Origin: Acidovorax sp. A1169 | GTDB lineage: Bacteria > Pseudomonadota > Gammaproteobacteria > Burkholderiales > Burkholderiaceae_C | Reading direction: 5' to 3' | NCBI RefSeq assembly: GCF_030704685.1 | Contig: NZ_JAUZDX010000018.1 | Span: forward strand, 62,001-126,000 | Length of the DNA stretch: 64,000 nucleotides | In this document: positions 1 through 64,000 of the stretch, one piece after another | Position numbering within the stretch: position 1 is the first letter of the stretch | Layout: every line of letters starts with the position of its first letter | Notes under the pieces: generated by a model | Databases searched by the model: none | What the model was told of the DNA's origin: nothing | What the model saw: the letters and a program-made list of their open reading frames with translations, nothing else | Program-made: the position numbers and the translations under genes

Positions 1-739
1 GCTGGTACTGCTCGAGCGAGTCGAGGCGGATGGTCTGCGTGTGGTCGCCCACCAGGTCGCGCAGCACGCGCTGCAGCAGGTCGAGGTCCTGGTGCAGCAG
101 CGACATGGGCGGTAGCCGCAGCGATGCGTCCTTGATGCGCGCCCAGGTCTTGCGCAGGTAGGCGATGTCCTCGGCCAACTCGGCGTCGGTCGAATCCTCG
201 CCATTGGTGCGCAGGATGAAGCCGCCGCCACCACCCGTGGCTTTGTCGCCCACCATGGCCTGCAGGCGGGCACGCAAGGCATCGCGCTCGGCCGAGGGGA
301 TCTTCTGCGACACGCCGACATGGTCGTCCTGCGGCAAAAAGACCAGCAGGCGCCCGGCAATGCTGATCTGCGTGGACAGGCGCGCGCCCTTGGTTCCAAT
401 GGGGTCCTTGATGACCTGCACCATGAGCGACTGCCCCTCGAACACCTGCTTTTCGATGGGCACCTGCGGCTCGCCCTTGCGCGCGAACGCTGGCGGCTCG
501 CCATCAGGCTGGCGCTGCCAGACGTCGGCCACGTGCAGAAAGGCGGCGCGCTCCAGGCCGATGTCGATGAAGGCCGACTGCATGCCCGGCAGCACGCGCG
601 AGACCTTGCCCAGGTAGACGTTGCCCACCAGGCCGCGCTCCAGCGTGCGCTCGATGTGCAGCTCCTGCACCGCGCCGTGCTCCACGATGGCCACGCGGGT
701 CTCCTGCGGCGACCAGTTGATGAGGATGTCTTGTTGCAT
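1..739 (-). CDS. rng: Ribonuclease G, N-terminal part
   Basis: This is the first ~246 residues of the RNase E/G family endoribonuclease that matures 16S rRNA 5' ends and turns over mRNA; the rest lies outside the window. The N-terminus begins MQQDILINWSPQETRVAI, followed by an S1-like RNA-binding region with the family phrase GNVYLGKVSRVLPGMQSAFI. It then runs into the RNase H-like part, where GGGGGFILRTNGE is visible. The ATG at 739 is the only sensible start. It is the last gene of the minus-strand run hemF-rsfS-rlmH-maf-rng, 23 nt after maf, which fits co-transcription. RNase E is the alternative, but the position next to maf argues for RNase G. Confidence 0.93.
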   Translation of the reverse strand, partial: MQQDILINWSPQETRVAIVEHGAVQELHIERTLERGLVGNVYLGKVSRVLPGMQSAFIDIGLERAAFLHVADVWQRQPDGEPPAFARKGEPQVPIEKQVFEGQSLMVQVIKDPIGTKGARLSTQISIAGRLLVFLPQDDHVGVSQKIPSAERDALRARLQAMVGDKATGGGGGFILRTNGEDSTDAELAEDIAYLRKTWARIKDASLRLPPMSLLHQDLDLLQRVLRDLVGDHTQTIRLDSLEQYQ

Positions 740-762
740 GGTCGGTCAGTGGTTCTTGTTCT

Positions 763-1377
763 TCAAACGGGGAACCCGGCTGCACGCAGCAGCTGCGCCG
801 TCTCGTACATGGGCAGGCCCATGATGCCCGAATAGCTGCCGCTCAGTTGGGGAATGAAGGCCGCCGCGCGGCCCTGCACGCCATAGGCACCGGCCTTGCC
901 CAGGGGTTCGCCGGTGTTCACGTAGTCATCGACCTGCTGCGGCGTGAGCGCCGCGAAGGTGACGCGCGAGACCGACAGCGCCGCCACGCGCCGCGTGCCC
1001 ATCTGCAGCGCCACGGCCGTGAGCACGCGGTGCGTGCGCCCCGCCAGCTCTGTCAGCATGCGCCCGGCATGCGCGGCATCGTCGGGCTTGCCGTAGATGG
1101 CGCGGCCCAGGGCCACCGTGGTGTCGGAGCACAGGATGGGCGCCTCGGGCAGGCCCCGGCGCGCGCGGCGCGCCATGGCCGCATCGAGCTTGAGGCCGGT
1201 GACGCGCTGCACGTAGGCCGTAGGCACCTCGCCAGGGTGAACTTCCTCGATGGCCTCGGCATCCTCGCCCATGTCGCCGTCCACATTGGGCACCAGCAGT
1301 TCATGGCGCACGCCCAGCTGGTCAAGCAATTGGCGGCGGCGGGGGCTTTGGGAGGCGAGGTAGATGAAGTCCGGCAT
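763..1377 (-). CDS. maf: Maf family nucleoside triphosphate pyrophosphatase
   Basis: A 204-residue Maf protein that hydrolyses dTTP/UTP or modified nucleotides to the monophosphate and so cleans the nucleotide pool. The signature N-terminus [21 protein letters not shown] contains the SxSPRR motif that binds the triphosphate. The conserved [10 protein letters not shown] segment and the late [16 protein letters not shown] segment carry the catalytic acidic and glycine residues of the family. Length is normal. It lies between rlmH and rng on the same strand. The YhdE-type (dTTP/UTP) assignment is by position and general similarity; the m7GTP-type YceF cannot be excluded by eye. Confidence 0.93.
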
Positions 1378-1468
1378 GGTGGATGAAGGATAACCAAGAA
1401 CGCGCAGTAGAACCGCGAATTCCTATCATTCCTTGCTACGCAATCGGTAGCAAATCACGCCCGGGACA

Positions 1469-1936
1469 TCATTCCCGGTGGTAGGGGTGGCCCGCATTCA
1501 CGGACCAGGCACGGTACAGCTGCTCGATGAGCAACACGCGCACCATGGCGTGCGGCAGCGTCAGGTCGGACAGGCGGATGCGCTCGTGCGCGGCCTGGCG
1601 AAAGCCCGGGTCGAGCCCGTCGGGCCCGCCGATGACCAGGGCCACGTCGTCCCCGCCCAGCTGCCAGCCCTTGAGCCGCTCGGCCAGGGCCTTGGTGGTG
1701 AGGTTGGTGCCGCGCTCGTCGAGCGCGACCACGCGGGTGCCCCGGGGAATGGCGGCCTCGATGCGCTCACGCTCGGCGGCGTACAGCGTTTCGATGGTCT
1801 TGGAGCCGCGCGGCTCGGTCTTCACCGCCTTGAGCTCGACCTTGATCTCGAACGGGAAGCGCTTGGCATAGTCCTCGTAGGCGGTCTGCGCCCAGTCGGG
1901 CACACGCTGGCCCACGGCCACGATCAGCAGTTTCAT
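1469..1936 (-). CDS. rlmH: 23S rRNA pseudouridine-1915 N3-methyltransferase
   Basis: RlmH, a SPOUT-class methyltransferase that methylates pseudouridine 1915 in helix 69 of assembled 70S ribosomes using SAM. The 155-residue length is exactly typical. Visible are the start [20 protein letters not shown], the SAM-knot segment [14 protein letters not shown], and the C-terminal [22 protein letters not shown] and HPYHRE that form the trefoil knot and dimer surface. It sits 59 nt after rsfS, the classical rsfS-rlmH pair of ribosome-related genes. Confidence 0.97.
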
Positions 1937-1995
1937 GGCAATTCAGGCGCCAGGAGATTGTTGCGGGAGCCGGGCCGAAGCCCTGCTCCATCGCC

Positions 1996-2841
1996 TCACT
2001 TGCGGCCGGGCGCCCTCTTGGCTGGGGCCTTGGCCGCCGGCCGTGCACCACCGCGCGAAGCGGGCTTGGCAGCCTCGGCATTGGCCTTGCTGCGCGGCAC
2101 CGATGGCTTGACCACGATGGTCTTGATCGGTGCCTTGGTGGCGGCGGGCTTCTTGGCTGCAGGACTGGTCTTCGCTGCGGTCTTGCCTGGTGCGGCCTTG
2201 GCGGCAGCGCCGGACTTCGCGGGGGCGCGGCTCGGTGCCTTGGCGGGCGCCTTGGCTGCTGGCTTGGCCGCAGCCGGTGCGGGCCTGGCTGCCGACTTGG
2301 CGGCGGGGCGCGCTGCCGACTTGGCAGGTGCTGCAGACTTCTTGGCCGCAGGGCGTGCCGAAGTACCGCTCTTGGCGGCCGACTTGGCATCCGACTTCGC
2401 GGCCTTCTGGGCCGACTTCTTCTCGGCCAGTTCGGTGGCTGCCGACGATGCCGGCTTGGCCGCGCCGAGCTTCAGGCGCACAGGTATTTCGCCCCAGAGC
2501 TCTTCCAGGCGGTAGTACTGGCGGATGGCGGGCTGCATGATGTGCGCCACGGCGGCGCCGCAGTCCACGATGATCCATTCGCCGTTGTCTTCGCCTTCGA
2601 TGCGCGGCTTGGAAAAGCCGGCTTCCTTCACCGCGTCGCGCACGCTGGCGGCCAGCGCCTTGGTCTGGCGGTTGGAGGTACCCGATGCCACGATGACCCG
2701 TTCAAACAGCGGCGAGAGATGCTCGGTGTTGAAGACCTGGATGTCTTGCGCCTTGACGTCTTCCAGGCCATCGACGATGGCGCGCTGGAGTTTGGTGACG
2801 TCTTTCTTGGCGGCGGTTTCCGATTTGGTGGATGTGGTCAT
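1996..2841 (-). CDS. rsfS: Ribosomal silencing factor RsfS with long Ala/Lys/Pro-rich tail
   Basis: RsfS (Iojap/YbeB family) binds ribosomal protein uL14 and blocks joining of the subunits in starvation. The family domain covers about residues 10-120 (KLQRAIVDGLEDVKAQDIQVF, EGEDNGEWIIVDCGAAVAHI, YYRLEELWGE). I start it at MTTSTKSETAAKKD (2841); the upstream in-frame methionine would add a hydrophobic stretch that fits nothing. Known family members are about 105-130 residues; this one continues for ~150 residues of low-complexity Ala, Lys, Pro and Ser resembling histone H1-like tails, probably disordered and nucleic-acid binding. No nadD separates it from hemF. Confidence 0.93.
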   Translation of the reverse strand: MTTSTKSETAAKKDVTKLQRAIVDGLEDVKAQDIQVFNTEHLSPLFERVIVASGTSNRQTKALAASVRDAVKEAGFSKPRIEGEDNGEWIIVDCGAAVAHIMQPAIRQYYRLEELWGEIPVRLKLGAAKPASSAATELAEKKSAQKAAKSDAKSAAKSGTSARPAAKKSAAPAKSAARPAAKSAARPAPAAAKPAAKAPAKAPSRAPAKSGAAAKAAPGKTAAKTSPAAKKPAATKAPIKTIVVKPSVPRSKANAEAAKPASRGGARPAAKAPAKRAPGRK

Positions 2842-2977
2842 CAGGCGGTGATTTATGAGGAATGGAATCAATATAGCGCGCAACGGGGCGTGCAGCCAGT
2901 GGGCTGGGCCTTGGGTGTTGCGCGGCGGCGCTCAGGCGAGAAAGGGCGTTGGAGCCCTTCGCTGCTGGCGCCGAAAG

Positions 2978-3007
2978 CGCGTGCAGCTATTGAAATTATA
3001 GCTTTTT
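2978..3007. repeat. Small interspersed inverted-repeat element, copy 1
   Basis: Between hemF and rsfS lies an AT-rich imperfect palindrome with perfect 6-bp arms AGCTAT at 2985-2990 and ATAGCT at 2998-3003, preceded by a GCGCGTGC flank. The same layout occurs in inverted orientation at 62466-62495, sharing the core TGCAGCTAT and the GAAA loop. I believe this type of element is common in Comamonadaceae intergenic DNA, but this is from memory. Function is unknown. Confidence 0.5.
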
Positions 3008-3023
3008 GCAGACAACGGTCGTT

Positions 3024-3980
3024 TCAGGGCGTATCCACAAGCCAATCGCGCCGCACCAGGAAGCGCTCGGCCAGCGCCGCTTCGGCCGAATCGGCGCCCT
3101 CCTGGCGCTGGTACGACCACGACACCAGCGGCGGCATGGACAGCAGGATGGACTCGGTGCGCCCACCCGATTGCAGGCCGAAATGCGTGCCCCGGTCCCA
3201 CACCAGGTTGAACTCCACATAGCGGCCACGGCGGTAGAGCTGGAACGCGCGCTCGCGCTCGCCATGGGGCATGCCCTGGCGCTTTTCGACGATGGGCAAA
3301 TAGGCGGACAGAAAGGCATCGCCCACCGATTGCGTCATGGCCAGGCTCTGGTCGAACCCCAGCTCCGAGAAATCGTCGAAGAACACCCCGCCCACGCCGC
3401 GCTGCTCGTTGCGGTGCTTGAGGAAGAAGTATTCGTCGCACCACTGCTTGAAGCGCGGGTACTTGTCGTCGCCAAAGGGCTGCAGCGCATCGCGGCAGGT
3501 GCGGTGAAAGTGCACCGCATCGTCCTCGAAGCCGTAGTACGGCGTGAGGTCCATGCCCCCGCCGAACCAGCAGGTGGGCGCCTGCCCGGGGTGGCCTGCG
3601 GCGATCATGCGCACGTTCATGTGCACCGTGGGCACATAGGGGTTGCGCGGATGGAACACCAGCGACACGCCCATGGCCTCGAACGGCGCACCCGCCAGCT
3701 CGGGCCGGTGCTGCGTGGCCGATGGCGGCAAGAGCGGCCCGCGCACATGCGAAAAGCCGCAGCCTGCGCGCTCGAACACGCGCCCGCCTTCGAGGATGCG
3801 CGTCACGCCATCGCCCTGCAGCGCCTCACCGGGCGCCTTGCGCCAGGCATCGGCCAGAAAGCGGGCCCCGCCCTCGCCTTCCACGGCCTCCAGGGCGTCT
3901 GTGATGCGCAGCTGCAGCCCCCGCAGGTAGCTGCGCACGCGCTCCACCGTGGCGGCGGTGTTCAGGGAGTCAACCGACAT
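3024..3980 (-). CDS. hemF: Oxygen-dependent coproporphyrinogen-III oxidase
   Basis: HemF performs the aerobic oxidative decarboxylation of two propionates of coproporphyrinogen III to give protoporphyrinogen IX in haem synthesis. The 318-residue length is typical. Family segments are clear: [15 protein letters not shown], the [13 protein letters not shown] block, [21 protein letters not shown], and [21 protein letters not shown] with the conserved active-site region. The start [16 protein letters not shown] overlaps the purD stop by one base (TGATG), showing translational coupling. Downstream there is a 182-nt gap before rsfS rather than nadD. Confidence 0.97.
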
Positions 3981-5260
3981 CAGCCTTTGAGGGCGCGAAA
4001 GCCGATGTCACGGCGGTATTGCGCGCCGTCGAAGTGGATGTTGCGCGCCACGTCGTAGGCGCGCTGCTGCGCCTGCTTGACGCTGTCGGCCAGCACCGTC
4101 ACGCACAGCACGCGGCCGCCCGTGACGCTGACCACGCCGTCCTTCAAGTCCGTGCCCGCATGAAAGGCCACGGCGTCGTCCGCATCGGCCGGCAGGCCGG
4201 TGATGGTGTCGCCCTTGCGCGGGTTCTCGGGGTAGCCGTGGGCGGCCATCACCACGCCCAGCGCGGTGCGGCGGTCCCACTGCAGCTCGATCTGGTCGAG
4301 CTTGCCGTCCACGCCGGCACCCAGCACGTCGGCCAGGTCGCTTTTCAGGCGCATCAAAATGGGCTGGGTCTCGGGGTCGCCCATGCGGCAGTTGAATTCG
4401 AGCGTCTTGGGCTGGCCCTTGGCGTCGATCATCAGCCCGGCATAGAGGAAACCGGTGTAGGGGATGCCATCCTTTTCCATGCCACGGATGGTGGGCAGGA
4501 TGATCTCGCGCATGGCGCGGGCATGCACGTCGGCCGTGACCACGGGCGCGGGCGAATACGCGCCCATGCCGCCGGTGTTGGGGCCTTCGTCGCCGTCCTT
4601 GAGGCGCTTGTGGTCCTGGCTGGTGGCCAGGGCCAGCACGTTCTTGCCATCGCACAGCACGATGAAGGAGGCTTCTTCGCCTTCGAGGAAGGCTTCGATC
4701 ACCACGCGGGCGCCCCCCTCGTTGTGGGTCACGCCGTACTTGTTGTCCACCAGCATGAAATCGACAGCATCGTGCGCCTCTTTCAGCGTCATGGCCACGA
4801 CCACGCCCTTGCCGGCCGCCAGGCCGTCGGCCTTGATGACGATGGGCGCGCCCAGGCGGTCCACGAAGGCATGGGCCGCCACCGGGTCGGTGAAGGTGTC
4901 GTAGTCCGCCGTGGGGATGCCATGGCGGCGCATGAAGGCCTTGGAGAAGGCCTTGGAGCTTTCGAGCTGTGCGGCCGCCTGCGTGGGGCCGAACACGCGC
5001 AGACCATGCGCGCGGAATTCGTCGACCACGCCAGCGGCCAGAGGCGCCTCGGGGCCCACCACGCTAAGGCTGATCTTCTCGGCCTGAGCCCAGATGCGCA
5101 GCTCGCGCACGTCGGTGATTGCCACGTTCTCCAGCTTGGAGTTCAGGGCCGTGCCGCCGTTGCCTGGCGCCACGAACACCTTGGTGACCTTGGGAGATTG
5201 GCTGAGCTTCCAGGCCATTGCGTGTTCACGGCCGCCGCCACCAATTACAAGAACCTTCAT
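3980..5260 (-). CDS. purD: Phosphoribosylamine-glycine ligase
   Basis: PurD (GAR synthetase) condenses phosphoribosylamine with glycine using ATP in the second step of purine synthesis. The 426-residue protein has the N-terminal [18 protein letters not shown] motif, the ATP-grasp domain ([53 protein letters not shown]) and the C-terminal [13 protein letters not shown] segment with metal-binding residues. Length is normal. It is the first gene of the run that continues into hemF with a one-base overlap. The 80 nt between it and yebC show no strong terminator. Confidence 0.97.
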
Positions 5261-5340
5261 ACCAGCCTATTAGAACCTGTCTGCAACCGGCCAAACGGCT
5301 GTTACAGGGACAGTGTTGTGAATTCAATCGTGGCAGCGTT

Positions 5341-6060
5341 TCAGAGCGCAGCGTTGTGGTAGATCTCCTGGGCATCGTCCAGGTCTTCCAGGACATCGAG
5401 CAATTTTTGCATCCGCACGGCGTCTTCGCCCTCCAGCTCGATGGTGTTTTCAGCGCGCATGGTGACCTCGGACACCTCGGGCGTCAGGCCTGCGGCCTCC
5501 AGGGCGTTCTTCACGGCCTCAAAGTCGGCCGGCGCGGTCAGCACCTCGATGGCGCCGTCCCCATCGGTCAGCACGTCCTCGGCGCCGGCGTCGAGCGCCA
5601 CTTCCATGACCTTGTCCTCGTCGGTGCCCGGCGCAAAGATCAGCTGGCCGCAGTGCTTGAACTGGAACACCACCGAACCCTCGGTGCCCATGCTGCCACC
5701 GTGCTTGCTGAAGGCATGGCGCACCTCGGCCACCGTGCGCACGCGGTTGTCGGTCATGGTGTCGATCATGATGGCCACGCCACCGATGCCATAGCCTTCG
5801 TAGCGGATTTCCTCGTAGGTCAGGCCCTCGGCGTTGCCGGTGGCCTTGTCGATGTTGTATTTGATGCGGTCGGCCGGCATGTTGGCCGCCTTGGCCTTGT
5901 CCACCGCCAGGCGCAGGCGGGGGTTGGCAGACAGGTCCCCGCCGCCCGAACGGGCCGCCACGGTGATTTCGCGAATGATGCGGGTCCAGATCTTGCCGCG
6001 TTTTTCATCCTGCCGCCCCTTGCGGTGCTGGATATTCGCCCATTTGCTGTGTCCTGCCAC
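5341..6060 (-). CDS. yebC: YebC/PmpR family translation or transcription factor
   Basis: A 239-residue canonical YebC protein beginning with the invariant [22 protein letters not shown] (GTG start). Members were named as DNA-binding regulators (PmpR), while recent work on bacterial YebC and mitochondrial TACO1 supports a role in translation through proline stretches on the ribosome. Conserved blocks include [37 protein letters not shown] and [15 protein letters not shown] divergent paralogue is encoded at 30021-30734. It is followed on the same strand by purD after 80 nt. Confidence 0.95.
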
Positions 6061-6140
6061 GGGAAGTCCTTTTGTATTGATTTAATCTACTGAGCGCGAT
6101 TTTACTTTTTGCCCGACCCGCATCCCCGAGGAAACCCCAA

Positions 6141-7658
6141 ATGGCTGACCCACTTCTGATTGCCAAGCACGACACCACCGAATGCCATCTGCTACCGGGC
6201 CTGGCCAACCGCCACGGGCTCATCACGGGTGCCACAGGCACCGGCAAGACGGTGACACTGCAGACTCTGGCCGAGAATTTCTCGCGCATCGGGGTGCCGG
6301 TGTTCATGGCCGACGTCAAGGGCGACCTCACCGGGGCCAGCCAGCCCGGCAAGATCGGCGAGAAGCTGTCCGCCACGCTCAAGGAGCGTGGGCTGGACCT
6401 GCCCGCCCCCCTGGCTTGCCCCACCACGCTCTGGGACGTGTTCGGCGAGCAGGGCCACCCGGTGCGCGCCACGGTGTCGGACATGGGGCCGCTGCTGCTG
6501 GGGCGCATGCTCAACCTCAATGAGACGCAATTGGGCGTGCTCAACCTCGTGTTCAAGATAGCCGACGACAACGGCATGCTGCTGCTGGACCTCAAGGACC
6601 TGCGCGCCATGCTGCAGTATGTGGGCGACAACGGCAAGGAATTCACGACCGAGTACGGCAACGTGAGTGCGGCCAGTGTGGGCGCCATCCAGCGCGGGCT
6701 GCTGCAGATCGAGCAGCAGGGCGGCACGCAGTTCTTCGGCGAGCCCATGCTCAACATCCAGGACTTCATGCAGACCGTCGATGGCCAGGGCGTGGTCAAC
6801 ATCCTGGCGGCCGACAAGCTCATGAATTCGCCGCGCCTGTACGCCACCTTCCTCTTGTGGATGCTGTCCGAGCTGTTCGAGCAGTTGCCCGAGATCGGCG
6901 ACCCCGAGCAGCCCAAGCTGGTGTTCTTCTTCGACGAGGCCCACCTCTTGTTCAACGAGGCGCCCAAGGTGCTGGTCGAGCGCATCGAGCTGGTGGTGCG
7001 CCTGGTGCGCTCCAAAGGCGTGGGCGTGTACTTCGTGACGCAGAACCCGCTCGATATCCCCGACACGGTGCTGGCCCAACTGGGCAACCGCGTGCAGCAT
7101 GCGCTGCGCGCCTTCACGCCGCGCGACCAGAAGGCCGTGAAGGCCACGGCCACCACCATGCGGCAAAAGCCGGGCCTGGATATCGAAACCGCCATCACCG
7201 AACTGGCCGTGGGCGAGGCGCTGATCAGTTTTCTCGACGCCAAGGGCCGCCCCAGCGTGACCGAGCGCGTCTTTGTGCTGCCGCCGGGCAGCCAGCTGGG
7301 CCCCATCACGCCGCAGCAGCGCCAGGCGCTGATGGCCAGCTCGCTCGTGGCCGGCGTGTACGAAAAGGTGGTGGACCGCGAATCGGCCTATGAAAAGCTC
7401 AAGGGCCGCACTGCAGACGCTACGGCACAGGCGACGCCCGCAGGCAAGGGCTCGGTGGCGGCGCCTGCAGAAGAAGGCGGAGGCCTGCTGGGCGGCCTGA
7501 ACGATGTGCTGTTCGGCTCCACCGGCCCGCGCGGCGGCAAGCGCGACGGCCTGGCGCAGACCATGGCCAAGTCGGCGGTGCGCACCATGGGCACCTCGCT
7601 GGGCAAAGAAATCCTGCGTGGCGTGCTTGGCAGCGTCTTCGGTGGAAGGAAAAGGTAA
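6141..7658 (+). CDS. HerA-like ATPase of the DUF853 family
   Basis: A 505-residue P-loop NTPase of the DUF853/YjgR branch of HerA-FtsK-like motors, of uncertain function, presumed to act on DNA or protein. Walker A is GATGTGKT at residues 30-37, directly after the short N-terminal strand, and Walker B is [16 protein letters not shown] at about residues 258-273. [32 protein letters not shown] carries the sensor and arginine-finger-like region. Family members typically end with a basic tail like the [18 protein letters not shown] seen here. A linker of Ala, Gly and Thr lies near residues 415-450. It is monocistronic and its stop is followed at once by a GC-rich repeat. Confidence 0.9.
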
Positions 7659-7766
7659 CCCCCTGAGTCGCTTCGCGCCTTCCCCCTTGAAGGGGGACGC
7701 CCCCAGCGCAAGCGCTGGATACGCCGCCTTCGCGGCGGGGCGGCCCTTGCGCGGGGGCACTGGCCT
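7659..7766 (+). repeat. GC-rich 3'-end repeat, copy A
   Basis: Immediately after the stop of the HerA-like gene begins CCCCCTGAGTCGCTTCGCGC, followed by nested hairpins (CCCCCTT/AAGGGGG at about 7682-7696, CCAGCGC/GCGCTGG at 7703-7718, CCGCC/GGCGG at 7723-7737) and the end block GGGGCGGCCCTTGCGC. The same start and end blocks occur at 29026-29110 and 34258-34360, each in sense orientation just after a stop codon. The hairpins could act as a terminator-like or mRNA 3'-stabilising structure. Confidence 0.8.
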
Positions 7767-7882
7767 AGGTCACGCCAGTTTCAATCGGGTGAAACCTGGC
7801 AACGGATCGATAAAAGCCATCCCATAGTCTCGAAAAAGAGGTAAAACCCCGGAAAACAGACACATAACAAAGGGGGAAACCG

Positions 7883-8689
7883 ATGGGCAAGATCGACAGG
7901 CTGCTGGTGCGCTACGGCGGCAACGTGGTGCAACTGGCCATTGCCATCTGGGCACTGGCTTTCGTGGCCGCCTTCGCGGGGCTGCTGCGGCCCAACTGGC
8001 GCTGGGCCATCTACCTCGTTTGCACCGTGGCGGTCACCGCCATCGTCGTGCAGTGGACGCGCACGGTGCGTGAGCGCTATATCCGCGAGGCGCGCCTGCC
8101 CGCCTACTTGAAGCGCAAGCTGCGCGAGACCTACCCGCACCTCAGCCAGAAGGACTGCGAACTCGTGGAGCGCGGGCTGCGCCAGTTCTTCATGGCCTGC
8201 ATGCGCAGCCGCAAGCAGTTCGTGGCCATGCCGTCCAAGGCGGTGGATGCGCTCTGGCACGACTTCATCCTGCACACGCAGGCCTACAAGACCTGGTGCC
8301 ACAACGCGCTGGGCTTCTTTTTGCACCACACCCCTGCCGAGGCGCTGGGCGCGAAGGCCAGGAACAACGACGGCCTGCGCCGCGCCTGGTTCTGGGCCTG
8401 CAAGGAGGAGGCCATCAACCCCAAGGCCCCCAGCCGGCTGCCGCTGCTGTTTGCACTGGACTCCAAGATGGCGATTGCCGGCGGCTTCACCTACGTGCCC
8501 GACTGCAGCGACATCCTGCGCAAGAGCGGTGCTGGCGGCGATGGCAGCGGCACCTACTGCGGCACCAGCTTTTCCGACGGCAGCCACAGCGGCAGCTCGG
8601 ACGATTTTGGTGGGGCCGACCATTCCAGCAGCAGCAGCGACAGTTCCAGCGACGGCGGGGGTGGTTGCGGCGGCGGGGGCGGTGATTGA
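7883..8689 (+). CDS. Glycine-rich-domain-like membrane protein
   Basis: A 268-residue protein of uncertain function. Two N-terminal membrane spans are visible at about residues 14-34 and 40-58. A soluble domain at about 85-205 includes AVDALWHDFILHTQAYKTWC and LGFFLHHTPAE, a His-rich pattern I associate with the glycine-rich-domain (GRDP/DUF1399-like) family. The last ~55 residues are Ser, Gly and Asp only, with a run of Ser followed by a Gly-rich GGGGCGGGGGD end. The ATG at 7883 has a GGGGGAAA ribosome site. It stands alone between two intergenic gaps. The family assignment is by remembered motif and should be taken as tentative. Confidence 0.7.
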   Translation: MGKIDRLLVRYGGNVVQLAIAIWALAFVAAFAGLLRPNWRWAIYLVCTVAVTAIVVQWTRTVRERYIREARLPAYLKRKLRETYPHLSQKDCELVERGLRQFFMACMRSRKQFVAMPSKAVDALWHDFILHTQAYKTWCHNALGFFLHHTPAEALGAKARNNDGLRRAWFWACKEEAINPKAPSRLPLLFALDSKMAIAGGFTYVPDCSDILRKSGAGGDGSGTYCGTSFSDGSHSGSSDDFGGADHSSSSSDSSSDGGGGCGGGGGD

Positions 8690-8817
8690 GGGCGTGCGGG
8701 TTCTGACCCGGAACTGACGGCACCCGGGATGCCAATATCCGTTGCGGACCACGGCAATAACCACACCCCTACAATGGACAGCTTGTCAACTTCAAGGGAG
8801 CCCTTTGCTCCCTGTCT

Positions 8818-10140
8818 ATGGAAATCGCAATACTGTTCGCCCTCATCCTTTTGAATGGGCTGTTCGCCATGTCAGAGATCGCTCTGGTCACGGCTCGCAA
8901 GGCCCGGCTGCAAAAGATGATTGATGAGGGCGATAGCGGCGCAGCCGCCGCCGTGAAACTGGGCGAAGACCCCACCCGCTTCCTCTCCACCATCCAGATC
9001 GGCATCACGTCGATCGGCGTGCTCAACGGTATCGTGGGCGAGGCCGCTCTGGCGGCCCCCCTGGCCGCCTGGCTGGCGTCACTGGGTGTACCCCCTCCCT
9101 ACGGCGGCTACGCCGCCACCGGCCTGGTGGTGGTGCTGATCACCTACTTCTCCATCGTCGTGGGCGAACTGGTGCCCAAGCGCATCGGCCAGTCCCACCC
9201 CGAAACCTTTGCGCGCCTGGTCTCGCGGCCCATCAACTTCCTGGCACTGGCGACCAAGCCTTTCGTCATCCTGCTGTCCACCTCCACGCGCACGCTGCTG
9301 CGCCTGCTCGGAGTGAAGGAAACCAGCGGCAGCCCGGTGACCGAGGAAGAGATCCACGCCATGCTGGTCGAGGGCACGACGGCCGGCGTGATCGAATCGC
9401 ACGAGCACACCATGGTGCGCAACGTGTTCCGCCTGGACGACCGCCAGATCGGCTCGCTCATGGTGCCGCGCGGCGACGTGGTCTGCCTGGATCTGGACCT
9501 GTCCTTCGAAGAAAACCTGCAGCGCATCGAGGAGTCGGACCACGCCCGCTTCCCCGTGGTGCGCGGCGGCATGGACAATATCCGCGGCGTGCTCAATGCG
9601 CGCCAGTGGCTCTCGCGCACCATCCGCGACAAGGCACACGGCCTGACCGACCAGCCGCTGCAGACGGCGCTGTACGTGCCCGAGACCATCACCGGCATGG
9701 AGCTCCTGGACAATTTCCGCCTGTCGGACGTGCACATGGCCTTCGTGATCGACGAGTACGGCGAGGTGCAGGGCATCGTCACGCTGCAGGACCTGATCGA
9801 GGCCATCACCGGCGAGTTCCAGCCGCGCGACCCCGAGACCTCGTGGGCGCTGCAGCGCGAGGACGGCAGCTGGCTGCTGGACGGCCACATCCCCGTGCCC
9901 GAGCTCAAGGACCGGCTCAACCTGGACGCCGTGCCCGAAGAAGAGCGCGGCCGCTACCACACCCTGAGCGGCATGATCATGCTGCTGACCGGCCGCCTGC
10001 CCAAGGTGACCGACACCGTGGAATGGGAAGGCTGGAAGCTCGAAGTGGTGGACATGGACGGCAAGACCATCGACAAGATCCTGGCCAGCCGCCTGCCCAT
10101 GCCCGAACTGGCCAACGCCACGGAAACCACGGACGGCTGA
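8818..10140 (+). CDS. CNNM/CorC family membrane protein with CBS domains
   Basis: A 440-residue inner-membrane protein of the hemolysin-C/CorC/YfjD type, implicated in Mg2+/Co2+ efflux or ion homeostasis. Order of domains: DUF21 (CNNM) membrane domain at residues 1-190 with three to four spans, where the conserved AMSEIALVTARKARL is seen at about 17-31 and VGELVPKRIGQSHPE at 115-129. A CBS pair follows at about 205-340 (VPRGDVVCLDLDLSFEENLQ; FVIDEYGEVQGIVTLQDLIEAI), then a CorC/HlyC C-terminal domain with GRYHTLSGMIMLLTGRLP. Length and order are standard. Substrate is not predictable. Confidence 0.92.
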   Translation: MEIAILFALILLNGLFAMSEIALVTARKARLQKMIDEGDSGAAAAVKLGEDPTRFLSTIQIGITSIGVLNGIVGEAALAAPLAAWLASLGVPPPYGGYAATGLVVVLITYFSIVVGELVPKRIGQSHPETFARLVSRPINFLALATKPFVILLSTSTRTLLRLLGVKETSGSPVTEEEIHAMLVEGTTAGVIESHEHTMVRNVFRLDDRQIGSLMVPRGDVVCLDLDLSFEENLQRIEESDHARFPVVRGGMDNIRGVLNARQWLSRTIRDKAHGLTDQPLQTALYVPETITGMELLDNFRLSDVHMAFVIDEYGEVQGIVTLQDLIEAITGEFQPRDPETSWALQREDGSWLLDGHIPVPELKDRLNLDAVPEEERGRYHTLSGMIMLLTGRLPKVTDTVEWEGWKLEVVDMDGKTIDKILASRLPMPELANATETTDG

Positions 10141-10246
10141 GCCCCCCGCACTGCCCCGTCTGCCACGGGGCGGGCTCGGGCAAAACCCGCGCAGAGTCAC
10201 CCACGCGACGATGGCGGCGCGGGCGTGCGGCCTACAGTGTTCGCCC

Positions 10247-11101
10247 ATGAACACTGCCGCTTCCACCCTCACCTGCTTTTCCCTGACCACCACCGGCCAT
10301 GTGGCCCACCTGGTGATGAACCGGCCAGAGGCCATGAACACCATGCACCCGACGTTCTGGCGTGAGCTGGACGCGGTGCTGGTGCACCTGCACCAGGCCG
10401 GCGAGGCACGCGCGCTGGTCATCAGCAGCACCGGCCGGCACTTCAGCGCGGGCATGGCGCTGGAGACCTTCGACGGCGCCATCACCATGGACGATCAGAG
10501 CCCCGAAGGCCGCGCCGCCATCTTCGACCTGCTGACCGACATGCAGCACACCTTCACCCGGCTCGAAAACCTGCGCATCCCGGTGATCATGGCCATCCAC
10601 GGCGGCTGCATCGGCGGCGCGGTGGACATGGTGACGGCGGCCTGCATCCGCTATGCCACGGCCGATGCCTTCTTCTGCATCCAGGAGATCAACATCGGCA
10701 TGGTGGCCGACGTGGGCACCCTGCAGCGCCTGCCCAAGCTGGTGCCCATGGGCGTGGTCAAGGAACTGGCCTACACCGGCCGGCGCATGCCCGCACAGAA
10801 GGCACTGGGCTACGGCCTGGTCAACGAGGTCTTCGATACGCAGGAAGCCATGCTGGCGGCCGCGCTGCAGTGTGCGCAGGAGATCGCCAGCAAGCCGCCC
10901 GTGGCCATCTGGGGCACCAAGCAGGCCGTAAACTATGCGCGCGACCACTCGGTGGAAGACAGCCTGCGCCAGATGGGCTGGCTGCAGGGCGCCATCTGGA
11001 GCAACCGGAATGTGCAGGAATCGGTCGCGGCCATGAAGCAAAAGCGCGCGGGCGACTTCCCTGCCCTCACCCCGCTGCAGCGGTTTTCAGAGCTGGGGTA
11101 G
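10247..11101 (+). CDS. Crotonase-family dienoyl-CoA isomerase-like enzyme
   Basis: A 284-residue enoyl-CoA hydratase/isomerase superfamily protein. The oxyanion-hole segment is HFSAGMALETFD. The block GGCIGGAVDMVTAACIRYA, the QEINIGMVADVG that follows and LQRLPKLVP keep the three acidic residues (Asp in VDM, Glu in QEI, Asp in VAD) at the 20- and 8-residue spacing of mammalian delta3,5-delta2,4-dienoyl-CoA isomerase (ECH1). I therefore infer isomerisation of 3,5-dienoyl-CoA to 2,4-dienoyl-CoA in unsaturated fatty acid oxidation. I start at MNTAASTLTC (10247) rather than the upstream in-frame ATG because homology begins just after it. No other beta-oxidation gene is adjacent. Confidence 0.85.
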   Translation: MNTAASTLTCFSLTTTGHVAHLVMNRPEAMNTMHPTFWRELDAVLVHLHQAGEARALVISSTGRHFSAGMALETFDGAITMDDQSPEGRAAIFDLLTDMQHTFTRLENLRIPVIMAIHGGCIGGAVDMVTAACIRYATADAFFCIQEINIGMVADVGTLQRLPKLVPMGVVKELAYTGRRMPAQKALGYGLVNEVFDTQEAMLAAALQCAQEIASKPPVAIWGTKQAVNYARDHSVEDSLRQMGWLQGAIWSNRNVQESVAAMKQKRAGDFPALTPLQRFSELG

Positions 11102-11109
11102 GGCCTGCC

Positions 11110-11880
11110 TCAGCTGCGCTCGCTGCGCGCCATGTGGTGCTCCAGCCGGCGCAGCAAGGTGGTCAGCGCCAGCGTCATGCACCAGTAGGCCAGCGAGATG
11201 GCCAGGTAGGGCTCCCAGTAGCGCGCATAGGCGCCTGCCACCGTGCGCGCGGCGTAGGCCATCTCGGCCAGGCCGATGGCCGAGACCAGCGAGGTGTCCT
11301 TGAGCAGCGCGATCATGTTGTTGCCCAGCGGCGGCAGCATGCGCCTGAAAGCCTGGGGCAGCACCACGTAGCGCAGCACCTGCAGGGGGGTCAGCCCCAG
11401 CGAGCGCCCCGCGTCCGACTGGCCACGCGCGATGGACTGGATGCCAGCGCGGAACACCTCCGAGATGTAGGCCGCCGAGTTCAGCGTGAGCGCAGCGATG
11501 CCCGAGATCAGGGCGCCATGCTCCTGCTTGAGCGTGCGCGCCAGATCGCCGTCCACCAGCAGGCCCGACACCGGGTGGATGAACAGCGGCATCACCGCGA
11601 AGTGCATGAGCAGAATCTGCACGAACAGCGGCGTGCCGCGGAAAAAGCTCACGTACACCGTGGACGGCCAGCGCAGCAGAAAGCGGCACACCCAGCTCCA
11701 CGGCGCATGGCGCGCCTGCGCCAGCCGCGCCAGGGCCAGCACCAGGCCCCAGCTGCCACCCAGCAGCACGCAGACCACCGTCATGCACAGGGTCATCCAC
11801 GCGCCCTTGATGAACAGCTCGCGGTATTCCACCAGGATGTCTGGCCGGAACCAGCCAAACCACAATTCGGGTTGCTCCAT
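11110..11880 (-). CDS. Polar amino-acid ABC transporter permease
   Basis: A 256-residue HisM/GltK-type permease. The segment VYVSFFRGTPLFVQILLMHF and the EAA loop YISEVFRAGIQSIARGQSDAGRSLGL are diagnostic of the polar amino-acid uptake family; about five membrane spans are visible. It follows the binding-protein gene 11987-12754 on the same strand after a 106-nt gap holding a rho-independent terminator, so expression is probably lower than that of the binding protein. No ATP-binding subunit is next to it: the convergent crotonase ends 8 nt away. The ATPase must be encoded elsewhere. Confidence 0.92.
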   Translation of the reverse strand: MEQPELWFGWFRPDILVEYRELFIKGAWMTLCMTVVCVLLGGSWGLVLALARLAQARHAPWSWVCRFLLRWPSTVYVSFFRGTPLFVQILLMHFAVMPLFIHPVSGLLVDGDLARTLKQEHGALISGIAALTLNSAAYISEVFRAGIQSIARGQSDAGRSLGLTPLQVLRYVVLPQAFRRMLPPLGNNMIALLKDTSLVSAIGLAEMAYAARTVAGAYARYWEPYLAISLAYWCMTLALTTLLRRLEHHMARSERS

Positions 11881-11933
11881 GCTTCTCTCCTTCTACCCAG
11901 GGCGCGCAGCGCGGCAACCCTTCGTCAGAAAAC

Positions 11934-11959
11934 AAAAAAGCGGCCGCATGGCGGCCGCT
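11934..11959 (-). terminator. Rho-independent terminator after the binding-protein gene
   Basis: On the minus strand the hairpin AGCGGCCGC-CAT-GCGGCCGCT (11939-11959) is followed by a run of T (11934-11939). It lies between the periplasmic binding-protein gene and the permease gene, a common way to make more binding protein than permease. Confidence 0.85.
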
Positions 11960-11986
11960 GCAAGTGACTCAAGCCAAAACCGGGGC

Positions 11987-12754
11987 TCAGCGTGCCTTGA
12001 AATCCTTGGCGAACCACTTCTTGTAGATCTCGCCGTAGCTGCCATCGGCGCGCACGGCGGCCAGACCGGCGTTGAGCTTGTCCTGCAAGGCCTTGTCGCC
12101 CTTCTTGACGACGATGCCGAAACCTTCTTCCGGGAAGGACGGGTCTTCCACCGTCTTGAGCGCTGGATTCTGGCTCACGCGGTAGGCGATCACGCCGTTG
12201 TCGCCGATGGCCGCATCCACGCCGCCGCCAGCCAGTTCGGAGATGATGAGCGGCGTGCTCTCGAAGCGGCGGATGTTGGCGTTGGTCTTGCCGAACTCGC
12301 GCGAGGCCACGTCGTCGGCGGTGGAAGCGTTCACCACCGCGATCTTCTTGCCCGCCAGGTCCTTGAGCGAGGCCACGGTGCTGCCCTTGGCTACGGCGAT
12401 GAGCTGGTGGGCTGCGAAGTACGGGGCCGAGAAGTCGTAGCTCTGGCGGCGCTTGTCGTTGATGGTCACGCCCGAGATCACCAGGTCCACGTCGCCATTG
12501 TTGAGCGCCGCGAAGATGCCGCTCCATGGCGTGTTCACGACCTTGATCTTGAGGTTCTGGTGCTTGGCGATGGCATTGATGATGTCAATGTCGAAGCCCA
12601 CGATCTGCTTGTCCTTGTTCTCGAACGCAAACGGCGCATAGGTCGCGCTGGAGGCCACGGTGAGTTCGCGGGCCTGGGCCTGGGCGACCAGGGACACACC
12701 GAAAGAGGCGGCCAGGCCGAGGCCCAGGGTGGCAATGCGACGGGAAATGGACAT
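11987..12754 (-). CDS. Amino-acid ABC transporter periplasmic binding protein
   Basis: A 255-residue SBP of family 3 (SBP_bac_3). I start at MSISRRIATLGLGLAASFG (12754), which gives a signal peptide cut near AQAQA-RELTV; the longer frame has no signal features. Typical motifs are YAPFAFENKDKQIVGFDIDII, NGDVDLVISGVTINDKRR, and KGSTVASLKDLAGKKIAVVNAST. The late EEGFGIVVKKGDKALQDKLN is also standard. Ligand is a polar amino acid, not further predictable. It precedes the permease gene, separated by a terminator. Confidence 0.92.
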   Translation of the reverse strand: MSISRRIATLGLGLAASFGVSLVAQAQARELTVASSATYAPFAFENKDKQIVGFDIDIINAIAKHQNLKIKVVNTPWSGIFAALNNGDVDLVISGVTINDKRRQSYDFSAPYFAAHQLIAVAKGSTVASLKDLAGKKIAVVNASTADDVASREFGKTNANIRRFESTPLIISELAGGGVDAAIGDNGVIAYRVSQNPALKTVEDPSFPEEGFGIVVKKGDKALQDKLNAGLAAVRADGSYGEIYKKWFAKDFKAR

Positions 12755-12936
12755 GGTGGGCTCTTGGGGAAAGTCGGGGAAACGGGCAGTATATCCATGC
12801 CTCCTGCGAAGACTCGTCAATATTCATAGCGTTCCGCGCCCTGTTTTCGGGCCTTGCACGGCCCCTGCGGCCAAAAGCCGGGCGGTTTTATGATGGGTGG
12901 AATAGTTGAGCCCATTCATCCCCGAAAGATTCCACT

Positions 12937-13911
12937 ATGAGCAACGCCAGCCTCCCCCCGCCCACCTACGCGGATGTTGTTTCTGCCGCACAGCGGCTCG
13001 CTGGCGTGGCCCATCGCACGCACGTGCTGCGCTCCAACATGGCTGACGCGCTGCTGGGCACCCAGGCGTTCTTCAAGTGCGAGAACCAGCAGCGCACGGG
13101 TTCGTTCAAGTTCCGCGGGGCCTACAACACCCTCTCGCGGTTCAGCGACGAACAGCGCGAGCGCGGCGTGTTGGCCTTCTCTGCCGGCAACCACGCGCAG
13201 GCCATCGCGCTGTCGGCCCGGCTGCTGGACATGCCCGCCCTGATCGTGATGCCCGAGGACGCTCCCGCCACCAAGATGGCGGCCACGCGCGAGTATGGCG
13301 CCCAGGTCGTCACCTACGACCGCTACACCGAGGACCGCGAGGCCATCAGCCAGAGACTGGCCGAGGAGCGCGGCATGACGCTGGTGCCGCCCTTCGATCA
13401 CCCGCACGTGATCGCCGGCGAGGGCACGGCCGCCAAGGAATTCCTGGAAGAAGTTCCCGACCTCGACTACCTCTTCGTCTGCGTGGGCGGCGGCGGCCTG
13501 CTCGCCGGCAGCCTGCTGGCCGCCGAAGCCCTGGCGCCGAACTGCCGCGTGGTGGGCGTGGAGCCCGAGGCCGGCAACGACGGCCAGCAATCGCTGCGCA
13601 GCGGACAGCTGGTCCAGATCCCCACGCCACACACGATTGCCGATGGCGCACAGGCCCGCTCGCTCGGGCAGATCCCCTTTCCCATCATCCAGCGCCTGGC
13701 GGAAGACATCGTCACCGCCACCGACGAGCAACTGGTCGAGGCCATGCGCTTCTTTGCCGAGCGCATGAAGCTGGTGGTGGAGCCCACGGGTGCCCTGGCC
13801 TTCGCGGGTGCCCGGCACGGCAGCGTGGACGTGCATGGCGCGCGCGTGGGCATCCTCATCAGCGGGGGGAATGTGGACATGGCGCGCTATGCGCGCTTTC
13901 TGGCAGACTAG
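12937..13911 (+). CDS. PLP-dependent threonine/serine dehydratase or hydroxyaspartate ammonia-lyase
   Basis: A 324-residue fold-type II PLP enzyme. The PLP lysine lies in [15 protein letters not shown] (Lys58), the asparagine loop in [13 protein letters not shown], and the phosphate-binding glycine loop [10 protein letters not shown] at about 184-193. There is no C-terminal ACT domain, so this is the short catabolic or serine-racemase-like type. The close family includes threo-3-hydroxyaspartate ammonia-lyase, biodegradative threonine dehydratase and serine racemase; I cannot separate them by eye. It is divergent from the amino-acid transport gene and 31 nt ahead of upp. Confidence 0.85.
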
Positions 13912-13942
13912 GCGCGACCCAAAAACAATCGAGCACTACGCC

Positions 13943-14575
13943 ATGAGCACCAACGTCACCGTCATCAAGCACCCCCTCGTCCAGCACAAGCTCACGCTGA
14001 TGCGCAAGAAGGACGCCAGCACCAACAGCTTTCGCCGCCTGCTGGGCGAGCTGAGCACGCTCATGGCCTACGAGGTCACGCGCGACATGCCGCTGCAGGA
14101 CATCGAGATCGAGACCCCGCTGGAAACCATGACCGGCCAGGTGATCGACGGCAAGAAGCTGGTGCTGGTCTCCATCCTGCGCGCGGGCAACGGCTTTCTC
14201 GATGGCATGCTCAATGTGGTGCCCGGCGCCCGCGTGGGCCACATCGGTCTGTACCGCGACCCGGCCACCCTGCAGCCGGTGGAGTATTACTTCAAGATGC
14301 CGTCCGAGATGGACGAGCGCGACATCATCGTGGTCGACCCCATGCTGGCCACCGGCAACTCGGCCGCCGCCTGCGTCGACCGGCTCAAGAAGCTCAACCC
14401 GCGCTCCATCAAGTTCGTGTGCCTGCTGGCCGCCCCCGAAGGCGTGGCCACGCTGCAGAAGGCGCACCCCGACGTGCCGATCTTCACCGCCGCCATCGAC
14501 CGCGAGCTCAACGACCACGGCTATATCCTGCCGGGCCTGGGCGATGCCGGCGACCGAATCTTTGGCACCAAATAA
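13943..14575 (+). CDS. upp: Uracil phosphoribosyltransferase
   Basis: Upp joins uracil with PRPP to give UMP in pyrimidine salvage. The 210-residue protein starts [19 protein letters not shown], which matches the family start exactly, so I reject the longer in-frame ATG inside the preceding gene. The PRPP-binding motif [14 protein letters not shown] is at about residues 130-143, and the uracil-binding end is [18 protein letters not shown]. It begins 31 nt after the dehydratase gene and ends at a strong terminator. Functionally it partners the cytosine deaminase at 22422-23696 and the transporter that follows. Confidence 0.98.
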
Positions 14576-14593
14576 GCGCGCGCCAGACCGAAC

Positions 14594-14630
14594 AGCCGCC
14601 GCAGGGACCAAGTCCTTGGGCGGCTTTTTT
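14594..14630 (+). terminator. Rho-independent terminator after upp
   Basis: The stem CCGCCGCAGGGAC with its partner GTCCTTGGGCGG and loop CAA is followed by six T (14625-14630). It separates upp from the transporter operon. Confidence 0.85.
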
Positions 14631-14707
14631 ACGCCCCAAGCCGGTGCGAATTTTTACCAACTGGTGGCTTTCTTCTGGCAGACTCCATGCCAGCGCCTGC
14701 CATCCAT

Positions 14708-14722
14708 TGGCGCAATAATTGC
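14708..14722 (+). promoter_or_regulatory. Candidate sigma-54 promoter of the nucleobase transporter operon
   Basis: TGGCGC at 14708-14713 and TTGC at 14719-14722 place GG and GC exactly ten bases apart, the spacing required for sigma-54. The predicted transcript would start near 14734, 44 nt before the ATG of the binding protein at 14778. A weak inverted repeat ACCA-AC-TGGT at 14656-14665 lies upstream. Sigma-54 control would fit use of nucleobases as nitrogen source. The -24 element deviates by one base from the consensus TGGCAC. Confidence 0.5.
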
Positions 14723-14777
14723 TTGAGACAACGCCAGATCCGATCGCCCGTCCTCCATCCGAAGAAGGAATCACCCC

Positions 14778-15788
14778 ATGACCTCACGCCGCATCTTCAC
14801 CGGCCACCTGCTCTCCACCTCCCTGGCACTGTCGGCCATGATCGGGCTGGCGCCCGGTGCCGCCATGGCACAGGCCAAGACCAAGGTGGCGGCGATCTAC
14901 ACGGTGCCCTATGAGCAGCAGTGGGTGAGCCGCATCCACAAGGCGCTCAAGGCAGCCGAGGCACGCGGCGAGATCGAGTACAAGTCCAGCGAGAACGTGA
15001 CCAACGCCGACTACGAGCGCGTGATGCGCGAGTACGCCACCGGCGGCAACCAGCTTATCGTGGGCGAGGCCTTCGCGGTGGAAGCCGCCGCCCGCAAGGT
15101 GGCCAAGGACTTCCCCAAGACTTCCTTCCTGCTCGGCTCCTCGGGCAAGCCGCAGGCGCCCAACTTCAGCGTGTTCGACAACTACATCCAGGAGCCGGCC
15201 TACCTGTCGGGTATGGTGGCTGGCGGCATGACCAAGAGCAACAAGATCGGCATGGTCGGCGGCTTCCCCATCCCCGAGGTGAACCGCCTGATGCACGCCT
15301 TCATGGCCGGCGCCAAGGAAGTCAATCCCAAGGTGGAGTTCACCATCAGCTTCATCAACAGCTGGTTCGACCCACCAAAGGCCAAGGAAGCCACCTTCGC
15401 CATGATCGACAAGGGCGCCGACGTGCTCTACGCCGAACGCTTCGGCGTGAGCGATGCGGCCAAGGAAAAGGGCAAGCTGGCCATCGGCAACGTGATCAAC
15501 ACGCAGGACAAGTACCCCGACACGGTGGTCGCCTCCGCCCTGTGGCACATGGAGCCCAGCATCGACCGCGCGCTCAAGCTGGTCAAGGAAGGCAAGTTCA
15601 CGCCCGAGGACTACGGCCCGTACTCGATGATGAAGCACAAGGGCTCGGAACTCGCGCCCCTGGGCACCTTCGAGAAGAAGGTGCCGGCCGACATCGTGGC
15701 CAAGGTCAAGGCCAAGGAGGCCGACATCCTGGCCGGCAAGTTCACCGTGAAGGTGGACGACAGCCAGCCCAAGTCCACGGCCAAGTAA
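14778..15788 (+). CDS. BMP-family nucleobase/nucleoside ABC transporter binding protein
   Basis: A 336-residue periplasmic binding protein of the BMP (basic membrane protein, PnrA-like) family. A signal peptide covers about residues 1-34 with cleavage near AAMAQA. Family segments include KVAAIYTVPYEQQWVSRIHK, IVGEAFAVEAAARKVAKDFP, FDNYIQEPAYLSGMVAGGM and KADVLYAERFG-like GADVLYAERFGVSDAA. The BMP fold with two permeases and a double ATPase downstream is the purine/pyrimidine nucleoside importer type. A good GAAGGAA ribosome site precedes the ATG. It is the first gene of an eight-gene run to 21855. Confidence 0.93.
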   Translation: MTSRRIFTGHLLSTSLALSAMIGLAPGAAMAQAKTKVAAIYTVPYEQQWVSRIHKALKAAEARGEIEYKSSENVTNADYERVMREYATGGNQLIVGEAFAVEAAARKVAKDFPKTSFLLGSSGKPQAPNFSVFDNYIQEPAYLSGMVAGGMTKSNKIGMVGGFPIPEVNRLMHAFMAGAKEVNPKVEFTISFINSWFDPPKAKEATFAMIDKGADVLYAERFGVSDAAKEKGKLAIGNVINTQDKYPDTVVASALWHMEPSIDRALKLVKEGKFTPEDYGPYSMMKHKGSELAPLGTFEKKVPADIVAKVKAKEADILAGKFTVKVDDSQPKSTAK

Positions 15789-15798
15789 GCAAGGCAAG

Positions 15799-16059
15799 TT
15801 GTTGGCGCGCGACTCAAGAATCCTGGGCACGCTTTTCATTGCACTGGGCGCCATTGGCATAGTCGTTGGCGCCTGGGCTTTGTTGAGCGGAACCCCGTTC
15901 ATGCAACAGGGATCGGGCTGCAAAGCCATCTGTGGCCTCACCATGCTTACGGTTCAATTCCTGGGACTGCCAGCTGGCGCCTTGGTGGGCGGGGTGCTGT
16001 GGCTTGCAGTGGGCGTTGCGTTCTCGCTGGGTGGGTACCGCGTCCTGCACATGCGCTGA
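15799..16059 (+). CDS. Small two-span membrane protein
   Basis: An 86-residue protein with two hydrophobic segments at about residues 8-28 and 53-77 and the sequence GSGCKAICGLTML between them. It starts at TTG (15799) with AAGGCAAG just upstream, 10 nt after the binding-protein stop; no ATG is available in frame. I do not recognise a family. Its place between the binding protein and the lipoprotein nucleosidase of the same operon is unusual for BMP transporter operons and suggests a recent or lineage-specific gene. Confidence 0.65.
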   Translation: MLARDSRILGTLFIALGAIGIVVGAWALLSGTPFMQQGSGCKAICGLTMLTVQFLGLPAGALVGGVLWLAVGVAFSLGGYRVLHMR

Positions 16060-16159
16060 CCGACTCGCAGCGCGCGCTTGGAACAACTCAGGCGCTTCAA
16101 ACGTGCAGAAGATGCTCTCAATGCGCTTATTCTTGTCTTGCTGAACAGGATACATCGCC

Positions 16160-17131
16160 ATGCAAGTACGACACCGCTCACATGCCTCTCTCAGGACATT
16201 GGCCCACCAATGCTCGCGCTTTCTGGGCGCGATGGCGATTGCCGCAGTCCTGACGGGCTGCGCGGCCGTCCCGCCGGACAAGGCGGTCCGAATCGACGCC
16301 ACACCGCGCATCGCCGTCATCTCAGCCTTTGCCCCCGAGCTCACCGTGCTGCTGCCCCAGGTGCAGCAGCCCGTCAGGCACAGCGTGAACGGCGTGGAGT
16401 TCACCACCGGCACGCTGCAGGGCAAGCCCGTGGTGGTGTTCCTCTCGGGCATCAGCATGACCAATGCGGCCATGAACACGCAACTGGTGCTGGACCGCTT
16501 CAACGTGAGCCACATCGTTTTCTCCGGCATTGCCGGCGGGGTGAACCCGGGCCTGCACATCGGCGACGTGACCGTGCCTGCGCGCTGGGGCCAGTACATG
16601 GAGTGGCTCATGGCGCGCGAAGACCAGCCCGGCAAGTACACGGCCCCGGGCTGGATGCGGGCCGAGCTGACCCTGCCCGCCTTCGGCATGATGCATCCGC
16701 GCCCGGTGGAGGTGCGTTCGGCTGCCAATCCGAAACTCACGCAGAAATTCTGGTTCGAGGCCGACCCACGCATGCTGGCCGTGGCCCATGGCCTGGCCGC
16801 CGTGCCCCTCGCCCACTGCCACGCCAGCCACTGCCTGAAGGAGCGCCCGCGCATGGTGGTGGGCGGCAATGGCGTGTCGGGCCAGGCCTTCGTGGACAAC
16901 AAGGCCTTCCGCGAATATGCGTTCAAGACCTTCGAGGCGAATGTGCTCGACATGGAGACCGCCGCCACCGCCATGGTGGCGCACAGCAACGGCGTGCCCT
17001 ACATCGCCTTTCGCTCGCTGAGCGACCTGGCGGGCGGCGGCGATGGCGCCAACGAGATGGACACCTTCATGCACCTGGCGGCGGCCAACTCGGCCAAGGT
17101 GCTGCAGGCCTTCCTGGCCGCCTGGAAGTAG
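16160..17131 (+). CDS. Lipoprotein nucleosidase of the PNP/MTAN superfamily
   Basis: A 323-residue protein with a lipoprotein signal whose lipobox is LTGC (Cys34), so it is expected in the periplasm attached to a membrane. The rest is a PNP_UDP_1 domain like 5'-methylthioadenosine/SAH nucleosidase. The N-terminal catalytic Glu is in ISAFAPE (Glu60), the phosphate/ribose region is SGIAGGVNPGLHIGDVTVP, the ribose-contact Glu is in VLDMETAAT, and the catalytic Asp is in FRSLSDLAGGGD. Inference: it splits nucleosides outside the cytoplasm to supply free bases to the transporter encoded 8 nt downstream. Exact substrate is unknown. Confidence 0.85.
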   Translation: MQVRHRSHASLRTLAHQCSRFLGAMAIAAVLTGCAAVPPDKAVRIDATPRIAVISAFAPELTVLLPQVQQPVRHSVNGVEFTTGTLQGKPVVVFLSGISMTNAAMNTQLVLDRFNVSHIVFSGIAGGVNPGLHIGDVTVPARWGQYMEWLMAREDQPGKYTAPGWMRAELTLPAFGMMHPRPVEVRSAANPKLTQKFWFEADPRMLAVAHGLAAVPLAHCHASHCLKERPRMVVGGNGVSGQAFVDNKAFREYAFKTFEANVLDMETAATAMVAHSNGVPYIAFRSLSDLAGGGDGANEMDTFMHLAAANSAKVLQAFLAAWK

Positions 17132-17139
17132 CCCGATCC

Positions 17140-18696
17140 ATGTCCGTGGAGACTGCAGAAACGGTTCTTCGCCTCACCGGCATCACCAAGCGCTTTGGCA
17201 AGCTGGTGGCCAATGACGGCATCGGCCTCACACTGGCGCGTGGCGAGGTGCTGGCCCTGCTGGGCGAAAACGGTGCGGGCAAGTCCACGCTGATGTCCAT
17301 CCTGTTCGGCCACTATGTGGCCGACGAGGGCCACATCGAGGTCTTCGGCCAGCCCCTGCCCCCGGGCCAGCCACGCGCCGCGCTGGCGGCCGGCATTGGC
17401 ATGGTGCACCAGCACTTCACGCTGGCCGACAACCTCACCGTGCTGGACAACGTGCTGCTGGGCAGCGAGCCGCTGTGGAAACCCTTCTCGCGCCGCAGCG
17501 CCGCACGCGAGAAGCTGCTGGCCGTGTCCGCCCGCTTCGGACTGCCGGTACAACCCGAGGCCCGCGTGGGCAGCCTCTCTGTGGGCGAGCGCCAGCGGGT
17601 GGAGATCCTCAAGGCGCTGTACCGCGGCGCACGCATCCTCATCCTGGACGAACCCACGGCCGTGCTCACCCCGCAGGAGAGCGAAGCGCTGTTCCACACC
17701 CTGTCGCAGATGGTGTCCCAGGGCCTGTCCATCATCTTCATCAGCCACAAGCTCGCTGAGGTGCTGCGCGTATCGCACCGCGTGGCCGTGCTGCGCCAGG
17801 GCAGGCTGGTGGCCGAGGCGCCCGCGCAGGGCACCACGCAAGGGCAACTCGCGCAGTGGATGGTGGGCCATGCCATCGAGGCCAGCGCACGCAGGCCCGC
17901 CAAAAGCGTGGGCGCGCCGGTATGCTCACTGGCTGATGTATCCACCGCCCCCACCGGGCGCGACCGGCTGCAGGGCGTGTCGCTCACCCTGAATGCGGGC
18001 GAGATCGTCGCCATTGCCGGTGTCTCGGGCAATGGCCAGGTGGCACTGGCCGATGTGCTGTGCGGCATGCGCGCCGCCACGGCCGGCCAGGTCACGCTGC
18101 TGGGCGCGCCGCTGCAGGCCCGGCCGGCCTGGGTGGTGAACCAGGGTGTGGCCCGAATCCCCGAGGACCGGCATGCCGTGGGCGTGGTGGGCGACCTGCC
18201 GGTGTGGGAGAACGCCGTGTCCGAGCGCCTGCGCAGCCACTGGTTCGCCCACCCCTGGTTCCGGGCCTTCTGGGTCAAGCGCTTTGCTGCGCGCCAGCAC
18301 GCCCAGCGCGTGGCCGAGACCTTCGACGTGCGCGGCGGTGGGCCCGATACCCCGGCCCGCGCGCTCTCGGGCGGCAACATGCAAAAGCTCATCCTGGGCC
18401 GCGCCCTGCTGCCGCCCTACGACGCAAGCCAGAGCGCGCCGGCCCCGCGCCTCATCGTGGCGCACCAGCCCACCTGGGGCCTCGATATCGGCGCCGTCAC
18501 CTTCGTGCAGCAGCAGCTCATCAACGCGCGCGACGGGGGTGCGGCCGTGCTGCTGATCTCGGACGACCTCGATGAAGTACTGGCCCTGGGCGACCGCGTG
18601 GCGGTAATGCACGAGGGGCATCTAAGCGAAGCGAAGCCTGCCGATGCCTGGACGCGCGAGGCCATCGGGCTGGCCATGGCCGGCTCTGCCCCCTGA
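17140..18696 (+). CDS. Nucleoside ABC transporter ATPase (double ABC domain)
   Basis: A 518-residue tandem ABC ATPase of the RbsA/YufO (NupA-like) type. Domain 1 has Walker A GENGAGKST, signature LSVGERQRVEI and Walker B ILILDEPTAVLTPQE. Domain 2 has the degenerate P-loop AIAGVSGNGQ, signature LSGGNMQKLILG and Walker B-like LIVAHQPTWGLDIGA, as usual for this family. I start at MSVETAETVLRLTG (17140), 8 nt after the nucleosidase stop, although the frame is open further upstream through the nucleosidase gene. It energises the two permeases that follow. Confidence 0.95.
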   Translation: MSVETAETVLRLTGITKRFGKLVANDGIGLTLARGEVLALLGENGAGKSTLMSILFGHYVADEGHIEVFGQPLPPGQPRAALAAGIGMVHQHFTLADNLTVLDNVLLGSEPLWKPFSRRSAAREKLLAVSARFGLPVQPEARVGSLSVGERQRVEILKALYRGARILILDEPTAVLTPQESEALFHTLSQMVSQGLSIIFISHKLAEVLRVSHRVAVLRQGRLVAEAPAQGTTQGQLAQWMVGHAIEASARRPAKSVGAPVCSLADVSTAPTGRDRLQGVSLTLNAGEIVAIAGVSGNGQVALADVLCGMRAATAGQVTLLGAPLQARPAWVVNQGVARIPEDRHAVGVVGDLPVWENAVSERLRSHWFAHPWFRAFWVKRFAARQHAQRVAETFDVRGGGPDTPARALSGGNMQKLILGRALLPPYDASQSAPAPRLIVAHQPTWGLDIGAVTFVQQQLINARDGGAAVLLISDDLDEVLALGDRVAVMHEGHLSEAKPADAWTREAIGLAMAGSAP

Positions 18697-18712
18697 CCCT
18701 TTCCATCTGCCC

Positions 18713-19774
18713 ATGAGACTCGAAAAACGCAACCACATCTCCCCCGCCGCGTACGTGGCCGCGCCGGTGGGTGCCGTGGTCTTCACCCTGCTCATCAGCG
18801 GCCTGCTGGTGCTGTGGGCCGGTGCGCCCGTGGGCCAGACCTATGCGTTGCTAGTCAAAGGCGCGTTCGGCTCGGTCTTTGCGCTGACCGAAACGCTCAC
18901 ACGTGCCACGCCGCTGATCCTGACCGGGCTGGCCGCCGCCGTGGCCTTCCGCGCGCGGCTGTTCAACATCGGGGCCGAGGGGCAGCTCTACGCGGGTGCG
19001 CTGGCCGCCGTGGCCGTGGGTGGCCTGCATGGCGGCACGGGGCTGGAGTGGTCGCCTTGGCTGCTGTTCCCCCTCATGATGCTGGCGGCGGCCCTGGCCG
19101 GGGCGCTGCTGTTGCTGGGCCCGGCGCTGATGAAATCGCGGCTGGGGGTGGACGAAGTGGTGACCACGCTGCTGCTCAATTTCATCGCCCTGCTGCTGGT
19201 CTCTGCCCTGCTCGACGGGCCCATGAAGGACCCGCTCTCCATGGGCTGGCCGCAGAGCGTGGCGCTGCAGGGCGATATGGAACTGTCGAAGCTGGTGGCG
19301 CAGACGCGCCTGCACACGGGGCTGCTGTGGGCCATCGGGCTTGCACTCATCCTCTGGGCCATTTTACGGCGCACCGTGCCGGGCTTCGACATCCGCGCAG
19401 CAGGCGCCAATGCGCGCGCTGCCGCGTTTGCGGGCGTGCCCATCACCCGCACCGTGGTGCTGGTCGCCCTGCTCTCGGGCGGCCTGGCGGGGCTGGCCGG
19501 TGCCATCGAGGTGGCGGGCCGCACGGGCTATGTCACGCTCGACATGTCGCCGGGCTACGGCTACAGCGGCATCGTCATCGCCATGCTGGCCGGGTTGCAC
19601 CCTTTGGGCGTGATCGCGGCGGGCACCTTCGTAGCCGGCGTGCTCGTGGGCGCCGACAGCATGAGCCGCGCGGTGGGCGTGCCCACCTACATCGCCGACG
19701 TGATCGTGGCCACCTCGCTGATCGCGGTGCTGGTGGCGACATTGCTCACGCAATACCGAGTGCGCTGGAAATGA
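18713..19774 (+). CDS. Nucleoside ABC transporter permease 1
   Basis: A 353-residue BPD_transp_2 family permease (YufP/NupB-like) with about eight to nine membrane spans. Visible family phrases are FRARLFNIGAEGQLYAGAL, KSRLGVDEVVTTLLLNF and GYSGIVIAMLAGLHPLGV. I start at MRLEKRNHISPAAYV (18713), 16 nt after the ATPase stop. Its stop overlaps the next start by four bases (ATGA), showing translational coupling with permease 2. Confidence 0.94.
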   Translation: MRLEKRNHISPAAYVAAPVGAVVFTLLISGLLVLWAGAPVGQTYALLVKGAFGSVFALTETLTRATPLILTGLAAAVAFRARLFNIGAEGQLYAGALAAVAVGGLHGGTGLEWSPWLLFPLMMLAAALAGALLLLGPALMKSRLGVDEVVTTLLLNFIALLLVSALLDGPMKDPLSMGWPQSVALQGDMELSKLVAQTRLHTGLLWAIGLALILWAILRRTVPGFDIRAAGANARAAAFAGVPITRTVVLVALLSGGLAGLAGAIEVAGRTGYVTLDMSPGYGYSGIVIAMLAGLHPLGVIAAGTFVAGVLVGADSMSRAVGVPTYIADVIVATSLIAVLVATLLTQYRVRWK

Positions 19775-20694
19775 CCGAGTTGCTCGACATCCTGGCCAAC
19801 CCGGCCTTCTGGATCGCCACCCTGCGTGTGGCCACGCCGCTCATCCTGGGCACGCTCGGGGTGCTGCTGTGCGAGCGCGCCGGCGTGCTCAACCTGGGCA
19901 TCGAAGGCATCATGGTCGCGGGCGCCTTCACGGGCTGGCTCGTGGTGTATGCCGGCTACAGCCTGTGGACCGGGGTGCTGGTGGCGGCGCTCACGGGCGC
20001 GGTATTCGGACTCTTGCATGCCTGGCTCACCGTGGGGCTGGCGCTGTCGCAGCATGTCTCGGGCCTGGGCATCACGCTGCTGGCGACGGCGCTCAGCTAC
20101 TACGGCTACCGCGTGAGCTTCCCCAAGGTGAACACACCGCCCACCATCGAGCCGTTTGCGCCCATGGAATGGCTGGGTGTGCCCATTCTCTCGGCGCAGA
20201 CGCCGCTCACGCTGCTGGCGCTGGCCCTGGTGCCGCTGCTGGCCTGGGTGCTCATGCGCACGCCGCTGGGCCTGGCCGTGCGCATGGTGGGCGAGAACCC
20301 ACAGGCCGCCGAAGGCCAGGGCCTGTCGGTGGCAGCCACGCGCACGGGCGCCATCGTGGCGGGCTCGGCGCTGATGGGGGTCGCAGGCTCGTTCCTCACG
20401 CTGTCGGCGTTCAACGCCTTTTTCTTCAACATGGTCAACGGGCGCGGCTGGATCTGCGTGGCACTGGTGGTGTTCGCCTCGTGGCGGCCGGGCAAGGCGC
20501 TGCTGGGCGCCCTGCTGTTCGCCTTTTTCGATGCGCTGCAGCTGCGCCTGCAGCAGGCGGGCGATGCCTGGCTGCCCTACCAGGTCTACCTGATGCTGCC
20601 TTACCTGCTGTCCATCCTGGCGCTGGTGCTGGTGGCGCGCAAGGCGGCCTACCCGCAGGCGCTGATGAAGCCCTACCGCAAGGGCGAGCGGTGA
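19771..20694 (+). CDS. Nucleoside ABC transporter permease 2
   Basis: A 307-residue BPD_transp_2 permease (YufQ/NupC-like) pairing with permease 1. It has GTLGVLLCERAGVLNLGIEG near the N-terminus and GLAVRMVGENPQAAEGQGLSV plus NGRGWICVALVVFASWRPGK, all typical. Its start overlaps the previous stop as ATGA and its own stop is overlapped by the next gene's GTG start (GTGA), so the run is translationally coupled. Confidence 0.94.
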   Translation: MTELLDILANPAFWIATLRVATPLILGTLGVLLCERAGVLNLGIEGIMVAGAFTGWLVVYAGYSLWTGVLVAALTGAVFGLLHAWLTVGLALSQHVSGLGITLLATALSYYGYRVSFPKVNTPPTIEPFAPMEWLGVPILSAQTPLTLLALALVPLLAWVLMRTPLGLAVRMVGENPQAAEGQGLSVAATRTGAIVAGSALMGVAGSFLTLSAFNAFFFNMVNGRGWICVALVVFASWRPGKALLGALLFAFFDALQLRLQQAGDAWLPYQVYLMLPYLLSILALVLVARKAAYPQALMKPYRKGER

Positions 20695-21137
20695 CCGGGG
20701 CCCGATGGCTGGCCACGCTGGCACTGGTCTGCAGCGCGCCCGCCCATGCCCTGGGCATGGATGTGCCCTACGAGCGCTTTGCCACCGCCGATGCGGTGGA
20801 CTGGGTGCAGGTCTGCGGCCAATGGCCCACGCGCAAGAACCAGGGCGTCTACCGCATCGTGCATGGCACGCAGCACGCGCAGTCCTTCCTGTACCTGCAG
20901 TGGATGCAGCGAGACGACAACGGCACCTTGCAGGCAGTGCACACCCAGAGCATTCCCGAGCTCAACAACGACCATGCGGAGATCACCCTGACCCGCATCG
21001 CCTGCCGCAGCACGCGCACCGGCATCCGCATCACCGCGCAGGCCCGCTCGGGGCATGAAGACAGGCTGCGCAGCATCACCATCGAGGCCGGCCACCGGCC
21101 TGGCGTATACCGCTACACGCCCACCCCCAGGCGGTGA
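20691..21137 (+). CDS. Exported protein of unknown function in the nucleoside transport operon
   Basis: A 148-residue protein starting at GTG (20691), overlapping the permease stop by four bases. A signal peptide runs to about APAHALG (residue 22). The mature part has two Cys (VQVCGQW; ARITRIACRS-type LTRIACRS) that may form a disulfide, and mixed beta-strand-like pattern (IRITAQARSGHEDRLRSITIEAG). I do not recognise a family. Its coupling to the permeases suggests a role in uptake at the cell surface, which is inference only. Confidence 0.75.
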   Translation: MTGARWLATLALVCSAPAHALGMDVPYERFATADAVDWVQVCGQWPTRKNQGVYRIVHGTQHAQSFLYLQWMQRDDNGTLQAVHTQSIPELNNDHAEITLTRIACRSTRTGIRITAQARSGHEDRLRSITIEAGHRPGVYRYTPTPRR

Positions 21138-21138
21138 T

Positions 21139-21855
21139 GTGATCGAGCACGCCCCACTGGCCCTGCCCTGCGCCGTTCTGGCCCGCTGGCAGCACACCGG
21201 CACTGACGACAGCCCCACCACGGTGCTGCCCGATGGCTGCAGCGACCTCATCCTGCACATCGATGCCAAGGGCGCATGCGGCTGGCATATCTCCCCGTTG
21301 GGCAGTACGGCCCTGCAGGTGCCCGGCCATGCGGGCGAGCTGTGGCTGGGCTACCGCCTGCAGCCGGGTGTGAGCATCCGGCACACCGCGGTGCTGTCCG
21401 CCGCGCAGGCCCTGTGGCAGCAGGCGCAGGCGCGTGCACGCGCCAGCGCTGCATACCCGTGCATCGATGCGACGCTGGAAACTGCGGTCCTGGAGGCCAT
21501 CGACACCCATGTGCACCTGGACTTGCGTGCCCAGGAGGCCCTGCACACGCTGGCCCATGCCCCATCCGTGGGCCACGCCGCCAAGGCGCTCGGCGTATCG
21601 GAACGCAGCCTGGAGCGCATGGCCCTGCAGGCCACGGGCCAGCCGCCGCGCTTTTGGCGGGCGCTGGCCCGCGTTCGCCGCGCGGCCCAGACACTGGGCA
21701 CCCATGCGCCCTTGGTCGCCATTGCAGCAGACCATGGCTATGCCGACCAGGCCCATTTCAGCCGCGAATGCCTGCGCTGGCTGGGCGCCACACCCATGCG
21801 GCTGCGCCAGTCCCCGGCGCTGCTGGCCACGGTAGCGCAGGCGGGCTATGGGTAA
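21139..21855 (+). CDS. AraC-type transcriptional regulator
   Basis: A 238-residue regulator. The N-terminal half carries the DUF6597-like signature TTVLPDGCSDLILHID, seen in AraC proteins with this sensor domain. The C-terminal half is an HTH_18 domain (VGHAAKALGVSERSLERM; VAIAADHGYADQAHFSRECLRWLGATPMRLR). I start at GTG (21139), one base after the preceding stop; upstream in-frame codons lie inside the preceding gene. As the last gene of the transport operon it may control it, but nothing in the sequence proves this. Confidence 0.85.
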   Translation: MIEHAPLALPCAVLARWQHTGTDDSPTTVLPDGCSDLILHIDAKGACGWHISPLGSTALQVPGHAGELWLGYRLQPGVSIRHTAVLSAAQALWQQAQARARASAAYPCIDATLETAVLEAIDTHVHLDLRAQEALHTLAHAPSVGHAAKALGVSERSLERMALQATGQPPRFWRALARVRRAAQTLGTHAPLVAIAADHGYADQAHFSRECLRWLGATPMRLRQSPALLATVAQAGYG

Positions 21856-22251
21856 TCAATCCGCAGGCGGCGGCCCCATGAGCGTACACAGTTCCACCAG
21901 CGCATCGTTGATGTCGGCCACATAGGCCACCGTCTGGCCCCAGGGCATCTGCTCGGGCGCCTGTACCAGGCGGGCTCCGGCGGCCACGGCACGCTCCACT
22001 GCAGCAGCCACGTCCGCTGTGGTGAATGCGATCTCGAAGCTCGGTGCGCTGGCCGATGCGCGCTGCGGGTTCTTGCCCAGCTCGGTCATCAGGCGCAGCG
22101 ATGAGAAGGCCAGCGCTGTGGCACCCGTGTCCAGCTCGCCATAGTCGCCGGCCTCGTGCACGAAGCGGCGCTTGAGGCCAAAGGCGGCCTCGTAGAAGGC
22201 AATGGTGCGGGGCACGTCTTCGACGTAGAGAATGGTGTAGCCAAATTGCAT
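21856..22251 (-). CDS. VOC (glyoxalase-like) protein
   Basis: A 131-residue vicinal-oxygen-chelate fold protein with the two beta-alpha-beta-beta-beta modules: MQFGYTILYVEDVPRTIAFYEAAFGLKRRF and then PSFEIAFTTADVAAAVERAVAAGARLV. It ends with WGQTVAYVADINDALVELCT. The metal-ligand pattern is incomplete by eye, so it may be a binding or resistance protein, not an enzyme. It is convergent with the AraC gene (adjacent stops) and divergent from codA. Confidence 0.85.
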   Translation of the reverse strand: MQFGYTILYVEDVPRTIAFYEAAFGLKRRFVHEAGDYGELDTGATALAFSSLRLMTELGKNPQRASASAPSFEIAFTTADVAAAVERAVAAGARLVQAPEQMPWGQTVAYVADINDALVELCTLMGPPPAD

Positions 22252-22421
22252 GGAAGAATTCCTTCAAGAAGAACGGTCTTGGGACAAGCTTAGGGGCGCC
22301 CAGGCCCCCGGTCTTGAACAAACCCGACAAATCCGCACCAGCACATGGGCCCTGCCGCCAACGGCAACCTGAAGCACCCTCTACACTGGCACATACCGCC
22401 CCCACTCACCATCACCCGCCC

Positions 22422-23696
22422 ATGCTCGACCTGCTCATCCTCAACGCCACCCTGCCGGACGGCCGCAGCAACATGTCCGTGGCCGTGCAGGACGGGCGCA
22501 TCACCGAAGTGACCGAAGGCCTGCAGGCACCGGCACACGAGACGGTGGACGCCGGCGGCCTGCTGCTGAGCCCGCCCTTCGTGGACGCGCATTTCCACAT
22601 GGATTCGACACTCAGCTACGGCCAGCCGCGCGTGAACCAGAGCGGCACCCTGCTCGAAGGCATTGCGCTGTGGGGCGAACTCAAGCCGCAGCTCACGCAC
22701 GAAGCCATCGTGCAGCGCGCGCTGCAGTACTGCGACTGGGCCGTGGCCCAGGGGCTGCTGGCCATCCGCTCGCATGTGGACACCAGCGACGCTAGCCTGC
22801 TGCCGGTGCGTGCGCTGCTCGACGTGAAGCAGCGCGTGGCGCCCTACCTCAATCTGCAGCTGGTGGCCTTTCCGCAGGACGGCGTGCTGCGCTCGCCGGG
22901 CGGGCTCGACAACCTCAAACGCGCGCTGGACCTCGGCGTGGACGTGGTGGGCGGCATCCCCCACTTCGAGCGCACCATGGCCCAGGGGGCCGAGAGCGTG
23001 AGGATTCTGTGCGAACTGGCCGCCAGCCTGGGCAAGCGCGTCGACATGCACTGCGACGAGTCGGACGACCCGCTTTCGCGCCATGTGGAGACCCTGGCGC
23101 ACGAGACCCACCGCCTGGGCCTGCACGGCCGCGCGGCGGGCTCGCACCTCACGTCGATGCACAGCATGGACAACTACTACGTGAGCAAGCTCATCCCGCT
23201 GATGGCCGAGGCGCAGCTGGGCGTGGTGGCCAACCCGCTGATCAACATCACGCTGCAGGGCCGCCACGACACCTACCCCAAGCGCCGCGGCATGACGCGC
23301 GTGCCCGAGCTGATGGCCGCTGGCCTCACCGTGGCCTTTGGGCACGACTGCGTGATGGACCCCTGGTACGGCGGCGGCAGCGCCGACATGCTCGAAGCCG
23401 CCCACATGGGCCTGCACGTGGCCCAGATGACCAGCCAGGCGGCGATGCGCCAGTGCTTCGAGGCGGTGACCACCAATCCCGCAAAACTGCTGGGCCTGGA
23501 AAGCTATGGAATTGCAGCAGGCTGCCATGCCGACTTCGTGCTGCTGCATGCGCGCAACCCGGTCGAGGCTATCCGCCTGCGGTCCGCCCGCCTGGCGGTG
23601 TACCGGCGCGGCAAGAAGATCGCGAGCAGCCCCGCACCCGTCGCTGCGCTGGACCTGCCCGGCAGGCCGAGCAGCGTGGGGTTTCTGGCGGATTGA
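22422..23696 (+). CDS. codA: Cytosine deaminase
   Basis: A 424-residue amidohydrolase closely following E. coli CodA. Metal ligands are in VDAHFHMD (His57, His59), MHCDESDD (His210, Glu213 region) and GHDCVMDPWYGGGSADML (Asp309). DPWY, AHMGLHV and ESYGIAAG are CodA-specific phrases. It converts cytosine to uracil and ammonia; uracil then goes to Upp (13943-14575). I start at MLDLLILNATLPDG (22422); the longer frame upstream is not conserved in character. Its stop directly abuts that of the convergent SMR gene (TGATCA). Confidence 0.93.
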   Translation: MLDLLILNATLPDGRSNMSVAVQDGRITEVTEGLQAPAHETVDAGGLLLSPPFVDAHFHMDSTLSYGQPRVNQSGTLLEGIALWGELKPQLTHEAIVQRALQYCDWAVAQGLLAIRSHVDTSDASLLPVRALLDVKQRVAPYLNLQLVAFPQDGVLRSPGGLDNLKRALDLGVDVVGGIPHFERTMAQGAESVRILCELAASLGKRVDMHCDESDDPLSRHVETLAHETHRLGLHGRAAGSHLTSMHSMDNYYVSKLIPLMAEAQLGVVANPLINITLQGRHDTYPKRRGMTRVPELMAAGLTVAFGHDCVMDPWYGGGSADMLEAAHMGLHVAQMTSQAAMRQCFEAVTTNPAKLLGLESYGIAAGCHADFVLLHARNPVEAIRLRSARLAVYRRGKKIASSPAPVAALDLPGRPSSVGFLAD

Positions 23697-24053
23697 TCAG
23701 TGCGCTGGGCCTGCCAGGCTGAGCGTGACCACCCCGGCCACCACCAGAGCGAGCCCGGCGAGCCGCATGCCCGAGAGCGGCTCACCAAACAGCGCAACCC
23801 CCAGCAGCGCCGTCAACGCCAGTCCGCTGCCTGCCCACACCGCATAGGTGGTGCCCATGCCGATGTGCTTCATGGCCAGTGACATCCACCACACCGCCAG
23901 CACGTAGCAGACCCCAGCAGCCACCGAAGGCGCCACGCGGGACAAGCCATCCGATTGCCTGAGCGCCACGGTACCAGCCACTTCAGAGGTGACACTGGCC
24001 GCCAGCAACAGCCAGGCCAGGGGTTTTGCTTCCAACAGATACGCCAACGCCAT
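23697..24053 (-). CDS. SMR-family multidrug/cation efflux protein
   Basis: A 118-residue four-span small multidrug resistance protein. The essential membrane Glu is at position 24 in SVTSEVAGTVALR, and the substrate-site Trp is in TTYAVWAGSG (Trp73); both match EmrE/QacE. The last span ends GLALVVAGVVTLSLAG. I start at MALAYLLEAK (24053); the N-terminal extension of the open frame is not membrane-like. A single gene suggests a homodimer with dual topology. Substrate (quaternary ammonium or guanidinium) is not decided. Confidence 0.9.
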   Translation of the reverse strand: MALAYLLEAKPLAWLLLAASVTSEVAGTVALRQSDGLSRVAPSVAAGVCYVLAVWWMSLAMKHIGMGTTYAVWAGSGLALTALLGVALFGEPLSGMRLAGLALVVAGVVTLSLAGPAH

Positions 24054-24212
24054 ATGCACTCCATATGCCCGCCAGCCGCTTGTACCGAGCGGAGCGAACA
24101 GACAGACGACAGGAAAGCGGTACCCGAAAGGAATCGGCAATGAGTCTACACGGCTTCGCGCAGGTGCCTGTTACAGGGGGCCGTGGCCGGTCCCCCGCAG
24201 TGCCACGGATGC

Positions 24213-25418
24213 TCAGAGAGCGGGCACGGCATTCGCTGCCGCCACCGCCCTCTCGGGCGCCTGCACCACCTCCACCCGGTTGCGCCCGCGCTTCTTGGCC
24301 AGGTACATGGCCTCATCGGCACGTTGCAGTGCCGCATCAGGCGTGTCACCTGAAGTGCACAGGGTGACTCCGATGCTCACCGTCAGTGCAATCGGCCCCC
24401 GGGCTGTGGGCATCGGCTGTGCGGCGACCATGGCGCACAGGCGCTCGGCCACGGTGCGGGCACCCTCGTAGCCGGCGTTGGGCAGCACGATGGCGAACTC
24501 TTCTCCCCCCAGGCGGCCCAGCACGTCTTCACGGCGCAGGCAGCGGTTGGCCAGCAGCACAAAGTGGCGCAGCACCTCGTCGCCGCACTGGTGGCCCCAG
24601 GTGTCGTTGACCTTCTTGAAGTGGTCCAGGTCGATCACCAGCACGGGCAGCCCACCCCCGCCGGTGCGCTGGGCATTGCTCATGGCCTTGTCCAGCAGGG
24701 TCAGAAAGGCGCGGCGGTTGAACACATTGGTCAACGGGTCCACCTCGGCCAGGTGCCGCAGTTCGCTGGTGATGAATTCATTGGCCAGCATCAGCGTGCC
24801 AAAGGCCAGCAGCACCAGCGCCACCAAAGACTCCAGCACCACGAATTGCGAGATCTGTGCTACCAGCGCTGCATTCAACGGCTCCTCAGCAGGGCCTGCG
24901 CCCAAAGTGAACAGCAAGGGCCGCAGCAGCAGGAACAGGCCATGCGCTCCCGCCGTCACGGCAAACATGTAGCGTGCGGGCACCTGCCCCATTACCCCCT
25001 GAGCCAGCGTGCGCGCCGTCAGCAGGAAGAACACCCCTGCACCCAGCCCCGCAAAGACGAAGCGCATGCCCAGGTGGGGCCGCACCAGCGTGAAATAAAC
25101 CGAGAGCAGCACCAGCGCCCCGATGGCCACCGCCGCGTAGGCATGCGACACGGGGCGACGCCCCATGTACACACGGGCCCCTAACAGGCAAAGGTAGGCT
25201 GCCAGCGAGACCGCTCCCTGCGAAAACACCACCGACACTACCTCGGGCAGCTGCCCGCGCGCCAAGAGGCTCGTGCTGAACACGAAGGCACACAGAAAGG
25301 ACAGCATCCACAGCTTCAGGCCCGGAATATTCCTGTTGAAATGCCACATCGCAAACAGCACGGCGGTGACCAGTGCAGACAGGATGGCAGCGAGGATGAC
25401 GAGTGTGGGGCTGTGCAC
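24213..25418 (-). CDS. Membrane diguanylate cyclase (GGDEF)
   Basis: Makes c-di-GMP. About seven membrane spans occupy the first ~220 residues (an MHYT/MASE-like sensor of no recognised class), followed by a GGDEF domain starting at VDPLTNVFNRRAFLTLL. The active-site motif is RLGGEEFAIVLPNA, and the RxxD inhibitory site is present five residues before it (RRED), so product inhibition is expected. There is no EAL domain. I chose the GTG at 25418 as start; TTG at 25469 is an alternative and neither has a clear ribosome site. Divergent from the AAA ATPase. Confidence 0.92.
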   Translation of the reverse strand: MHSPTLVILAAILSALVTAVLFAMWHFNRNIPGLKLWMLSFLCAFVFSTSLLARGQLPEVVSVVFSQGAVSLAAYLCLLGARVYMGRRPVSHAYAAVAIGALVLLSVYFTLVRPHLGMRFVFAGLGAGVFFLLTARTLAQGVMGQVPARYMFAVTAGAHGLFLLLRPLLFTLGAGPAEEPLNAALVAQISQFVVLESLVALVLLAFGTLMLANEFITSELRHLAEVDPLTNVFNRRAFLTLLDKAMSNAQRTGGGGLPVLVIDLDHFKKVNDTWGHQCGDEVLRHFVLLANRCLRREDVLGRLGGEEFAIVLPNAGYEGARTVAERLCAMVAAQPMPTARGPIALTVSIGVTLCTSGDTPDAALQRADEAMYLAKKRGRNRVEVVQAPERAVAAANAVPAL

Positions 25419-25634
25419 TGAGGGTTGGAAGCTAGCGGATGGCGGGCGCGCGCGTGGGGCGAGGAACAATCAGTGCTGAAATGGCGATGGGCTCCAATGT
25501 TACTCTTGCGACATGACCGGTGGCTGACTGAGTTGCTGCGGGTTTTGCTGAAAACAAACACATGTGCCCGACCGCTTCCAGGGAAATGGCTGCGCACCAC
25601 GGCCCCCCGCACGGGCTGCCAAGCACCTGCAACC

Positions 25635-26384
25635 ATGATCACATCCCAGTACGTCAGCCGCATCACCCTGCGCCGCGACAAGGTCGAATCGTTCGAGCAG
25701 TACCCGTTTTCGCTGCCCGTCTTGCGCCACCTTGAGCAGATCGACCTGCACCCGCGCGTCAGTTTCTTCGTGGGTGAAAACGGCTCGGGCAAATCGACGC
25801 TGCTCGAAGCCATCGCGGTCTCCCTGGGGTTCAACGCCGAGGGCGGGTCGAAGAACTTCAGCTTCGGCACAAGGCGCTCGCATTCCGAACTGCATGAGTA
25901 CCTGCGCATCGCCAAAGGTCTGCGCCCTCCGCGAGATGGCTACTTCCTGAGGGCAGAGAGCTTCTTCAACGTGGCGACCGAGATCGAGAAGCTGGACGAA
26001 GACCCCTTCGGCGGCCCACCGATCATTGGCGCGTATGGCAACCGCTCATTGCACGAGCAGTCCCACGGTGAATCTTTTCTGGCGCTGATGATGGAACGTT
26101 TCCGGGGCCAGGGCCTGTACATCCTGGACGAACCCGAGGCCGCGCTGTCGCCCCAGCGCCAACTAGCCACCCTGGTGCGCATGCGCGACCTGGTGGAGGA
26201 GAAATCCCAGTTCATCATCGCCACGCACTCGCCCATCCTCATGGCTTACCCGGACGCCACGATTTTCCACTGCGGCAAGGACGGGATTGAGGAGATCGCC
26301 TACCAGGACACCGAGCACTACCGGGTGACCCGCGATTTCCTCATGGACCCGCAGCGCATGCTGGACCAACTGTTCGCCCAGTAG
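25635..26384 (+). CDS. Small AAA ATPase with ABC/SMC-like fold
   Basis: A 249-residue single-domain ATPase of the COG3910-like predicted ATPase group (AAA_21/AAA_23). Walker A is GENGSGKST at residues 47-55, and Walker B with an ABC-like D-loop is YILDEPEAALSPQRQ, followed by the switch His in FIIATHSPILM. There is a short helical insert but no long coiled coil. Start at MITSQYVSRITLRRD. It is not next to a nuclease or other defence partner; the following gene begins 26 nt later. Function unknown. Confidence 0.85.
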   Translation: MITSQYVSRITLRRDKVESFEQYPFSLPVLRHLEQIDLHPRVSFFVGENGSGKSTLLEAIAVSLGFNAEGGSKNFSFGTRRSHSELHEYLRIAKGLRPPRDGYFLRAESFFNVATEIEKLDEDPFGGPPIIGAYGNRSLHEQSHGESFLALMMERFRGQGLYILDEPEAALSPQRQLATLVRMRDLVEEKSQFIIATHSPILMAYPDATIFHCGKDGIEEIAYQDTEHYRVTRDFLMDPQRMLDQLFAQ

Positions 26385-26410
26385 TGCACACCCACAAGGA
26401 GACACCCGCC

Positions 26411-26878
26411 ATGTCCACCGATATCGCAGGCGCCCTGCAGAAACTCACGCCCTTCGTGGGCACCTGGCACACCACCGGCACCGTGGTCGCGACCTCGGCG
26501 GCCTACAGGGCCACGGACATCTACGAATGGCTGCCGAGCGGGCACTTCCTGGTGCACCGCTGGGATGCACAGATGCCCGATGGCAGGTCGCAAGGCATCG
26601 AGATCATTGGCCCCGATGCGCCGGACGGCGCGGATGGCTCGGACGACGCGGCAAGGGGGCACTACACCATGCAGTCGTTCGACAGCACAGGCAAGGCGGA
26701 CACCATGCGCGCCATCGTGGACGGCAAGCAGGTGGCCTTCGACGGCAACGGAGTCCGCTTTCGCGGCGCATTCAACGGCAACGGAACTGAAATGGCCGGG
26801 ACATGGTCGCTGCGCGCAGAAGGCAGCAGTCAGGACTGGGAACCGTGGATGACGGTGGTGCTCCGGCGCAGCAATTGA
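26411..26878 (+). CDS. DUF1579-like lipocalin-type protein
   Basis: A 155-residue soluble protein with the pattern LTPFVGTWHTTGTVV near the start, IYEWLPSGHFLVHRWDAQM, and closing beta-strands FNGNGTEMAGTWSLRAEG. This matches the DUF1579/THAP4-heme-binding-like barrel pattern: FxGxW, then an outer set of strands. I use the ATG at 26411, which has an AAGGAGA ribosome site; the upstream ATG lies on the preceding stop. It is 26 nt after the ATPase and may share its transcript. Role unknown. Confidence 0.75.
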   Translation: MSTDIAGALQKLTPFVGTWHTTGTVVATSAAYRATDIYEWLPSGHFLVHRWDAQMPDGRSQGIEIIGPDAPDGADGSDDAARGHYTMQSFDSTGKADTMRAIVDGKQVAFDGNGVRFRGAFNGNGTEMAGTWSLRAEGSSQDWEPWMTVVLRRSN

Positions 26879-26917
26879 TCCGGCCACATCGGACGTGCAC
26901 CAGTCGCTGACAACCGG

Positions 26918-28192
26918 TCAGCCCGCCACCACGTTGCACTCCCGGCGCAGCAGCGCCAGGGCATCGTGCATCTGGTAGTCCATGTCGCTCAGCAGCGTGG
27001 CCTGCGACTCCTGCACGAAGCTGTTCCACAGGTCCACATAGTCGGCCTGGCGTGCGCCAGGCGCATTGGCGCGGATGAAATCCGCGGCCAGCGCGGGCTG
27101 CCAGCCGCTCTTGCGCAGCTTGCGCACCAGGCTGGCGGCGGTCTTTTCGGTCAGCACGGTCTTTTTGGGCGTGCCGGTGGCCAGACACAGGAACAGAGTG
27201 AGCAGGCTGGGCTCGTCCTCGTTGCCCTGCACCGTCTTCGCCCAGGTCTTGCTGGCGGGCTGGGGCGCATCGCCCTCCTCGTCCAGGTCGGCCAGGTTGC
27301 GGTGGTAGTCGTCCACCTCGGCCAGCGGGTCGTCGAGCAGAAAATAGCGCGCGCGGAAACCGCTGGTGGGCCGCAGCAGGTTGCGCAGCGGGGTGGCAGC
27401 GTCGAGCAGCTTGGGCAGGTCGGCCAGCACGGCAGCGCGCTGCGCCTCCACCACGTCCTTCAGGTCCACAGGCAGGCCCGGCGGCAGCGACAGCCTGACC
27501 TGGTCGGCCGTGGTCTTCTTCTTGCGGTGGGCGGTGGCGATCTTCTCGAACACCACGGCGTTGGGCCAGTCACCCACCTTGGGGGCCAGGGCCTGCAGCA
27601 GCAAGCCGGCGCGGACCACGGCCTCGGCGTCGGCGCCCGACTCTTCGAGCGCATCGTCGTCCAGGTCGTACTGCTCGGCCATCCACCGGGCGGCGCTGAT
27701 GGCCGCTGCGATCTGGCTGCGGCGCACCAGCTCGGCGCGGTAATCGGCATGGCTGCGCAGGGACCACACGGCCAGCAGCGGCGTTTCGGCATCGGCACAG
27801 CCGCCCATGCCGAAGTTGCTGCTCTCGGGCATGGCGATCAGGCGCTTGAGCATGTCCGAGCCGCCCTTGGAGCGCGACAGGAAGGAGTTGTCGCGCAGCG
27901 ACACCGCCGCCTTCTGCAGGTCGCCCTCCGTGGTGTCCAGCAGGTACAGGCTGATCATGTTGACCATGCGGTCACGGGCCTTTTCCAGCTCCGGGCGCAG
28001 GAACTCGCTGCCGAAGTAGCGTGCGATCTGCACCATGCCCTTGGGGGCGTCGGTGTTCATCGCAGCCAACTTCGCCGCGTCGATGATGCCGTGCGCCACG
28101 CCGTGGGCCAGGGCCTTTTCAAAGAACGGGCGCGCGTCGTGCAGTTGCAGCGCGTTGGCCGCCGGCGCAGAAGACATTTCGTGCTCGGACAT
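26918..28192 (-). CDS. Unknown helical protein, last gene of the YebC2/J-domain run
   Basis: A 424-residue soluble, mostly helical protein I do not recognise. It has no signal peptide or membrane span. Landmarks are ARPFFEKALAHGVAHGIID at the start, RMVNMISLYLLDTTEGDLQ at about 75-93, an acidic patch DLDDDALEESGADAEAV, and the close LLSDMDYQMHDALALLRRE. A basic segment HRKKKTTADQVRLS lies near 218. It begins 8 nt after the 251-residue gene's stop, so the two are certainly co-transcribed. The start MSEHEMSSAPAANAL was chosen over a longer frame that runs antisense-like into the upstream gene. Confidence 0.8.
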   Translation of the reverse strand: MSEHEMSSAPAANALQLHDARPFFEKALAHGVAHGIIDAAKLAAMNTDAPKGMVQIARYFGSEFLRPELEKARDRMVNMISLYLLDTTEGDLQKAAVSLRDNSFLSRSKGGSDMLKRLIAMPESSNFGMGGCADAETPLLAVWSLRSHADYRAELVRRSQIAAAISAARWMAEQYDLDDDALEESGADAEAVVRAGLLLQALAPKVGDWPNAVVFEKIATAHRKKKTTADQVRLSLPPGLPVDLKDVVEAQRAAVLADLPKLLDAATPLRNLLRPTSGFRARYFLLDDPLAEVDDYHRNLADLDEEGDAPQPASKTWAKTVQGNEDEPSLLTLFLCLATGTPKKTVLTEKTAASLVRKLRKSGWQPALAADFIRANAPGARQADYVDLWNSFVQESQATLLSDMDYQMHDALALLRRECNVVAG

Positions 28193-28200
28193 GAAGAAAG

Positions 28201-28956
28201 TCAGATAGCCGACTCTTCGTCGGATGCGCGCGCAGCAGGCGTCGCCTTGCCGCGGTCGGTCTCGCTGGTCTCGAACTTGCCGTCGTCCTCTTCGGCCGCC
28301 TCGTCGCCCTCCTCCAGGCCCAGGTCGAAGGCACGGGCCTTGGCGCGCAGCACCAGCAGGGTTTCGATGAACAGGTCGCGGCACTCATAGCGCAGCAGCC
28401 AGGCCATCTGCATCCAGTCGCGGTCGGCCACTTCGTCCTGGTCAATGCGCGGCTGCACATAGCCCGAGGCCAGCAGTTCGTCGTCGGTCAGCGTGGGGCC
28501 GTAGTCTTCCACCGCGTCGAAAGTGCCGGTGCGGGCAAAGGCCTCGATGCGGCTCCACTTTTCGGCAAAGTAGTTGGCCAGGGCTTCGCTGCCGCCCTCC
28601 AGGTCGCCAATGGCGGTGAGAAAGGCCACGGGGTCGGCATCGTCGCGAAACACCACGGCATTGACCATGTTGCGCAGGTGCGTGTGGGTGAGGTCCTTGT
28701 ACTGCTTTTCGAGCACCATGGCGCGCGCAAACTGCTCGGGCGTGACCAGCAGGTTGACCACCGAGGCCTTGGAGTCGTCGTACTCGCGCATCACGGCCAG
28801 GATGTCCTTGGGCGCGAGCTGGTCGAGCACCACCATCAGGGCGTTGTCGCCATCGGTGTCGGCCAGCTCGGCCAGCGCCGACTCGGCGCCCACGATGTCG
28901 CCGGCCGCGATGAGGCTGGTGGTCTTGGTGATCAGGGCCAGGTGGCTATTGCTCAT
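28201..28956 (-). CDS. Unknown acidic helical protein
   Basis: A 251-residue cytoplasmic protein, not recognised. The first ~120 residues are helical (SLIAAGDIVGAESALAELAD; LDQLAPKDILAVMREYDD), faintly like an MgtE-N or TPR-like helical array. The middle has WLLRYECRDLFIETLLVLRA, and the last 40 residues are highly acidic and disordered (DLGLEEGDEAAEEDDGK). ATG start with an AAAGGAAA ribosome site. It lies between the repeat at 29026-29110 and the 424-residue gene, 8 nt apart from the latter. Confidence 0.82.
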   Translation of the reverse strand: MSNSHLALITKTTSLIAAGDIVGAESALAELADTDGDNALMVVLDQLAPKDILAVMREYDDSKASVVNLLVTPEQFARAMVLEKQYKDLTHTHLRNMVNAVVFRDDADPVAFLTAIGDLEGGSEALANYFAEKWSRIEAFARTGTFDAVEDYGPTLTDDELLASGYVQPRIDQDEVADRDWMQMAWLLRYECRDLFIETLLVLRAKARAFDLGLEEGDEAAEEDDGKFETSETDRGKATPAARASDEESAI

Positions 28957-29025
28957 GGCGGTTTTCCTTTAATTTATCCGTTGCGCCATGCGGTACCCGC
29001 AGGCCTTTGAAACTGGAGCTCCAAA

Positions 29026-29110
29026 GGCCAGGGCCGCCGCGCAAGGGCCGCCCCGCCGCGCTGGCGGCGTCCCCCTTTGGGGGGAAGGCGCGAGGCGACT
29101 CAGGGGGGGG
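29026..29110 (-). repeat. GC-rich 3'-end repeat, copy B
   Basis: Read on the minus strand it begins CCCCCTGAGTCGCCTCGCGC just after the stop of the 191-residue gene (29113). It continues through a CCCCCC/GGGGG hairpin and a GCCGCC/GGCGGC-type stem and ends GGGGCGGCCCTTGCGC, as in copies A and C. It is the only element in the 156-nt gap between the 191- and 251-residue genes, so it splits the run and may reduce expression of the two distal genes. Confidence 0.8.
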
Positions 29111-29112
29111 CT

Positions 29113-29688
29113 TCATGCTTTTCGGTCAAAGCCTACGTCGGACAGCCAGTTGTCGCTGGCCTCGTCGCGCGAGCGGGCGTTGTGCGGGTCGGCGGCGTCG
29201 TCAGCGCTCAGGTTGTCGTAATCGTCGTCGTGCTCGGCGGCGTCTTCGCCATCGCCCTCTTCCTCGGCGTCGGCATGCTGGGCCGCAGGCGCCAGGCGCG
29301 AATGCACGTGCAGGTACTCCAGGCCCGCCGCCACGGCCATGAAGCGCTCGCCACCGGGCTCGGCCAATACCGTCTTCGCCAGGCCTGCAGCCCAGGGTTC
29401 GAGCAGCACGGCGCCATCGGCCAGGGTGCCCCAGGCCGGCAGGTCGTCAGCGCCCCGGCCGATCAGGCTCTCCAGCGCGGCAGGCCGCGCAAAGCGAAAG
29501 CCCTGGTGAAAGACCACAGCCACCATCTCGGGGGCCAGCTCCATCATCTGCACGAGAAAGGCGATTTCGCTGCGCTTTTGCGTGAGCCGCTTGCGCAGCA
29601 CGTCCTTGCCTTCGGAATCCTGGGTCAGGTCATCGAGCTCGGCCTGGTAGGCCGAACGCAGGTCATAAAAATAAGGAGAGAGTTTCAC
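29113..29688 (-). CDS. Unknown protein with acidic tail, coupled to a J-domain gene
   Basis: A 191-residue protein, not recognised. N-terminal part: MKLSPYFYDLRSAYQAELDDLTQ with a helix pair including KRLTQKRSEIAFLVQMMELAPEM. The middle carries FARPAALESLIGRGADDLPAWGTL, and from about residue 140 it is a run of Asp, Glu, Ala and His (DAEEEGDGEDAAEHDDDYDN). It starts at GTG overlapping the J-domain stop by four bases, so the two are translationally coupled and may form one functional unit. GTG is the only start that fits the overlap. Confidence 0.8.
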   Translation of the reverse strand: MKLSPYFYDLRSAYQAELDDLTQDSEGKDVLRKRLTQKRSEIAFLVQMMELAPEMVAVVFHQGFRFARPAALESLIGRGADDLPAWGTLADGAVLLEPWAAGLAKTVLAEPGGERFMAVAAGLEYLHVHSRLAPAAQHADAEEEGDGEDAAEHDDDYDNLSADDAADPHNARSRDEASDNWLSDVGFDRKA

Positions 29689-29969
29689 GAAGGAAGAATG
29701 CCTTGGGTATAGGTGTGCCAGATTTCCTGGGCGGTCTGCAGCGGGTCGTCCAGCAGGTTGCGGCGGCGGTTGTCGTCGTAGGCCTGGCGGGCCTCGTCGT
29801 CGGACAGCACGTCGTACGCCTTCTGGACCAACTGGAAGCGCTGCGCAGCATCGGGCGCCGGGTTGCGGTCCGGGTGGTAGAAGGCCGCCTTCTGGCGGTA
29901 GGCCTTCTTGATGTCGGCGAGCGAGGCGTTGGCCGCCAGCCCGAGGGCAGCATAGTGGTCTGCGGTCAT
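29685..29969 (-). CDS. Solo J-domain (DnaJ-like) protein
   Basis: A 94-residue protein made of a J domain and a short tail. The HPD motif is at residues 32-34 (FYHPDRNPAPD), preceded by the basic helix II IKKAYRQKAAF and followed by helix III QLVQKAYDVLSDDEARQAYD. It lacks the G/F, zinc and C-terminal domains of DnaJ, so it is a class C co-chaperone that would stimulate DnaK and hand over a specific client. The coupled 191-residue protein is the obvious candidate partner. The yebC paralogue lies 51 nt upstream. Confidence 0.93.
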   Translation of the reverse strand: MTADHYAALGLAANASLADIKKAYRQKAAFYHPDRNPAPDAAQRFQLVQKAYDVLSDDEARQAYDDNRRRNLLDDPLQTAQEIWHTYTQGILPS

Positions 29970-30020
29970 GGATTTGAAGGGTTGCTGCGGCCAGGCGCTG
30001 GCCTCGCAGCCACCAGCCTT

Positions 30021-30734
30021 TTAACCACCCAGGCTCACGTAAACGTTCTGCACGTCGTCGTTGGAGTCGATGGCCGCCAGAAAGGTTTCCACTTCTTCCA
30101 GCTGTTCTGCCGTGAGGTTGGCGGGGTTCACCGGGTTCTTGGGCTTGTAGCCCAGCTTGGCCGACAGCACCGTGAAGCCCTGGGCCGGCAGCGCGCGGCT
30201 CACCAGATCCAGGTCGGTCGGGTCGGTCCAGAAGGTGGTGGTGCCTTCTTCGTCGCCGGCTTCAAAGTCCTGCGCACCGGCCTCGATGGCGGCCAGTTCG
30301 GGGTCGGCACCGGCGCTGGCGGGCTCGGCTTCGATCATGCCCACGTGGTTGAAGTCCCAGGCCACCGAGCCGGAGGTACCCAGTTGGCCCTTGCGGAACA
30401 GCACGCGCATCTCGGGCGCAGTGCGGTTGACGTTGTCGGTCAGGCACTCGACCATCACGGCCACTTGGTGCGGGGCAAAGCCCTCATAGATCACGTGTTC
30501 GTAGTTGACCGCGTCGGCGCCCGTGCCCGAGCCCTTCTTGATGGCGCGCTCCAGCGTTTCCTTGGGCATGGAGACCTTGCGGGCCTGCTCGACCACGAGC
30601 CGCAGGCGTGCATTGCCGGCCGGGTCGGCACCGCCGCGCGCAGCGACCATGATTTCCTTGACCAGCTTGCCAAACAGCTTGCCCTTGGCATCAGCGACCT
30701 GTGCCTTGCCTTTTGCTTTCCACTGCGCGCCCAT
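30021..30734 (-). CDS. Second YebC/PmpR-family paralogue
   Basis: A 237-residue divergent YebC protein starting [19 protein letters not shown] in place of the canonical MAGHSKW. It keeps [42 protein letters not shown] and [15 protein letters not shown]. Members of this second branch (YeeN-like) have a different basic N-terminus from canonical YebC (here 5341-6060). In the family, a ribosome-associated role at proline stretches has been proposed. It heads a five-gene minus-strand run with the J-domain protein and three unknown proteins. Confidence 0.93.
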
Positions 30735-30954
30735 GTTGGATCTCTTCCTAGGTGGTGTATTGGTTGTTGGCGCGCCAGGGCGCCCAAATGGAGGTCAAGG
30801 GCTGGGATCGGGGGCCGCAGGGCGTTGTAAAAAAGCCGCAGGGCACAACCCAGCCGAACCCTGTAGGGTACCACTGTCACACCATCGGCCCGCAGGTATT
30901 TGTGCATGCCCCTGCCGGGGTAATCTCGGAGCCTGCAATCTTCGTGGAGACCGG

Positions 30955-32184
30955 ATGCTCAACACCCTGTGGCTGGGTTTTTTCGTCGTCGCCGCCGTGG
31001 CGGCCTTTGCCCAGTGGCTGGTGGGCGGCAATGCGCAGATTTTCGGCGCCATGGTCGAGGCACTGTTCGCCATGGCCAAGCTCTCGGTCGAGGTGATGGT
31101 GCTGCTGTTCGGCACGCTCACCCTGTGGCTGGGCTTTTTGCGCATTGCCGAAAAGGCCGGCATCGTCGACGCCCTCGCCCGCTGGCTGGCGCCGCTGTTC
31201 GCCAAGCTGATGCCCGAGGTGCCGCGCGGCCACCCGTCGCTGGGGCTGATCACGCTGAACTTTGCCGCCAACGCGCTGGGGCTGGACAACGCGGCCACGC
31301 CCATGGGCCTGAAAGCCATGCGCTCGCTGCAAGAGCTCAACCCCCGGCCCGACACCGCCACCAACGCGCAGATTCTGTTCCTGGTGCTCAATGCGTCGTC
31401 GCTCACCTTGCTACCGGTCACCATCTTCATGTACCGCATGCAGCAGGGCGCGCCCGACCCGACGCTGGTGTTTCTGCCCATCCTGCTGGCCACCTCCGTC
31501 TCCACCCTGGTCGGGCTCGTGACCGTGGCGGTGGTGCAGCGACTGCCGCTGTGGCACCCGGTGGTGCTGGCCTACCTGCTGCCCGTGGCGCTGCTGCTGG
31601 GCGGCTTCATGGCCTTGCTGACCACGCTGAGCGCGGCGGCGCTGGCCAGCCTGTCGTCGCTGCTGGGCAACCTCACGCTGTTCACGCTGGTGGTGATGTT
31701 CGTGGTGCTGGGCGCCTGGCGCAAGGTGGCCGTGTACGAGGCCTTCATCGAGGGTGCGCGCGAGGGCTTCGACGTGGCAAAGGGCCTGCTGCCCTACCTG
31801 GTGGCCATGCTGAGCGCGGTGGGCGTGTTCCGCGCCTCGGGCGCGCTGGGCTATGTGCTCGACGCGATCCGCTGGTGCGTGGAAGCGGTCGGCGCCGACA
31901 CGCGCTTTGTGGACGCCCTGCCCACGGCCCTGGTCAAGCCCTTCTCGGGCAGCGCCGCGCGCGCGATGCTCATCGAGACCATGCAGACCCAGGGCGTGGA
32001 CAGCTTTGCCGCCCGCGCGGCCGCCATCATCCAGGGTAGCACCGAGACCACCTTCTATGTGCTGGCGGTGTACTTTGGCGCGGTGGGCATACAGCGTGCG
32101 CGGCATGCGGTGGCCTGTGCGCTGCTGGCGGAGCTGGCCGGCGTGATCGCAGCGATTGCTGTCTGCTACTGGTTTTTTGGCTAA
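30955..32184 (+). CDS. Fused SpmA-SpmB (spore maturation/nucleoside-recognition) membrane protein
   Basis: A 409-residue integral membrane protein in which the two proteins SpmA and SpmB of Bacillus are one chain. Each half carries a nucleoside-recognition/Gate domain. The SpmA-like half has LGFLRIAEKAGIVDALARWL, PLFAKLMPEVPRGHPSLG, and NFAANALGLDNAATPMGLKAM. The SpmB-like half has EGAREGFDVAKGLLPYLVAM and KPFSGSAARAMLIETM, ending IIQGSTETTFYVLAVYFGAVG. Start MLNTLWLGFFVVAAV at 30955. The organism does not sporulate; transport or peptidoglycan-related function is suspected in the family but unproven. It overlaps the convergent AraC gene by four bases. Confidence 0.9.
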   Translation: MLNTLWLGFFVVAAVAAFAQWLVGGNAQIFGAMVEALFAMAKLSVEVMVLLFGTLTLWLGFLRIAEKAGIVDALARWLAPLFAKLMPEVPRGHPSLGLITLNFAANALGLDNAATPMGLKAMRSLQELNPRPDTATNAQILFLVLNASSLTLLPVTIFMYRMQQGAPDPTLVFLPILLATSVSTLVGLVTVAVVQRLPLWHPVVLAYLLPVALLLGGFMALLTTLSAAALASLSSLLGNLTLFTLVVMFVVLGAWRKVAVYEAFIEGAREGFDVAKGLLPYLVAMLSAVGVFRASGALGYVLDAIRWCVEAVGADTRFVDALPTALVKPFSGSAARAMLIETMQTQGVDSFAARAAAIIQGSTETTFYVLAVYFGAVGIQRARHAVACALLAELAGVIAAIAVCYWFFG

Positions 32185-33146
32185 AGCGCTACTGCCTCCA
32201 CCCGCCGCTCGCTCCCCGGCGACCGCCCCGACCAGCGCTTGTACGCCCGGCTGAACGCCGCCTCCGACTGGTAGCCCAGGCTGTCGGCCAGTTCGGCCAG
32301 GCGCACCTGGCCCTCTTGCAGGCGCGACTGGGCCAGCGCCATGCGCCACAGGGTGAGGTACTGCATCACCGGCATGCCCACAGATGCCGCGAAGCGCGCG
32401 GCAAAGGCCGAGCGCGACATGGCCACCGCGCTGGCCAGCGAGGCCAGCGTCCACGGGGTGCCGGGCTGCTCGTGCATGAGCACCAGGGCCGGGCCGAGCT
32501 GGGCGTCCTGCAGGGCGCCGAGCCAGCCGGTGCGCGCGCCCGGGTCGTTCTGCAGCCAGGTGCGGATGGCCTGCAGCACCAGTACATCGGCCAGGCGCGT
32601 GGCCACGGCCTCGCCACCGGGTTTGAGGTGCTGCACCTCGTCCTGTAGCAGTGCCAGGATGGGCGAGAGCCAGTTCGATGGCCCGAGCGACTGCCCGCTC
32701 AGCACGATCTGGCGCGGCAGCGCATGCACCAGGCGGCGCGCCAGCACGTCGTCGAAGCGCACGGCACCACAGACCAGGGAAACCGGAGCAGTGCCCTCCC
32801 CATGGCGCATGATTTCGAAGCGGCCACCGAGCTGCACGCGCGGCAGGTCGAAGAAGGCATCGGCCCGTGACGTGGCGGTAGACAGCAGGTCATGCCCCTC
32901 GCCGCGCGGCACCAGCGCGAAATCGCCCGCGCGCAGCAGCACGGGCTCGGCCCCCGGCACGCGCAGCCAGCATTCGCCGGCCGTGATGGCATGGAACATC
33001 AGGCAGCCCGGGATCGGCGGCAGCGCTATGCCCAGCGGCGGGTGCAGGTAGGAGTAGCAGTAGATCACGCCCGTCATGCGCAACAGGTGCAAGGCCCGGC
33101 CCAGTGGGTCGGTGGCGGCAGAAGCGGCTTCAACCTGGATATCCAT
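32181..33146 (-). CDS. AraC-type regulator with cupin_6 sensor
   Basis: A 321-residue regulator. The N-terminal cupin (AraC_binding/cupin_6) shows MFHAITAGECWLRVPG and LLRAGDFALVPRGEGHDL. The C-terminal HTH_18 shows PWTLASLASAVAMSRSAFAARF and VRLAELADSLGYQSEAAFSRAYKRW. It is divergent from the oxidoreductase gene at 33267 with 120 nt between the starts, the standard arrangement for a regulator of its neighbour. Start MDIQVEAASAATD is the only upstream ATG. Confidence 0.92.
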   Translation of the reverse strand: MDIQVEAASAATDPLGRALHLLRMTGVIYCYSYLHPPLGIALPPIPGCLMFHAITAGECWLRVPGAEPVLLRAGDFALVPRGEGHDLLSTATSRADAFFDLPRVQLGGRFEIMRHGEGTAPVSLVCGAVRFDDVLARRLVHALPRQIVLSGQSLGPSNWLSPILALLQDEVQHLKPGGEAVATRLADVLVLQAIRTWLQNDPGARTGWLGALQDAQLGPALVLMHEQPGTPWTLASLASAVAMSRSAFAARFAASVGMPVMQYLTLWRMALAQSRLQEGQVRLAELADSLGYQSEAAFSRAYKRWSGRSPGSERRVEAVAL

Positions 33147-33266
33147 GCCACATCCTAAGCCGGTCTGGACGAATGATCAATAAACACCGACCTTTCATCA
33201 TTGGCATGCCTGCCACTCCCCAAGACACTGGACGCCTGTTTGTTCAACAACCCCCTGGAGTTCCAC

Positions 33267-34163
33267 ATGTCAGACATCGCCGTAATGGGTGCCACCGGCC
33301 ACACGGGCAGCGTGATCGCCCGCAATCTCCTTGCCCTGGGCCACCGCGTGTGCGCCATGGGCCGCTCGGCCGAGCGGCTCGACGCCTTGCGCCAGCAGGG
33401 TGCGCAGGTGATCGTGGGCGACTGTGCCGACCCGGCCTACCTCACCCGCGCCTTCGAAGGTGCCGACGCCGTCTACGCCATGATGCCCTTCGACCCCACG
33501 GCCCCCGGCTTCATGGAACTGCAGCGCGCGCAAGGCCGGGCCATCGCGGAGGCACTGCAGGCAGCCCGCGTGCCCCATGTAGTGGCGCTCAGCAGCCTGG
33601 GCGCAGACCAGCCCACTGGCACCGGTGTACTGACCAGCCTGTACGAGCAGGAGCAGCGCCTGCGCACGCTGCAGCAAAGCCATGTGCTGATGCTGCGCCC
33701 CGCCATGTTCTTCGAAGGCCTGTTCAACCTGCTGCCCGGCGTGAAGTACGGCGGTAGCCTGGCCGATGCCTTCGCGCCCGGCCTGCCCATCCCCATGATC
33801 GCCACGCGCGACATTGCCGACGCCGCCACCGGGGCACTGGACCAGCGCGGCTGGACCGGCCACAGCGTGCGTGAGCTGCTGGGGCCCGGGGACCTGAGCC
33901 ACGAGCAGCTCGCCGCCTTCGTGGGCGGGATGATCGGCCAGCCGGCGCTGGTCTACCAGCAACTGCCCTATGACGACGCCGCCCAGGGCATGGCCCAGGC
34001 CGGCATCGCACCCGACCTGGCCCAGTTGCTCGCGGAGATGGCACGCGGCATCAACGAAGGGCGCGTGCGCTCGGTGGAGGGTCGCAATGCGCGCAATTCC
34101 ACCGCCACCCCACTCCAGTCGCTGGCCCCGGCACTCAAGGAAGCATACGAGGCCCTGCCCTAG
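33267..34163 (+). CDS. NAD(P)H-binding NmrA-like oxidoreductase or sensor
   Basis: A 298-residue Rossmann-fold protein of the NmrA/QOR2 group. The dinucleotide site is the N-terminal VMGATGHTGSVIARNLLALG, with Arg at GRSAERL favouring NADPH. Other landmarks are YAMMPFDPTAPGF, VVALSSLGADQPTGTG and LRPAMFFEGLFNLLP. It lacks the YxxxK of classical SDRs, as usual for NmrA-like proteins. Start MSDIAVMGATG at 33267 gives the correct N-terminal strand. Divergent AraC protein (32181-33146) is its likely regulator. Substrate unknown. Confidence 0.88.
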   Translation: MSDIAVMGATGHTGSVIARNLLALGHRVCAMGRSAERLDALRQQGAQVIVGDCADPAYLTRAFEGADAVYAMMPFDPTAPGFMELQRAQGRAIAEALQAARVPHVVALSSLGADQPTGTGVLTSLYEQEQRLRTLQQSHVLMLRPAMFFEGLFNLLPGVKYGGSLADAFAPGLPIPMIATRDIADAATGALDQRGWTGHSVRELLGPGDLSHEQLAAFVGGMIGQPALVYQQLPYDDAAQGMAQAGIAPDLAQLLAEMARGINEGRVRSVEGRNARNSTATPLQSLAPALKEAYEALP

Positions 34164-34257
34164 AAAGAAAGAGAAGGCTGTCACCCATATACCGCCTTCC
34201 CCCCCCAATGCGACGATGCGCTGGCGCCGCGTATGCAACTGGCGCTACCCGAGCCAG

Positions 34258-34360
34258 TGCCCCCGTGCAAGGGCCGCCCCGCCGCACCGGGGGCGTCCCC
34301 CTCCCCGCATTGCGCAGCAATGCGAGAGAGAGGGGGAAGGCGCGAAGCGACTCAGGGGGT
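34258..34360 (-). repeat. GC-rich 3'-end repeat, copy C
   Basis: On the minus strand it begins CCCCCTGAGTCGCTTCGCGC 12 nt after the stop of the ZIP transporter gene, and ends GGGGCGGCCCTTGCACGGGG. Its inner hairpin (CCCCCTCTCTCTC...GCATTG/CAATGC...GGGGAGGGGG) differs from copies A and B while the two outer blocks are the same. It fills most of the 208-nt gap after the oxidoreductase gene. Confidence 0.8.
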
Positions 34361-34371
34361 GCTTCATTTCA

Positions 34372-35325
34372 TCAGCCCAAGGCCGTGTCCAGCACCATCA
34401 TGATGACAAAGCCCAGCATCAGCCCGCCGGTCGCCCAGGCTTCGTGGCCCTTGCGGTGGGATTCAGGGATGATCTCGTGGCTGATCACGAACAGCATGGC
34501 GCCGGCGGCAAAGCCCAGGCCCCAGGGCAGGAGGCTTGCCGAGTAGCTGACCACGGCAGCACCCATCACCGCGCCGATGGGCTCCACCAGGCCCGAGGCC
34601 ATGCCCAGCCCCACGGCCAGCCAGCGCTTGTAGCCGGCGGCCAGCAGCGCCACGGCCACCACCAGGCCCTCGGGCACATCCTGGATGGCGATGCCCGTGG
34701 CCAGGGCGCCGGCCCGCATGGTGTCGCCGCTCGCATAGCCCACGCCGATGGCCAGGCCCTCGGGCAGGTTGTGCAGGGCAATGGCGAACACGAAGAGCCA
34801 GGTACGCCGCAAGGTGCGCGAGGTCTGGCCCTCCACGCCCTTGATGAAGTGCTCGTGCGGCAGCAGGCGCTCCATCAGCAGCAGCACCAGCGCACCCAGC
34901 AAAATGGCAGCGCCCATGGTGCCACCCGCCTCCCAGGCCCCTGCCCCGGCGGCGCGCGAGGCATGGATGCCCGGGATGATGAGCGAGAACGAGCAGGCCG
35001 CGAGCATCACCCCGGCGCCAAAGCCGAACATCGTGTCCTGCGTGCGCTCGGAGATGCGCTGCGACAGCATCACCGGCAAGGTGCCCAGGGCCGTGGCCAG
35101 GGCGGCAGCGCTGCCGCCCAGCAGTGCCGACAGTACCACCGGCTGGCCCGCGATCCACTGCCAGATCTGCCAGGTGCCGACCACGCCCCCGGTCACCACG
35201 ATGGCCAGCCCGATCCACTGGCGCCAGTGCAAAGGCTGGCGGGGCGTCTCGGTCAGGCGGCTGGGCAGCGCGGCGTTGTCGGGTGATGGCGAGGGAACGG
35301 GCATGGTGTCGGCTCCGGAAGGCAT
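34372..35325 (-). CDS. ZIP-family metal transporter
   Basis: A 317-residue eight-span transporter of the ZIP (GufA/ZupT-like) family importing divalent metal, probably Zn2+, Mn2+ or Fe2+. Metal-site motifs are in TM4 (FAIALHNLPEGLAIGVGYA) and TM5 (GIAIQDVPEGLVVAVALL); HEIIPESHRKGHE follows near the C-terminus. It lies 36 nt after sodA on the same strand, behind a Fur-type promoter. Inference: it supplies metal, perhaps Mn2+, for the Mn-dependent superoxide dismutase when iron is short. Confidence 0.92.
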   Translation of the reverse strand: MPSGADTMPVPSPSPDNAALPSRLTETPRQPLHWRQWIGLAIVVTGGVVGTWQIWQWIAGQPVVLSALLGGSAAALATALGTLPVMLSQRISERTQDTMFGFGAGVMLAACSFSLIIPGIHASRAAGAGAWEAGGTMGAAILLGALVLLLMERLLPHEHFIKGVEGQTSRTLRRTWLFVFAIALHNLPEGLAIGVGYASGDTMRAGALATGIAIQDVPEGLVVAVALLAAGYKRWLAVGLGMASGLVEPIGAVMGAAVVSYSASLLPWGLGFAAGAMLFVISHEIIPESHRKGHEAWATGGLMLGFVIMMVLDTALG

Positions 35326-35361
35326 CTGTTCAGGGTGCGAGGCACAGCAGTGCGGATCGAT

Positions 35362-35985
35362 TCAGCCGCGCGCCAGGGCGTAGCGGCGTGCCACCTCGGC
35401 CCAGTCCACCACGTTATAGAACGCCGCGATGTACTCGGGGCGGCGATTTTGGTACTGCAGGTAGTAGGCGTGTTCCCACACGTCCAGGCCCAGGATGGGG
35501 GTGTTGCCCGACAGCAGGCCGGCCATCAGCGGGCTGTCCTGGTTGCCCGAGCTCTCCACCACCAGCTTGCCGGCACTGGTCACCGACAGCCAGGCCCAGC
35601 CGCTGCCAAAGCGCGTGAGCGCCGCCTTGGTGAAGGCGTCCTTGAACGCATCGAAGCCGCCCAGCTCGGTGGCAATGGCCGCCGCCAGCTCGCCCTGCGG
35701 CTGGCCGCCGCCCGTGGGGGACATCACGGCCCAGAACAGGCTGTGGTTGGCATGGCCGCCGCCGTTGTTGCGCACGGGGCCCTGCAGGTTCTCGGGCAGT
35801 TGCACCAGGCCGGCCACCAGCTCATCGATCGGCAGGCCGGCATGGGGCGTGCCTTCCAGCGCTGCGTTCAGGTTGTTGATGTAGGTCTGGTGGTGCTTGG
35901 TGTGGTGGATCTCCATCGTGCGGGCATCGATGTGGGGTTCCAGCGCATCGTAGGCATAGGGCAAAGCGGGCAGCGAATAGGGCAT
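35362..35985 (-). CDS. sodA: Manganese superoxide dismutase
   Basis: A 207-residue Mn/Fe SOD that dismutates superoxide to H2O2 and O2 in the cytoplasm. Metal ligands are His27 (MEIHHTKHH), His81 ([11 protein letters not shown]), Asp168 and His172 ([16 protein letters not shown]). Gln149 in GNQDSPLM supplies the second-sphere glutamine from the C-terminal domain, and Gly77 occupies the Fe-type Gln69 position, so Mn is the expected metal. It lies 35 nt after the 166-residue gene and before the ZIP gene, all on a Fur-controlled transcript. Confidence 0.95.
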
Positions 35986-36020
35986 GGGTTCCTTTCAGGG
36001 TGGGGAGAAGAAGAAAAAAC

Positions 36021-36521
36021 TCAGTGGGCCGCGCCCTGCAGCACGCCCGAAGCAGCGGCCAGCACGGCGGTGATGTCGGGGTGCGCGCCATGCGCCTGCA
36101 CATGGCGCACCAAGGCGGCGTGGGTTTCACGGCTGTGGCGCCACGCGGCCTGCTGCAACGCAGTGCCCCGGCTGCCATCGGCCATCAGGCCCAGCAGCGT
36201 GGCGTGTACGCTGCACAGCAGCTGCTCACACGCCTCCAGTGCGCCCGCCTCGACCTGCAGGTCAGCGAGGTTCAGGTGCGAGACCACCAGGGCGGCAATG
36301 CAGTCGTCCTCGCGGCCGGCCGGGGGGTCCTGGGCGATGCGCAAGGCAATGACCAGCGCCTGCTGCTTGTAGGCCAGCGCCATCACGGGCTGGTCCATGC
36401 GCAGGGCGGCATTGGCGCGCTGCAGCGTGCGCTCCCAATGGGCCAGCGTGGCGGGCTCGGGCGCCAGGGCGTCCCGGGCAGCGGCTGCGGTGGAAGAAAT
36501 GGATGCGGTACGCGGGCCCAT
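36021..36521 (-). CDS. Unknown protein of the Fur-controlled sodA operon
   Basis: A 166-residue helical protein starting at MGPRTASISSTAAAARD (36521). A more upstream ATG (36578) would fall too close to the -10 box, so I reject it. The middle reads as a TPR-like helical pair (MALAYKQQALVIALRIAQD; LVVSHLNLADLQVEAGALEACEQLL). I do not recognise a family. In Pseudomonas a small orf also sits ahead of sodA in a Fur-regulated operon (fagA-fumC-orfX-sodA), and this gene may be its counterpart. Confidence 0.75.
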   Translation of the reverse strand: MGPRTASISSTAAAARDALAPEPATLAHWERTLQRANAALRMDQPVMALAYKQQALVIALRIAQDPPAGREDDCIAALVVSHLNLADLQVEAGALEACEQLLCSVHATLLGLMADGSRGTALQQAAWRHSRETHAALVRHVQAHGAHPDITAVLAAASGVLQGAAH

Positions 36522-36582
36522 GGCAATGCTCCTGGTGGGAGCCTTTTGCGGTGGACGGGGCGTAGCGTACTCAGGCAATTAA

Positions 36583-36612
36583 AATGATATGCATTCTCAT
36601 TCGTATTGTCTA
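36583..36612 (-). promoter_or_regulatory. Fur box over a sigma-70 promoter
   Basis: On the minus strand TAGACA (36612-36607) and TATCAT (36589-36584) with a 17-bp spacer form a good promoter. The plus-strand reading AATGATATGCATTCTCATT (36583-36601) is a close match to Fur boxes of the AATGATAATCATTCTCATT type and covers spacer and -10. Iron-loaded Fur should block the operon for the 166-residue protein, sodA and the ZIP transporter. Confidence 0.75.
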
Positions 36613-36706
36613 GTGAGGGGGTTTGTGGCGGGCCCGCTTCTCGGAATGTGGCAATGGCGTGCTGCGCCCGTTGTAAATTGTCCACCCATGGCATAGATCG
36701 GGCACC

Positions 36707-36798
36707 ATGCAATCACTGGTTTCCAATCTCCATCGCTACCAAGCCATTTTGTTCGACATGAACGAAACGTTCATGTTCGGTGGCGGCCGCCTGGGCCC
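36707..36798 (+). pseudogene. Truncated HAD-family hydrolase (N-terminal fragment)
   Basis: Only about 30 residues remain of a HAD phosphatase: SNLHRYQAILFDMNETFMFGG, with DMNET as the catalytic DxDx(T/V)-like motif region, as in the HAD group that begins LLFDMNETFMFG. At 36799 the sequence passes into an IS-like terminal repeat and homology stops. No downstream part of the gene is found in the window. It was most likely broken by insertion. Confidence 0.7.
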
Positions 36799-36948
36799 GA
36801 GGCTGTGTGAAAACGCGCTTTACGCCCTTGACTTGCCAGCCGAATCAAAAATCGACCGCTCAGATCGGCCTACAACGCACGATGTCGATGCGAGCAATGG
36901 TTGAAGTACCCCCGCGAAATTCGTCTATCGACGTTTTCACACAACCTC
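36799..36948. mobile_element. 150-bp remnant of an insertion sequence (both ends, no transposase)
   Basis: The left end GAGGCTGTGTGAAAACG (36799-36815) is matched on the other strand at 36932-36948 as GAGGTTGTGTGAAAACG, 16 of 17 bases. Both are preceded by GGCC/GGCCC. The 116 bases between them encode nothing recognisable, so this is a deletion derivative or MITE. The left end cuts the HAD gene. Ends of the GGCTGTGTGAAAAC type occur in several IS families; I do not assign one. Confidence 0.65.
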
Positions 36949-36968
36949 GGCCGATAGCGGAAGTCTAG

Positions 36969-37127
36969 TGTCCTGTCCCGTACATAAATGCCAATAAAAC
37001 CGCGTCTTTCACGCCAGGGCCGCGTTGCAAATCCTCGCGATAGCTACGGCTATCGTGAGGATTTGCGCCTTGCCCTGGCGCGAAATCCGTCGGCTTTATT
37101 TTTGGCATCTATTTGCGGGACAGAACA
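36969..37127. mobile_element. 159-bp palindromic MITE flanked by CTAG
   Basis: Arms 36969-37044 and 37049-37127 are near-perfect inverted repeats around the loop TACG. Outer ends are TGTCCTGTCCCG and (complement) TGTTCTGTCCCG; the inner arms share CGCCAGGGC and GCAAATCCTC. CTAG flanks both sides (36965-36968, 37128-37131), consistent with a 4-bp target duplication, though CTAG is itself palindromic and could be part of the ends. There is no coding capacity. The transcript would fold into one long hairpin. Confidence 0.75.
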
Positions 37128-37132
37128 CTAGC

Positions 37133-37660
37133 CCACAGCCCCACTGTTCCTGCACGATGGTTGAGCCGGCCATCTGCCGCTCTCTGCTCACGGTGCCGAA
37201 CTCTGTGTCCACTGTGCGGAGCTGGCTGTCCAGGAGAGCCGAAACACACACCTCTCAGCTTTGCTTCATTGATAGCTGTCGCTGAAGCGATACTCAAAAA
37301 AAACGGCTTCGCTGAACAACTCTGTCGGTGCGCACACGCACAGGCAGTCCGCACAAAGCGATCTGCCTTGCTGCTAAGGCCGATGCAATCTTGAGCTGTC
37401 AATTTTCGGTCGGCGGCAACACTTCCATCGACATCACGGTTGCCGGCGCGGACGCCGAATGGCCCAGATTTCTTCCAATGTGCCGATTGCGGGGTGACCA
37501 CCCAACGACTGCTTGGAACTCTCACCAGCGCTACGTTGGGGGGAGACAACCAATGGCCAATGCGGGATTGGCATCGGATCAATCCGGCACCGGCTCCCAC
37601 ATTTTGACTTTCGAGGCAGCCCCCCGGCTGCATAAGTCAAACTGTCTGTGCAGCCTAAGA
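37133..37660. other. Non-coding or decayed accessory sequence
   Basis: About 530 nt between the MITE and the hydrolase gene. The base composition is lower in GC than its surroundings. Open frames exist on both strands but their translations show no domain, signal peptide or ribosome site, and the composition of Arg, Ser and Cys is unlike neighbouring genes. I see no promoter or terminator that I would defend. Confidence 0.5.
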
Positions 37661-37665
37661 ACGTG

Positions 37666-38601
37666 TTACTTCATATGCTTGTCGAGAAACGCCCGGATGA
37701 CTGGGCCGATTTCTTCCCCATGGGTTTCAAGCGCCAGGTGGCCAGTGTCATAGAAGCGCACATCGGCGTTCGGGATGTCTCGTTTCCAGGCTTCAGCACC
37801 TGCCGGCAGAAAGAACGGATCGTTCTTGCCCCAGACCGCCAGCAATGGTGGCTGGTGCTTTCGGAAGTAGGTCTGGAATTCAGGGTACTTGGCCACGTTG
37901 GAGGCATAGTCCAGCAGCAGGTCCAGCTGTATCGCGGCATTGCCAGGGCGCGCGACAAGCATGCTCTCCAGCGCGATGGCGTCGGGAGCGACCAGGCTCT
38001 CATCGCGGACGCCTTCGAGGTACTGCCACTTGATGGAGCCTGGCGTGGGGAAGTCGTGCAGCGCTTCGCGGTTGGCCTTCGTCGGCTCCTTCCAATACTT
38101 CTGAATGGGCGCCCATCCTTGTCCCAGGCCCTCTTCGTAGGCGTTGCCATTCTGGGAAACGATAGCCCTAACGCGTGAAGGGTGGGCCACTGCCATGCGC
38201 CACCCCACCGGCGCGCCGTAGTCAAAGACCTGCATCGCATAGCGATCGAGTTTGAGCTGCTCCGTGAACTGCGTCATGGTCTTGGCGAGCTGATCGAACG
38301 TGTAGTCGTACTTTCCCCGCTCGGGTGCCTCCGTAAAGCCAAAGCCCGGCAGGTCCGGTGCGATGACGTGGTACTTGTCCGCGAGCTTCGGAATGAGGTC
38401 GCGGTACATGAACGAGGAAGCAGCGAAGCCGTGCAGCAGCAGCACCGTCGGGGCATTGCGGTTGCCCGCCTCGCGATAGAACACCTTCACCTCACCGACC
38501 TGCTCGAACCGATGGTGCACCTGTAGGTCTGCTGCCTGTGCTCCACAGGCCAGCGCTATTGCTGCCAGGCCCACGGCGGCGTTCGAATTGTGAGAAGTCA
38601 T
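37666..38601 (-). CDS. Exported alpha/beta-hydrolase (dehalogenase/epoxide-hydrolase-like)
   Basis: A 311-residue alpha/beta-hydrolase. A signal peptide ends near CGAQAAD (residue 24). The oxyanion segment is LLLHGFAASSFMYRDLIP. The nucleophile is Asp in YAMQVFDYGAPVGWRMA, as in haloalkane and fluoroacetate dehalogenases and epoxide hydrolases, not Ser. The catalytic acid is in VWGKNDPFF and the His in YDTGHLALETHG. Divergent from the CGNR regulator gene (38698) over repeated GTTACAT sites. Export to the periplasm is unusual for dehalogenases. Substrate is unknown. Confidence 0.88.
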   Translation of the reverse strand: MTSHNSNAAVGLAAIALACGAQAADLQVHHRFEQVGEVKVFYREAGNRNAPTVLLLHGFAASSFMYRDLIPKLADKYHVIAPDLPGFGFTEAPERGKYDYTFDQLAKTMTQFTEQLKLDRYAMQVFDYGAPVGWRMAVAHPSRVRAIVSQNGNAYEEGLGQGWAPIQKYWKEPTKANREALHDFPTPGSIKWQYLEGVRDESLVAPDAIALESMLVARPGNAAIQLDLLLDYASNVAKYPEFQTYFRKHQPPLLAVWGKNDPFFLPAGAEAWKRDIPNADVRFYDTGHLALETHGEEIGPVIRAFLDKHMK

Positions 38602-38614
38602 GATGCGATTCCTT

Positions 38615-38690
38615 TGTAACCTGTAAAAAGAGAACTTAGAGGTTACATAAAATTCATGTAACTGGTCAAGTAGTTTTTTATAAGTTACAT
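38615..38690. promoter_or_regulatory. Repeated GTTACAT operator between hydrolase and CGNR genes
   Basis: The 96-nt intergenic gap holds a perfect inverted repeat GTTACAT (38642-38648) and ATGTAAC (38656-38662) with a 7-bp spacer. Further half-sites are TGTAAC at 38615-38620 and GTTACAT at 38684-38690, 7 nt before the regulator's ATG. The gap is AT-rich compared with both genes. Inference: the CGNR protein binds here and controls both itself and the hydrolase. Confidence 0.6.
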
Positions 38691-38697
38691 TGACGGC

Positions 38698-39282
38698 ATG
38701 CCAGAAAGTCCTTCCAGCCAGCCATGCCCCCTGTTCGTGGGCGACAACCTTGCACTCGACTTCATCAATACGCAGTACGGGGTGGGGGCTTCATACCGTG
38801 AGTGCTTTGTCGACGACGCCAGCGTGGTGGCGTGGCTGAAACTGGCCCAGGTCCTGCCTGACGATTTCCATGGTGCGCCAAGGGGGCTGCTGAAACTCGC
38901 ACTGGAACTGCGTGCGAGCGCCCAGTCAATGTTGAACGCAGCCAAGTCGGACGGAGAAGCCGCCGTGGATGTGGTGAACCTGGTGTTGGAAGCGGGCCGC
39001 GTTGCGAAGGAACTGGAGTGGGATGGCGCCAGCAAGTCCTTCCGGGTGGTGACACAGCGTCGGCATGACGATGCTGCAAGCCTGCTCGAGCCTGTCGCTC
39101 AAGGGCTCGTGGGGCTACTGACAGACACGCAACTTGAACTGGTGCGGCAGTGTGAGGCCCATGACTGCACGCTGTTTTTCCACGATCTGACAAAGTCACG
39201 CCGCCGGCGCTGGTGCAGCATGGCTGCATGCGGGAACCGCATGAAAGTAGCAGCCTTCCGCGCCCGAAAGAAGGCAGAGTAA
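38698..39282 (+). CDS. CGNR zinc-finger regulator with ABATE domain
   Basis: A 194-residue protein with the N-terminal ABATE (DUF1470) domain, opening [18 protein letters not shown], and a C-terminal CGNR zinc finger, [25 protein letters not shown]. In the family two further Cys come from [12 protein letters not shown], which is present at about residue 152-163. These proteins are presumed ligand-sensing transcription factors. Divergent arrangement with the hydrolase and the operator-like repeats support local control. Start [13 protein letters not shown] lacks a strong ribosome site. Confidence 0.9.
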
Positions 39283-39299
39283 TCCTCCACGCAATGTAG

Positions 39300-39404
39300 A
39301 CCCGTCGCGAGGCCTATGCCTGCGCCAGCCAGGGCCGGATCGAAGCGGACCTGAACCAGCGCATCGAAACCATCCTGCGTGCGCGGAACAACCCTTTCAA
39401 CTGA
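39300..39404 (+). pseudogene. Possible gene tail (about 34 codons)
   Basis: Between the CGNR gene and the EAL remnant, one frame reads [19 protein letters not shown] and then [11 protein letters not shown] before a TGA, a helical and protein-like string preceded by a TAG. It looks like the C-terminus of a lost gene, family not recognised. Confidence is low because the stretch is short. Confidence 0.3.
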
Positions 39405-39427
39405 CCGGAGGTAGCGAGGGCTGGCAG

Positions 39428-39862
39428 GTGGTCTGGTGGCAGGGTACGGCCGGTTCCCCGCCGGCCCAAAAAGGGCCAGTATCGGACGGAGCTCCACCAC
39501 CCGCCCTGCCTGCCGCACCCATCAAACGCTTCTACGTCGTTGCCTCGGTCCCCCTGCTGCTGGCGGCGTTGATTCCCATTGCGGCCTCGCTCTACCTGGC
39601 GCAGCGCAAGGCCCGGGATGACCAAGTCACCTCCCTGACCTCGCTGGCGGACGAGGTGCTGCGCCGGGGCATCGCCTCGCGCCAGCAACTGGTGGCGGCG
39701 CAGAAGCTGGGGCTGGACCTGATCGCCCAGGGCGTGGAAACCCAGTTCCAGGCCGACTTCCTGCGCGAGCGCGGGGTGCGCCATGCGCAGGGCTGGCTGT
39801 TTGCCAAGGCCATGCCGCTGGCCGAACTGCTGGCGGGGCTCAAGGCCCAGGCGGGTCGATAG
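39428..39862 (+). pseudogene. Internally deleted EAL-domain phosphodiesterase
   Basis: A frame of 144 codons joins the N-terminal membrane segment of a CSS-motif sensor ([21 protein letters not shown], then [15 protein letters not shown]) directly to the last ~50 residues of an EAL domain ([20 protein letters not shown] and [18 protein letters not shown]). The junction is near residue 92 ([12 protein letters not shown]). A normal protein of this type is about 500 residues, so ~350 residues including all catalytic motifs (EAL, DDFGTG) are missing without loss of frame. The only starts are GTG at 39428 and other non-ATG codons. It cannot hydrolyse c-di-GMP. Confidence 0.7.
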
Positions 39863-39868
39863 ACCGGC

Positions 39869-40522
39869 TCAGGCGCCTTTTCCCCTCTTTTCCGCTGGCG
39901 GCAGCACGCTGACGCACACCCGCTGCAGGGCGGCGATGGCCGCATCGCGTGCGCCCGGGTGCCCATCGACCGGGTGGCGTGCCAGCCATCTGGCCAATTC
40001 GTTGATGGCGCCGTTCAGGGCGGAGGCGCAGGCATCCACCTCCAGGGCCGCCAGCCCCGTGGGTGCCAGGATCTCCGCGACCACGGCATGCAGCTGCTGG
40101 TAGCCATGGCGCCCGTCGAGCTCCGCCCAGGCTTGGGCGCCGAGCACCGAGGGGCCGTCGATCAACAGCACCTGGCGCGGGCCAGGGTGGGAGACGGCAT
40201 CGATCCAGGCCAGGGCGCCTGCTAGGAGCTGGTCCGCAGGAGCGGCCTGGCCATCGGCCGCCGCGCTGATGGCGGTGCTGAGGTCGGCATGCACGGCCTC
40301 GCACACCGCAACGAACAGATCCTTCTTGTCGCGAAAGTGGTGGTACAGCGCGCCCCGCGTGAGGCCCGTGGCCACCAGCAGGGCCTCGGTCGAGGTGGCG
40401 GCATAGCCGTCCCGCTCGAACAAGGCGCGCGCCGCTGCGATGAGCCGGGTGCGTGATTGGGCGCCCTGCTCCAGCCGCCGGTTGCCCGCAGCGGGGGTGG
40501 GAATAGGCTTTCCTATTGACAT
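39869..40522 (-). CDS. TetR-type repressor
   Basis: A 217-residue TetR regulator. The HTH is in RTRLIAAARALFERDGYAATSTEALLVATGLTRGALYHHFRDKKDLF (residues 24-70, read in two parts), and the rest is an unclassified ligand domain with TetR_C-like helices. It is divergent from the VOC gene at 40602. One operator (40519-40537) covers its own start codon and a second lies 33 nt away, so auto-repression and repression of the VOC gene are expected. Confidence 0.93.
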   Translation of the reverse strand: MSIGKPIPTPAAGNRRLEQGAQSRTRLIAAARALFERDGYAATSTEALLVATGLTRGALYHHFRDKKDLFVAVCEAVHADLSTAISAAADGQAAPADQLLAGALAWIDAVSHPGPRQVLLIDGPSVLGAQAWAELDGRHGYQQLHAVVAEILAPTGLAALEVDACASALNGAINELARWLARHPVDGHPGARDAAIAALQRVCVSVLPPAEKRGKGA

Positions 40523-40570
40523 ACAGACTGTACGTATCTATATTTTATCGAACATACAGACAGTATGTAC
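40519..40570. promoter_or_regulatory. Two TetR-type operators
   Basis: ACATACAGACTGTACGTAT (40519-40537) and ACATACAGACAGTATGTAC (40552-40570) are two copies of an imperfect palindrome starting ACATACAG, 33 bp apart, about three helical turns. The first touches the start codon of the divergent TetR gene and the second lies in the leader of the VOC gene. Sites of the ACATACxGTxTGTATGT kind are typical of TetR/AcrR regulators. Confidence 0.8.
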
Positions 40571-40601
40571 CCAGTGTTCATTGGATGCAACAGGAGCCCC
40601 C

Positions 40602-41048
40602 ATGCCAACCACCTCCCCTGCCACCCTTTCGCAACTGACCTCGGCCTACCCCCTGGTCACCACCGGCACCGTGCAGGCCTCGCGCGATTTCTTCGTGCAG
40701 CACCTGGGCTTCGAGGTGGTGTTCGAGGCCTCGTGGTTCGTGCTGCTGTCGCGCGGCAGCACCGAAGGCGGCTCCACGTCCATCGCCTTCATGGCGCCCG
40801 ACCACCCCTCGCGCCCGCCGGGCCCCGAGGTCTTCAGCGGCCAGGGCCTGTTGCTGACCCTACAGGTGGAAGATGCCCGCCGCGAAGAGGCCCGCCTGCG
40901 TGCGGCCGGCGTGGAGATCGCCTACGCCGTGCAGCACGAGCCCTGGGGCCAGGTGCGCTTTCAGGTGCGCGACCCTTCGGGCCTGGTGCTCGACATCGTG
41001 GAGCAGGCCGAGCCCGCGCCTGGCTTCTGGGATGCCTACGTGAAGTGA
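40602..41048 (+). CDS. VOC (glyoxalase-like) protein controlled by TetR
   Basis: A 148-residue VOC protein: YPLVTTGTVQASRDFFVQHLGFEVVF, SIAFMAPDHPSRP, then LTLQVEDARREEARLRAAGVEIAY and GQVRFQVRDPSGLVLDIVEQ. Members of this group often bind or detoxify electrophiles or antibiotics; no catalytic set is certain here. Start MPTTSPATLSQLTS (40602) has an AGGAG ribosome site; the longer frame reads through the operators. Divergent TetR protein probably keeps it off until an inducer appears. Confidence 0.88.
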   Translation: MPTTSPATLSQLTSAYPLVTTGTVQASRDFFVQHLGFEVVFEASWFVLLSRGSTEGGSTSIAFMAPDHPSRPPGPEVFSGQGLLLTLQVEDARREEARLRAAGVEIAYAVQHEPWGQVRFQVRDPSGLVLDIVEQAEPAPGFWDAYVK

Positions 41049-41087
41049 CATCACGGGCACCCGCCGCCCCGCCCGCGGCCAGTCCGG

Positions 41088-42431
41088 TCAGTTGCCGTCC
41101 GGCCCTTCGGGCGCAAACACCTGCCCGGCCACCATGTCCCATTCGGCAATCTGCTCGTTGGCGGCGATCAGCCGGCCCACCAGCAGCTTGATGAAGGCCT
41201 TGTCAAAGCGCGACTGCAGGTCTTCGGAGGCCTCGCGCAGCGCGGGGTTGCGGATCTTGAGCACCAGCACCTCGGTCTCGGCCACGGCGGTGGCGGTGCG
41301 CTGGCGGTTGTCGGGGCGCAGGTAGGTCATCTCGCCCAGGGTCACGCCCGCGCTCAGGGTGCTCAGGGTCCAGCCCTGGCGGCTCACGGTCACCTGGCCC
41401 TCGATGAGGATGCAGAACGAGTCGCCGGGCTGGCCCTCGCGCATGAGCACGGTGCCCTGCTCCAGCCGGCGCCAGTTGCCCAGGCGCATCAGCTCCCACA
41501 GCGCCACGTCGTGGAAATCGGCAAAAAAGGGCAGCTCGCGCAGGCGCCCGAAGCGCTCGGCCTCGGTGTCCTGCGAGCGCTGGCGCGGCAGGTCGCGGTG
41601 GGCGTCGAGCAGCGCCTGGGCAAAGTCGCCCCAGGTGGCAAAGCGGTCGGCCGGCTTCTTGGCCATGGCGCGCAGCAGCACCGCGTCCACATGCCCTGGC
41701 AGCGAGGCGCGCAGCAGGCTCGGGGGCGTGGGCTCTTCGTGGCTGATCTTGTAGAGCGTGGCGAAGTCGGTCTCGCCGTCGAACGGGCGGCGGCCCGTGA
41801 GCAACTCATACACCACGATGGCCAGCGAGAACATGTCGCTGTGGTGGGTCAGGTCTTCCTCGCGCACCTGCTCGGGCGACATGTAGGACGGCGAGCCCAC
41901 CATGCCCGAGAGCTGCGTGGCATCGCTGCGCAGCGACAGCGCGGCGCCGAAGTCGGTGAGCTTGACCTCGCCGTTGGCGGCCAGCATCAGGTTGGCGGGC
42001 TTGATGTCGCGGTGTACCAGGCCTTCGCGGTAGGCGTATTCGAGCGCATTGCAGCACTTGAAGGCGATGTCCAGCACCTGGGGCACGGGCAGCAGCGCAT
42101 CGGCCCGGGCATGGGCCGCCAGGGGCTGGCCGTCCACGTATTCGAGCACCAGGTAGGGCTGCGCGGCGTCCTCGTCGGCATCGAGCAAGCGCACGATGTG
42201 GGGGTGCTTGAGCCGGCCGGACATGGCCGCCTCGTTGCGCAGCAGGCGGCGGTAGCGCTCAGCCTGGTCGGGCTGGGCCAGCAGGTGGGCGTGCATCTGC
42301 TTGATGGCCACGCGCTTGCCGCGGAACCCGTCGAGCCCCAGGTACACGATGCCGCTGGCACCGCGCCCGAGCTCGCGCTCGATGCGGTACTTGCCGATGG
42401 TGGCGGGAATGGTGGTGGGGGTAGCGGTCAT
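41088..42431 (-). CDS. Ser/Thr protein kinase with C-terminal cyclic-nucleotide-binding domain
   Basis: A 447-residue cytoplasmic protein. Residues ~14-270 form a Hanks-type kinase: glycine loop [17 protein letters not shown] (Lys44), catalytic loop [20 protein letters not shown] and SPSYMSPEQ. Residues ~300-420 form a cNMP-binding domain of the CAP family ([43 protein letters not shown]). There is no membrane span or PASTA domain. The order kinase then cNMP domain is reversed compared with eukaryotic PKG. Start [21 protein letters not shown] 6 nt upstream is equally possible. Substrates unknown; the phosphatase is not nearby. Confidence 0.9.
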
Positions 42432-42553
42432 GGGCATCCGGGTGGCGATGCCCTCATTGTGGCAAAACCAGCGGCCCGCAACCACGCCCTGGGCTCCAAG
42501 GCGGGCATTTCGCACGCAAGCGACTGCCATGTGTGCAGGGCTGTGCCACCTGC

Positions 42554-42592
42554 GTTGTTCCGTTGTGGAACAACGGGTGTGCCATGGCACAC
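42554..42592. promoter_or_regulatory. Two palindromes, likely activator sites (UAS) of the aldehyde dehydrogenase operon
   Basis: GTTGTTCC (42554-42561) and GGAACAAC (42567-42574) form a perfect 8-bp inverted repeat with a 5-bp spacer. GTGTGCCATGGCACAC (42577-42592) is a perfect 16-bp palindrome directly beside it. Both lie about 140-165 bp before the predicted start of transcription from the sigma-54 promoter at 42705, the usual distance for an enhancer-binding protein such as the AcoR-like protein encoded at 45650-47581. Confidence 0.65.
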
Positions 42593-42704
42593 CGGCATGG
42601 CGCGCCAGCCGCTGCCGGCACACGCCCGCCGATGGGGACGCAAGCCGCATGGGGATTGGGTTGGTGCGCCTTCGCTGACCACCGCACCCTGCCCCGCGTG
42701 CCGC

Positions 42705-42719
42705 TGGCACGGGCATTGC
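42705..42719 (+). promoter_or_regulatory. Sigma-54 promoter of the aldehyde dehydrogenase gene
   Basis: TGGCAC (42705-42710), five bases, then TTGC (42716-42719) is an exact consensus -24/-12 element with GG and GC ten bases apart. Transcription would start near 42731, 57 nt before the ATG at 42788. The 356-nt gap upstream of the gene contains this promoter and the two palindromes; the rest (42593-42704) shows nothing I can name. Confidence 0.85.
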
Positions 42720-42787
42720 GCTCTGCAGGGGGTACAGGCACCGGCAACGGCACCTGGCACATCCCAACCACCGCAGGAGACAAGCAC

Positions 42788-44308
<1,521 letters not shown>

Positions 44309-44319
44309 GCCCGCCCAGC

Positions 44320-44748
44320 ATGGCCGATACCCTGGCCCCTGTATCCCATGAGGCCACCCGGCAAGGCCATGGCACGGACCCACCGGTCCGCGTCACGGCC
44401 ACGCTCGCGGCCCTGGAACTGATCGCACGGCTGCACGCGCAGCATGGCCCGCTGATGTTCCACCAGTCGGGCGGCTGCTGCGACGGCAGCGCACCCATGT
44501 GCTTTGCCCGCGGCGAGTTCATGGTGGGCGATTCTGACGTGCAACTCGGCCACATCGGCGGCGAACCCTTCTACATGAGCCGCCCGCAGTTCGCGGTGTG
44601 GGAGCATACGCAGCTGACCATCGACGTGGTGCCCGGCGGGGGCGGCATGTTCTCGCTGGAGCGGCCCACGGGCCTGCGCTTTCTGATCCGCTCGCGGCTG
44701 TTCAGCGATGAAGAGACGGCGCTGCTGAAACTGCACCCGGTGGCCTGA
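44320..44748 (+). CDS. DUF779 protein
   Basis: A 142-residue protein of family DUF779, which regularly follows exaC/acoD-type aldehyde dehydrogenase genes. The signature is MFHQSGGCCDGSAPMCF, with the paired Cys (CC and C) and His suggesting metal or aldehyde handling, then VQLGHIGGEPFYMSRPQF and the GGGGMFSLERPTGLRFLIRS block. It begins 11 nt after the dehydrogenase stop. The function of the family is unknown. Confidence 0.9.
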   Translation: MADTLAPVSHEATRQGHGTDPPVRVTATLAALELIARLHAQHGPLMFHQSGGCCDGSAPMCFARGEFMVGDSDVQLGHIGGEPFYMSRPQFAVWEHTQLTIDVVPGGGGMFSLERPTGLRFLIRSRLFSDEETALLKLHPVA

Positions 44749-44815
44749 GCCCTGGCCACGCCTTCGAGGTCTACCGGCGGTATGCTTGCGCAAAGACCTT
44801 CCGAAGGAGACCCCT

Positions 44816-45613
44816 GTGACCGCACATGCCACCACGTTCCGCGGGCTGCACGCCAATGGCACCCTGCTGCGCCTGCCCAATGCCTGGGACGCTGCCAGCG
44901 CCAGGCTCTTCGAGAGCCTGGGGGCCACGGCCATCGCCACGACCAGCGCGGGCGTGGCCTGGTCGCAGGGGTACCCTGACGGCTACGCCATGCCCGTCGA
45001 GGTGGTGCTGGCGTATGCCAAGAACCTGGTGCGGGTGCTGCATGTGCCGCTGTCCGTGGACATGGAAGACGGCTATTCGGACGACCCGGCACAGGTGGCG
45101 GACCTGGCTGCGCGGCTGGCCGAAGTGGGCGTTGCCGGCATCAACCTGGAAGACGGGCGCAAACCTGCTGTGCTACTCGCACGCAAGGCCGAGGCGATTC
45201 GGGAGCGGCTGGCCAAGGACGGGCTGGACCTGTTCATCAACGCACGCACGGATGTCGTGCTGGCACGGCTGGTCGATGAGGGCAGCCAGGTCGAAGAAGC
45301 GATCACGCGCGGCCATCTGTACCGCAGCGCGGGCGTGGATGGCCTGTTCGTGCCCGGGCTGGCCGATGCGGCGCAGATCCAGGCCGTCGTGGCCGGTGTC
45401 GACCTGCCGCTGAACCTGATGGCCTGTGGCCGCCTGGCCAACGCCACGCAGCTGCAGGCCCTGGGGGTGAAGCGGCTCAGCGCGGGCTCCGGCATCCCGC
45501 AGGTGCTGTGGGGCCATGCCGCGAAGCTGGCGACGGACTTTCTGCAAGGGGGTGAGTCGGACAAGCTGCAGGGGCAGATCCCCTACGGGCAGATGCAGAA
45601 CCTGTTCAACTGA
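44816..45613 (+). CDS. Isocitrate lyase/PEP mutase family protein
   Basis: A 265-residue TIM-barrel enzyme of the ICL/PEPM superfamily. The conserved patterns are LPNAWDAASARLFESLGATAIATTSAG, VPLSVDMEDGYSDDPAQ (the Mg2+-binding acidic pair) and GINLEDGR, then LFINARTDV and LMACGRL. It lacks the KKCGH motif of true isocitrate lyase, so it is a PEP mutase-like lyase such as oxaloacetate decarboxylase or carboxy-PEP mutase-like. I start at GTG (44816), 5 nt after AAGGAGA, rather than the non-ATG codon at 44786. It could share the aldehyde dehydrogenase transcript. Confidence 0.85.
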   Translation: MTAHATTFRGLHANGTLLRLPNAWDAASARLFESLGATAIATTSAGVAWSQGYPDGYAMPVEVVLAYAKNLVRVLHVPLSVDMEDGYSDDPAQVADLAARLAEVGVAGINLEDGRKPAVLLARKAEAIRERLAKDGLDLFINARTDVVLARLVDEGSQVEEAITRGHLYRSAGVDGLFVPGLADAAQIQAVVAGVDLPLNLMACGRLANATQLQALGVKRLSAGSGIPQVLWGHAAKLATDFLQGGESDKLQGQIPYGQMQNLFN

Positions 45614-45649
45614 CCCCGAAAGGCCCGCGCCGCCGCGAAGCCGCGCGCT

Positions 45650-47581
<1,932 letters not shown>

Positions 47582-47689
47582 AGGTTTGTCTCCTTGCGGC
47601 CGTGGCAGTTTGCACCGCCCGGCAATCCGGAGAACCTTAGCACGCCTACCTTGGCGCCAGCTTGCACGCGCCAGCCGGCACCAGGGTTT

Positions 47690-48940
47690 TCAGGCCAATG
47701 CCTGTTCGAAGTCCGCCAGCAGGTCTTCGATCTCCTCCAACCCCACGGACAGGCGGATCATGCCGTCGCCAATGCCCATGTTGACGCGCACGGCGGGGCC
47801 CGCCTCCCAGAAGATGGTGTGCGCCACGGGGATGATCAGCGTGCGCGTGTCGGCCAGGCCCGTGGCCTTGATCGGCAGTTGCAAGCGGTTGCAAAAAGAC
47901 AGGCATTGGTCGGCATCGCGCAGCTCGAAGGCCAGCAGCCATGAGCCGGCCTTGAAATGCTTGCGCGCGATCGCGTGCTGCGGGTGCGATTCGAGCATCG
48001 GGTAGTGCACGCGGGCGATGGCGGGGTGCTTTTCCAGCCACTGGGCCAGTTGCAGCGCGGTGGCGCTGGTGCGGTCCATGCGCAGGGCCAGGGTCTCGGC
48101 GCCCAGTGCCAACTGGTGCGCAGCCTGCGACGATAGCATGCCGCCCATATCGCGCAGGCCCTTCTTGCGCACCTGCTGCAGGCCCCAGCCCTTGGCGTCG
48201 CCCTTGCGGTAGGGGGCAAAGATGTTGGGGTAGCGACTCCAGTCGAACAAACCGGTGTCGGTAACCGCGCCGCCCAAGGCATCGCCCAGGCCGCCGATGC
48301 TCTTGGTCAGCGAGTTGATGATGAGCCCTGCCCCCACAGTGACAGGGCGAAACAGGTAGGGCGATGCCACGGTGTTGTCCACCACGTAGAGCAGGCCGCG
48401 CTCCTTGCACAGGGTGCCGATGGCTTCGAGGTCGGGGATCTGCGTGCCGGGGTTGGCAATCGTCTCCACGAACACCATGCGCGTGTTGGGGCGCACGGCG
48501 GCGGCCACCTGGGCGGCGTCGGTCACGTCCACCACGGTCACTTCCACACCCAGGTCGGCCAGGGTGCCAAACACGCTGTTGGTGTTGCCGAAGACGAACT
48601 TGCTGGCCAGCAGATGGTCGCCCGCCTTGAGCAGGGTGAGAAACACCGCGCACACGGCCGCCATGCCGGTCGAGAACACGATGGAGCCCTGGCCACGCTC
48701 CATCTGCGTGACCTTGGCTTCGAGCGCCGCTGTGGTGGGCGTGCCCTGGCGGGCGTAGTTGAACCCGCCCTTGATCGTGCCCTGGAACACGCCGATCAGG
48801 TCTTCCACCTTCTCGTAGCCGTACTGCACCGACGTGTGGATGGGTTGGTGCACCGCGCCGTGCTCGGTGCCGGCCAGGCGGTCGGCATGCACGATCTCGG
48901 TGGTGAACTGGCGGGTGGGCTTGTCGTTGCTGCTGCTCAT
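47690..48940 (-). CDS. Cys/Met metabolism PLP enzyme (cystathionine gamma-synthase family)
   Basis: A 416-residue trans-sulfuration enzyme. The PLP lysine is in IINSLTKSIGGLGDALG, the phosphate-binding GMAAVCAVFLTLLKAGDHLLAS segment and the Tyr of FNYARQGTPT are present, and the C-terminal RLSVGLEEIEDLLADFEQAL is typical. Family members include cystathionine gamma-synthase, O-succinyl- or O-acetylhomoserine sulfhydrylase and methionine gamma-lyase; residue patterns do not decide. Start MSSSNDKPTRQFTTEIVHADR at 48940. It lies between sbcB and the acoR-like gene, same strand. Confidence 0.9.
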   Translation of the reverse strand: MSSSNDKPTRQFTTEIVHADRLAGTEHGAVHQPIHTSVQYGYEKVEDLIGVFQGTIKGGFNYARQGTPTTAALEAKVTQMERGQGSIVFSTGMAAVCAVFLTLLKAGDHLLASKFVFGNTNSVFGTLADLGVEVTVVDVTDAAQVAAAVRPNTRMVFVETIANPGTQIPDLEAIGTLCKERGLLYVVDNTVASPYLFRPVTVGAGLIINSLTKSIGGLGDALGGAVTDTGLFDWSRYPNIFAPYRKGDAKGWGLQQVRKKGLRDMGGMLSSQAAHQLALGAETLALRMDRTSATALQLAQWLEKHPAIARVHYPMLESHPQHAIARKHFKAGSWLLAFELRDADQCLSFCNRLQLPIKATGLADTRTLIIPVAHTIFWEAGPAVRVNMGIGDGMIRLSVGLEEIEDLLADFEQALA

Positions 48941-48983
48941 GGGAATGCGGGCCTGCTCGGCAGGCGTGAAAAAAGGAAGGTTC

Positions 48984-50423
48984 TCAGCGCTCGGGCGCGA
49001 TGTGTTCGGCGTAATCGTACAAGGCGCCCAGGATGTCCTGGGTGCGGTCGTCGTCGGCGGTCTCGGAGAGGTTGTCGATCTCGGTGAACAGCTGCTCCAC
49101 CGTGCGGGCGCCCCCGGCGCCATCGAACAGGCAGGCCGCGCGGTGCGCCTCCCAGCGCTCCTGCTCCTCGGGCGACAGCGTGGCGGGGAAGTTGCGGGCG
49201 CGGTAGCGCCACAGCAGTTCCTTGAGGCGCGGGTCGTCGAACGAGGGGCGCGTGCGGGCCAGCTTCTCACCGCTCATGGCGCGCATGTCGTTGAGCTGGC
49301 GGCGGTCGCCGTTGCCCACGAAGCCGCCGTACAGGTCCTGGTCCACGTCGGGCGTGGGCTCTTCGGGCCTGGCGAACACCTGGGGCCAGATGCCGCTCAT
49401 GTCGGGCAGCACGCGGGCAATCTCGGCGTGCTGGGCGGCCTGGGCCAGGTCCATGTTCCAGTGCCGGGCGCGCTCGGCCGTGAGCGTGTTCACGTTGCCC
49501 ACCACCATGGGCGACTTGTTCAGGTGGATGGTCTTGATGGGCAGGCGCGTGACGCCCTCGGGCAGGTCGGCCGCGCGCGAGAACATGCGCAGGCGGATTT
49601 CTTCCACGCCCATGCTGGCCAGCGGCGTCGGGTCGTGCGCCAGGTCCCAGGCGATCAGCTCGTTCTTGTTGGTCGGGTGGCTGGCCAGCGGCCACATCAC
49701 GGCCAGGCAGCCGCGCTCCACCGGGAACATGCCGGACACATGCAAAAACGGCTTGGCCGTGATGGCCGTGGCCGGCAGGCGCAGCTCGGCGGCCACCCGG
49801 TCCTTCTTGTGCAGGCTGAGCGCGAAGTCGAAGAGCTTGGTGTTGTGCTGGCGGATGAGCCGCGCCAGGGCGATGGTGGCGCGCACGTCGGACAGGGCAT
49901 CGTGCGCGGCCTCGTGCAACAGGCCGTTGGCCTTGGACAGGTGTTCGAGCTTGAAGCTCGGCACGCCGTCTTCCTTCTTCGGCCAGGTGATGCCGTCGGG
50001 GCGCAGGGCGTAGGTCATGCGCACCACGTCCAGCAGGTCCCAGCGGCCACACTGGTTCTGCCACTCGCGCGCATAGGGGTCGATCAGGTTGCGCCAGAAC
50101 ATGAAGCGCGTGATCTCGTCGTCGAAGCGGATGGTGTTGTAGCCCACGCCGATGGTACCGGGGCGGGCCAGTTCGGCTTCGATGCGGGCGGCGAAGGCGT
50201 GCTCGGGCATGCCCTGCGTGAGGCACTGCTGGGGCGTGATGCCGGTGATGAGGCACGAGACCGGGTCGGGCAGGTAGTCGTTGGCCGGCTGGCAGAAGAT
50301 GTTCAGCGGCTCGCCGATCTCGTTGAGGTCGGCATCGGTGCGGATGGCGGCGAACTGCGCGGGCCGGTCACGCCGCGTGTTGGCGCCGAAGGTTTCGTAG
50401 TCGTGCCAGAGGAAGGTATGCAT
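48984..50423 (-). CDS. sbcB: Exodeoxyribonuclease I
   Basis: ExoI degrades single-stranded DNA 3' to 5' in recombination and mismatch repair. The 479-residue protein begins MHTFLWHDYETFGANTRRDRPAQF, with the DEDDh acidic pair Asp8 and Glu10. Further motifs are SCLITGITPQQCL, GYNTIRFDDEITRFMFWRNL with the second catalytic Asp, and AHDALSDVRATIALARLI with the third. The C-terminal SH3-like and helical ExoI domains follow (LHVSGMFPVERGCLAVM). Length matches E. coli (about 475). Confidence 0.96.
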   Translation of the reverse strand: MHTFLWHDYETFGANTRRDRPAQFAAIRTDADLNEIGEPLNIFCQPANDYLPDPVSCLITGITPQQCLTQGMPEHAFAARIEAELARPGTIGVGYNTIRFDDEITRFMFWRNLIDPYAREWQNQCGRWDLLDVVRMTYALRPDGITWPKKEDGVPSFKLEHLSKANGLLHEAAHDALSDVRATIALARLIRQHNTKLFDFALSLHKKDRVAAELRLPATAITAKPFLHVSGMFPVERGCLAVMWPLASHPTNKNELIAWDLAHDPTPLASMGVEEIRLRMFSRAADLPEGVTRLPIKTIHLNKSPMVVGNVNTLTAERARHWNMDLAQAAQHAEIARVLPDMSGIWPQVFARPEEPTPDVDQDLYGGFVGNGDRRQLNDMRAMSGEKLARTRPSFDDPRLKELLWRYRARNFPATLSPEEQERWEAHRAACLFDGAGGARTVEQLFTEIDNLSETADDDRTQDILGALYDYAEHIAPER

Positions 50424-50489
50424 GGAATGAAATTGCTACGGTCAGAAACACCGGAACCCGCAAGTATGCCGGGCACGGGACAATGGGGA

Positions 50490-51821
50490 ATGCCCATTTC
50501 GCTTGCCCCCCATTTTGCCCGCCGCTTCCTGCAGGTTGCACCCCACCCCGCCCTGACGGCTCTGGCCCTGGCCTGCGCCCTGTCAGGCTGTGCCACACCA
50601 CCCGCGCCCACCGCGCCTGCAGCGGTGCCGGCACCACGGCCGCCCGTTGCGCCGGTGGCACCCGCCCCCGTCACCAGCCCCGCGCCCCAGGATACCGAGC
50701 AGGCCGGCTTTGCCGCGTGGATCGCCGGCTTCTCGCGCGAGGCGCTGGCCGCGGGCATCCGCCCGGCCACCGTGCAGCAGGTGCTGGCCCATGCCACGTT
50801 GCAGCCGCGCGTGATCGAGCTCGACCGCGCCCAGCCCGAATTCAACCGCACGCCCTGGGCCTACCTCGACAGCGCCGTGTCGGCCCAGCGCATCGCCCAG
50901 GGCCAGGCCAAGCGGGCCGAGCACCAGGCGGCAATCGACGCCGCAGCCACGCGCTATGGCGTGCCCTCTTCCATCATCACCGCCATCTGGGGCATGGAGA
51001 GCAACTACGGCAGCAACTTCGGCACCTTTCGCGCCGTGGATGCGCTGGCCACGCTGGGCTTCGAAGGCCGCCGCGCCGCCTGGGCGCGCAGTGAGCTGCT
51101 GGCGGCCCTGCGCATTTTGGACCAGGGCGACATCAGCGACGAGCGCATGGTGGGCTCCTGGGCCGGCGCCATGGGCAACACGCAGTTTCTGCCCTCGGTC
51201 TTTCTGGCCTATGCGGTCGATGCCGATGGCGATGGCCACCGCGACATCTGGGGCAGCATTCCCGACGTGGCGGCCTCCACCGCCAACTTCCTCGCGCGCA
51301 TGGGCTGGCAGGCCGGCCAGCCCTGGGGCGTAGAGGTGCGGCTGCCGCAGGGATTCGACTACGCGCGTGCCGAGCAGACCGTGCGCCAGACGGCGGCCCA
51401 GTGGGCGGCAGAAGGCATACAGGGTGTGGATGGGCAGCCGCTGCCCGCGCTGGATGCAGCCTCCATCGCCACGCCGGCCGGCGCGCGCGGCCCGGCCTTC
51501 CTGGTGGGGCCGAACTTCCGCGCCATCCTGCGCTACAACAACTCGGTGAGCTATGCGCTGGCCGTGGGCCTGCTGGCGCGCCAGATCGATGGCGGCAGCG
51601 GCGTGGCCACTGCCTGGCCGCGCGACCTTGCGCCGCTGTCGCGCAGCCAGATGCAGCAGTTGCAGACGCAGCTCAACCAGCGTGGCTTCAACGCCGGCAC
51701 GCCGGACGGTGTAATGGGCCCGGCCACGCGCGCCGGGCTGCGCCAGTACCAGCAGAGCCTTGGTGCGGTGGCCGATGGCTACCCGACCACAGAGTTGCTG
51801 CAGCGGCTTGCCGCGCCCTGA
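50490..51821 (+). CDS. MltB-type lytic murein transglycosylase with peptidoglycan-binding domain
   Basis: A 443-residue outer-membrane lipoprotein: lipobox ALSGC (about residue 33) after MPISLAPHFARRFLQVA, then a Pro/Ala linker to about 75. The catalytic SLT_2 domain (about 80-375) has the active-site Glu170 in GMESNYGSNFGTFRAVDAL, with WAGAMGNTQFLPSVFLAYAVDADGDG. A PG_binding_1 domain closes it (QLNQRGFNAGTPDGVMGPATRAGLR). It cleaves murein glycan strands with 1,6-anhydro ring formation. ATG 50490 chosen; ATG 50466 is an alternative. Confidence 0.93.
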   Translation: MPISLAPHFARRFLQVAPHPALTALALACALSGCATPPAPTAPAAVPAPRPPVAPVAPAPVTSPAPQDTEQAGFAAWIAGFSREALAAGIRPATVQQVLAHATLQPRVIELDRAQPEFNRTPWAYLDSAVSAQRIAQGQAKRAEHQAAIDAAATRYGVPSSIITAIWGMESNYGSNFGTFRAVDALATLGFEGRRAAWARSELLAALRILDQGDISDERMVGSWAGAMGNTQFLPSVFLAYAVDADGDGHRDIWGSIPDVAASTANFLARMGWQAGQPWGVEVRLPQGFDYARAEQTVRQTAAQWAAEGIQGVDGQPLPALDAASIATPAGARGPAFLVGPNFRAILRYNNSVSYALAVGLLARQIDGGSGVATAWPRDLAPLSRSQMQQLQTQLNQRGFNAGTPDGVMGPATRAGLRQYQQSLGAVADGYPTTELLQRLAAP

Positions 51822-51861
51822 ACACAGCACTGGCCGTTAACAACCGCATACAATCGCGCCC

Positions 51862-52055
51862 TGTTGGTGCTCGCGGTCCTTTTCTGGAACGCAGTTCAAC
51901 GGGAAGCAGGAGGGCTTGGCAAAAAGCCTGACCTGCGCTGCCCCCGCAACGGTCGGTGGAAGAGCCATACGGCTCGGCATCCCTCTTGAAGCCACTGGAC
52001 GCACCACGTCTGGGAAGGCAAGGGACGCTTTTTCCACTCAGCCCGGATACCGGCC
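51862..52055 (+). promoter_or_regulatory. Cobalamin riboswitch
   Basis: The conserved AdoCbl/B12 element parts appear in order: AACGGGAAGCAGG (about 51898-51910), GCTGCCCCCGCAACGGT (51937-51953), GAAGCCACTGG (51988-51998, the B12-box core), CTGGGAAGG (52009-52017) and AGCCCGGATACCGGCC (52039-52054). The stem CCCGGC/GCCGGG (52110-52127) follows before the ATG at 52154 and may act as the expression platform. It fills most of the 332-nt gap upstream of the TonB receptor, so cobalamin should repress the receptor and the PepSY gene. Confidence 0.92.
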
Positions 52056-52153
52056 AACGAAGTGGCGTGCAAGCATGCCCATGGCGTGCTGCAAACCGTT
52101 CAGTCCAGACCCGGCGGGGATGCCGGGTAGGACGCCCCTGTATCCGTTGCCCC

Positions 52154-54310
52154 ATGAATCCCCACTTTTGCCGTCCCTCGGCCGGGCTTGCGCCCGCGCG
52201 CTTCCATTTCTCGTGCCTGTACGGTGCTGTTCTCACACTGGCTGCTGCCACGGGCGCACAGGCCCAAACCGCCACACTGGCCCCGGTCACCGTACAGTCC
52301 GGTGCCTTCATCGAAACACCCCAGACGCTGACCACGCCTGCCAGCACCGGCAGCCGCCTGGGTCTGACCGCGCTGGAGACCCCGGCCTCGGTCGAGGTGC
52401 TCGAGGGCGAGACCATCCGCCAGCGCGGCGACCAGTCGATCGCCGACGCCGCCTCGCGTGCCACCGGCATCACGCAGACGGCTTCGGCCGCGGGCGGCGC
52501 CCTGGTGGCGCGCGGCTTTGCCGGCAATACCTCGGTGATGCGTTTGTACGACGGCACGCGCCAGTACGTCTCGGGCGGCACCGTCACCTTCCCGTTCGAC
52601 CCCTGGCAGGCCGAGCGTGTGGAGGTGCTGCGCGGCCCCGCCTCGATCATGTATGGCGAGGGTGCCATCGGCGGCGCCATCAACACCGTGCCCAAAAAGC
52701 CCACGCGCGGGCCCATTTCCAATGAAGTGCGCCTGGCCTATGGCTCGCAGGATACCGTGCGCACGGCCTTGGGCAGCGGTGGTGCCATCAACGAGCAGTG
52801 GTCGTACCGGGTAGACCTGTCGCACAACCGCTCCGACGGCCATGTGGAGCGCAGCGCCTCCAACTCCCTCGTGGCCGCCGGCGCCCTGCGCTTCGATGCC
52901 ACGCCCGACCTGCGCTTGACGCTGTCGCACGACTACGGCAACCAGGAGCCGGCGCCCTACCTCGGCATCCCCCTCGTCAACGGCCAGATCGACCCGGCGC
53001 TGCGCAAGGCCAACTTCAACGTGGCCGATGCCACCCTGAAGTTCCGCGACCAGTGGACGCGCCTGGACACGGAGTGGACGCCATCCAGCGCACTCACCCT
53101 GCGCAACTCGCTGTACCGCATCGCCTCGGACCGCCACTGGAACAATGCCGAGGGCTATGCCTACGTGCCCGCCACGCGGCGCATCACGCGCTCGGGCTTC
53201 ATCGGCATCGACTACACCCTGGACCAGGTGGGCAACCGCTTCAACGCCACTCTCAAGCAACCCATTGCCGGCCTGCCCAACACCCTCACGGTGGGCTTCG
53301 ACGTGAACCGCCTGGAGTACGCCAAGACCCGCGGCGATGGCGCGGCCGCGCAGTCGCTCGACCCCTACCAGTTCGTGCCCGGCAACTTCCCCACCACGGG
53401 CGTGACCATTGGTGAGCTGTTCAAGGCGCAGACCGATACGCGCTCGCTGTTCGTCGAAGACCAGTTGCAGCTGACCCAACAGCTGTCCTTGGTCACGGGC
53501 CTGCGCTGGGATTCGATCTCCTACGGCAAGCAGGATTCCAAACGCATCGATCCCGATGTGAACAAGAGCTTCAACCACCTGTCGGGCCGCATCGGCGCGG
53601 TCTATGCCGTCACGCCGGTCACGTCCGTCTACGCGCAGTACTCCACTGCGGCCGACCCGCTGGGCGGCGTGGTCAACACCTCGGCGCAGCAGAGCCAGTT
53701 CGACCTGGCCACGGGCAGGCAGGCCGAGATCGGCTGGAAACAGCTGTTCGACGAGCGCAAGGGCGAATTCACGCTGGCCGCCTACTGGATCGAGAAGAAG
53801 AAGCTGCTGATCCGCGACGCGGCGGACCCCAACCTCTTCCAGCAGGTGGGTGCCCAGTCCTCGCGCGGCATCGAGGCCTCGGTCAGCTATGCGCCGGTGT
53901 CCACCGTGCGGCTGGACCTCAACGCCGCCGTGCTCGACGCCAAATTCGATGACTTCAACGAAGTGGTCAGCGGCCGCGTGGTCTCGCGCAACGGCAACAC
54001 CCCGCCCGGCGTGCCCGAGCGCACGGCCAATGCCTGGGCGACCTGGGCCTTCCAGCCCGCCTGGGAAGCCGGCCTGGGCCTGCGCTACGTGGGCGCGCGC
54101 AAGGTCGACAACGCCAACAGCAGCAGCGCGGCCGGCTTCACCGTGGCCGATGCCAGTCTGCGCTGGGCCGTGCGCCCAGGCACGGTGCTGGCGCTGCATG
54201 TCTACAACCTCGCGGACCGCGTCTACGCGCAGACGCTGTACAGCGGCAACAACCAGTGGATCCTGGGCCGCCCGCGCTCGGCAGAGCTGTCGGCCCACGT
54301 GCGCTTCTGA
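52154..54310 (+). CDS. TonB-dependent receptor under a cobalamin riboswitch
   Basis: A 718-residue outer-membrane receptor. Signal peptide to about residue 37 (LAAATGAQAQTA), plug domain at about 60-165 (PASVEVLEGETIRQRGDQSI; RVEVLRGPASIMYGEGAIGGAINTVPKKP is the typical siderophore-receptor phrase, read in two parts), then a 22-strand barrel ending in the Phe-terminal strand SAELSAHVRF. By sequence it resembles siderophore receptors (FhuA/FpvA-like) rather than BtuB. The riboswitch at 51862-52055 suggests a cobalamin or corrinoid substrate. No BtuCDF genes are adjacent. Confidence 0.9.
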   Translation: MNPHFCRPSAGLAPARFHFSCLYGAVLTLAAATGAQAQTATLAPVTVQSGAFIETPQTLTTPASTGSRLGLTALETPASVEVLEGETIRQRGDQSIADAASRATGITQTASAAGGALVARGFAGNTSVMRLYDGTRQYVSGGTVTFPFDPWQAERVEVLRGPASIMYGEGAIGGAINTVPKKPTRGPISNEVRLAYGSQDTVRTALGSGGAINEQWSYRVDLSHNRSDGHVERSASNSLVAAGALRFDATPDLRLTLSHDYGNQEPAPYLGIPLVNGQIDPALRKANFNVADATLKFRDQWTRLDTEWTPSSALTLRNSLYRIASDRHWNNAEGYAYVPATRRITRSGFIGIDYTLDQVGNRFNATLKQPIAGLPNTLTVGFDVNRLEYAKTRGDGAAAQSLDPYQFVPGNFPTTGVTIGELFKAQTDTRSLFVEDQLQLTQQLSLVTGLRWDSISYGKQDSKRIDPDVNKSFNHLSGRIGAVYAVTPVTSVYAQYSTAADPLGGVVNTSAQQSQFDLATGRQAEIGWKQLFDERKGEFTLAAYWIEKKKLLIRDAADPNLFQQVGAQSSRGIEASVSYAPVSTVRLDLNAAVLDAKFDDFNEVVSGRVVSRNGNTPPGVPERTANAWATWAFQPAWEAGLGLRYVGARKVDNANSSSAAGFTVADASLRWAVRPGTVLALHVYNLADRVYAQTLYSGNNQWILGRPRSAELSAHVRF

Positions 54311-54323
54311 CCGGCGGCGCAAG

Positions 54324-55787
54324 ATGAACCCGGCGCTGCATGCCTTGTGGCGCCCGCTGCGGCGGGCGCTGTACTTCACCCACCGCTGGCTGGGCATCGC
54401 CGGCTGCATCCTGTTCGTGCTGTGGTTCGTGTCGGGGCTGGTGATGCTGCATGTGCGCTTTCCGGCGCTCACGCCGCAGGAGCGCATCGATGGCCTGCAG
54501 GTGCTGGACCTCGCGCAGGTCCGTGTCACCCCGGCGGAGGCGCTGGCGCAGTTGCAGCTGGCCACCGCCCGCAAGCTGGTGCTGGAGCAGAGCGTGGATA
54601 CCCCCGTATGGCGCGTCATCGACTCCCGGGGCGGCCACCATGTGGTTTCTGCATCGATCACACCGCTAGGCGTGGTAACCCCTGAACGTGCCGAGGCCAT
54701 CGCACGCGGGTTTGCCCGCTCGGCGACGGCACGCTACCTGGAGACCAGCGTCGATGACCAATGGACCCTGCCCAATGCCAACAGCTTCGACAAGGCGCGG
54801 CCACTGCACCGCGTCGCCATCGACGACGAGGCAGGCACGGAACTCTATGTATCGCAGAAGACGGGTGAGGTGGTGCGCGACACCAGCGCCTTCGAGCGCC
54901 GCTGGACGCTGTTCGGCACCTTGCTGCACTACTACACCTATGCACCCATCCGCCGCCACGGCGACTTCTGGCGGCAACTGGTGCTGTGGACCTCGGGCCT
55001 GGCCATGGTCTCGGCGGGCACCGGCCTCATCGTGGGCGTGCTGCGCGTGCGCCTGCGCCGCCGCTACCGCGGCGACTCGCCCACGCCGTACCGGGGGTGG
55101 ATGGCCTGGCACCATGTACTGGGTCTCATCGGCGGCATCGCCATCCTGACCTGGGTGTTCAGCGGCTGGTTCTCCATGGGGCCCAACCGCTGGCTGTCGC
55201 ACAGCACGCCGGGCCAGGCGGCTGCCAAGTTCGGGCAGGCCGGGCCGGTGTTCACGCACGGGCTGGCGAGCCTGCGCACGCTGGCCAATGGCCCAGCGTC
55301 CACCAAAGCGGTGGAGGCGGCCTGGTACGCTGGCAGCCCCGTGTGGGTGGTGTCGGATGCGGCCGGCGGACGCGGCAGCGTGGATACCGCCACCGGCCTG
55401 GCTGTGGCGGTCGTGCCCGAGGACCTGGCGAGGGCCGCTGCGGCAAGCTACCACGGCGTCGCCGCAGACACCCCGGTGCTGCTCACCGAGCCCGACCTGT
55501 ACTGGTATGCGCGCCACGTGCCGCCCGTGCTGCCGGTGTGGCGCATCGTGCTGCACGACGAGGCGGACACCTGGCTGCATGTGGATGCTGCCACAGGGCA
55601 GTTGCTGTCCACCAGCACTTCGGACAGCCGCCTGCGGCGCTGGCTGTTCAATGGACTGCACAGCCTGGATTTTCCGCTGTTCCTCAAGACGCCGGCCTGG
55701 TACCTGGCGATATGGGTGCTGTCGCTCGCGGGCCTGGCCGTGTCGGTAACCGGCGTGGTAATCGGCTGGCGCCGGCTGGCGAAATGA
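54324..55787 (+). CDS. PepSY-domain membrane protein partner of the TonB receptor
   Basis: A 487-residue inner-membrane protein of the PepSY_TM family. Membrane spans: about 22-42 (GIAGCILFVLWFVSGLVMLH), 218-240, 264-284 (VLGLIGGIAILTWVFSGWF) and 459-482 (WVLSLAGLAVSVTGVVIGW). Between them lie two periplasmic PepSY-like parts, and His residues in THRWLG and WMAWHHVLGL are placed like haem ligands. Relatives are thought to reduce ferric siderophores after TonB uptake. It begins 13 nt after the receptor stop, so it shares the cobalamin riboswitch; a role in corrinoid reduction or transport is inferred. Confidence 0.88.
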   Translation: MNPALHALWRPLRRALYFTHRWLGIAGCILFVLWFVSGLVMLHVRFPALTPQERIDGLQVLDLAQVRVTPAEALAQLQLATARKLVLEQSVDTPVWRVIDSRGGHHVVSASITPLGVVTPERAEAIARGFARSATARYLETSVDDQWTLPNANSFDKARPLHRVAIDDEAGTELYVSQKTGEVVRDTSAFERRWTLFGTLLHYYTYAPIRRHGDFWRQLVLWTSGLAMVSAGTGLIVGVLRVRLRRRYRGDSPTPYRGWMAWHHVLGLIGGIAILTWVFSGWFSMGPNRWLSHSTPGQAAAKFGQAGPVFTHGLASLRTLANGPASTKAVEAAWYAGSPVWVVSDAAGGRGSVDTATGLAVAVVPEDLARAAAASYHGVAADTPVLLTEPDLYWYARHVPPVLPVWRIVLHDEADTWLHVDAATGQLLSTSTSDSRLRRWLFNGLHSLDFPLFLKTPAWYLAIWVLSLAGLAVSVTGVVIGWRRLAK

Positions 55788-55802
55788 CCGCCCGCCGGGC
55801 GT

Positions 55803-56285
55803 TCAGCGCGCCTTGGCCTGTGTGGCCTGTATGAGCCCCACTTCGCGGGCCACATAGGCGTACTGGCGGCCGTGGATGTCGGCCACGGCCCAGGCGCTGG
55901 CCTTCACCTGCTTGGCGGCGGTGCATTTGGAGACCCGAGGATCCGGGCCGGAGCTTGCCTTCACGGCCTGCATGAGCGTGGAAACATGCGGCTGCTTGGC
56001 CTTCTCAAGCTCCCAGTAGCCGGCGGAGCTGTAGGCCTTGCGCAGCATCTCGGCCTGCTGCTCCTGCGACCAGCCGCGCGTGGCCCCACTGGCCTTGAGC
56101 TGCGATTCGAGGCGCGCCCGGTTGCGCAGGGGCCCGTCGCCCACGGTCTTGAGCGCGGCATCGATCTCGGCCTGTGCGGCGGTAAACCGGACACCCGAAG
56201 TGCATTCGGTCGGGCTCGCCTGCGCGGCCCATGCCAGGGTGGATCCCAGCAAAAGCAACGATACGGTGAATCGGGTCAGTGCCAT
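55803..56285 (-). CDS. Exported protein of unknown function
   Basis: A 160-residue protein. Signal peptide MALTRFTVSLLLLGSTLAWAAQA, then a mature part that opens SPTECTSGVRFTAAQAEIDA. A second Cys in RVSKCTAAKQV could pair with the first. The middle is helical (QQAEMLRKAYSSAGYWELEKA). No family recognised. I start at MALTRF (56285), since the longer frame runs through low-complexity Arg/Asp text that is the reverse of the 9-bp tandem repeat. Convergent with the PepSY gene. Confidence 0.75.
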   Translation of the reverse strand: MALTRFTVSLLLLGSTLAWAAQASPTECTSGVRFTAAQAEIDAALKTVGDGPLRNRARLESQLKASGATRGWSQEQQAEMLRKAYSSAGYWELEKAKQPHVSTLMQAVKASSGPDPRVSKCTAAKQVKASAWAVADIHGRQYAYVAREVGLIQATQAKAR

Positions 56286-56431
56286 GGTATCGGTGCCTCG
56301 GCGAAAGAAGGGGCCGTGCGGGAGCGGCCGAATCGCCCAATGTAGCGCGCACTCCACGCCGCGCCAAGGCCCAGCAGGCCTCAGGGGTCGCGTACCGCGC
56401 CGGGGTGATGCGCAAACCAGACACTCCCGCC

Positions 56432-56474
56432 GGCCAGCCCGGCCAGCCCGGTCAGCCCGGTCAGCCCGGTCAGT
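56432..56474. repeat. Nine-bp tandem repeat
   Basis: Units GGCCAGCCC, GGCCAGCCC, GGTCAGCCC, GGTCAGCCC and GGTCAGT follow one another (4.8 copies) in the gap between the two small genes. The same unit occurs in the PBP1A tail at about 63511-63530. Copy number may vary between strains. The remainder of the 265-nt gap shows no other feature. Confidence 0.75.
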
Positions 56475-56550
56475 GGGGCTTGCGCTGGCACGCACTGCGC
56501 GGTCGCCCGCCAAGCCTTAACATGCCGCCTTTGCCCCTGCGCTGCTGTCC

Positions 56551-56904
56551 ATGCCCCTGCTCGACCCCGCCCTCATCCGCGACTGGCATGCCCATGTCTA
56601 CTTCGACGCCGAGAGCCGCGACACGGCCTGGGCACTGCGCGAGACCATCGCGCGCGAACTGGCGAGCCGGGTGGAGATCGGCCGTTTCCACGAGCGGCCC
56701 GTGGGCCCGCACCCGATGCGGAGCTACCAGCTCGCCTTCGGCCCGACCGACTTCACCCACGTACTGGGCTGGCTGGCACTCAACCACGGTGCGCTGGACA
56801 TGTTCGCGCACCCCAACACCGGTAACGGCCTGCGCGACCACCGCGATTGCGCGGTCTGGCTGGGGCGTTCGCACACCCTGAACCTGGCGGGCTTCATGGG
56901 CTGA
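56551..56904 (+). CDS. DOPA 4,5-dioxygenase family protein
   Basis: A 117-residue protein of the DOPA 4,5-dioxygenase family. His residues are in RDWHAHVYFDAES, RFHERPVGPHPM and LALNHGALDMFAHPNTG, which give the putative metal and substrate site. The YQLAFGPTDFTHVLGWL segment is characteristic. Bacterial members are of unproven function; some cleave catechol-type substrates. ATG at 56551. Length is typical. It stands alone and faces phaA across a terminator. Confidence 0.9.
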   Translation: MPLLDPALIRDWHAHVYFDAESRDTAWALRETIARELASRVEIGRFHERPVGPHPMRSYQLAFGPTDFTHVLGWLALNHGALDMFAHPNTGNGLRDHRDCAVWLGRSHTLNLAGFMG

Positions 56905-56915
56905 GCGCAGAGCCA

Positions 56916-56943
56916 TGAAAAAAGCCCACCGGATGGTGGGCTT
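56916..56943 (-). terminator. Rho-independent terminator after phaA
   Basis: On the minus strand the hairpin AAGCCCACC-ATCC-GGTGGGCTT (56922-56943) runs into seven to eight T. It ends the phaC-phaA transcript 20 nt after the phaA stop, and lies just after the convergent DOPA dioxygenase-like gene. Confidence 0.9.
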
Positions 56944-56963
56944 CGTCGCAATGGAACCGGTGC

Positions 56964-58142
<1,179 letters not shown>

Positions 58143-58240
58143 GGAATGTCCTTCTTTCTGGGGGTGGATACGGGCCCATCGGCGGAACAACGGGCCCTGT
58201 GCTTTCGGATCTTGCTGTGAATTCTCTCAGGTCTGCAGGC

Positions 58241-59953
58241 TCAGGCTTTTTGCTTCACATAGCGGCCAGGGGCCGGCTCGATGGCCTTGAACTTGGGGGC
58301 CTTGCCATAGCCCTTGGGCGCGGCGATCTGCTTGCCCGCATGGCCCTTGAGCCAGCCGGACCAGTCGGTCCACCAACTGCCGGGGTGTTCGGTGGCGCCG
58401 CCCAGCCATTGGTCGAGCGTGGCGGGGAACTTGCCGTCGGCGCGGATCCAGTGGCTGCGCTTGCCCTTGGCAGGCGGGTTGATCACGCCCGCGATGTGGC
58501 CCGATGCCCCCATCACGAAGCGCTTCTTGCCCGGCAGCACCTGGGTCGAGGCATAGGCCGCCGTGGCGGGCACGATGTGGTCCTCGCGCGAGCCGTAGAT
58601 GTAGGTGGGCAGGGTGAGCTGGCCCAGGTCCATCTTCTCGCCGCAGACGGTGAGCTTGCCCGGTTGCACCAGGCTGTTTTCGAGGTAGAAATTGCGCAGG
58701 TACCAGGCATAGAACGGCCCGGGCAGGTTGGTGCTGTCGCTGTTCCAGTACAACAGGTCGAACGGCGGCGGCGTTTCGCCCTTGAGGTAGTTGCCCACCA
58801 CGTAGTTCCAGACCAGGTCGTTGGGGCGCAAAAAGCTGAAGGTCGAGGCCAGGTCCTGGCCCTTCATCATGCCGCCGTTGCCCATCTCCATCTCGCGGTA
58901 CTTGACGAAGGCCTCGTCGATGAAGACGTCGAGGATGCCGGTGTAGCTGAAGTCGATCAGCGTGGTCAGGAAGGTGGCGCTGGCCACGGGCTCGTCGCCA
59001 CGCGCGGCCAGCACGGCCAGCGCGTTGCTGAGAATGGTGCCCCCCACGCAGAAACCCAGGGCGTTGATCTGATCGGCGCCGGTGATGTTCTGCACCACGT
59101 CGATGGCCGCCATGGCGCCGTCTTCGACGTAGTTGTCCCAGGTCTTTTTCGCCAGGGCGTCGTCGGGGTTGCGCCAGCTCACCACGAAGGTGCGGTGGCC
59201 CTCGCTCACCGCATAGCGGATCAGCGAGTTCTCGGGCTGCAGGTCGAGAATGTAGAACTTGTTGATGCACGGCGGCACAAGCAGGAAGGGGCGCTCGTAG
59301 ACCTTGGCGGTCAGCGGCTTGTATTCGAGCAGCTGGAACAGCTCGTTCTCGAACACCACGGCGCCCTCGGTGGTGGCCACGTTGCGGCCCACCTCGAACA
59401 GGCTCTCGTCGGTCATCGAGACATGGCCCTGCTGCAGGTCGTGCAGCAGGTTCTGCATGCCTTTGGCAATGCTCTCGCCCTTGGTTTCGATGGCCTTTTT
59501 CTGCGCCTCGGCGTTGAAGGCCAAAAAGTTGCTGGGCGCCATGGCCGCCATCCACTGCTCCACGCCGAAGCGGATGCGCGCGCGCGTCTTCTCATCGGCC
59601 TCGACCGCGTCGGCCAGGCCCATCAGGGTGCGGGCGTTGAGCAGGTAGGCGGCGGCAGAGAAGGCAGCCACCGGGTTGGCCGCCCAGCCTTCGCCGGCAA
59701 AGCGCTTGTCCTTGACCTCGGGTTTGCCCTGCAGGCCCTGGGCCCACAAGGCCTTGGCCTCTTCGAGGTATTGCTGCTGCAGGGCCTGCAGCTTGGCAGG
59801 CGACAATTGCACCGGAGCGGGGGGCGCTGCGGCTGCGCCCGGCGTGCCCAGGTCGATTTTCTGGAAGGATTGGACGGCCTGTGCCCAGCCTTGACCGAAA
59901 ATCTGCTGGAATTGCTGGGCGCTCTGGTCCCAGATCGATTCTTCTGAACTCAT
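58241..59953 (-). CDS. phaC: Class I poly(R)-hydroxyalkanoate synthase
   Basis: A 570-residue PhaC that polymerises (R)-3-hydroxyacyl-CoA on the surface of PHA granules. The lipase-box Cys is in LGFCVGGTILSN (about residue 302), the Asp in the catalytic triad is near SREDHIVPATAAY, and His in GASGHIAGVINPP. The N-terminal PhaC_N has VPPCINKFYILDL and FVVSWRNPD. Start MSSEESIWDQSAQQF at 59953; the longer frame is rejected because the extra residues are not family-like. The thiolase gene follows; pgeF precedes, as is common in Comamonadaceae. Confidence 0.95.
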   Translation of the reverse strand: MSSEESIWDQSAQQFQQIFGQGWAQAVQSFQKIDLGTPGAAAAPPAPVQLSPAKLQALQQQYLEEAKALWAQGLQGKPEVKDKRFAGEGWAANPVAAFSAAAYLLNARTLMGLADAVEADEKTRARIRFGVEQWMAAMAPSNFLAFNAEAQKKAIETKGESIAKGMQNLLHDLQQGHVSMTDESLFEVGRNVATTEGAVVFENELFQLLEYKPLTAKVYERPFLLVPPCINKFYILDLQPENSLIRYAVSEGHRTFVVSWRNPDDALAKKTWDNYVEDGAMAAIDVVQNITGADQINALGFCVGGTILSNALAVLAARGDEPVASATFLTTLIDFSYTGILDVFIDEAFVKYREMEMGNGGMMKGQDLASTFSFLRPNDLVWNYVVGNYLKGETPPPFDLLYWNSDSTNLPGPFYAWYLRNFYLENSLVQPGKLTVCGEKMDLGQLTLPTYIYGSREDHIVPATAAYASTQVLPGKKRFVMGASGHIAGVINPPAKGKRSHWIRADGKFPATLDQWLGGATEHPGSWWTDWSGWLKGHAGKQIAAPKGYGKAPKFKAIEPAPGRYVKQKA

Positions 59954-60078
59954 CCCGTCTCCTCTGATGGTGTTCGGCTGCACCGGCACCTTGCCTTCAT
60001 TGTTGCCCACGCCGCGAGGGCTGGCAACCTGCAACCGCGTTGATCGCGCCAAGAACCCGTAAACACGTTTTCAACACA

Positions 60079-60405
60079 ATGTACCTGATCGTCATCGCCT
60101 GGCTCTACGTCACCCTCATGATGGCCGTGGCGGAAGCCACCAACACCACCGGCACGGTGCTCGGGGCCATCGTCACCTTCGTGCTGTACGGGCTGCTGCC
60201 CATGGGGATCGTGGTCTACATCATGGGCACGCCCTCGCGCAAACGGGCCATCAAGCAGCGCGAGCAGGCAGAGCAGGCTGCCTGGGATGCCGAGCAAGCT
60301 GCACTGCGGGCCGCGCAGGCCGACTCAGCCGCGCCAGATGCAGGCGGCGAAACGCCCGCTGCCGCCCGGGACGGCGGTGTCGCGCCGGTGCGAAAAGAAC
60401 CGTGA
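60079..60405 (+). CDS. Small membrane protein
   Basis: A 108-residue protein with two membrane spans (MYLIVIAWLYVTLMMAVAEA at 1-20 and AIVTFVLYGLLPMGIVVYIM at about 28-47) and a charged Ala/Glu/Arg-rich tail (KRAIKQREQAEQAAWDAEQA). I start at the ATG at 60079 (MYLIVIAW), after 13 codons of non-hydrophobic frame. Its 3' end overlaps pgeF on the other strand by 81 nt. Family not recognised; similar small proteins beside phaC are seen in relatives. Confidence 0.78.
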   Translation: MYLIVIAWLYVTLMMAVAEATNTTGTVLGAIVTFVLYGLLPMGIVVYIMGTPSRKRAIKQREQAEQAAWDAEQAALRAAQADSAAPDAGGETPAAARDGGVAPVRKEP

Positions 60406-61128
60406 GGCATTGCGCACCGTGCACCAGGGTGCCGTGCCATCGTTGCCGTAAACCGCGTTGAGCCCCAGGGCCGCCAGGCGCAGCCGGGCCAGGCCTGCCA
60501 GATCGGCGAGGAACTTGCCCCCGGGCTGGAGCACGAAACAGGCCTCGGCGGCGGCATCGTGGCCGCAGAACGCGGCGCGCACCTCGGCCCCCACCTCGAA
60601 AGCCGTGGGCCCGATGCAGGGCCCCAGCCAGGCAATGACCTCGTTCGCAGGCGCGCCCTCCCCGGCCAGGCGCTGCACCGTGGATTCGAGCACGCCCTGC
60701 CCCTGCTCCCCCGCCAGGCCGCGCCAGCCGGCATGGGCGGCGGCCACCACGCTGCCCGCCCGATGGGCCAACAGCACCGGCAGGCAGTCGGCCACCATGA
60801 TGGTACAGACGGCGCCGGGCGCGGTGGCCAGGCAGGCATCGGCCGCCATGGCATCGGGCGTGGCGCCGTCGATGTGCGCCACGTCGGTGCCATGCACCTG
60901 GTTCAGGAAGACGGCGCGTGCCCCGGCGGTACGGGCCTGCAGCACGGACTGCAGCACCTGGCGGTTGGCCTGTACAGCGACCACATCGTCACCGACATGG
61001 GCGCCCAGGTTCAGGTGGTCATACGGGTCGGCACTGACTCCACCGTTACGAGTGGTGCACAGCGCGTGCACGCCGGGCGGCGCAGGCCAGTCGGGCACCA
61101 GCCAGTCGGCCGGCAGGGAAGCATCCAT
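60325..61128 (-). CDS. pgeF: Peptidoglycan editing factor PgeF
   Basis: A 267-residue laccase-domain protein (YfiH/DUF152) that hydrolyses wrongly incorporated amino acids from UDP-MurNAc peptide intermediates. Motifs are CTTRNGGVSADPYDHLNLG, VFLNQVHGTDVAHIDG, the Cys in ADACLATAPGAVCTIMVADCLPVLL, and VAAAHAGWRGLAGEQGQG. The metal-site His and Cys are present. Start at ATG 61128 (MDASLPADWL); TTG at 61137 would touch the preceding marR stop. It precedes phaC, the usual neighbour. Confidence 0.93.
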   Translation of the reverse strand: MDASLPADWLVPDWPAPPGVHALCTTRNGGVSADPYDHLNLGAHVGDDVVAVQANRQVLQSVLQARTAGARAVFLNQVHGTDVAHIDGATPDAMAADACLATAPGAVCTIMVADCLPVLLAHRAGSVVAAAHAGWRGLAGEQGQGVLESTVQRLAGEGAPANEVIAWLGPCIGPTAFEVGAEVRAAFCGHDAAAEACFVLQPGGKFLADLAGLARLRLAALGLNAVYGNDGTAPWCTVRNASRFFSHRRDTAVPGGSGRFAACIWRG

Positions 61129-61137
61129 GGGGAGCAA

Positions 61138-61593
61138 TCAGGCGCCGGAGGTGCCTGCAGGGTCCTGGTGCTGGTAGACCACCTTGGTCAGCAGGATCAT
61201 CAGGTCTGCGCGCTCCTGCGCGTTGAGCGGGCCCATCAGCCGCTCCTGCACGCGCTGGGCGGCGTCGCGCATCTGCAGTGCGGCGGTTTCGCCTTCGGGG
61301 GTGATCCACAGCAGCTTGCGGCGCCGGTCGCGGGTATCGGCCTCGCGGCGCACCCAGCCGCGTTTTTCGAGCCGGCCGATGACAGAGCCCGAGGTGGCGG
61401 CATCGAAGGCCACGCGCGAAGCCAGGGTCACCTGGTCCTCGCCCGGCTGGGCCAGCAGCTCGTGCAGGATGGCGAACTGCACCGGGGTCACGTCGAACCC
61501 GGCCGTCTCTTCCATGAAAAGCGCCACGGTCCGTTGGTGCGCACGGCGCACCAGGTGGCCCGGCGTGTTGTGGAAATCGAAGCTCTTTGCCAT
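61138..61593 (-). CDS. MarR-type regulator
   Basis: A 151-residue MarR regulator. The winged helix is seen as FAILHELLAQPGEDQVTLASRVAFDAATSGSVIGRLEKRGWVRREADTRDRR (read in parts), with the wing DTRDRRRKLLWITPEG. Homodimer helices at both ends. It is divergent from the fumarylpyruvate hydrolase-like gene (61729), matching MarR control of gentisate or other aromatic-acid genes. Its stop abuts pgeF. Ligand unknown. Confidence 0.93.
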   Translation of the reverse strand: MAKSFDFHNTPGHLVRRAHQRTVALFMEETAGFDVTPVQFAILHELLAQPGEDQVTLASRVAFDAATSGSVIGRLEKRGWVRREADTRDRRRKLLWITPEGETAALQMRDAAQRVQERLMGPLNAQERADLMILLTKVVYQHQDPAGTSGA

Positions 61594-61728
61594 GGGCGCG
61601 AGTGTAGCGCCCCGCCCCCTGCAACTGCGGCGCGGGCGTGGCACACTGGCAACAGGCTCGCCTTGCACCGCATCGCCCACGGGGCGTACGTGCATCGGCA
61701 GACTCCCCAATATCCTTGAAAGGCAGAC

Positions 61729-62424
61729 ATGAGCTATGTGTTTTCCCCCGCGCCGGTGGCCAGCGTGCCCGTGGTGGGCAGCAGCGAGCGCTTTCCCGTG
61801 CACCGCATCTACTGCGTGGGCCGCAACTACGAAGAGCATGCCAAGGAAATGGGCTTCACCGGCCGCGAGCCGCCCTTCTTCTTCATGAAGCCTGCCGACG
61901 CCATCGTCGTCGTCGATGCCGGCCAGACCGGCGAGTTGCCCTACCCCAGCCTCACCGCCAACCTGCACCACGAGATCGAGCTGGTGGTGGCCATCGGCAA
62001 GGGCGGCAAGGACATCAAGGCTGCCGATGCGTTCTCGCACATCTACGGCTACGCCACCGGCCTGGACATGACGCGCCGCGACCTGCAAAACGACATGAAG
62101 AAGCAGGGCCGCCCCTGGTGCATCGGCAAGGGCTTCGATGCCAGCGCCCCCATCGGCCCGATCACACCTGCGGCCCAGGCCGGCGACGTGGCCAAGGCCG
62201 GCATCTGGCTGCAGGTCAATGGCACCGACAAGCAGCGCAGCACCGTGGCCCAGCTGATCTGGAACATCGCCGAGACCATCGAGCACCTGTCGGCCGCCTG
62301 GGAGCTGCAGCCCGGCGACCTGATCTACACGGGCACGCCCGAAGGCGTGGGCGCCGTGGTGCGCGGCGACACGCTCGAAGGCGGTGTGGACGGCCTCACG
62401 GGGATCAAGCTCAAGGTGGTGTAA
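61729..62424 (+). CDS. Fumarylacetoacetate-hydrolase family enzyme (fumarylpyruvate hydrolase-like)
   Basis: A 231-residue FAH-domain hydrolase. Metal ligands are in HHEIELVVAIGKGG (Glu) and YGYATGLDMTRRD (Asp), and the catalytic region in RNYEEHAKEMGF and the KGFDASAPIGP Lys. It ends PGDLIYTGTPEGVGAVVRGD, the family closing motif. Short single-domain members cleave fumarylpyruvate (NagK) in gentisate catabolism, or act as oxaloacetate decarboxylase-like (FAHD1). Divergent MarR gene favours a regulated catabolic role. Start MSYVFSPAPVAS after AAAGGCAG. Confidence 0.9.
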   Translation: MSYVFSPAPVASVPVVGSSERFPVHRIYCVGRNYEEHAKEMGFTGREPPFFFMKPADAIVVVDAGQTGELPYPSLTANLHHEIELVVAIGKGGKDIKAADAFSHIYGYATGLDMTRRDLQNDMKKQGRPWCIGKGFDASAPIGPITPAAQAGDVAKAGIWLQVNGTDKQRSTVAQLIWNIAETIEHLSAAWELQPGDLIYTGTPEGVGAVVRGDTLEGGVDGLTGIKLKVV

Positions 62425-62465
62425 TCCCCATCGCCATCGCCCGCTGCAGGCTCGTCCTGGTGGGC

Positions 62466-62495
62466 GTTACACTATCATTTTCATAGCTGCAGGCG
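62466..62495. repeat. Small interspersed inverted-repeat element, copy 2
   Basis: In the 106-nt gap before the NUDIX gene, CTAT (62472-62475) and ATAG (62483-62486) bracket an AT-rich loop, followed by CTGCAGGCGCC. On the complementary strand it reads GCGCCTGCAGCTATGAAAAT, closely matching copy 1 at 2978-3007 (GCGCGTGCAGCTATTGAAAT). Confidence 0.5.
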
Positions 62496-62530
62496 CCAGT
62501 TACGGCAGGCAGCCTCACGCTTTTACCCGC

Positions 62531-63082
62531 ATGACCTTCCGCAGCCCGATCCGACACTGCCGCGCCTGTGGCACCGCCGTGGTGTACCGCCTGCCCGACG
62601 ATGGCGACACCAAGCTGCGCGCCGTATGCCCGGCGTGCCACACGGTGCACTACGAGAACCCGCTCAATGTGGTGGGCACGGTGCCCGTGCTGGCCGATGG
62701 CCGCGTGCTGCTGTGCAAGCGCAACATCGAGCCGCGCTGGGGCAAGTGGACGCTGCCCGCAGGCTTCATGGAGCTGGAGGAGACCACTTCGCAAGGCGCC
62801 GCGCGCGAGACCGACGAGGAGGCCGGCGCGCAGATCGAAATGGGCCCGCTGTTCAGCCTGCTCAACGTGCGCCGCGTGGGCCAGGTGCATTTCTTCTACC
62901 GCGCCACGCTGCTCAGCGAGGTGTTCGACCTCGGCCACGAGACCATCGAGGCGCGCCTGTTCACCGAGGCCGAAATCCCGTGGGAAGAGATCGCCTTTCG
63001 CACGGTCAAGGAAACGCTGGAGTGCTATTTCGCCGACCGCAAGGCGGGCGCTTTTGGGCTGCACTGCATCGATATCGAGTGA
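62531..63082 (+). CDS. NUDIX hydrolase with N-terminal zinc ribbon
   Basis: A 183-residue protein. Zinc ribbon Cys10, Cys13, Cys33 and Cys36 (HCRACG; VCPACH) followed by a NUDIX domain whose box is complete: GFMELEETTSQGAARETDEEAGA has G-x5-E-x7-REx2EExG (residues ~78-100, read in parts). Such two-domain proteins resemble NADH pyrophosphatase (NudC) or ADP-ribose pyrophosphatase. Start MTFRSPIRHCRACG. Likely hydrolyses a nucleoside diphosphate derivative. It is 17 nt ahead of the DUF1737 gene. Confidence 0.92.
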   Translation: MTFRSPIRHCRACGTAVVYRLPDDGDTKLRAVCPACHTVHYENPLNVVGTVPVLADGRVLLCKRNIEPRWGKWTLPAGFMELEETTSQGAARETDEEAGAQIEMGPLFSLLNVRRVGQVHFFYRATLLSEVFDLGHETIEARLFTEAEIPWEEIAFRTVKETLECYFADRKAGAFGLHCIDIE

Positions 63083-63099
63083 CCCCTGAGAGGTCTGCC

Positions 63100-63294
63100 A
63101 TGCACAGCGCCCCGCCCGACAATCTGCCCACGTACCGCCTGCTCACCGGCCCCGACGACGCGGCCTTCTGCCGACGCGTGAGCGAGGCCCTGGCGCTGGG
63201 CTATGAGCTGTATGGCTCACCGGCCGCGACCTTCAATGGTGAGCGCGTGATTGTGGCGCAAGCCATCCTCTGGCCCGGCACCAAGCCCCGATAG
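63100..63294 (+). CDS. DUF1737 small protein
   Basis: A 64-residue protein matching DUF1737: YRLLTGPDDAAFCRRVSEALALGYELYGSPA then VIVAQAILWP. The fold is a small alpha-beta unit found alone or fused to other domains; the role is unknown. The ATG at 63100 has a TGAGAGG ribosome site. It closely follows the NUDIX gene, probably in one transcript, and its stop is 6 nt from the PBP1A stop on the opposite strand. Confidence 0.85.
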   Translation: MHSAPPDNLPTYRLLTGPDDAAFCRRVSEALALGYELYGSPAATFNGERVIVAQAILWPGTKPR

Positions 63295-63300
63295 ACCCGC

Positions 63301-64000
63301 TCAGGGCGGCACCTCGGCACCGGGCACCTGCCCCCCTGCGGGCGGCGGCACGCCGACCGGCGGGGGCATGGCAGGCGACAGCGGTGGCAGCACCATCTGC
63401 TCGGCTGGCGGCGCAGGTCCGCGCTGCGGCGACGCATCGGGCAGGGGCTGCAGGTCCGGCTCGCGGATCACCGGTGGCAGGGTGCCTGGGGGCAGCGGTG
63501 GCGGGTAGCCACCGGGCTGACTGGGCTGACCGGGCGCATCGCGGCCGAACAGGTCCATCACCCAGTTGCGCATACCGGCCATGGCATTGCCCACGGCGCT
63601 GGGGTCTTGCTCGTCGATGAAGCGGTCCTTGCCGTCCAGCACCTGCGAGCGGAAGGACTGCTGCACGAAGTCGCCCACCATGGGCAGCGCGCTGTGGGCG
63701 CCCTGCCCCCAGTAGTCGCTGCGCAGGGTCACGCGGCCGTCGTTGAAGCCCACCCAGGCACCGGCCACCACGCGCGGGTGCATGAGGATGAACCAGCCAT
63801 CGGTGTTGTCCTGCGTGGTGCCGGTCTTGCCCGCCACGTCGCCCTGTATGCCATAGCGCGTGCGGATGGCGCGGCCCGTGCCCTTGTCAATCACGCCGCG
63901 CATGGTGGCGCGCAGCGTCTGCGCCACGCCCACGGGCAGCACCTTCTCGGCTGCGGGCGGGGTGAAGGTCTGCAGCACCTTGCCATGGCGGTCCTCGATG
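63301..64000 (-). CDS. mrcA: Penicillin-binding protein 1A, C-terminal part
   Basis: The end of a class A PBP (bifunctional transglycosylase/transpeptidase of murein synthesis). The coding frame continues beyond the window edge (IEDRHGKVLQTFTPP at the edge). The third transpeptidase motif is KTGTTQDNTDGWFI. After the transpeptidase domain comes NPxxxGDFVQQSF-like PMVGDFVQQSFRSQVLDG and a ~75-residue tail rich in Pro, Gly and Gln (GQPSQPGGYPPPLPPGTLPP), likely disordered. The tail contains copies of the 9-bp GGTCAGCCC unit. Confidence 0.93.
   Translation of the reverse strand, partial: IEDRHGKVLQTFTPPAAEKVLPVGVAQTLRATMRGVIDKGTGRAIRTRYGIQGDVAGKTGTTQDNTDGWFILMHPRVVAGAWVGFNDGRVTLRSDYWGQGAHSALPMVGDFVQQSFRSQVLDGKDRFIDEQDPSAVGNAMAGMRNWVMDLFGRDAPGQPSQPGGYPPPLPPGTLPPVIREPDLQPLPDASPQRGPAPPAEQMVLPPLSPAMPPPVGVPPPAGGQVPGAEVPP

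Follow-up and report, generated by a model that had tools for sequence, protein, structure and literature searches.

The window, a 64,000-nt stretch of the Acidovorax sp. A1169 genome, contains a run of five open reading frames on the minus strand (Table 1), all of which lie at the positions and with the spacing given in the initial annotation. A yebC-family gene is followed after 51 nt by a gene for a short J-domain protein, the stop codon of which overlaps the start of a 191-aa ORF by four bases (GTGA), and two ORFs of 251 and 424 aa, 8 nt apart, complete the run. That description was sound for the five ORFs but omitted the 156-nt spacer between the 191-aa and 251-aa ORFs, which holds an interspersed repeat. 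The 191-, 251- and 424-aa proteins gave no Pfam family above cut-off; DUF6890 on the 251-aa protein scored 16.2 bits, below its cut-off of 23.6. Defence or phage genes were considered and rejected, since at E 0.01 none of the five proteins matched PADLOC models and none of three matched PHROGs.

Table 1. Features of the five-gene run (positions are those of the window)
Feature	Position	Strand	Product and basis of assignment
yebC-family gene	30734-30021	minus	237 aa; Pfam PF01709 + PF20772
atcJ homologue	29969-29685	minus	94 aa; Pfam DnaJ
atcA homologue	29688-29113	minus	191 aa, GTG start; NCBIfam matches in relatives, gamma-locus HMM scan, hhalign
atcB homologue	28956-28201	minus	251 aa; NCBIfam matches in divergent relatives, hhalign
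atcC homologue	28192-26918	minus	424 aa; NCBIfam AtcC, hhalign
atcA-atcB spacer repeat, G+C-rich, interspersed	28990-29115	no strand	genome matches; range takes in atcA stop codon

The solo J-domain protein (Pfam DnaJ, 3.4e-23) carries an HPD motif and a 21-residue C-terminal tail with a P-x7-W motif (PLQTAQEIW). It is a class C J-domain protein, since it has a J-domain with HPD but is too short to hold G/F or zinc domains as well, and its small size, HPD and tail of about 21 residues are those of the AtcJ type. The AtcJ of the ten main-type gamma loci likewise carry HPD and a 21-residue tail. The NCBIfam AtcJ model (NF050028) scored 58 bits over residues 4-87, against a cut-off of 150, and generic DnaJ models reached 77 bits, above the AtcJ model. 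The protein is 33% identical to a gamma AtcJ that clears this cut-off, and hhalign of the J family with gamma AtcJ gave 99.4%. P-x7-W is found in the window and in all 12 own-family relatives, in all 13 J proteins of the gamma loci (among them the ten AtcJ of main-type loci), and in 80/80 named Burkholderiales loci, 79 by pattern and the 80th by its tail as printed. These named loci were the top 80 of 378 when ranked by similarity to the window AtcB, so that the set leans to Acidovorax. In divergent Burkholderiales J proteins the motif is partly lost, three of 14 being without the W and three without the P. Weber et al. (2023) reportedly described AtcJ-type conservation in beta- and gammaproteobacteria, in operons with atcA, atcB and atcC, and are said to be the source of the motif's name, as PX7W.

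Compared to the J protein, the three downstream products required more distant comparisons. The AtcA homologue (20.9 kDa, pI 4.5) has an acidic linker and a conserved C-terminal GFD.K, the AtcB homologue (27.6 kDa, pI 4.3) a helical body with a low-confidence acidic tail ending in DEESAI, and the AtcC homologue (46.3 kDa) an all-helical model; the AF2 models, built from 41-row alignments, had pLDDT values of 78.5 for AtcB and 91.6 for AtcC. Among 18,950 NCBIfam models neither the window AtcA nor the window AtcB found a match, and the 424-aa protein matched the AtcC model (NF047890) at E 0.0057 with 16 bits. The equivalog cut-offs of NF050028, NF047888, NF047889 and NF047890 are thus not reached (58/150 bits, no match, no match and 16/370 bits, respectively), which makes the four proteins homologues outside those equivalogs and not members of them. 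A gamma locus used as positive control cleared all four curated cut-offs (AtcJ 183/150, AtcA 285/200, AtcB 505/440 and AtcC 506/370 bits).

Relatives of the window proteins gave clearer matches for AtcA and AtcC. The AtcA model (NF047888) was matched by 8/13 own-family members (best 6.9e-7). Of 41 aligned relatives, 31 matched the AtcC model (best 1.4e-5) and two matched the family that came next. At E 0.1 the AtcB model was matched by none of its 41 aligned relatives, whereas chance families do match them (PEP mutase 6/41, best 0.0086). When seven divergent proteins, chosen by their gamma-HMM scores, were compared with NCBIfam, four matched the model of their own family and three matched none; the four were an AtcA (4.2e-5), two divergent Burkholderiales relatives of AtcB (1e-4 and 0.0016) and a bridging relative of AtcC (3.1e-8 over 21-259).

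HMMs of the own-family proteins were also run blind against 14 gamma loci with 398 ORFs in all. With the beta AtcA HMM, ranks 1-10 went to the AtcA genes of the ten main-type loci; with the beta AtcC HMM they went to the ten main-type AtcC genes; and the 14 genes at the AtcB position took 14 of the top 15 places with the beta AtcB HMM. The C genes of a second gamma type were missed by the AtcC HMM (E 2 or worse), and the acidic tails of AtcA and AtcB cross-matched from E 0.0076. Using hhalign, the widest profiles gave 94% for A with A and 92% for C with C, and B gave 94.5% with pooled gamma AtcB and 98% with the bridging group; unlike pairs reached 2.2% at most. Values were low for beta A and beta C with their second-type gamma counterparts (0.6% and 3.1%), for bridging C with second-type C (0.7%) and for bridging B with main gamma B (2.2%). 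Locus L060 was left out of the gamma AtcB alignment for its overcalled start, and each of the two bridging alignments, for AtcB and for AtcC, contains at least one overcalled start. The window AtcC could be aligned over residues 20-206 with gamma AtcC, which is about 297 aa long, and over residues 56-280 with the bridging group, with nothing aligned past 280; relatives of the window AtcC share a conserved C-terminal half. The profile searches therefore link A, B, C and J each to its gamma atc counterpart, B via intermediates, and identify the three unnamed proteins as AtcA, AtcB and AtcC homologues. The putative AtcB homology is the weakest of these three, resting as it does on divergent Burkholderiales intermediates.

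The J-A-B-C order is kept in all 12 own-family relatives that hold more than atcC, indicating that the run is more than chance. A 13th own-family locus (L024), with only atcC and a contig end just upstream, is outside the order counts. J-A-B is intact in each of the 80 named loci and C is present in 77, the other three ending at contig edges. J precedes A in all 80; an apparent A-before-J order in three loci arose from sorting ORFs from the preceding stop. The operon is not specific to one lineage, as had been proposed, since six further families of Burkholderiales and a SeqA-bearing order have it too. Its distribution is patchy, with AtcC in 14/100 own-family genomes and AtcB in 17/300 genomes of the order.

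The first gene of the run belongs to the YebC family (NF009044, 265 bits; cut-off 196). By pairwise BLASTP its product is 40% identical to E. coli YebC (139 bits) and 35% to E. coli YeeN (115 bits), the latter lying in the YebC2 clade of a published tree (PMC11990639). The window protein shares the YebC/TACO1 family with the YebC2 proteins, among them B. subtilis YebC2 and E. coli YeeN (PMC11990639), but is nearer E. coli YebC than YeeN in these pairwise comparisons, and we rejected its earlier identification as YebC2.

This gene was the sole ground for a ribosome link, under which YebC would join the J protein in acting on stalled ribosomes as part of a five-gene quality-control module. In Acidovorax and near kin yebC does adjoin atcJ (41 of the 78 named loci with upstream room, in a set biased to Acidovorax), and within the family a close YebC paralogue is found in 12/14 atc genomes versus 37/86 others (Fisher p 0.0035, uncorrected for kinship). 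However, in the even sample of the family yebC adjoins atcJ in 3/12 loci with room and is absent from that place in the other nine, in all 13 gamma loci holding atcJ and in all 14 such loci of other Burkholderiales. Loci without upstream room (L124 and L130 of the 80, L023 of the own family) were left out of these counts; L064 and L167, which are without atcJ, lie at contig ends. The gene upstream of atcJ differs by genus, 37 of the 49 genomes with a close YebC paralogue are without atc, the YebC-family protein is not nearer YeeN than YebC, and the reported target of Shewanella AtcB is RNA polymerase (PMC7871303). Joint action on ribosomes is therefore very improbable. We rejected yebC as a core part and conclude that it is a lineage-specific neighbour outside atcJABC, so that a supposed new ribosome quality-control system need not be chased on a neighbouring yebC alone. 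In Acidovorax and near kin yebC shares a strand and perhaps a transcript with atc, but YebC would act separately. It is a long shot that yebC-atcJABC forms one transcript coupling a DnaK adaptor (AtcB at RNA polymerase, with an enlarged AtcC) to translation-side YebC; if true, this would be a polymerase-ribosome link at times of cold. In locus L106 a second YebC is present and is the source of a yebC-atcJ gap of -5691.

NCBIfam, the gamma-locus scan and hhalign together show that the four distal genes have their homologues in the atcJABC operon of Shewanella oneidensis (SO_1850, SO_1849, SO_1848 and SO_1846; Maillot et al. 2019, PMC6715715). They accordingly belong to a described system, and the initial proposal of an undescribed one was rejected. 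In S. oneidensis AtcJ is reported to bind DnaK and, through its tail, AtcC; AtcC in turn binds AtcB, strains deleted for J, B or C are cold-sensitive, and AtcA is dispensable in the cold (PMC6715715). AtcB contacts RNA polymerase in Shewanella (PMC7871303). Gene order is the same in both species, as are the 94 aa and the 21-residue tail of the J protein, and AtcA and AtcB are of similar mass (20 and 29 kDa in S. oneidensis, 20.9 and 27.6 kDa in Acidovorax); all four proteins share remote sequence homology with gamma relatives. In contrast, AtcC is 46 kDa in Acidovorax and 34 kDa in S. oneidensis, exceeding the gamma protein by about 125 residues, and the J and A frames, which share 4 nt in Acidovorax, are 120 bp apart in S. 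oneidensis. The Acidovorax operon also differs in its upstream yebC, in the repeat that it contains and in the scores of all four proteins, which lie under the NCBI equivalog cut-offs.

We consider it likely that these genes are a Burkholderiales branch of atcJABC, in which AtcJ brings DnaK via AtcC-AtcB to a client for growth in the cold. The J-domain, with its HPD, would bind and stimulate DnaK, the P-x7-W tail would dock on AtcC, and AtcC would hold AtcB, so that the complex could bring DnaK to a selected client, which in Shewanella is reportedly RNA polymerase, and cells might thereby keep growing at low temperature. For Acidovorax the contacts with DnaK, AtcC, AtcB and polymerase, and the cold phenotype, are expected by analogy with Shewanella. 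Of the earlier reading as a DnaK-assisted or ribosome-linked module, what stands is a conserved module of a J-domain protein and three closely spaced partners, presumably linked to DnaK; the ribosome link does not.

Alternatively, the homologous operon may have taken on a different role, in which DnaK is directed to some other client or stress, the longer AtcC serves as a new adaptor and cold is not the main setting. This is possible but doubtful. The extra length of AtcC with its conserved C-terminal half, the strong divergence of AtcB and AtcA, the patchy occurrence and the almost equal expression of the Shewanella operon across 7-37 C (PMC6715715) are consistent with it, but most loci retain both HPD and the tail motif, between which the proposed DnaK link would run, together with gene order. 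Features fixed between very divergent atc operons, namely HPD, the tail (in most), AtcC residues 20-206 and the AtcB body, point to contacts that matter. The atcJABC assignment also gives large families of unnamed proteins a probable name and a function that can be tested: three protein searches found 3219, 2694 and 1976 relatives, with hypothetical or uncharacterized protein as the only names among the matches listed (120 per search).

The atcA-atcB spacer of the window consists largely of repeat, with at least 54 matching pieces in its own genome (40 of 187 candidates scored). Similar repeats are present in 33 of the 73 spacers of 60-400 nt among the 80 named loci.

All five minus-strand ORFs of the initial annotation were found at the positions claimed for them, and the spacer that precedes the 251-aa gene, which that description lacked, was added. 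Among the five proteins, only the DnaJ and YebC domains exceeded Pfam cut-offs. Against the NCBIfam model of AtcJ, a cold-adaptation protein, the window J protein scored 58 bits (cut-off 150) over nearly the whole of its length, and generic DnaJ models of NCBIfam outscored AtcJ with up to 77 bits; the 424-aa protein matched AtcC at E = 0.0057 over residues 18–104.

Features of the gene run, its spacer repeat and the second YebC gene (window coordinates)
Feature	Coordinates	Strand	Size	Remarks
YebC-family gene		minus	237 aa, 25.2 kDa	first of run
Solo J-domain gene		minus	94 aa, 10.7 kDa	51 nt past YebC-family gene
191-aa gene (atcA homologue)	29113–29688	minus	20.9 kDa, pI 4.5	GTGA overlap with J-domain gene
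251-aa gene (atcB homologue)	28201–28956	minus	27.6 kDa, pI 4.3	156-nt spacer before
424-aa gene (atcC homologue)		minus	46.3 kDa	8 nt past 251-aa gene
Interspersed repeat	28990–29115		~110 bp	G+C-rich; takes up most of atcA–atcB spacer
Canonical YebC paralogue	5341–6060	minus	239-aa ORF	55% to E. coli YebC

The run had been put forward as an undescribed system. Judged from sequence, the operon appears instead to be a distant relative of atcJABC, published in 2019 (PMC6715715), and it falls outside the NCBI equivalog cut-offs. To obtain gamma loci, we searched with the NCBI AtcC family in an order selected by its SeqA marker (presumably Enterobacterales sensu lato); the family matched 38 of 295 genomes, 34 of them above the cut-off. 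We retrieved 14 loci, 10 of a main type and 4 of a second type, the latter being weak matches; as a positive control, one main-type locus exceeded the curated cut-offs for AtcJ, AtcA, AtcB and AtcC. The second type (L061–L064) is an atc-type operon with shorter A (153 aa) and B (215–217 aa) proteins and a J protein of 86 aa in two of three. Its AtcC proteins reach 38–43 bits where the cut-off is 370, and the L062 J protein reaches 63 where the AtcJ cut-off is 150.

The 398 ORFs of these 14 loci were scanned with HMMs built from the window proteins and their family relatives. Using the A HMM from the Burkholderiales (beta) branch, ranks 1–10 were the ten main-type gamma AtcA genes (E = 4.6e-12 to 0.0014), with cross-matches to the acidic tails of gamma AtcB from 0.0076 on. 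Ranks 1–10 of the C HMM were likewise the ten main-type AtcC genes (3.4e-8 to 0.013), and second-type AtcC genes were not found (E = 2 or worse). For B, the 14 AtcB-position genes held 14 of the top 15 places (1.3e-5 and weaker), the single intruder being one AtcA gene. A first profile-profile comparison of beta with gamma gave 90% for A, 89% for C and 99.4% for J; B reached only 6% and 36% against the two gamma types, and 60% against pooled gamma sequences. With profiles widened by divergent Burkholderiales, A and C gave 94% and 92% against gamma, and B gave 94.5% against pooled gamma and 64% against the main type. Against the bridging Burkholderiales group (L171–L173), the widened profiles gave 98% for B and 97% for C, and bridging AtcC gave 94% against gamma AtcC. 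Unlike pairs stayed at or below 2.2%, and some like pairs failed: A and C against the second gamma type (0.6% and 3.1%), bridging B against main gamma B (2.2%) and bridging C against second-type C (0.7%).

NCBI's own models partly support beta–gamma homology. The AtcC model matched 31 of 41 relatives (best 1.4e-5) and the AtcA model 8 of 13 (best 6.9e-7); at E 0.1, a level where weak chance families turn up, the AtcB model matched none of the 41 aligned relatives. When seven divergent proteins chosen by gamma-HMM score were run against the NCBI models, four found the matching one (AtcA, 4.2e-5; AtcB, 1e-4 and 0.0016; AtcC, 3.1e-8, spanning 21–259) and three found none.

Gene order is consistent with this relationship. 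J-A-B-C is intact in all 12 family loci that include genes besides atcC and, as far as contigs reach, in the 12 non-bridging Burkholderiales loci; J-A-B is intact in 80/80 named loci (the best 80 of 378 by likeness to window AtcB), with C present in 77 and contig edges accounting for the other three. In the three bridging loci, the place of atcA is taken by an unrecognised acidic-tailed ORF. These loci represent a divergent atc type within the Burkholderiales: the tail has A in place of P, and AtcC bridges the beta and gamma forms; the AtcC of L172 was read from an internal start (~300 aa).

The C-terminal tail of the window J protein, DDPLQTAQEIWHTYTQGILPS, is 21 residues long and contains P-x7-W, reportedly the AtcJ signature published by Weber et al. 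2023. The motif is found in 12/12 family relatives, in 80/80 named loci (79 by pattern, the 80th from its printed tail) and in all 13 J proteins located in gamma loci; among 14 divergent Burkholderiales J proteins, 8 keep it, 3 have lost W and 3 have lost P while keeping W. That 2023 paper is said, by its title, to treat atcJABC conservation in environmental proteobacteria. It lay outside the reach of our literature search for AtcJ together with Acidovorax, so the failure of that search to find a paper says little. AtcB and AtcA of the window each terminate with an acidic linker and then a short, strongly conserved tail (DEESAI and GFD.K, respectively), and AtcJ, too, has a conserved end tail. 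AtcB terminates in DEESAI in 78/80 named loci, and GF[DE].K lies inside the last 12 AtcA residues in 80/80; the gamma AtcB tail is conserved and acidic but different from DEESAI. These tails look like docking motifs.

Window AtcC aligns to gamma AtcC over residues 20–206 and to the bridging group over 56–280. Since nothing aligned to either past residue 280, its length surplus (~125 residues) most likely sits toward the C terminus. The predicted AtcC structure is all-helical (pLDDT 91.6, weak near 301–310), and a structure search found no solved relative; the AtcB model is helical with a low-confidence tail, its best structural neighbours being MgtE-type cytosolic domains with middling Z. In Shewanella, A is reported to be dispensable at 7 °C, a temperature at which J, B and C are needed (PMC6715715), and a meeting report has AtcB contacting RNA polymerase (PMC7871303). 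By homology, AtcJ would stimulate DnaK and dock on AtcC through its tail, AtcC would hold AtcB, and AtcB would lead the complex to its target, reported to be RNA polymerase in Shewanella; the outcome, in Acidovorax as well, would be growth in the cold. Because residues 20–206 of AtcC align between beta and gamma forms, we predict that the AtcJ tail docks there.

At least 54 pieces matching the spacer repeat were found in the window's genome (40 of 187 candidates scored). Across the 80 named loci, 33 of 73 spacers of 60–400 nt hold the repeat; all 33 are A-B or B-C gaps, and none of the yebC–atcJ gaps tested has it. The repeat may therefore tune expression within the operon.

A YebC gene lies upstream of the operon in 41 of the 80 named loci (best 80 of 378), 78 of which have room for it: those of Acidovorax, 2/3 Xylophilus, 2/2 Simplicispira, 1/2 Giesbergeria and near kin. 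It is not upstream in the named loci of Xylophilus sp. ASV27, Giesbergeria anulus, an uncultured Acidovorax (L107), Paracidovorax, Rhodoferax and Polaromonas. In an even family sample, 3 of the 12 loci with room, the window counted, have it next to atcJ, as do 0/13 gamma and 0/14 other Burkholderiales loci. Where it is missing, the upstream gene, named by eye, is aldehyde dehydrogenase-like, ABC ATPase-like or other. Among 100 family genomes, 49 hold a close YebC paralogue (at least 68% identity; two split into fragments) and 14 hold AtcC; the paralogue occurs in 12/14 AtcC genomes versus 37/86 others (Fisher p = 0.0035, uncorrected for kinship). The window protein, previously called a YebC2 paralogue, resembles E. 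coli YebC (139 bits) more closely than YeeN (115 bits), the latter being grouped with YebC2 (PMC11990639). The canonical and divergent YebC paralogues lie ~24 kb apart in the window.
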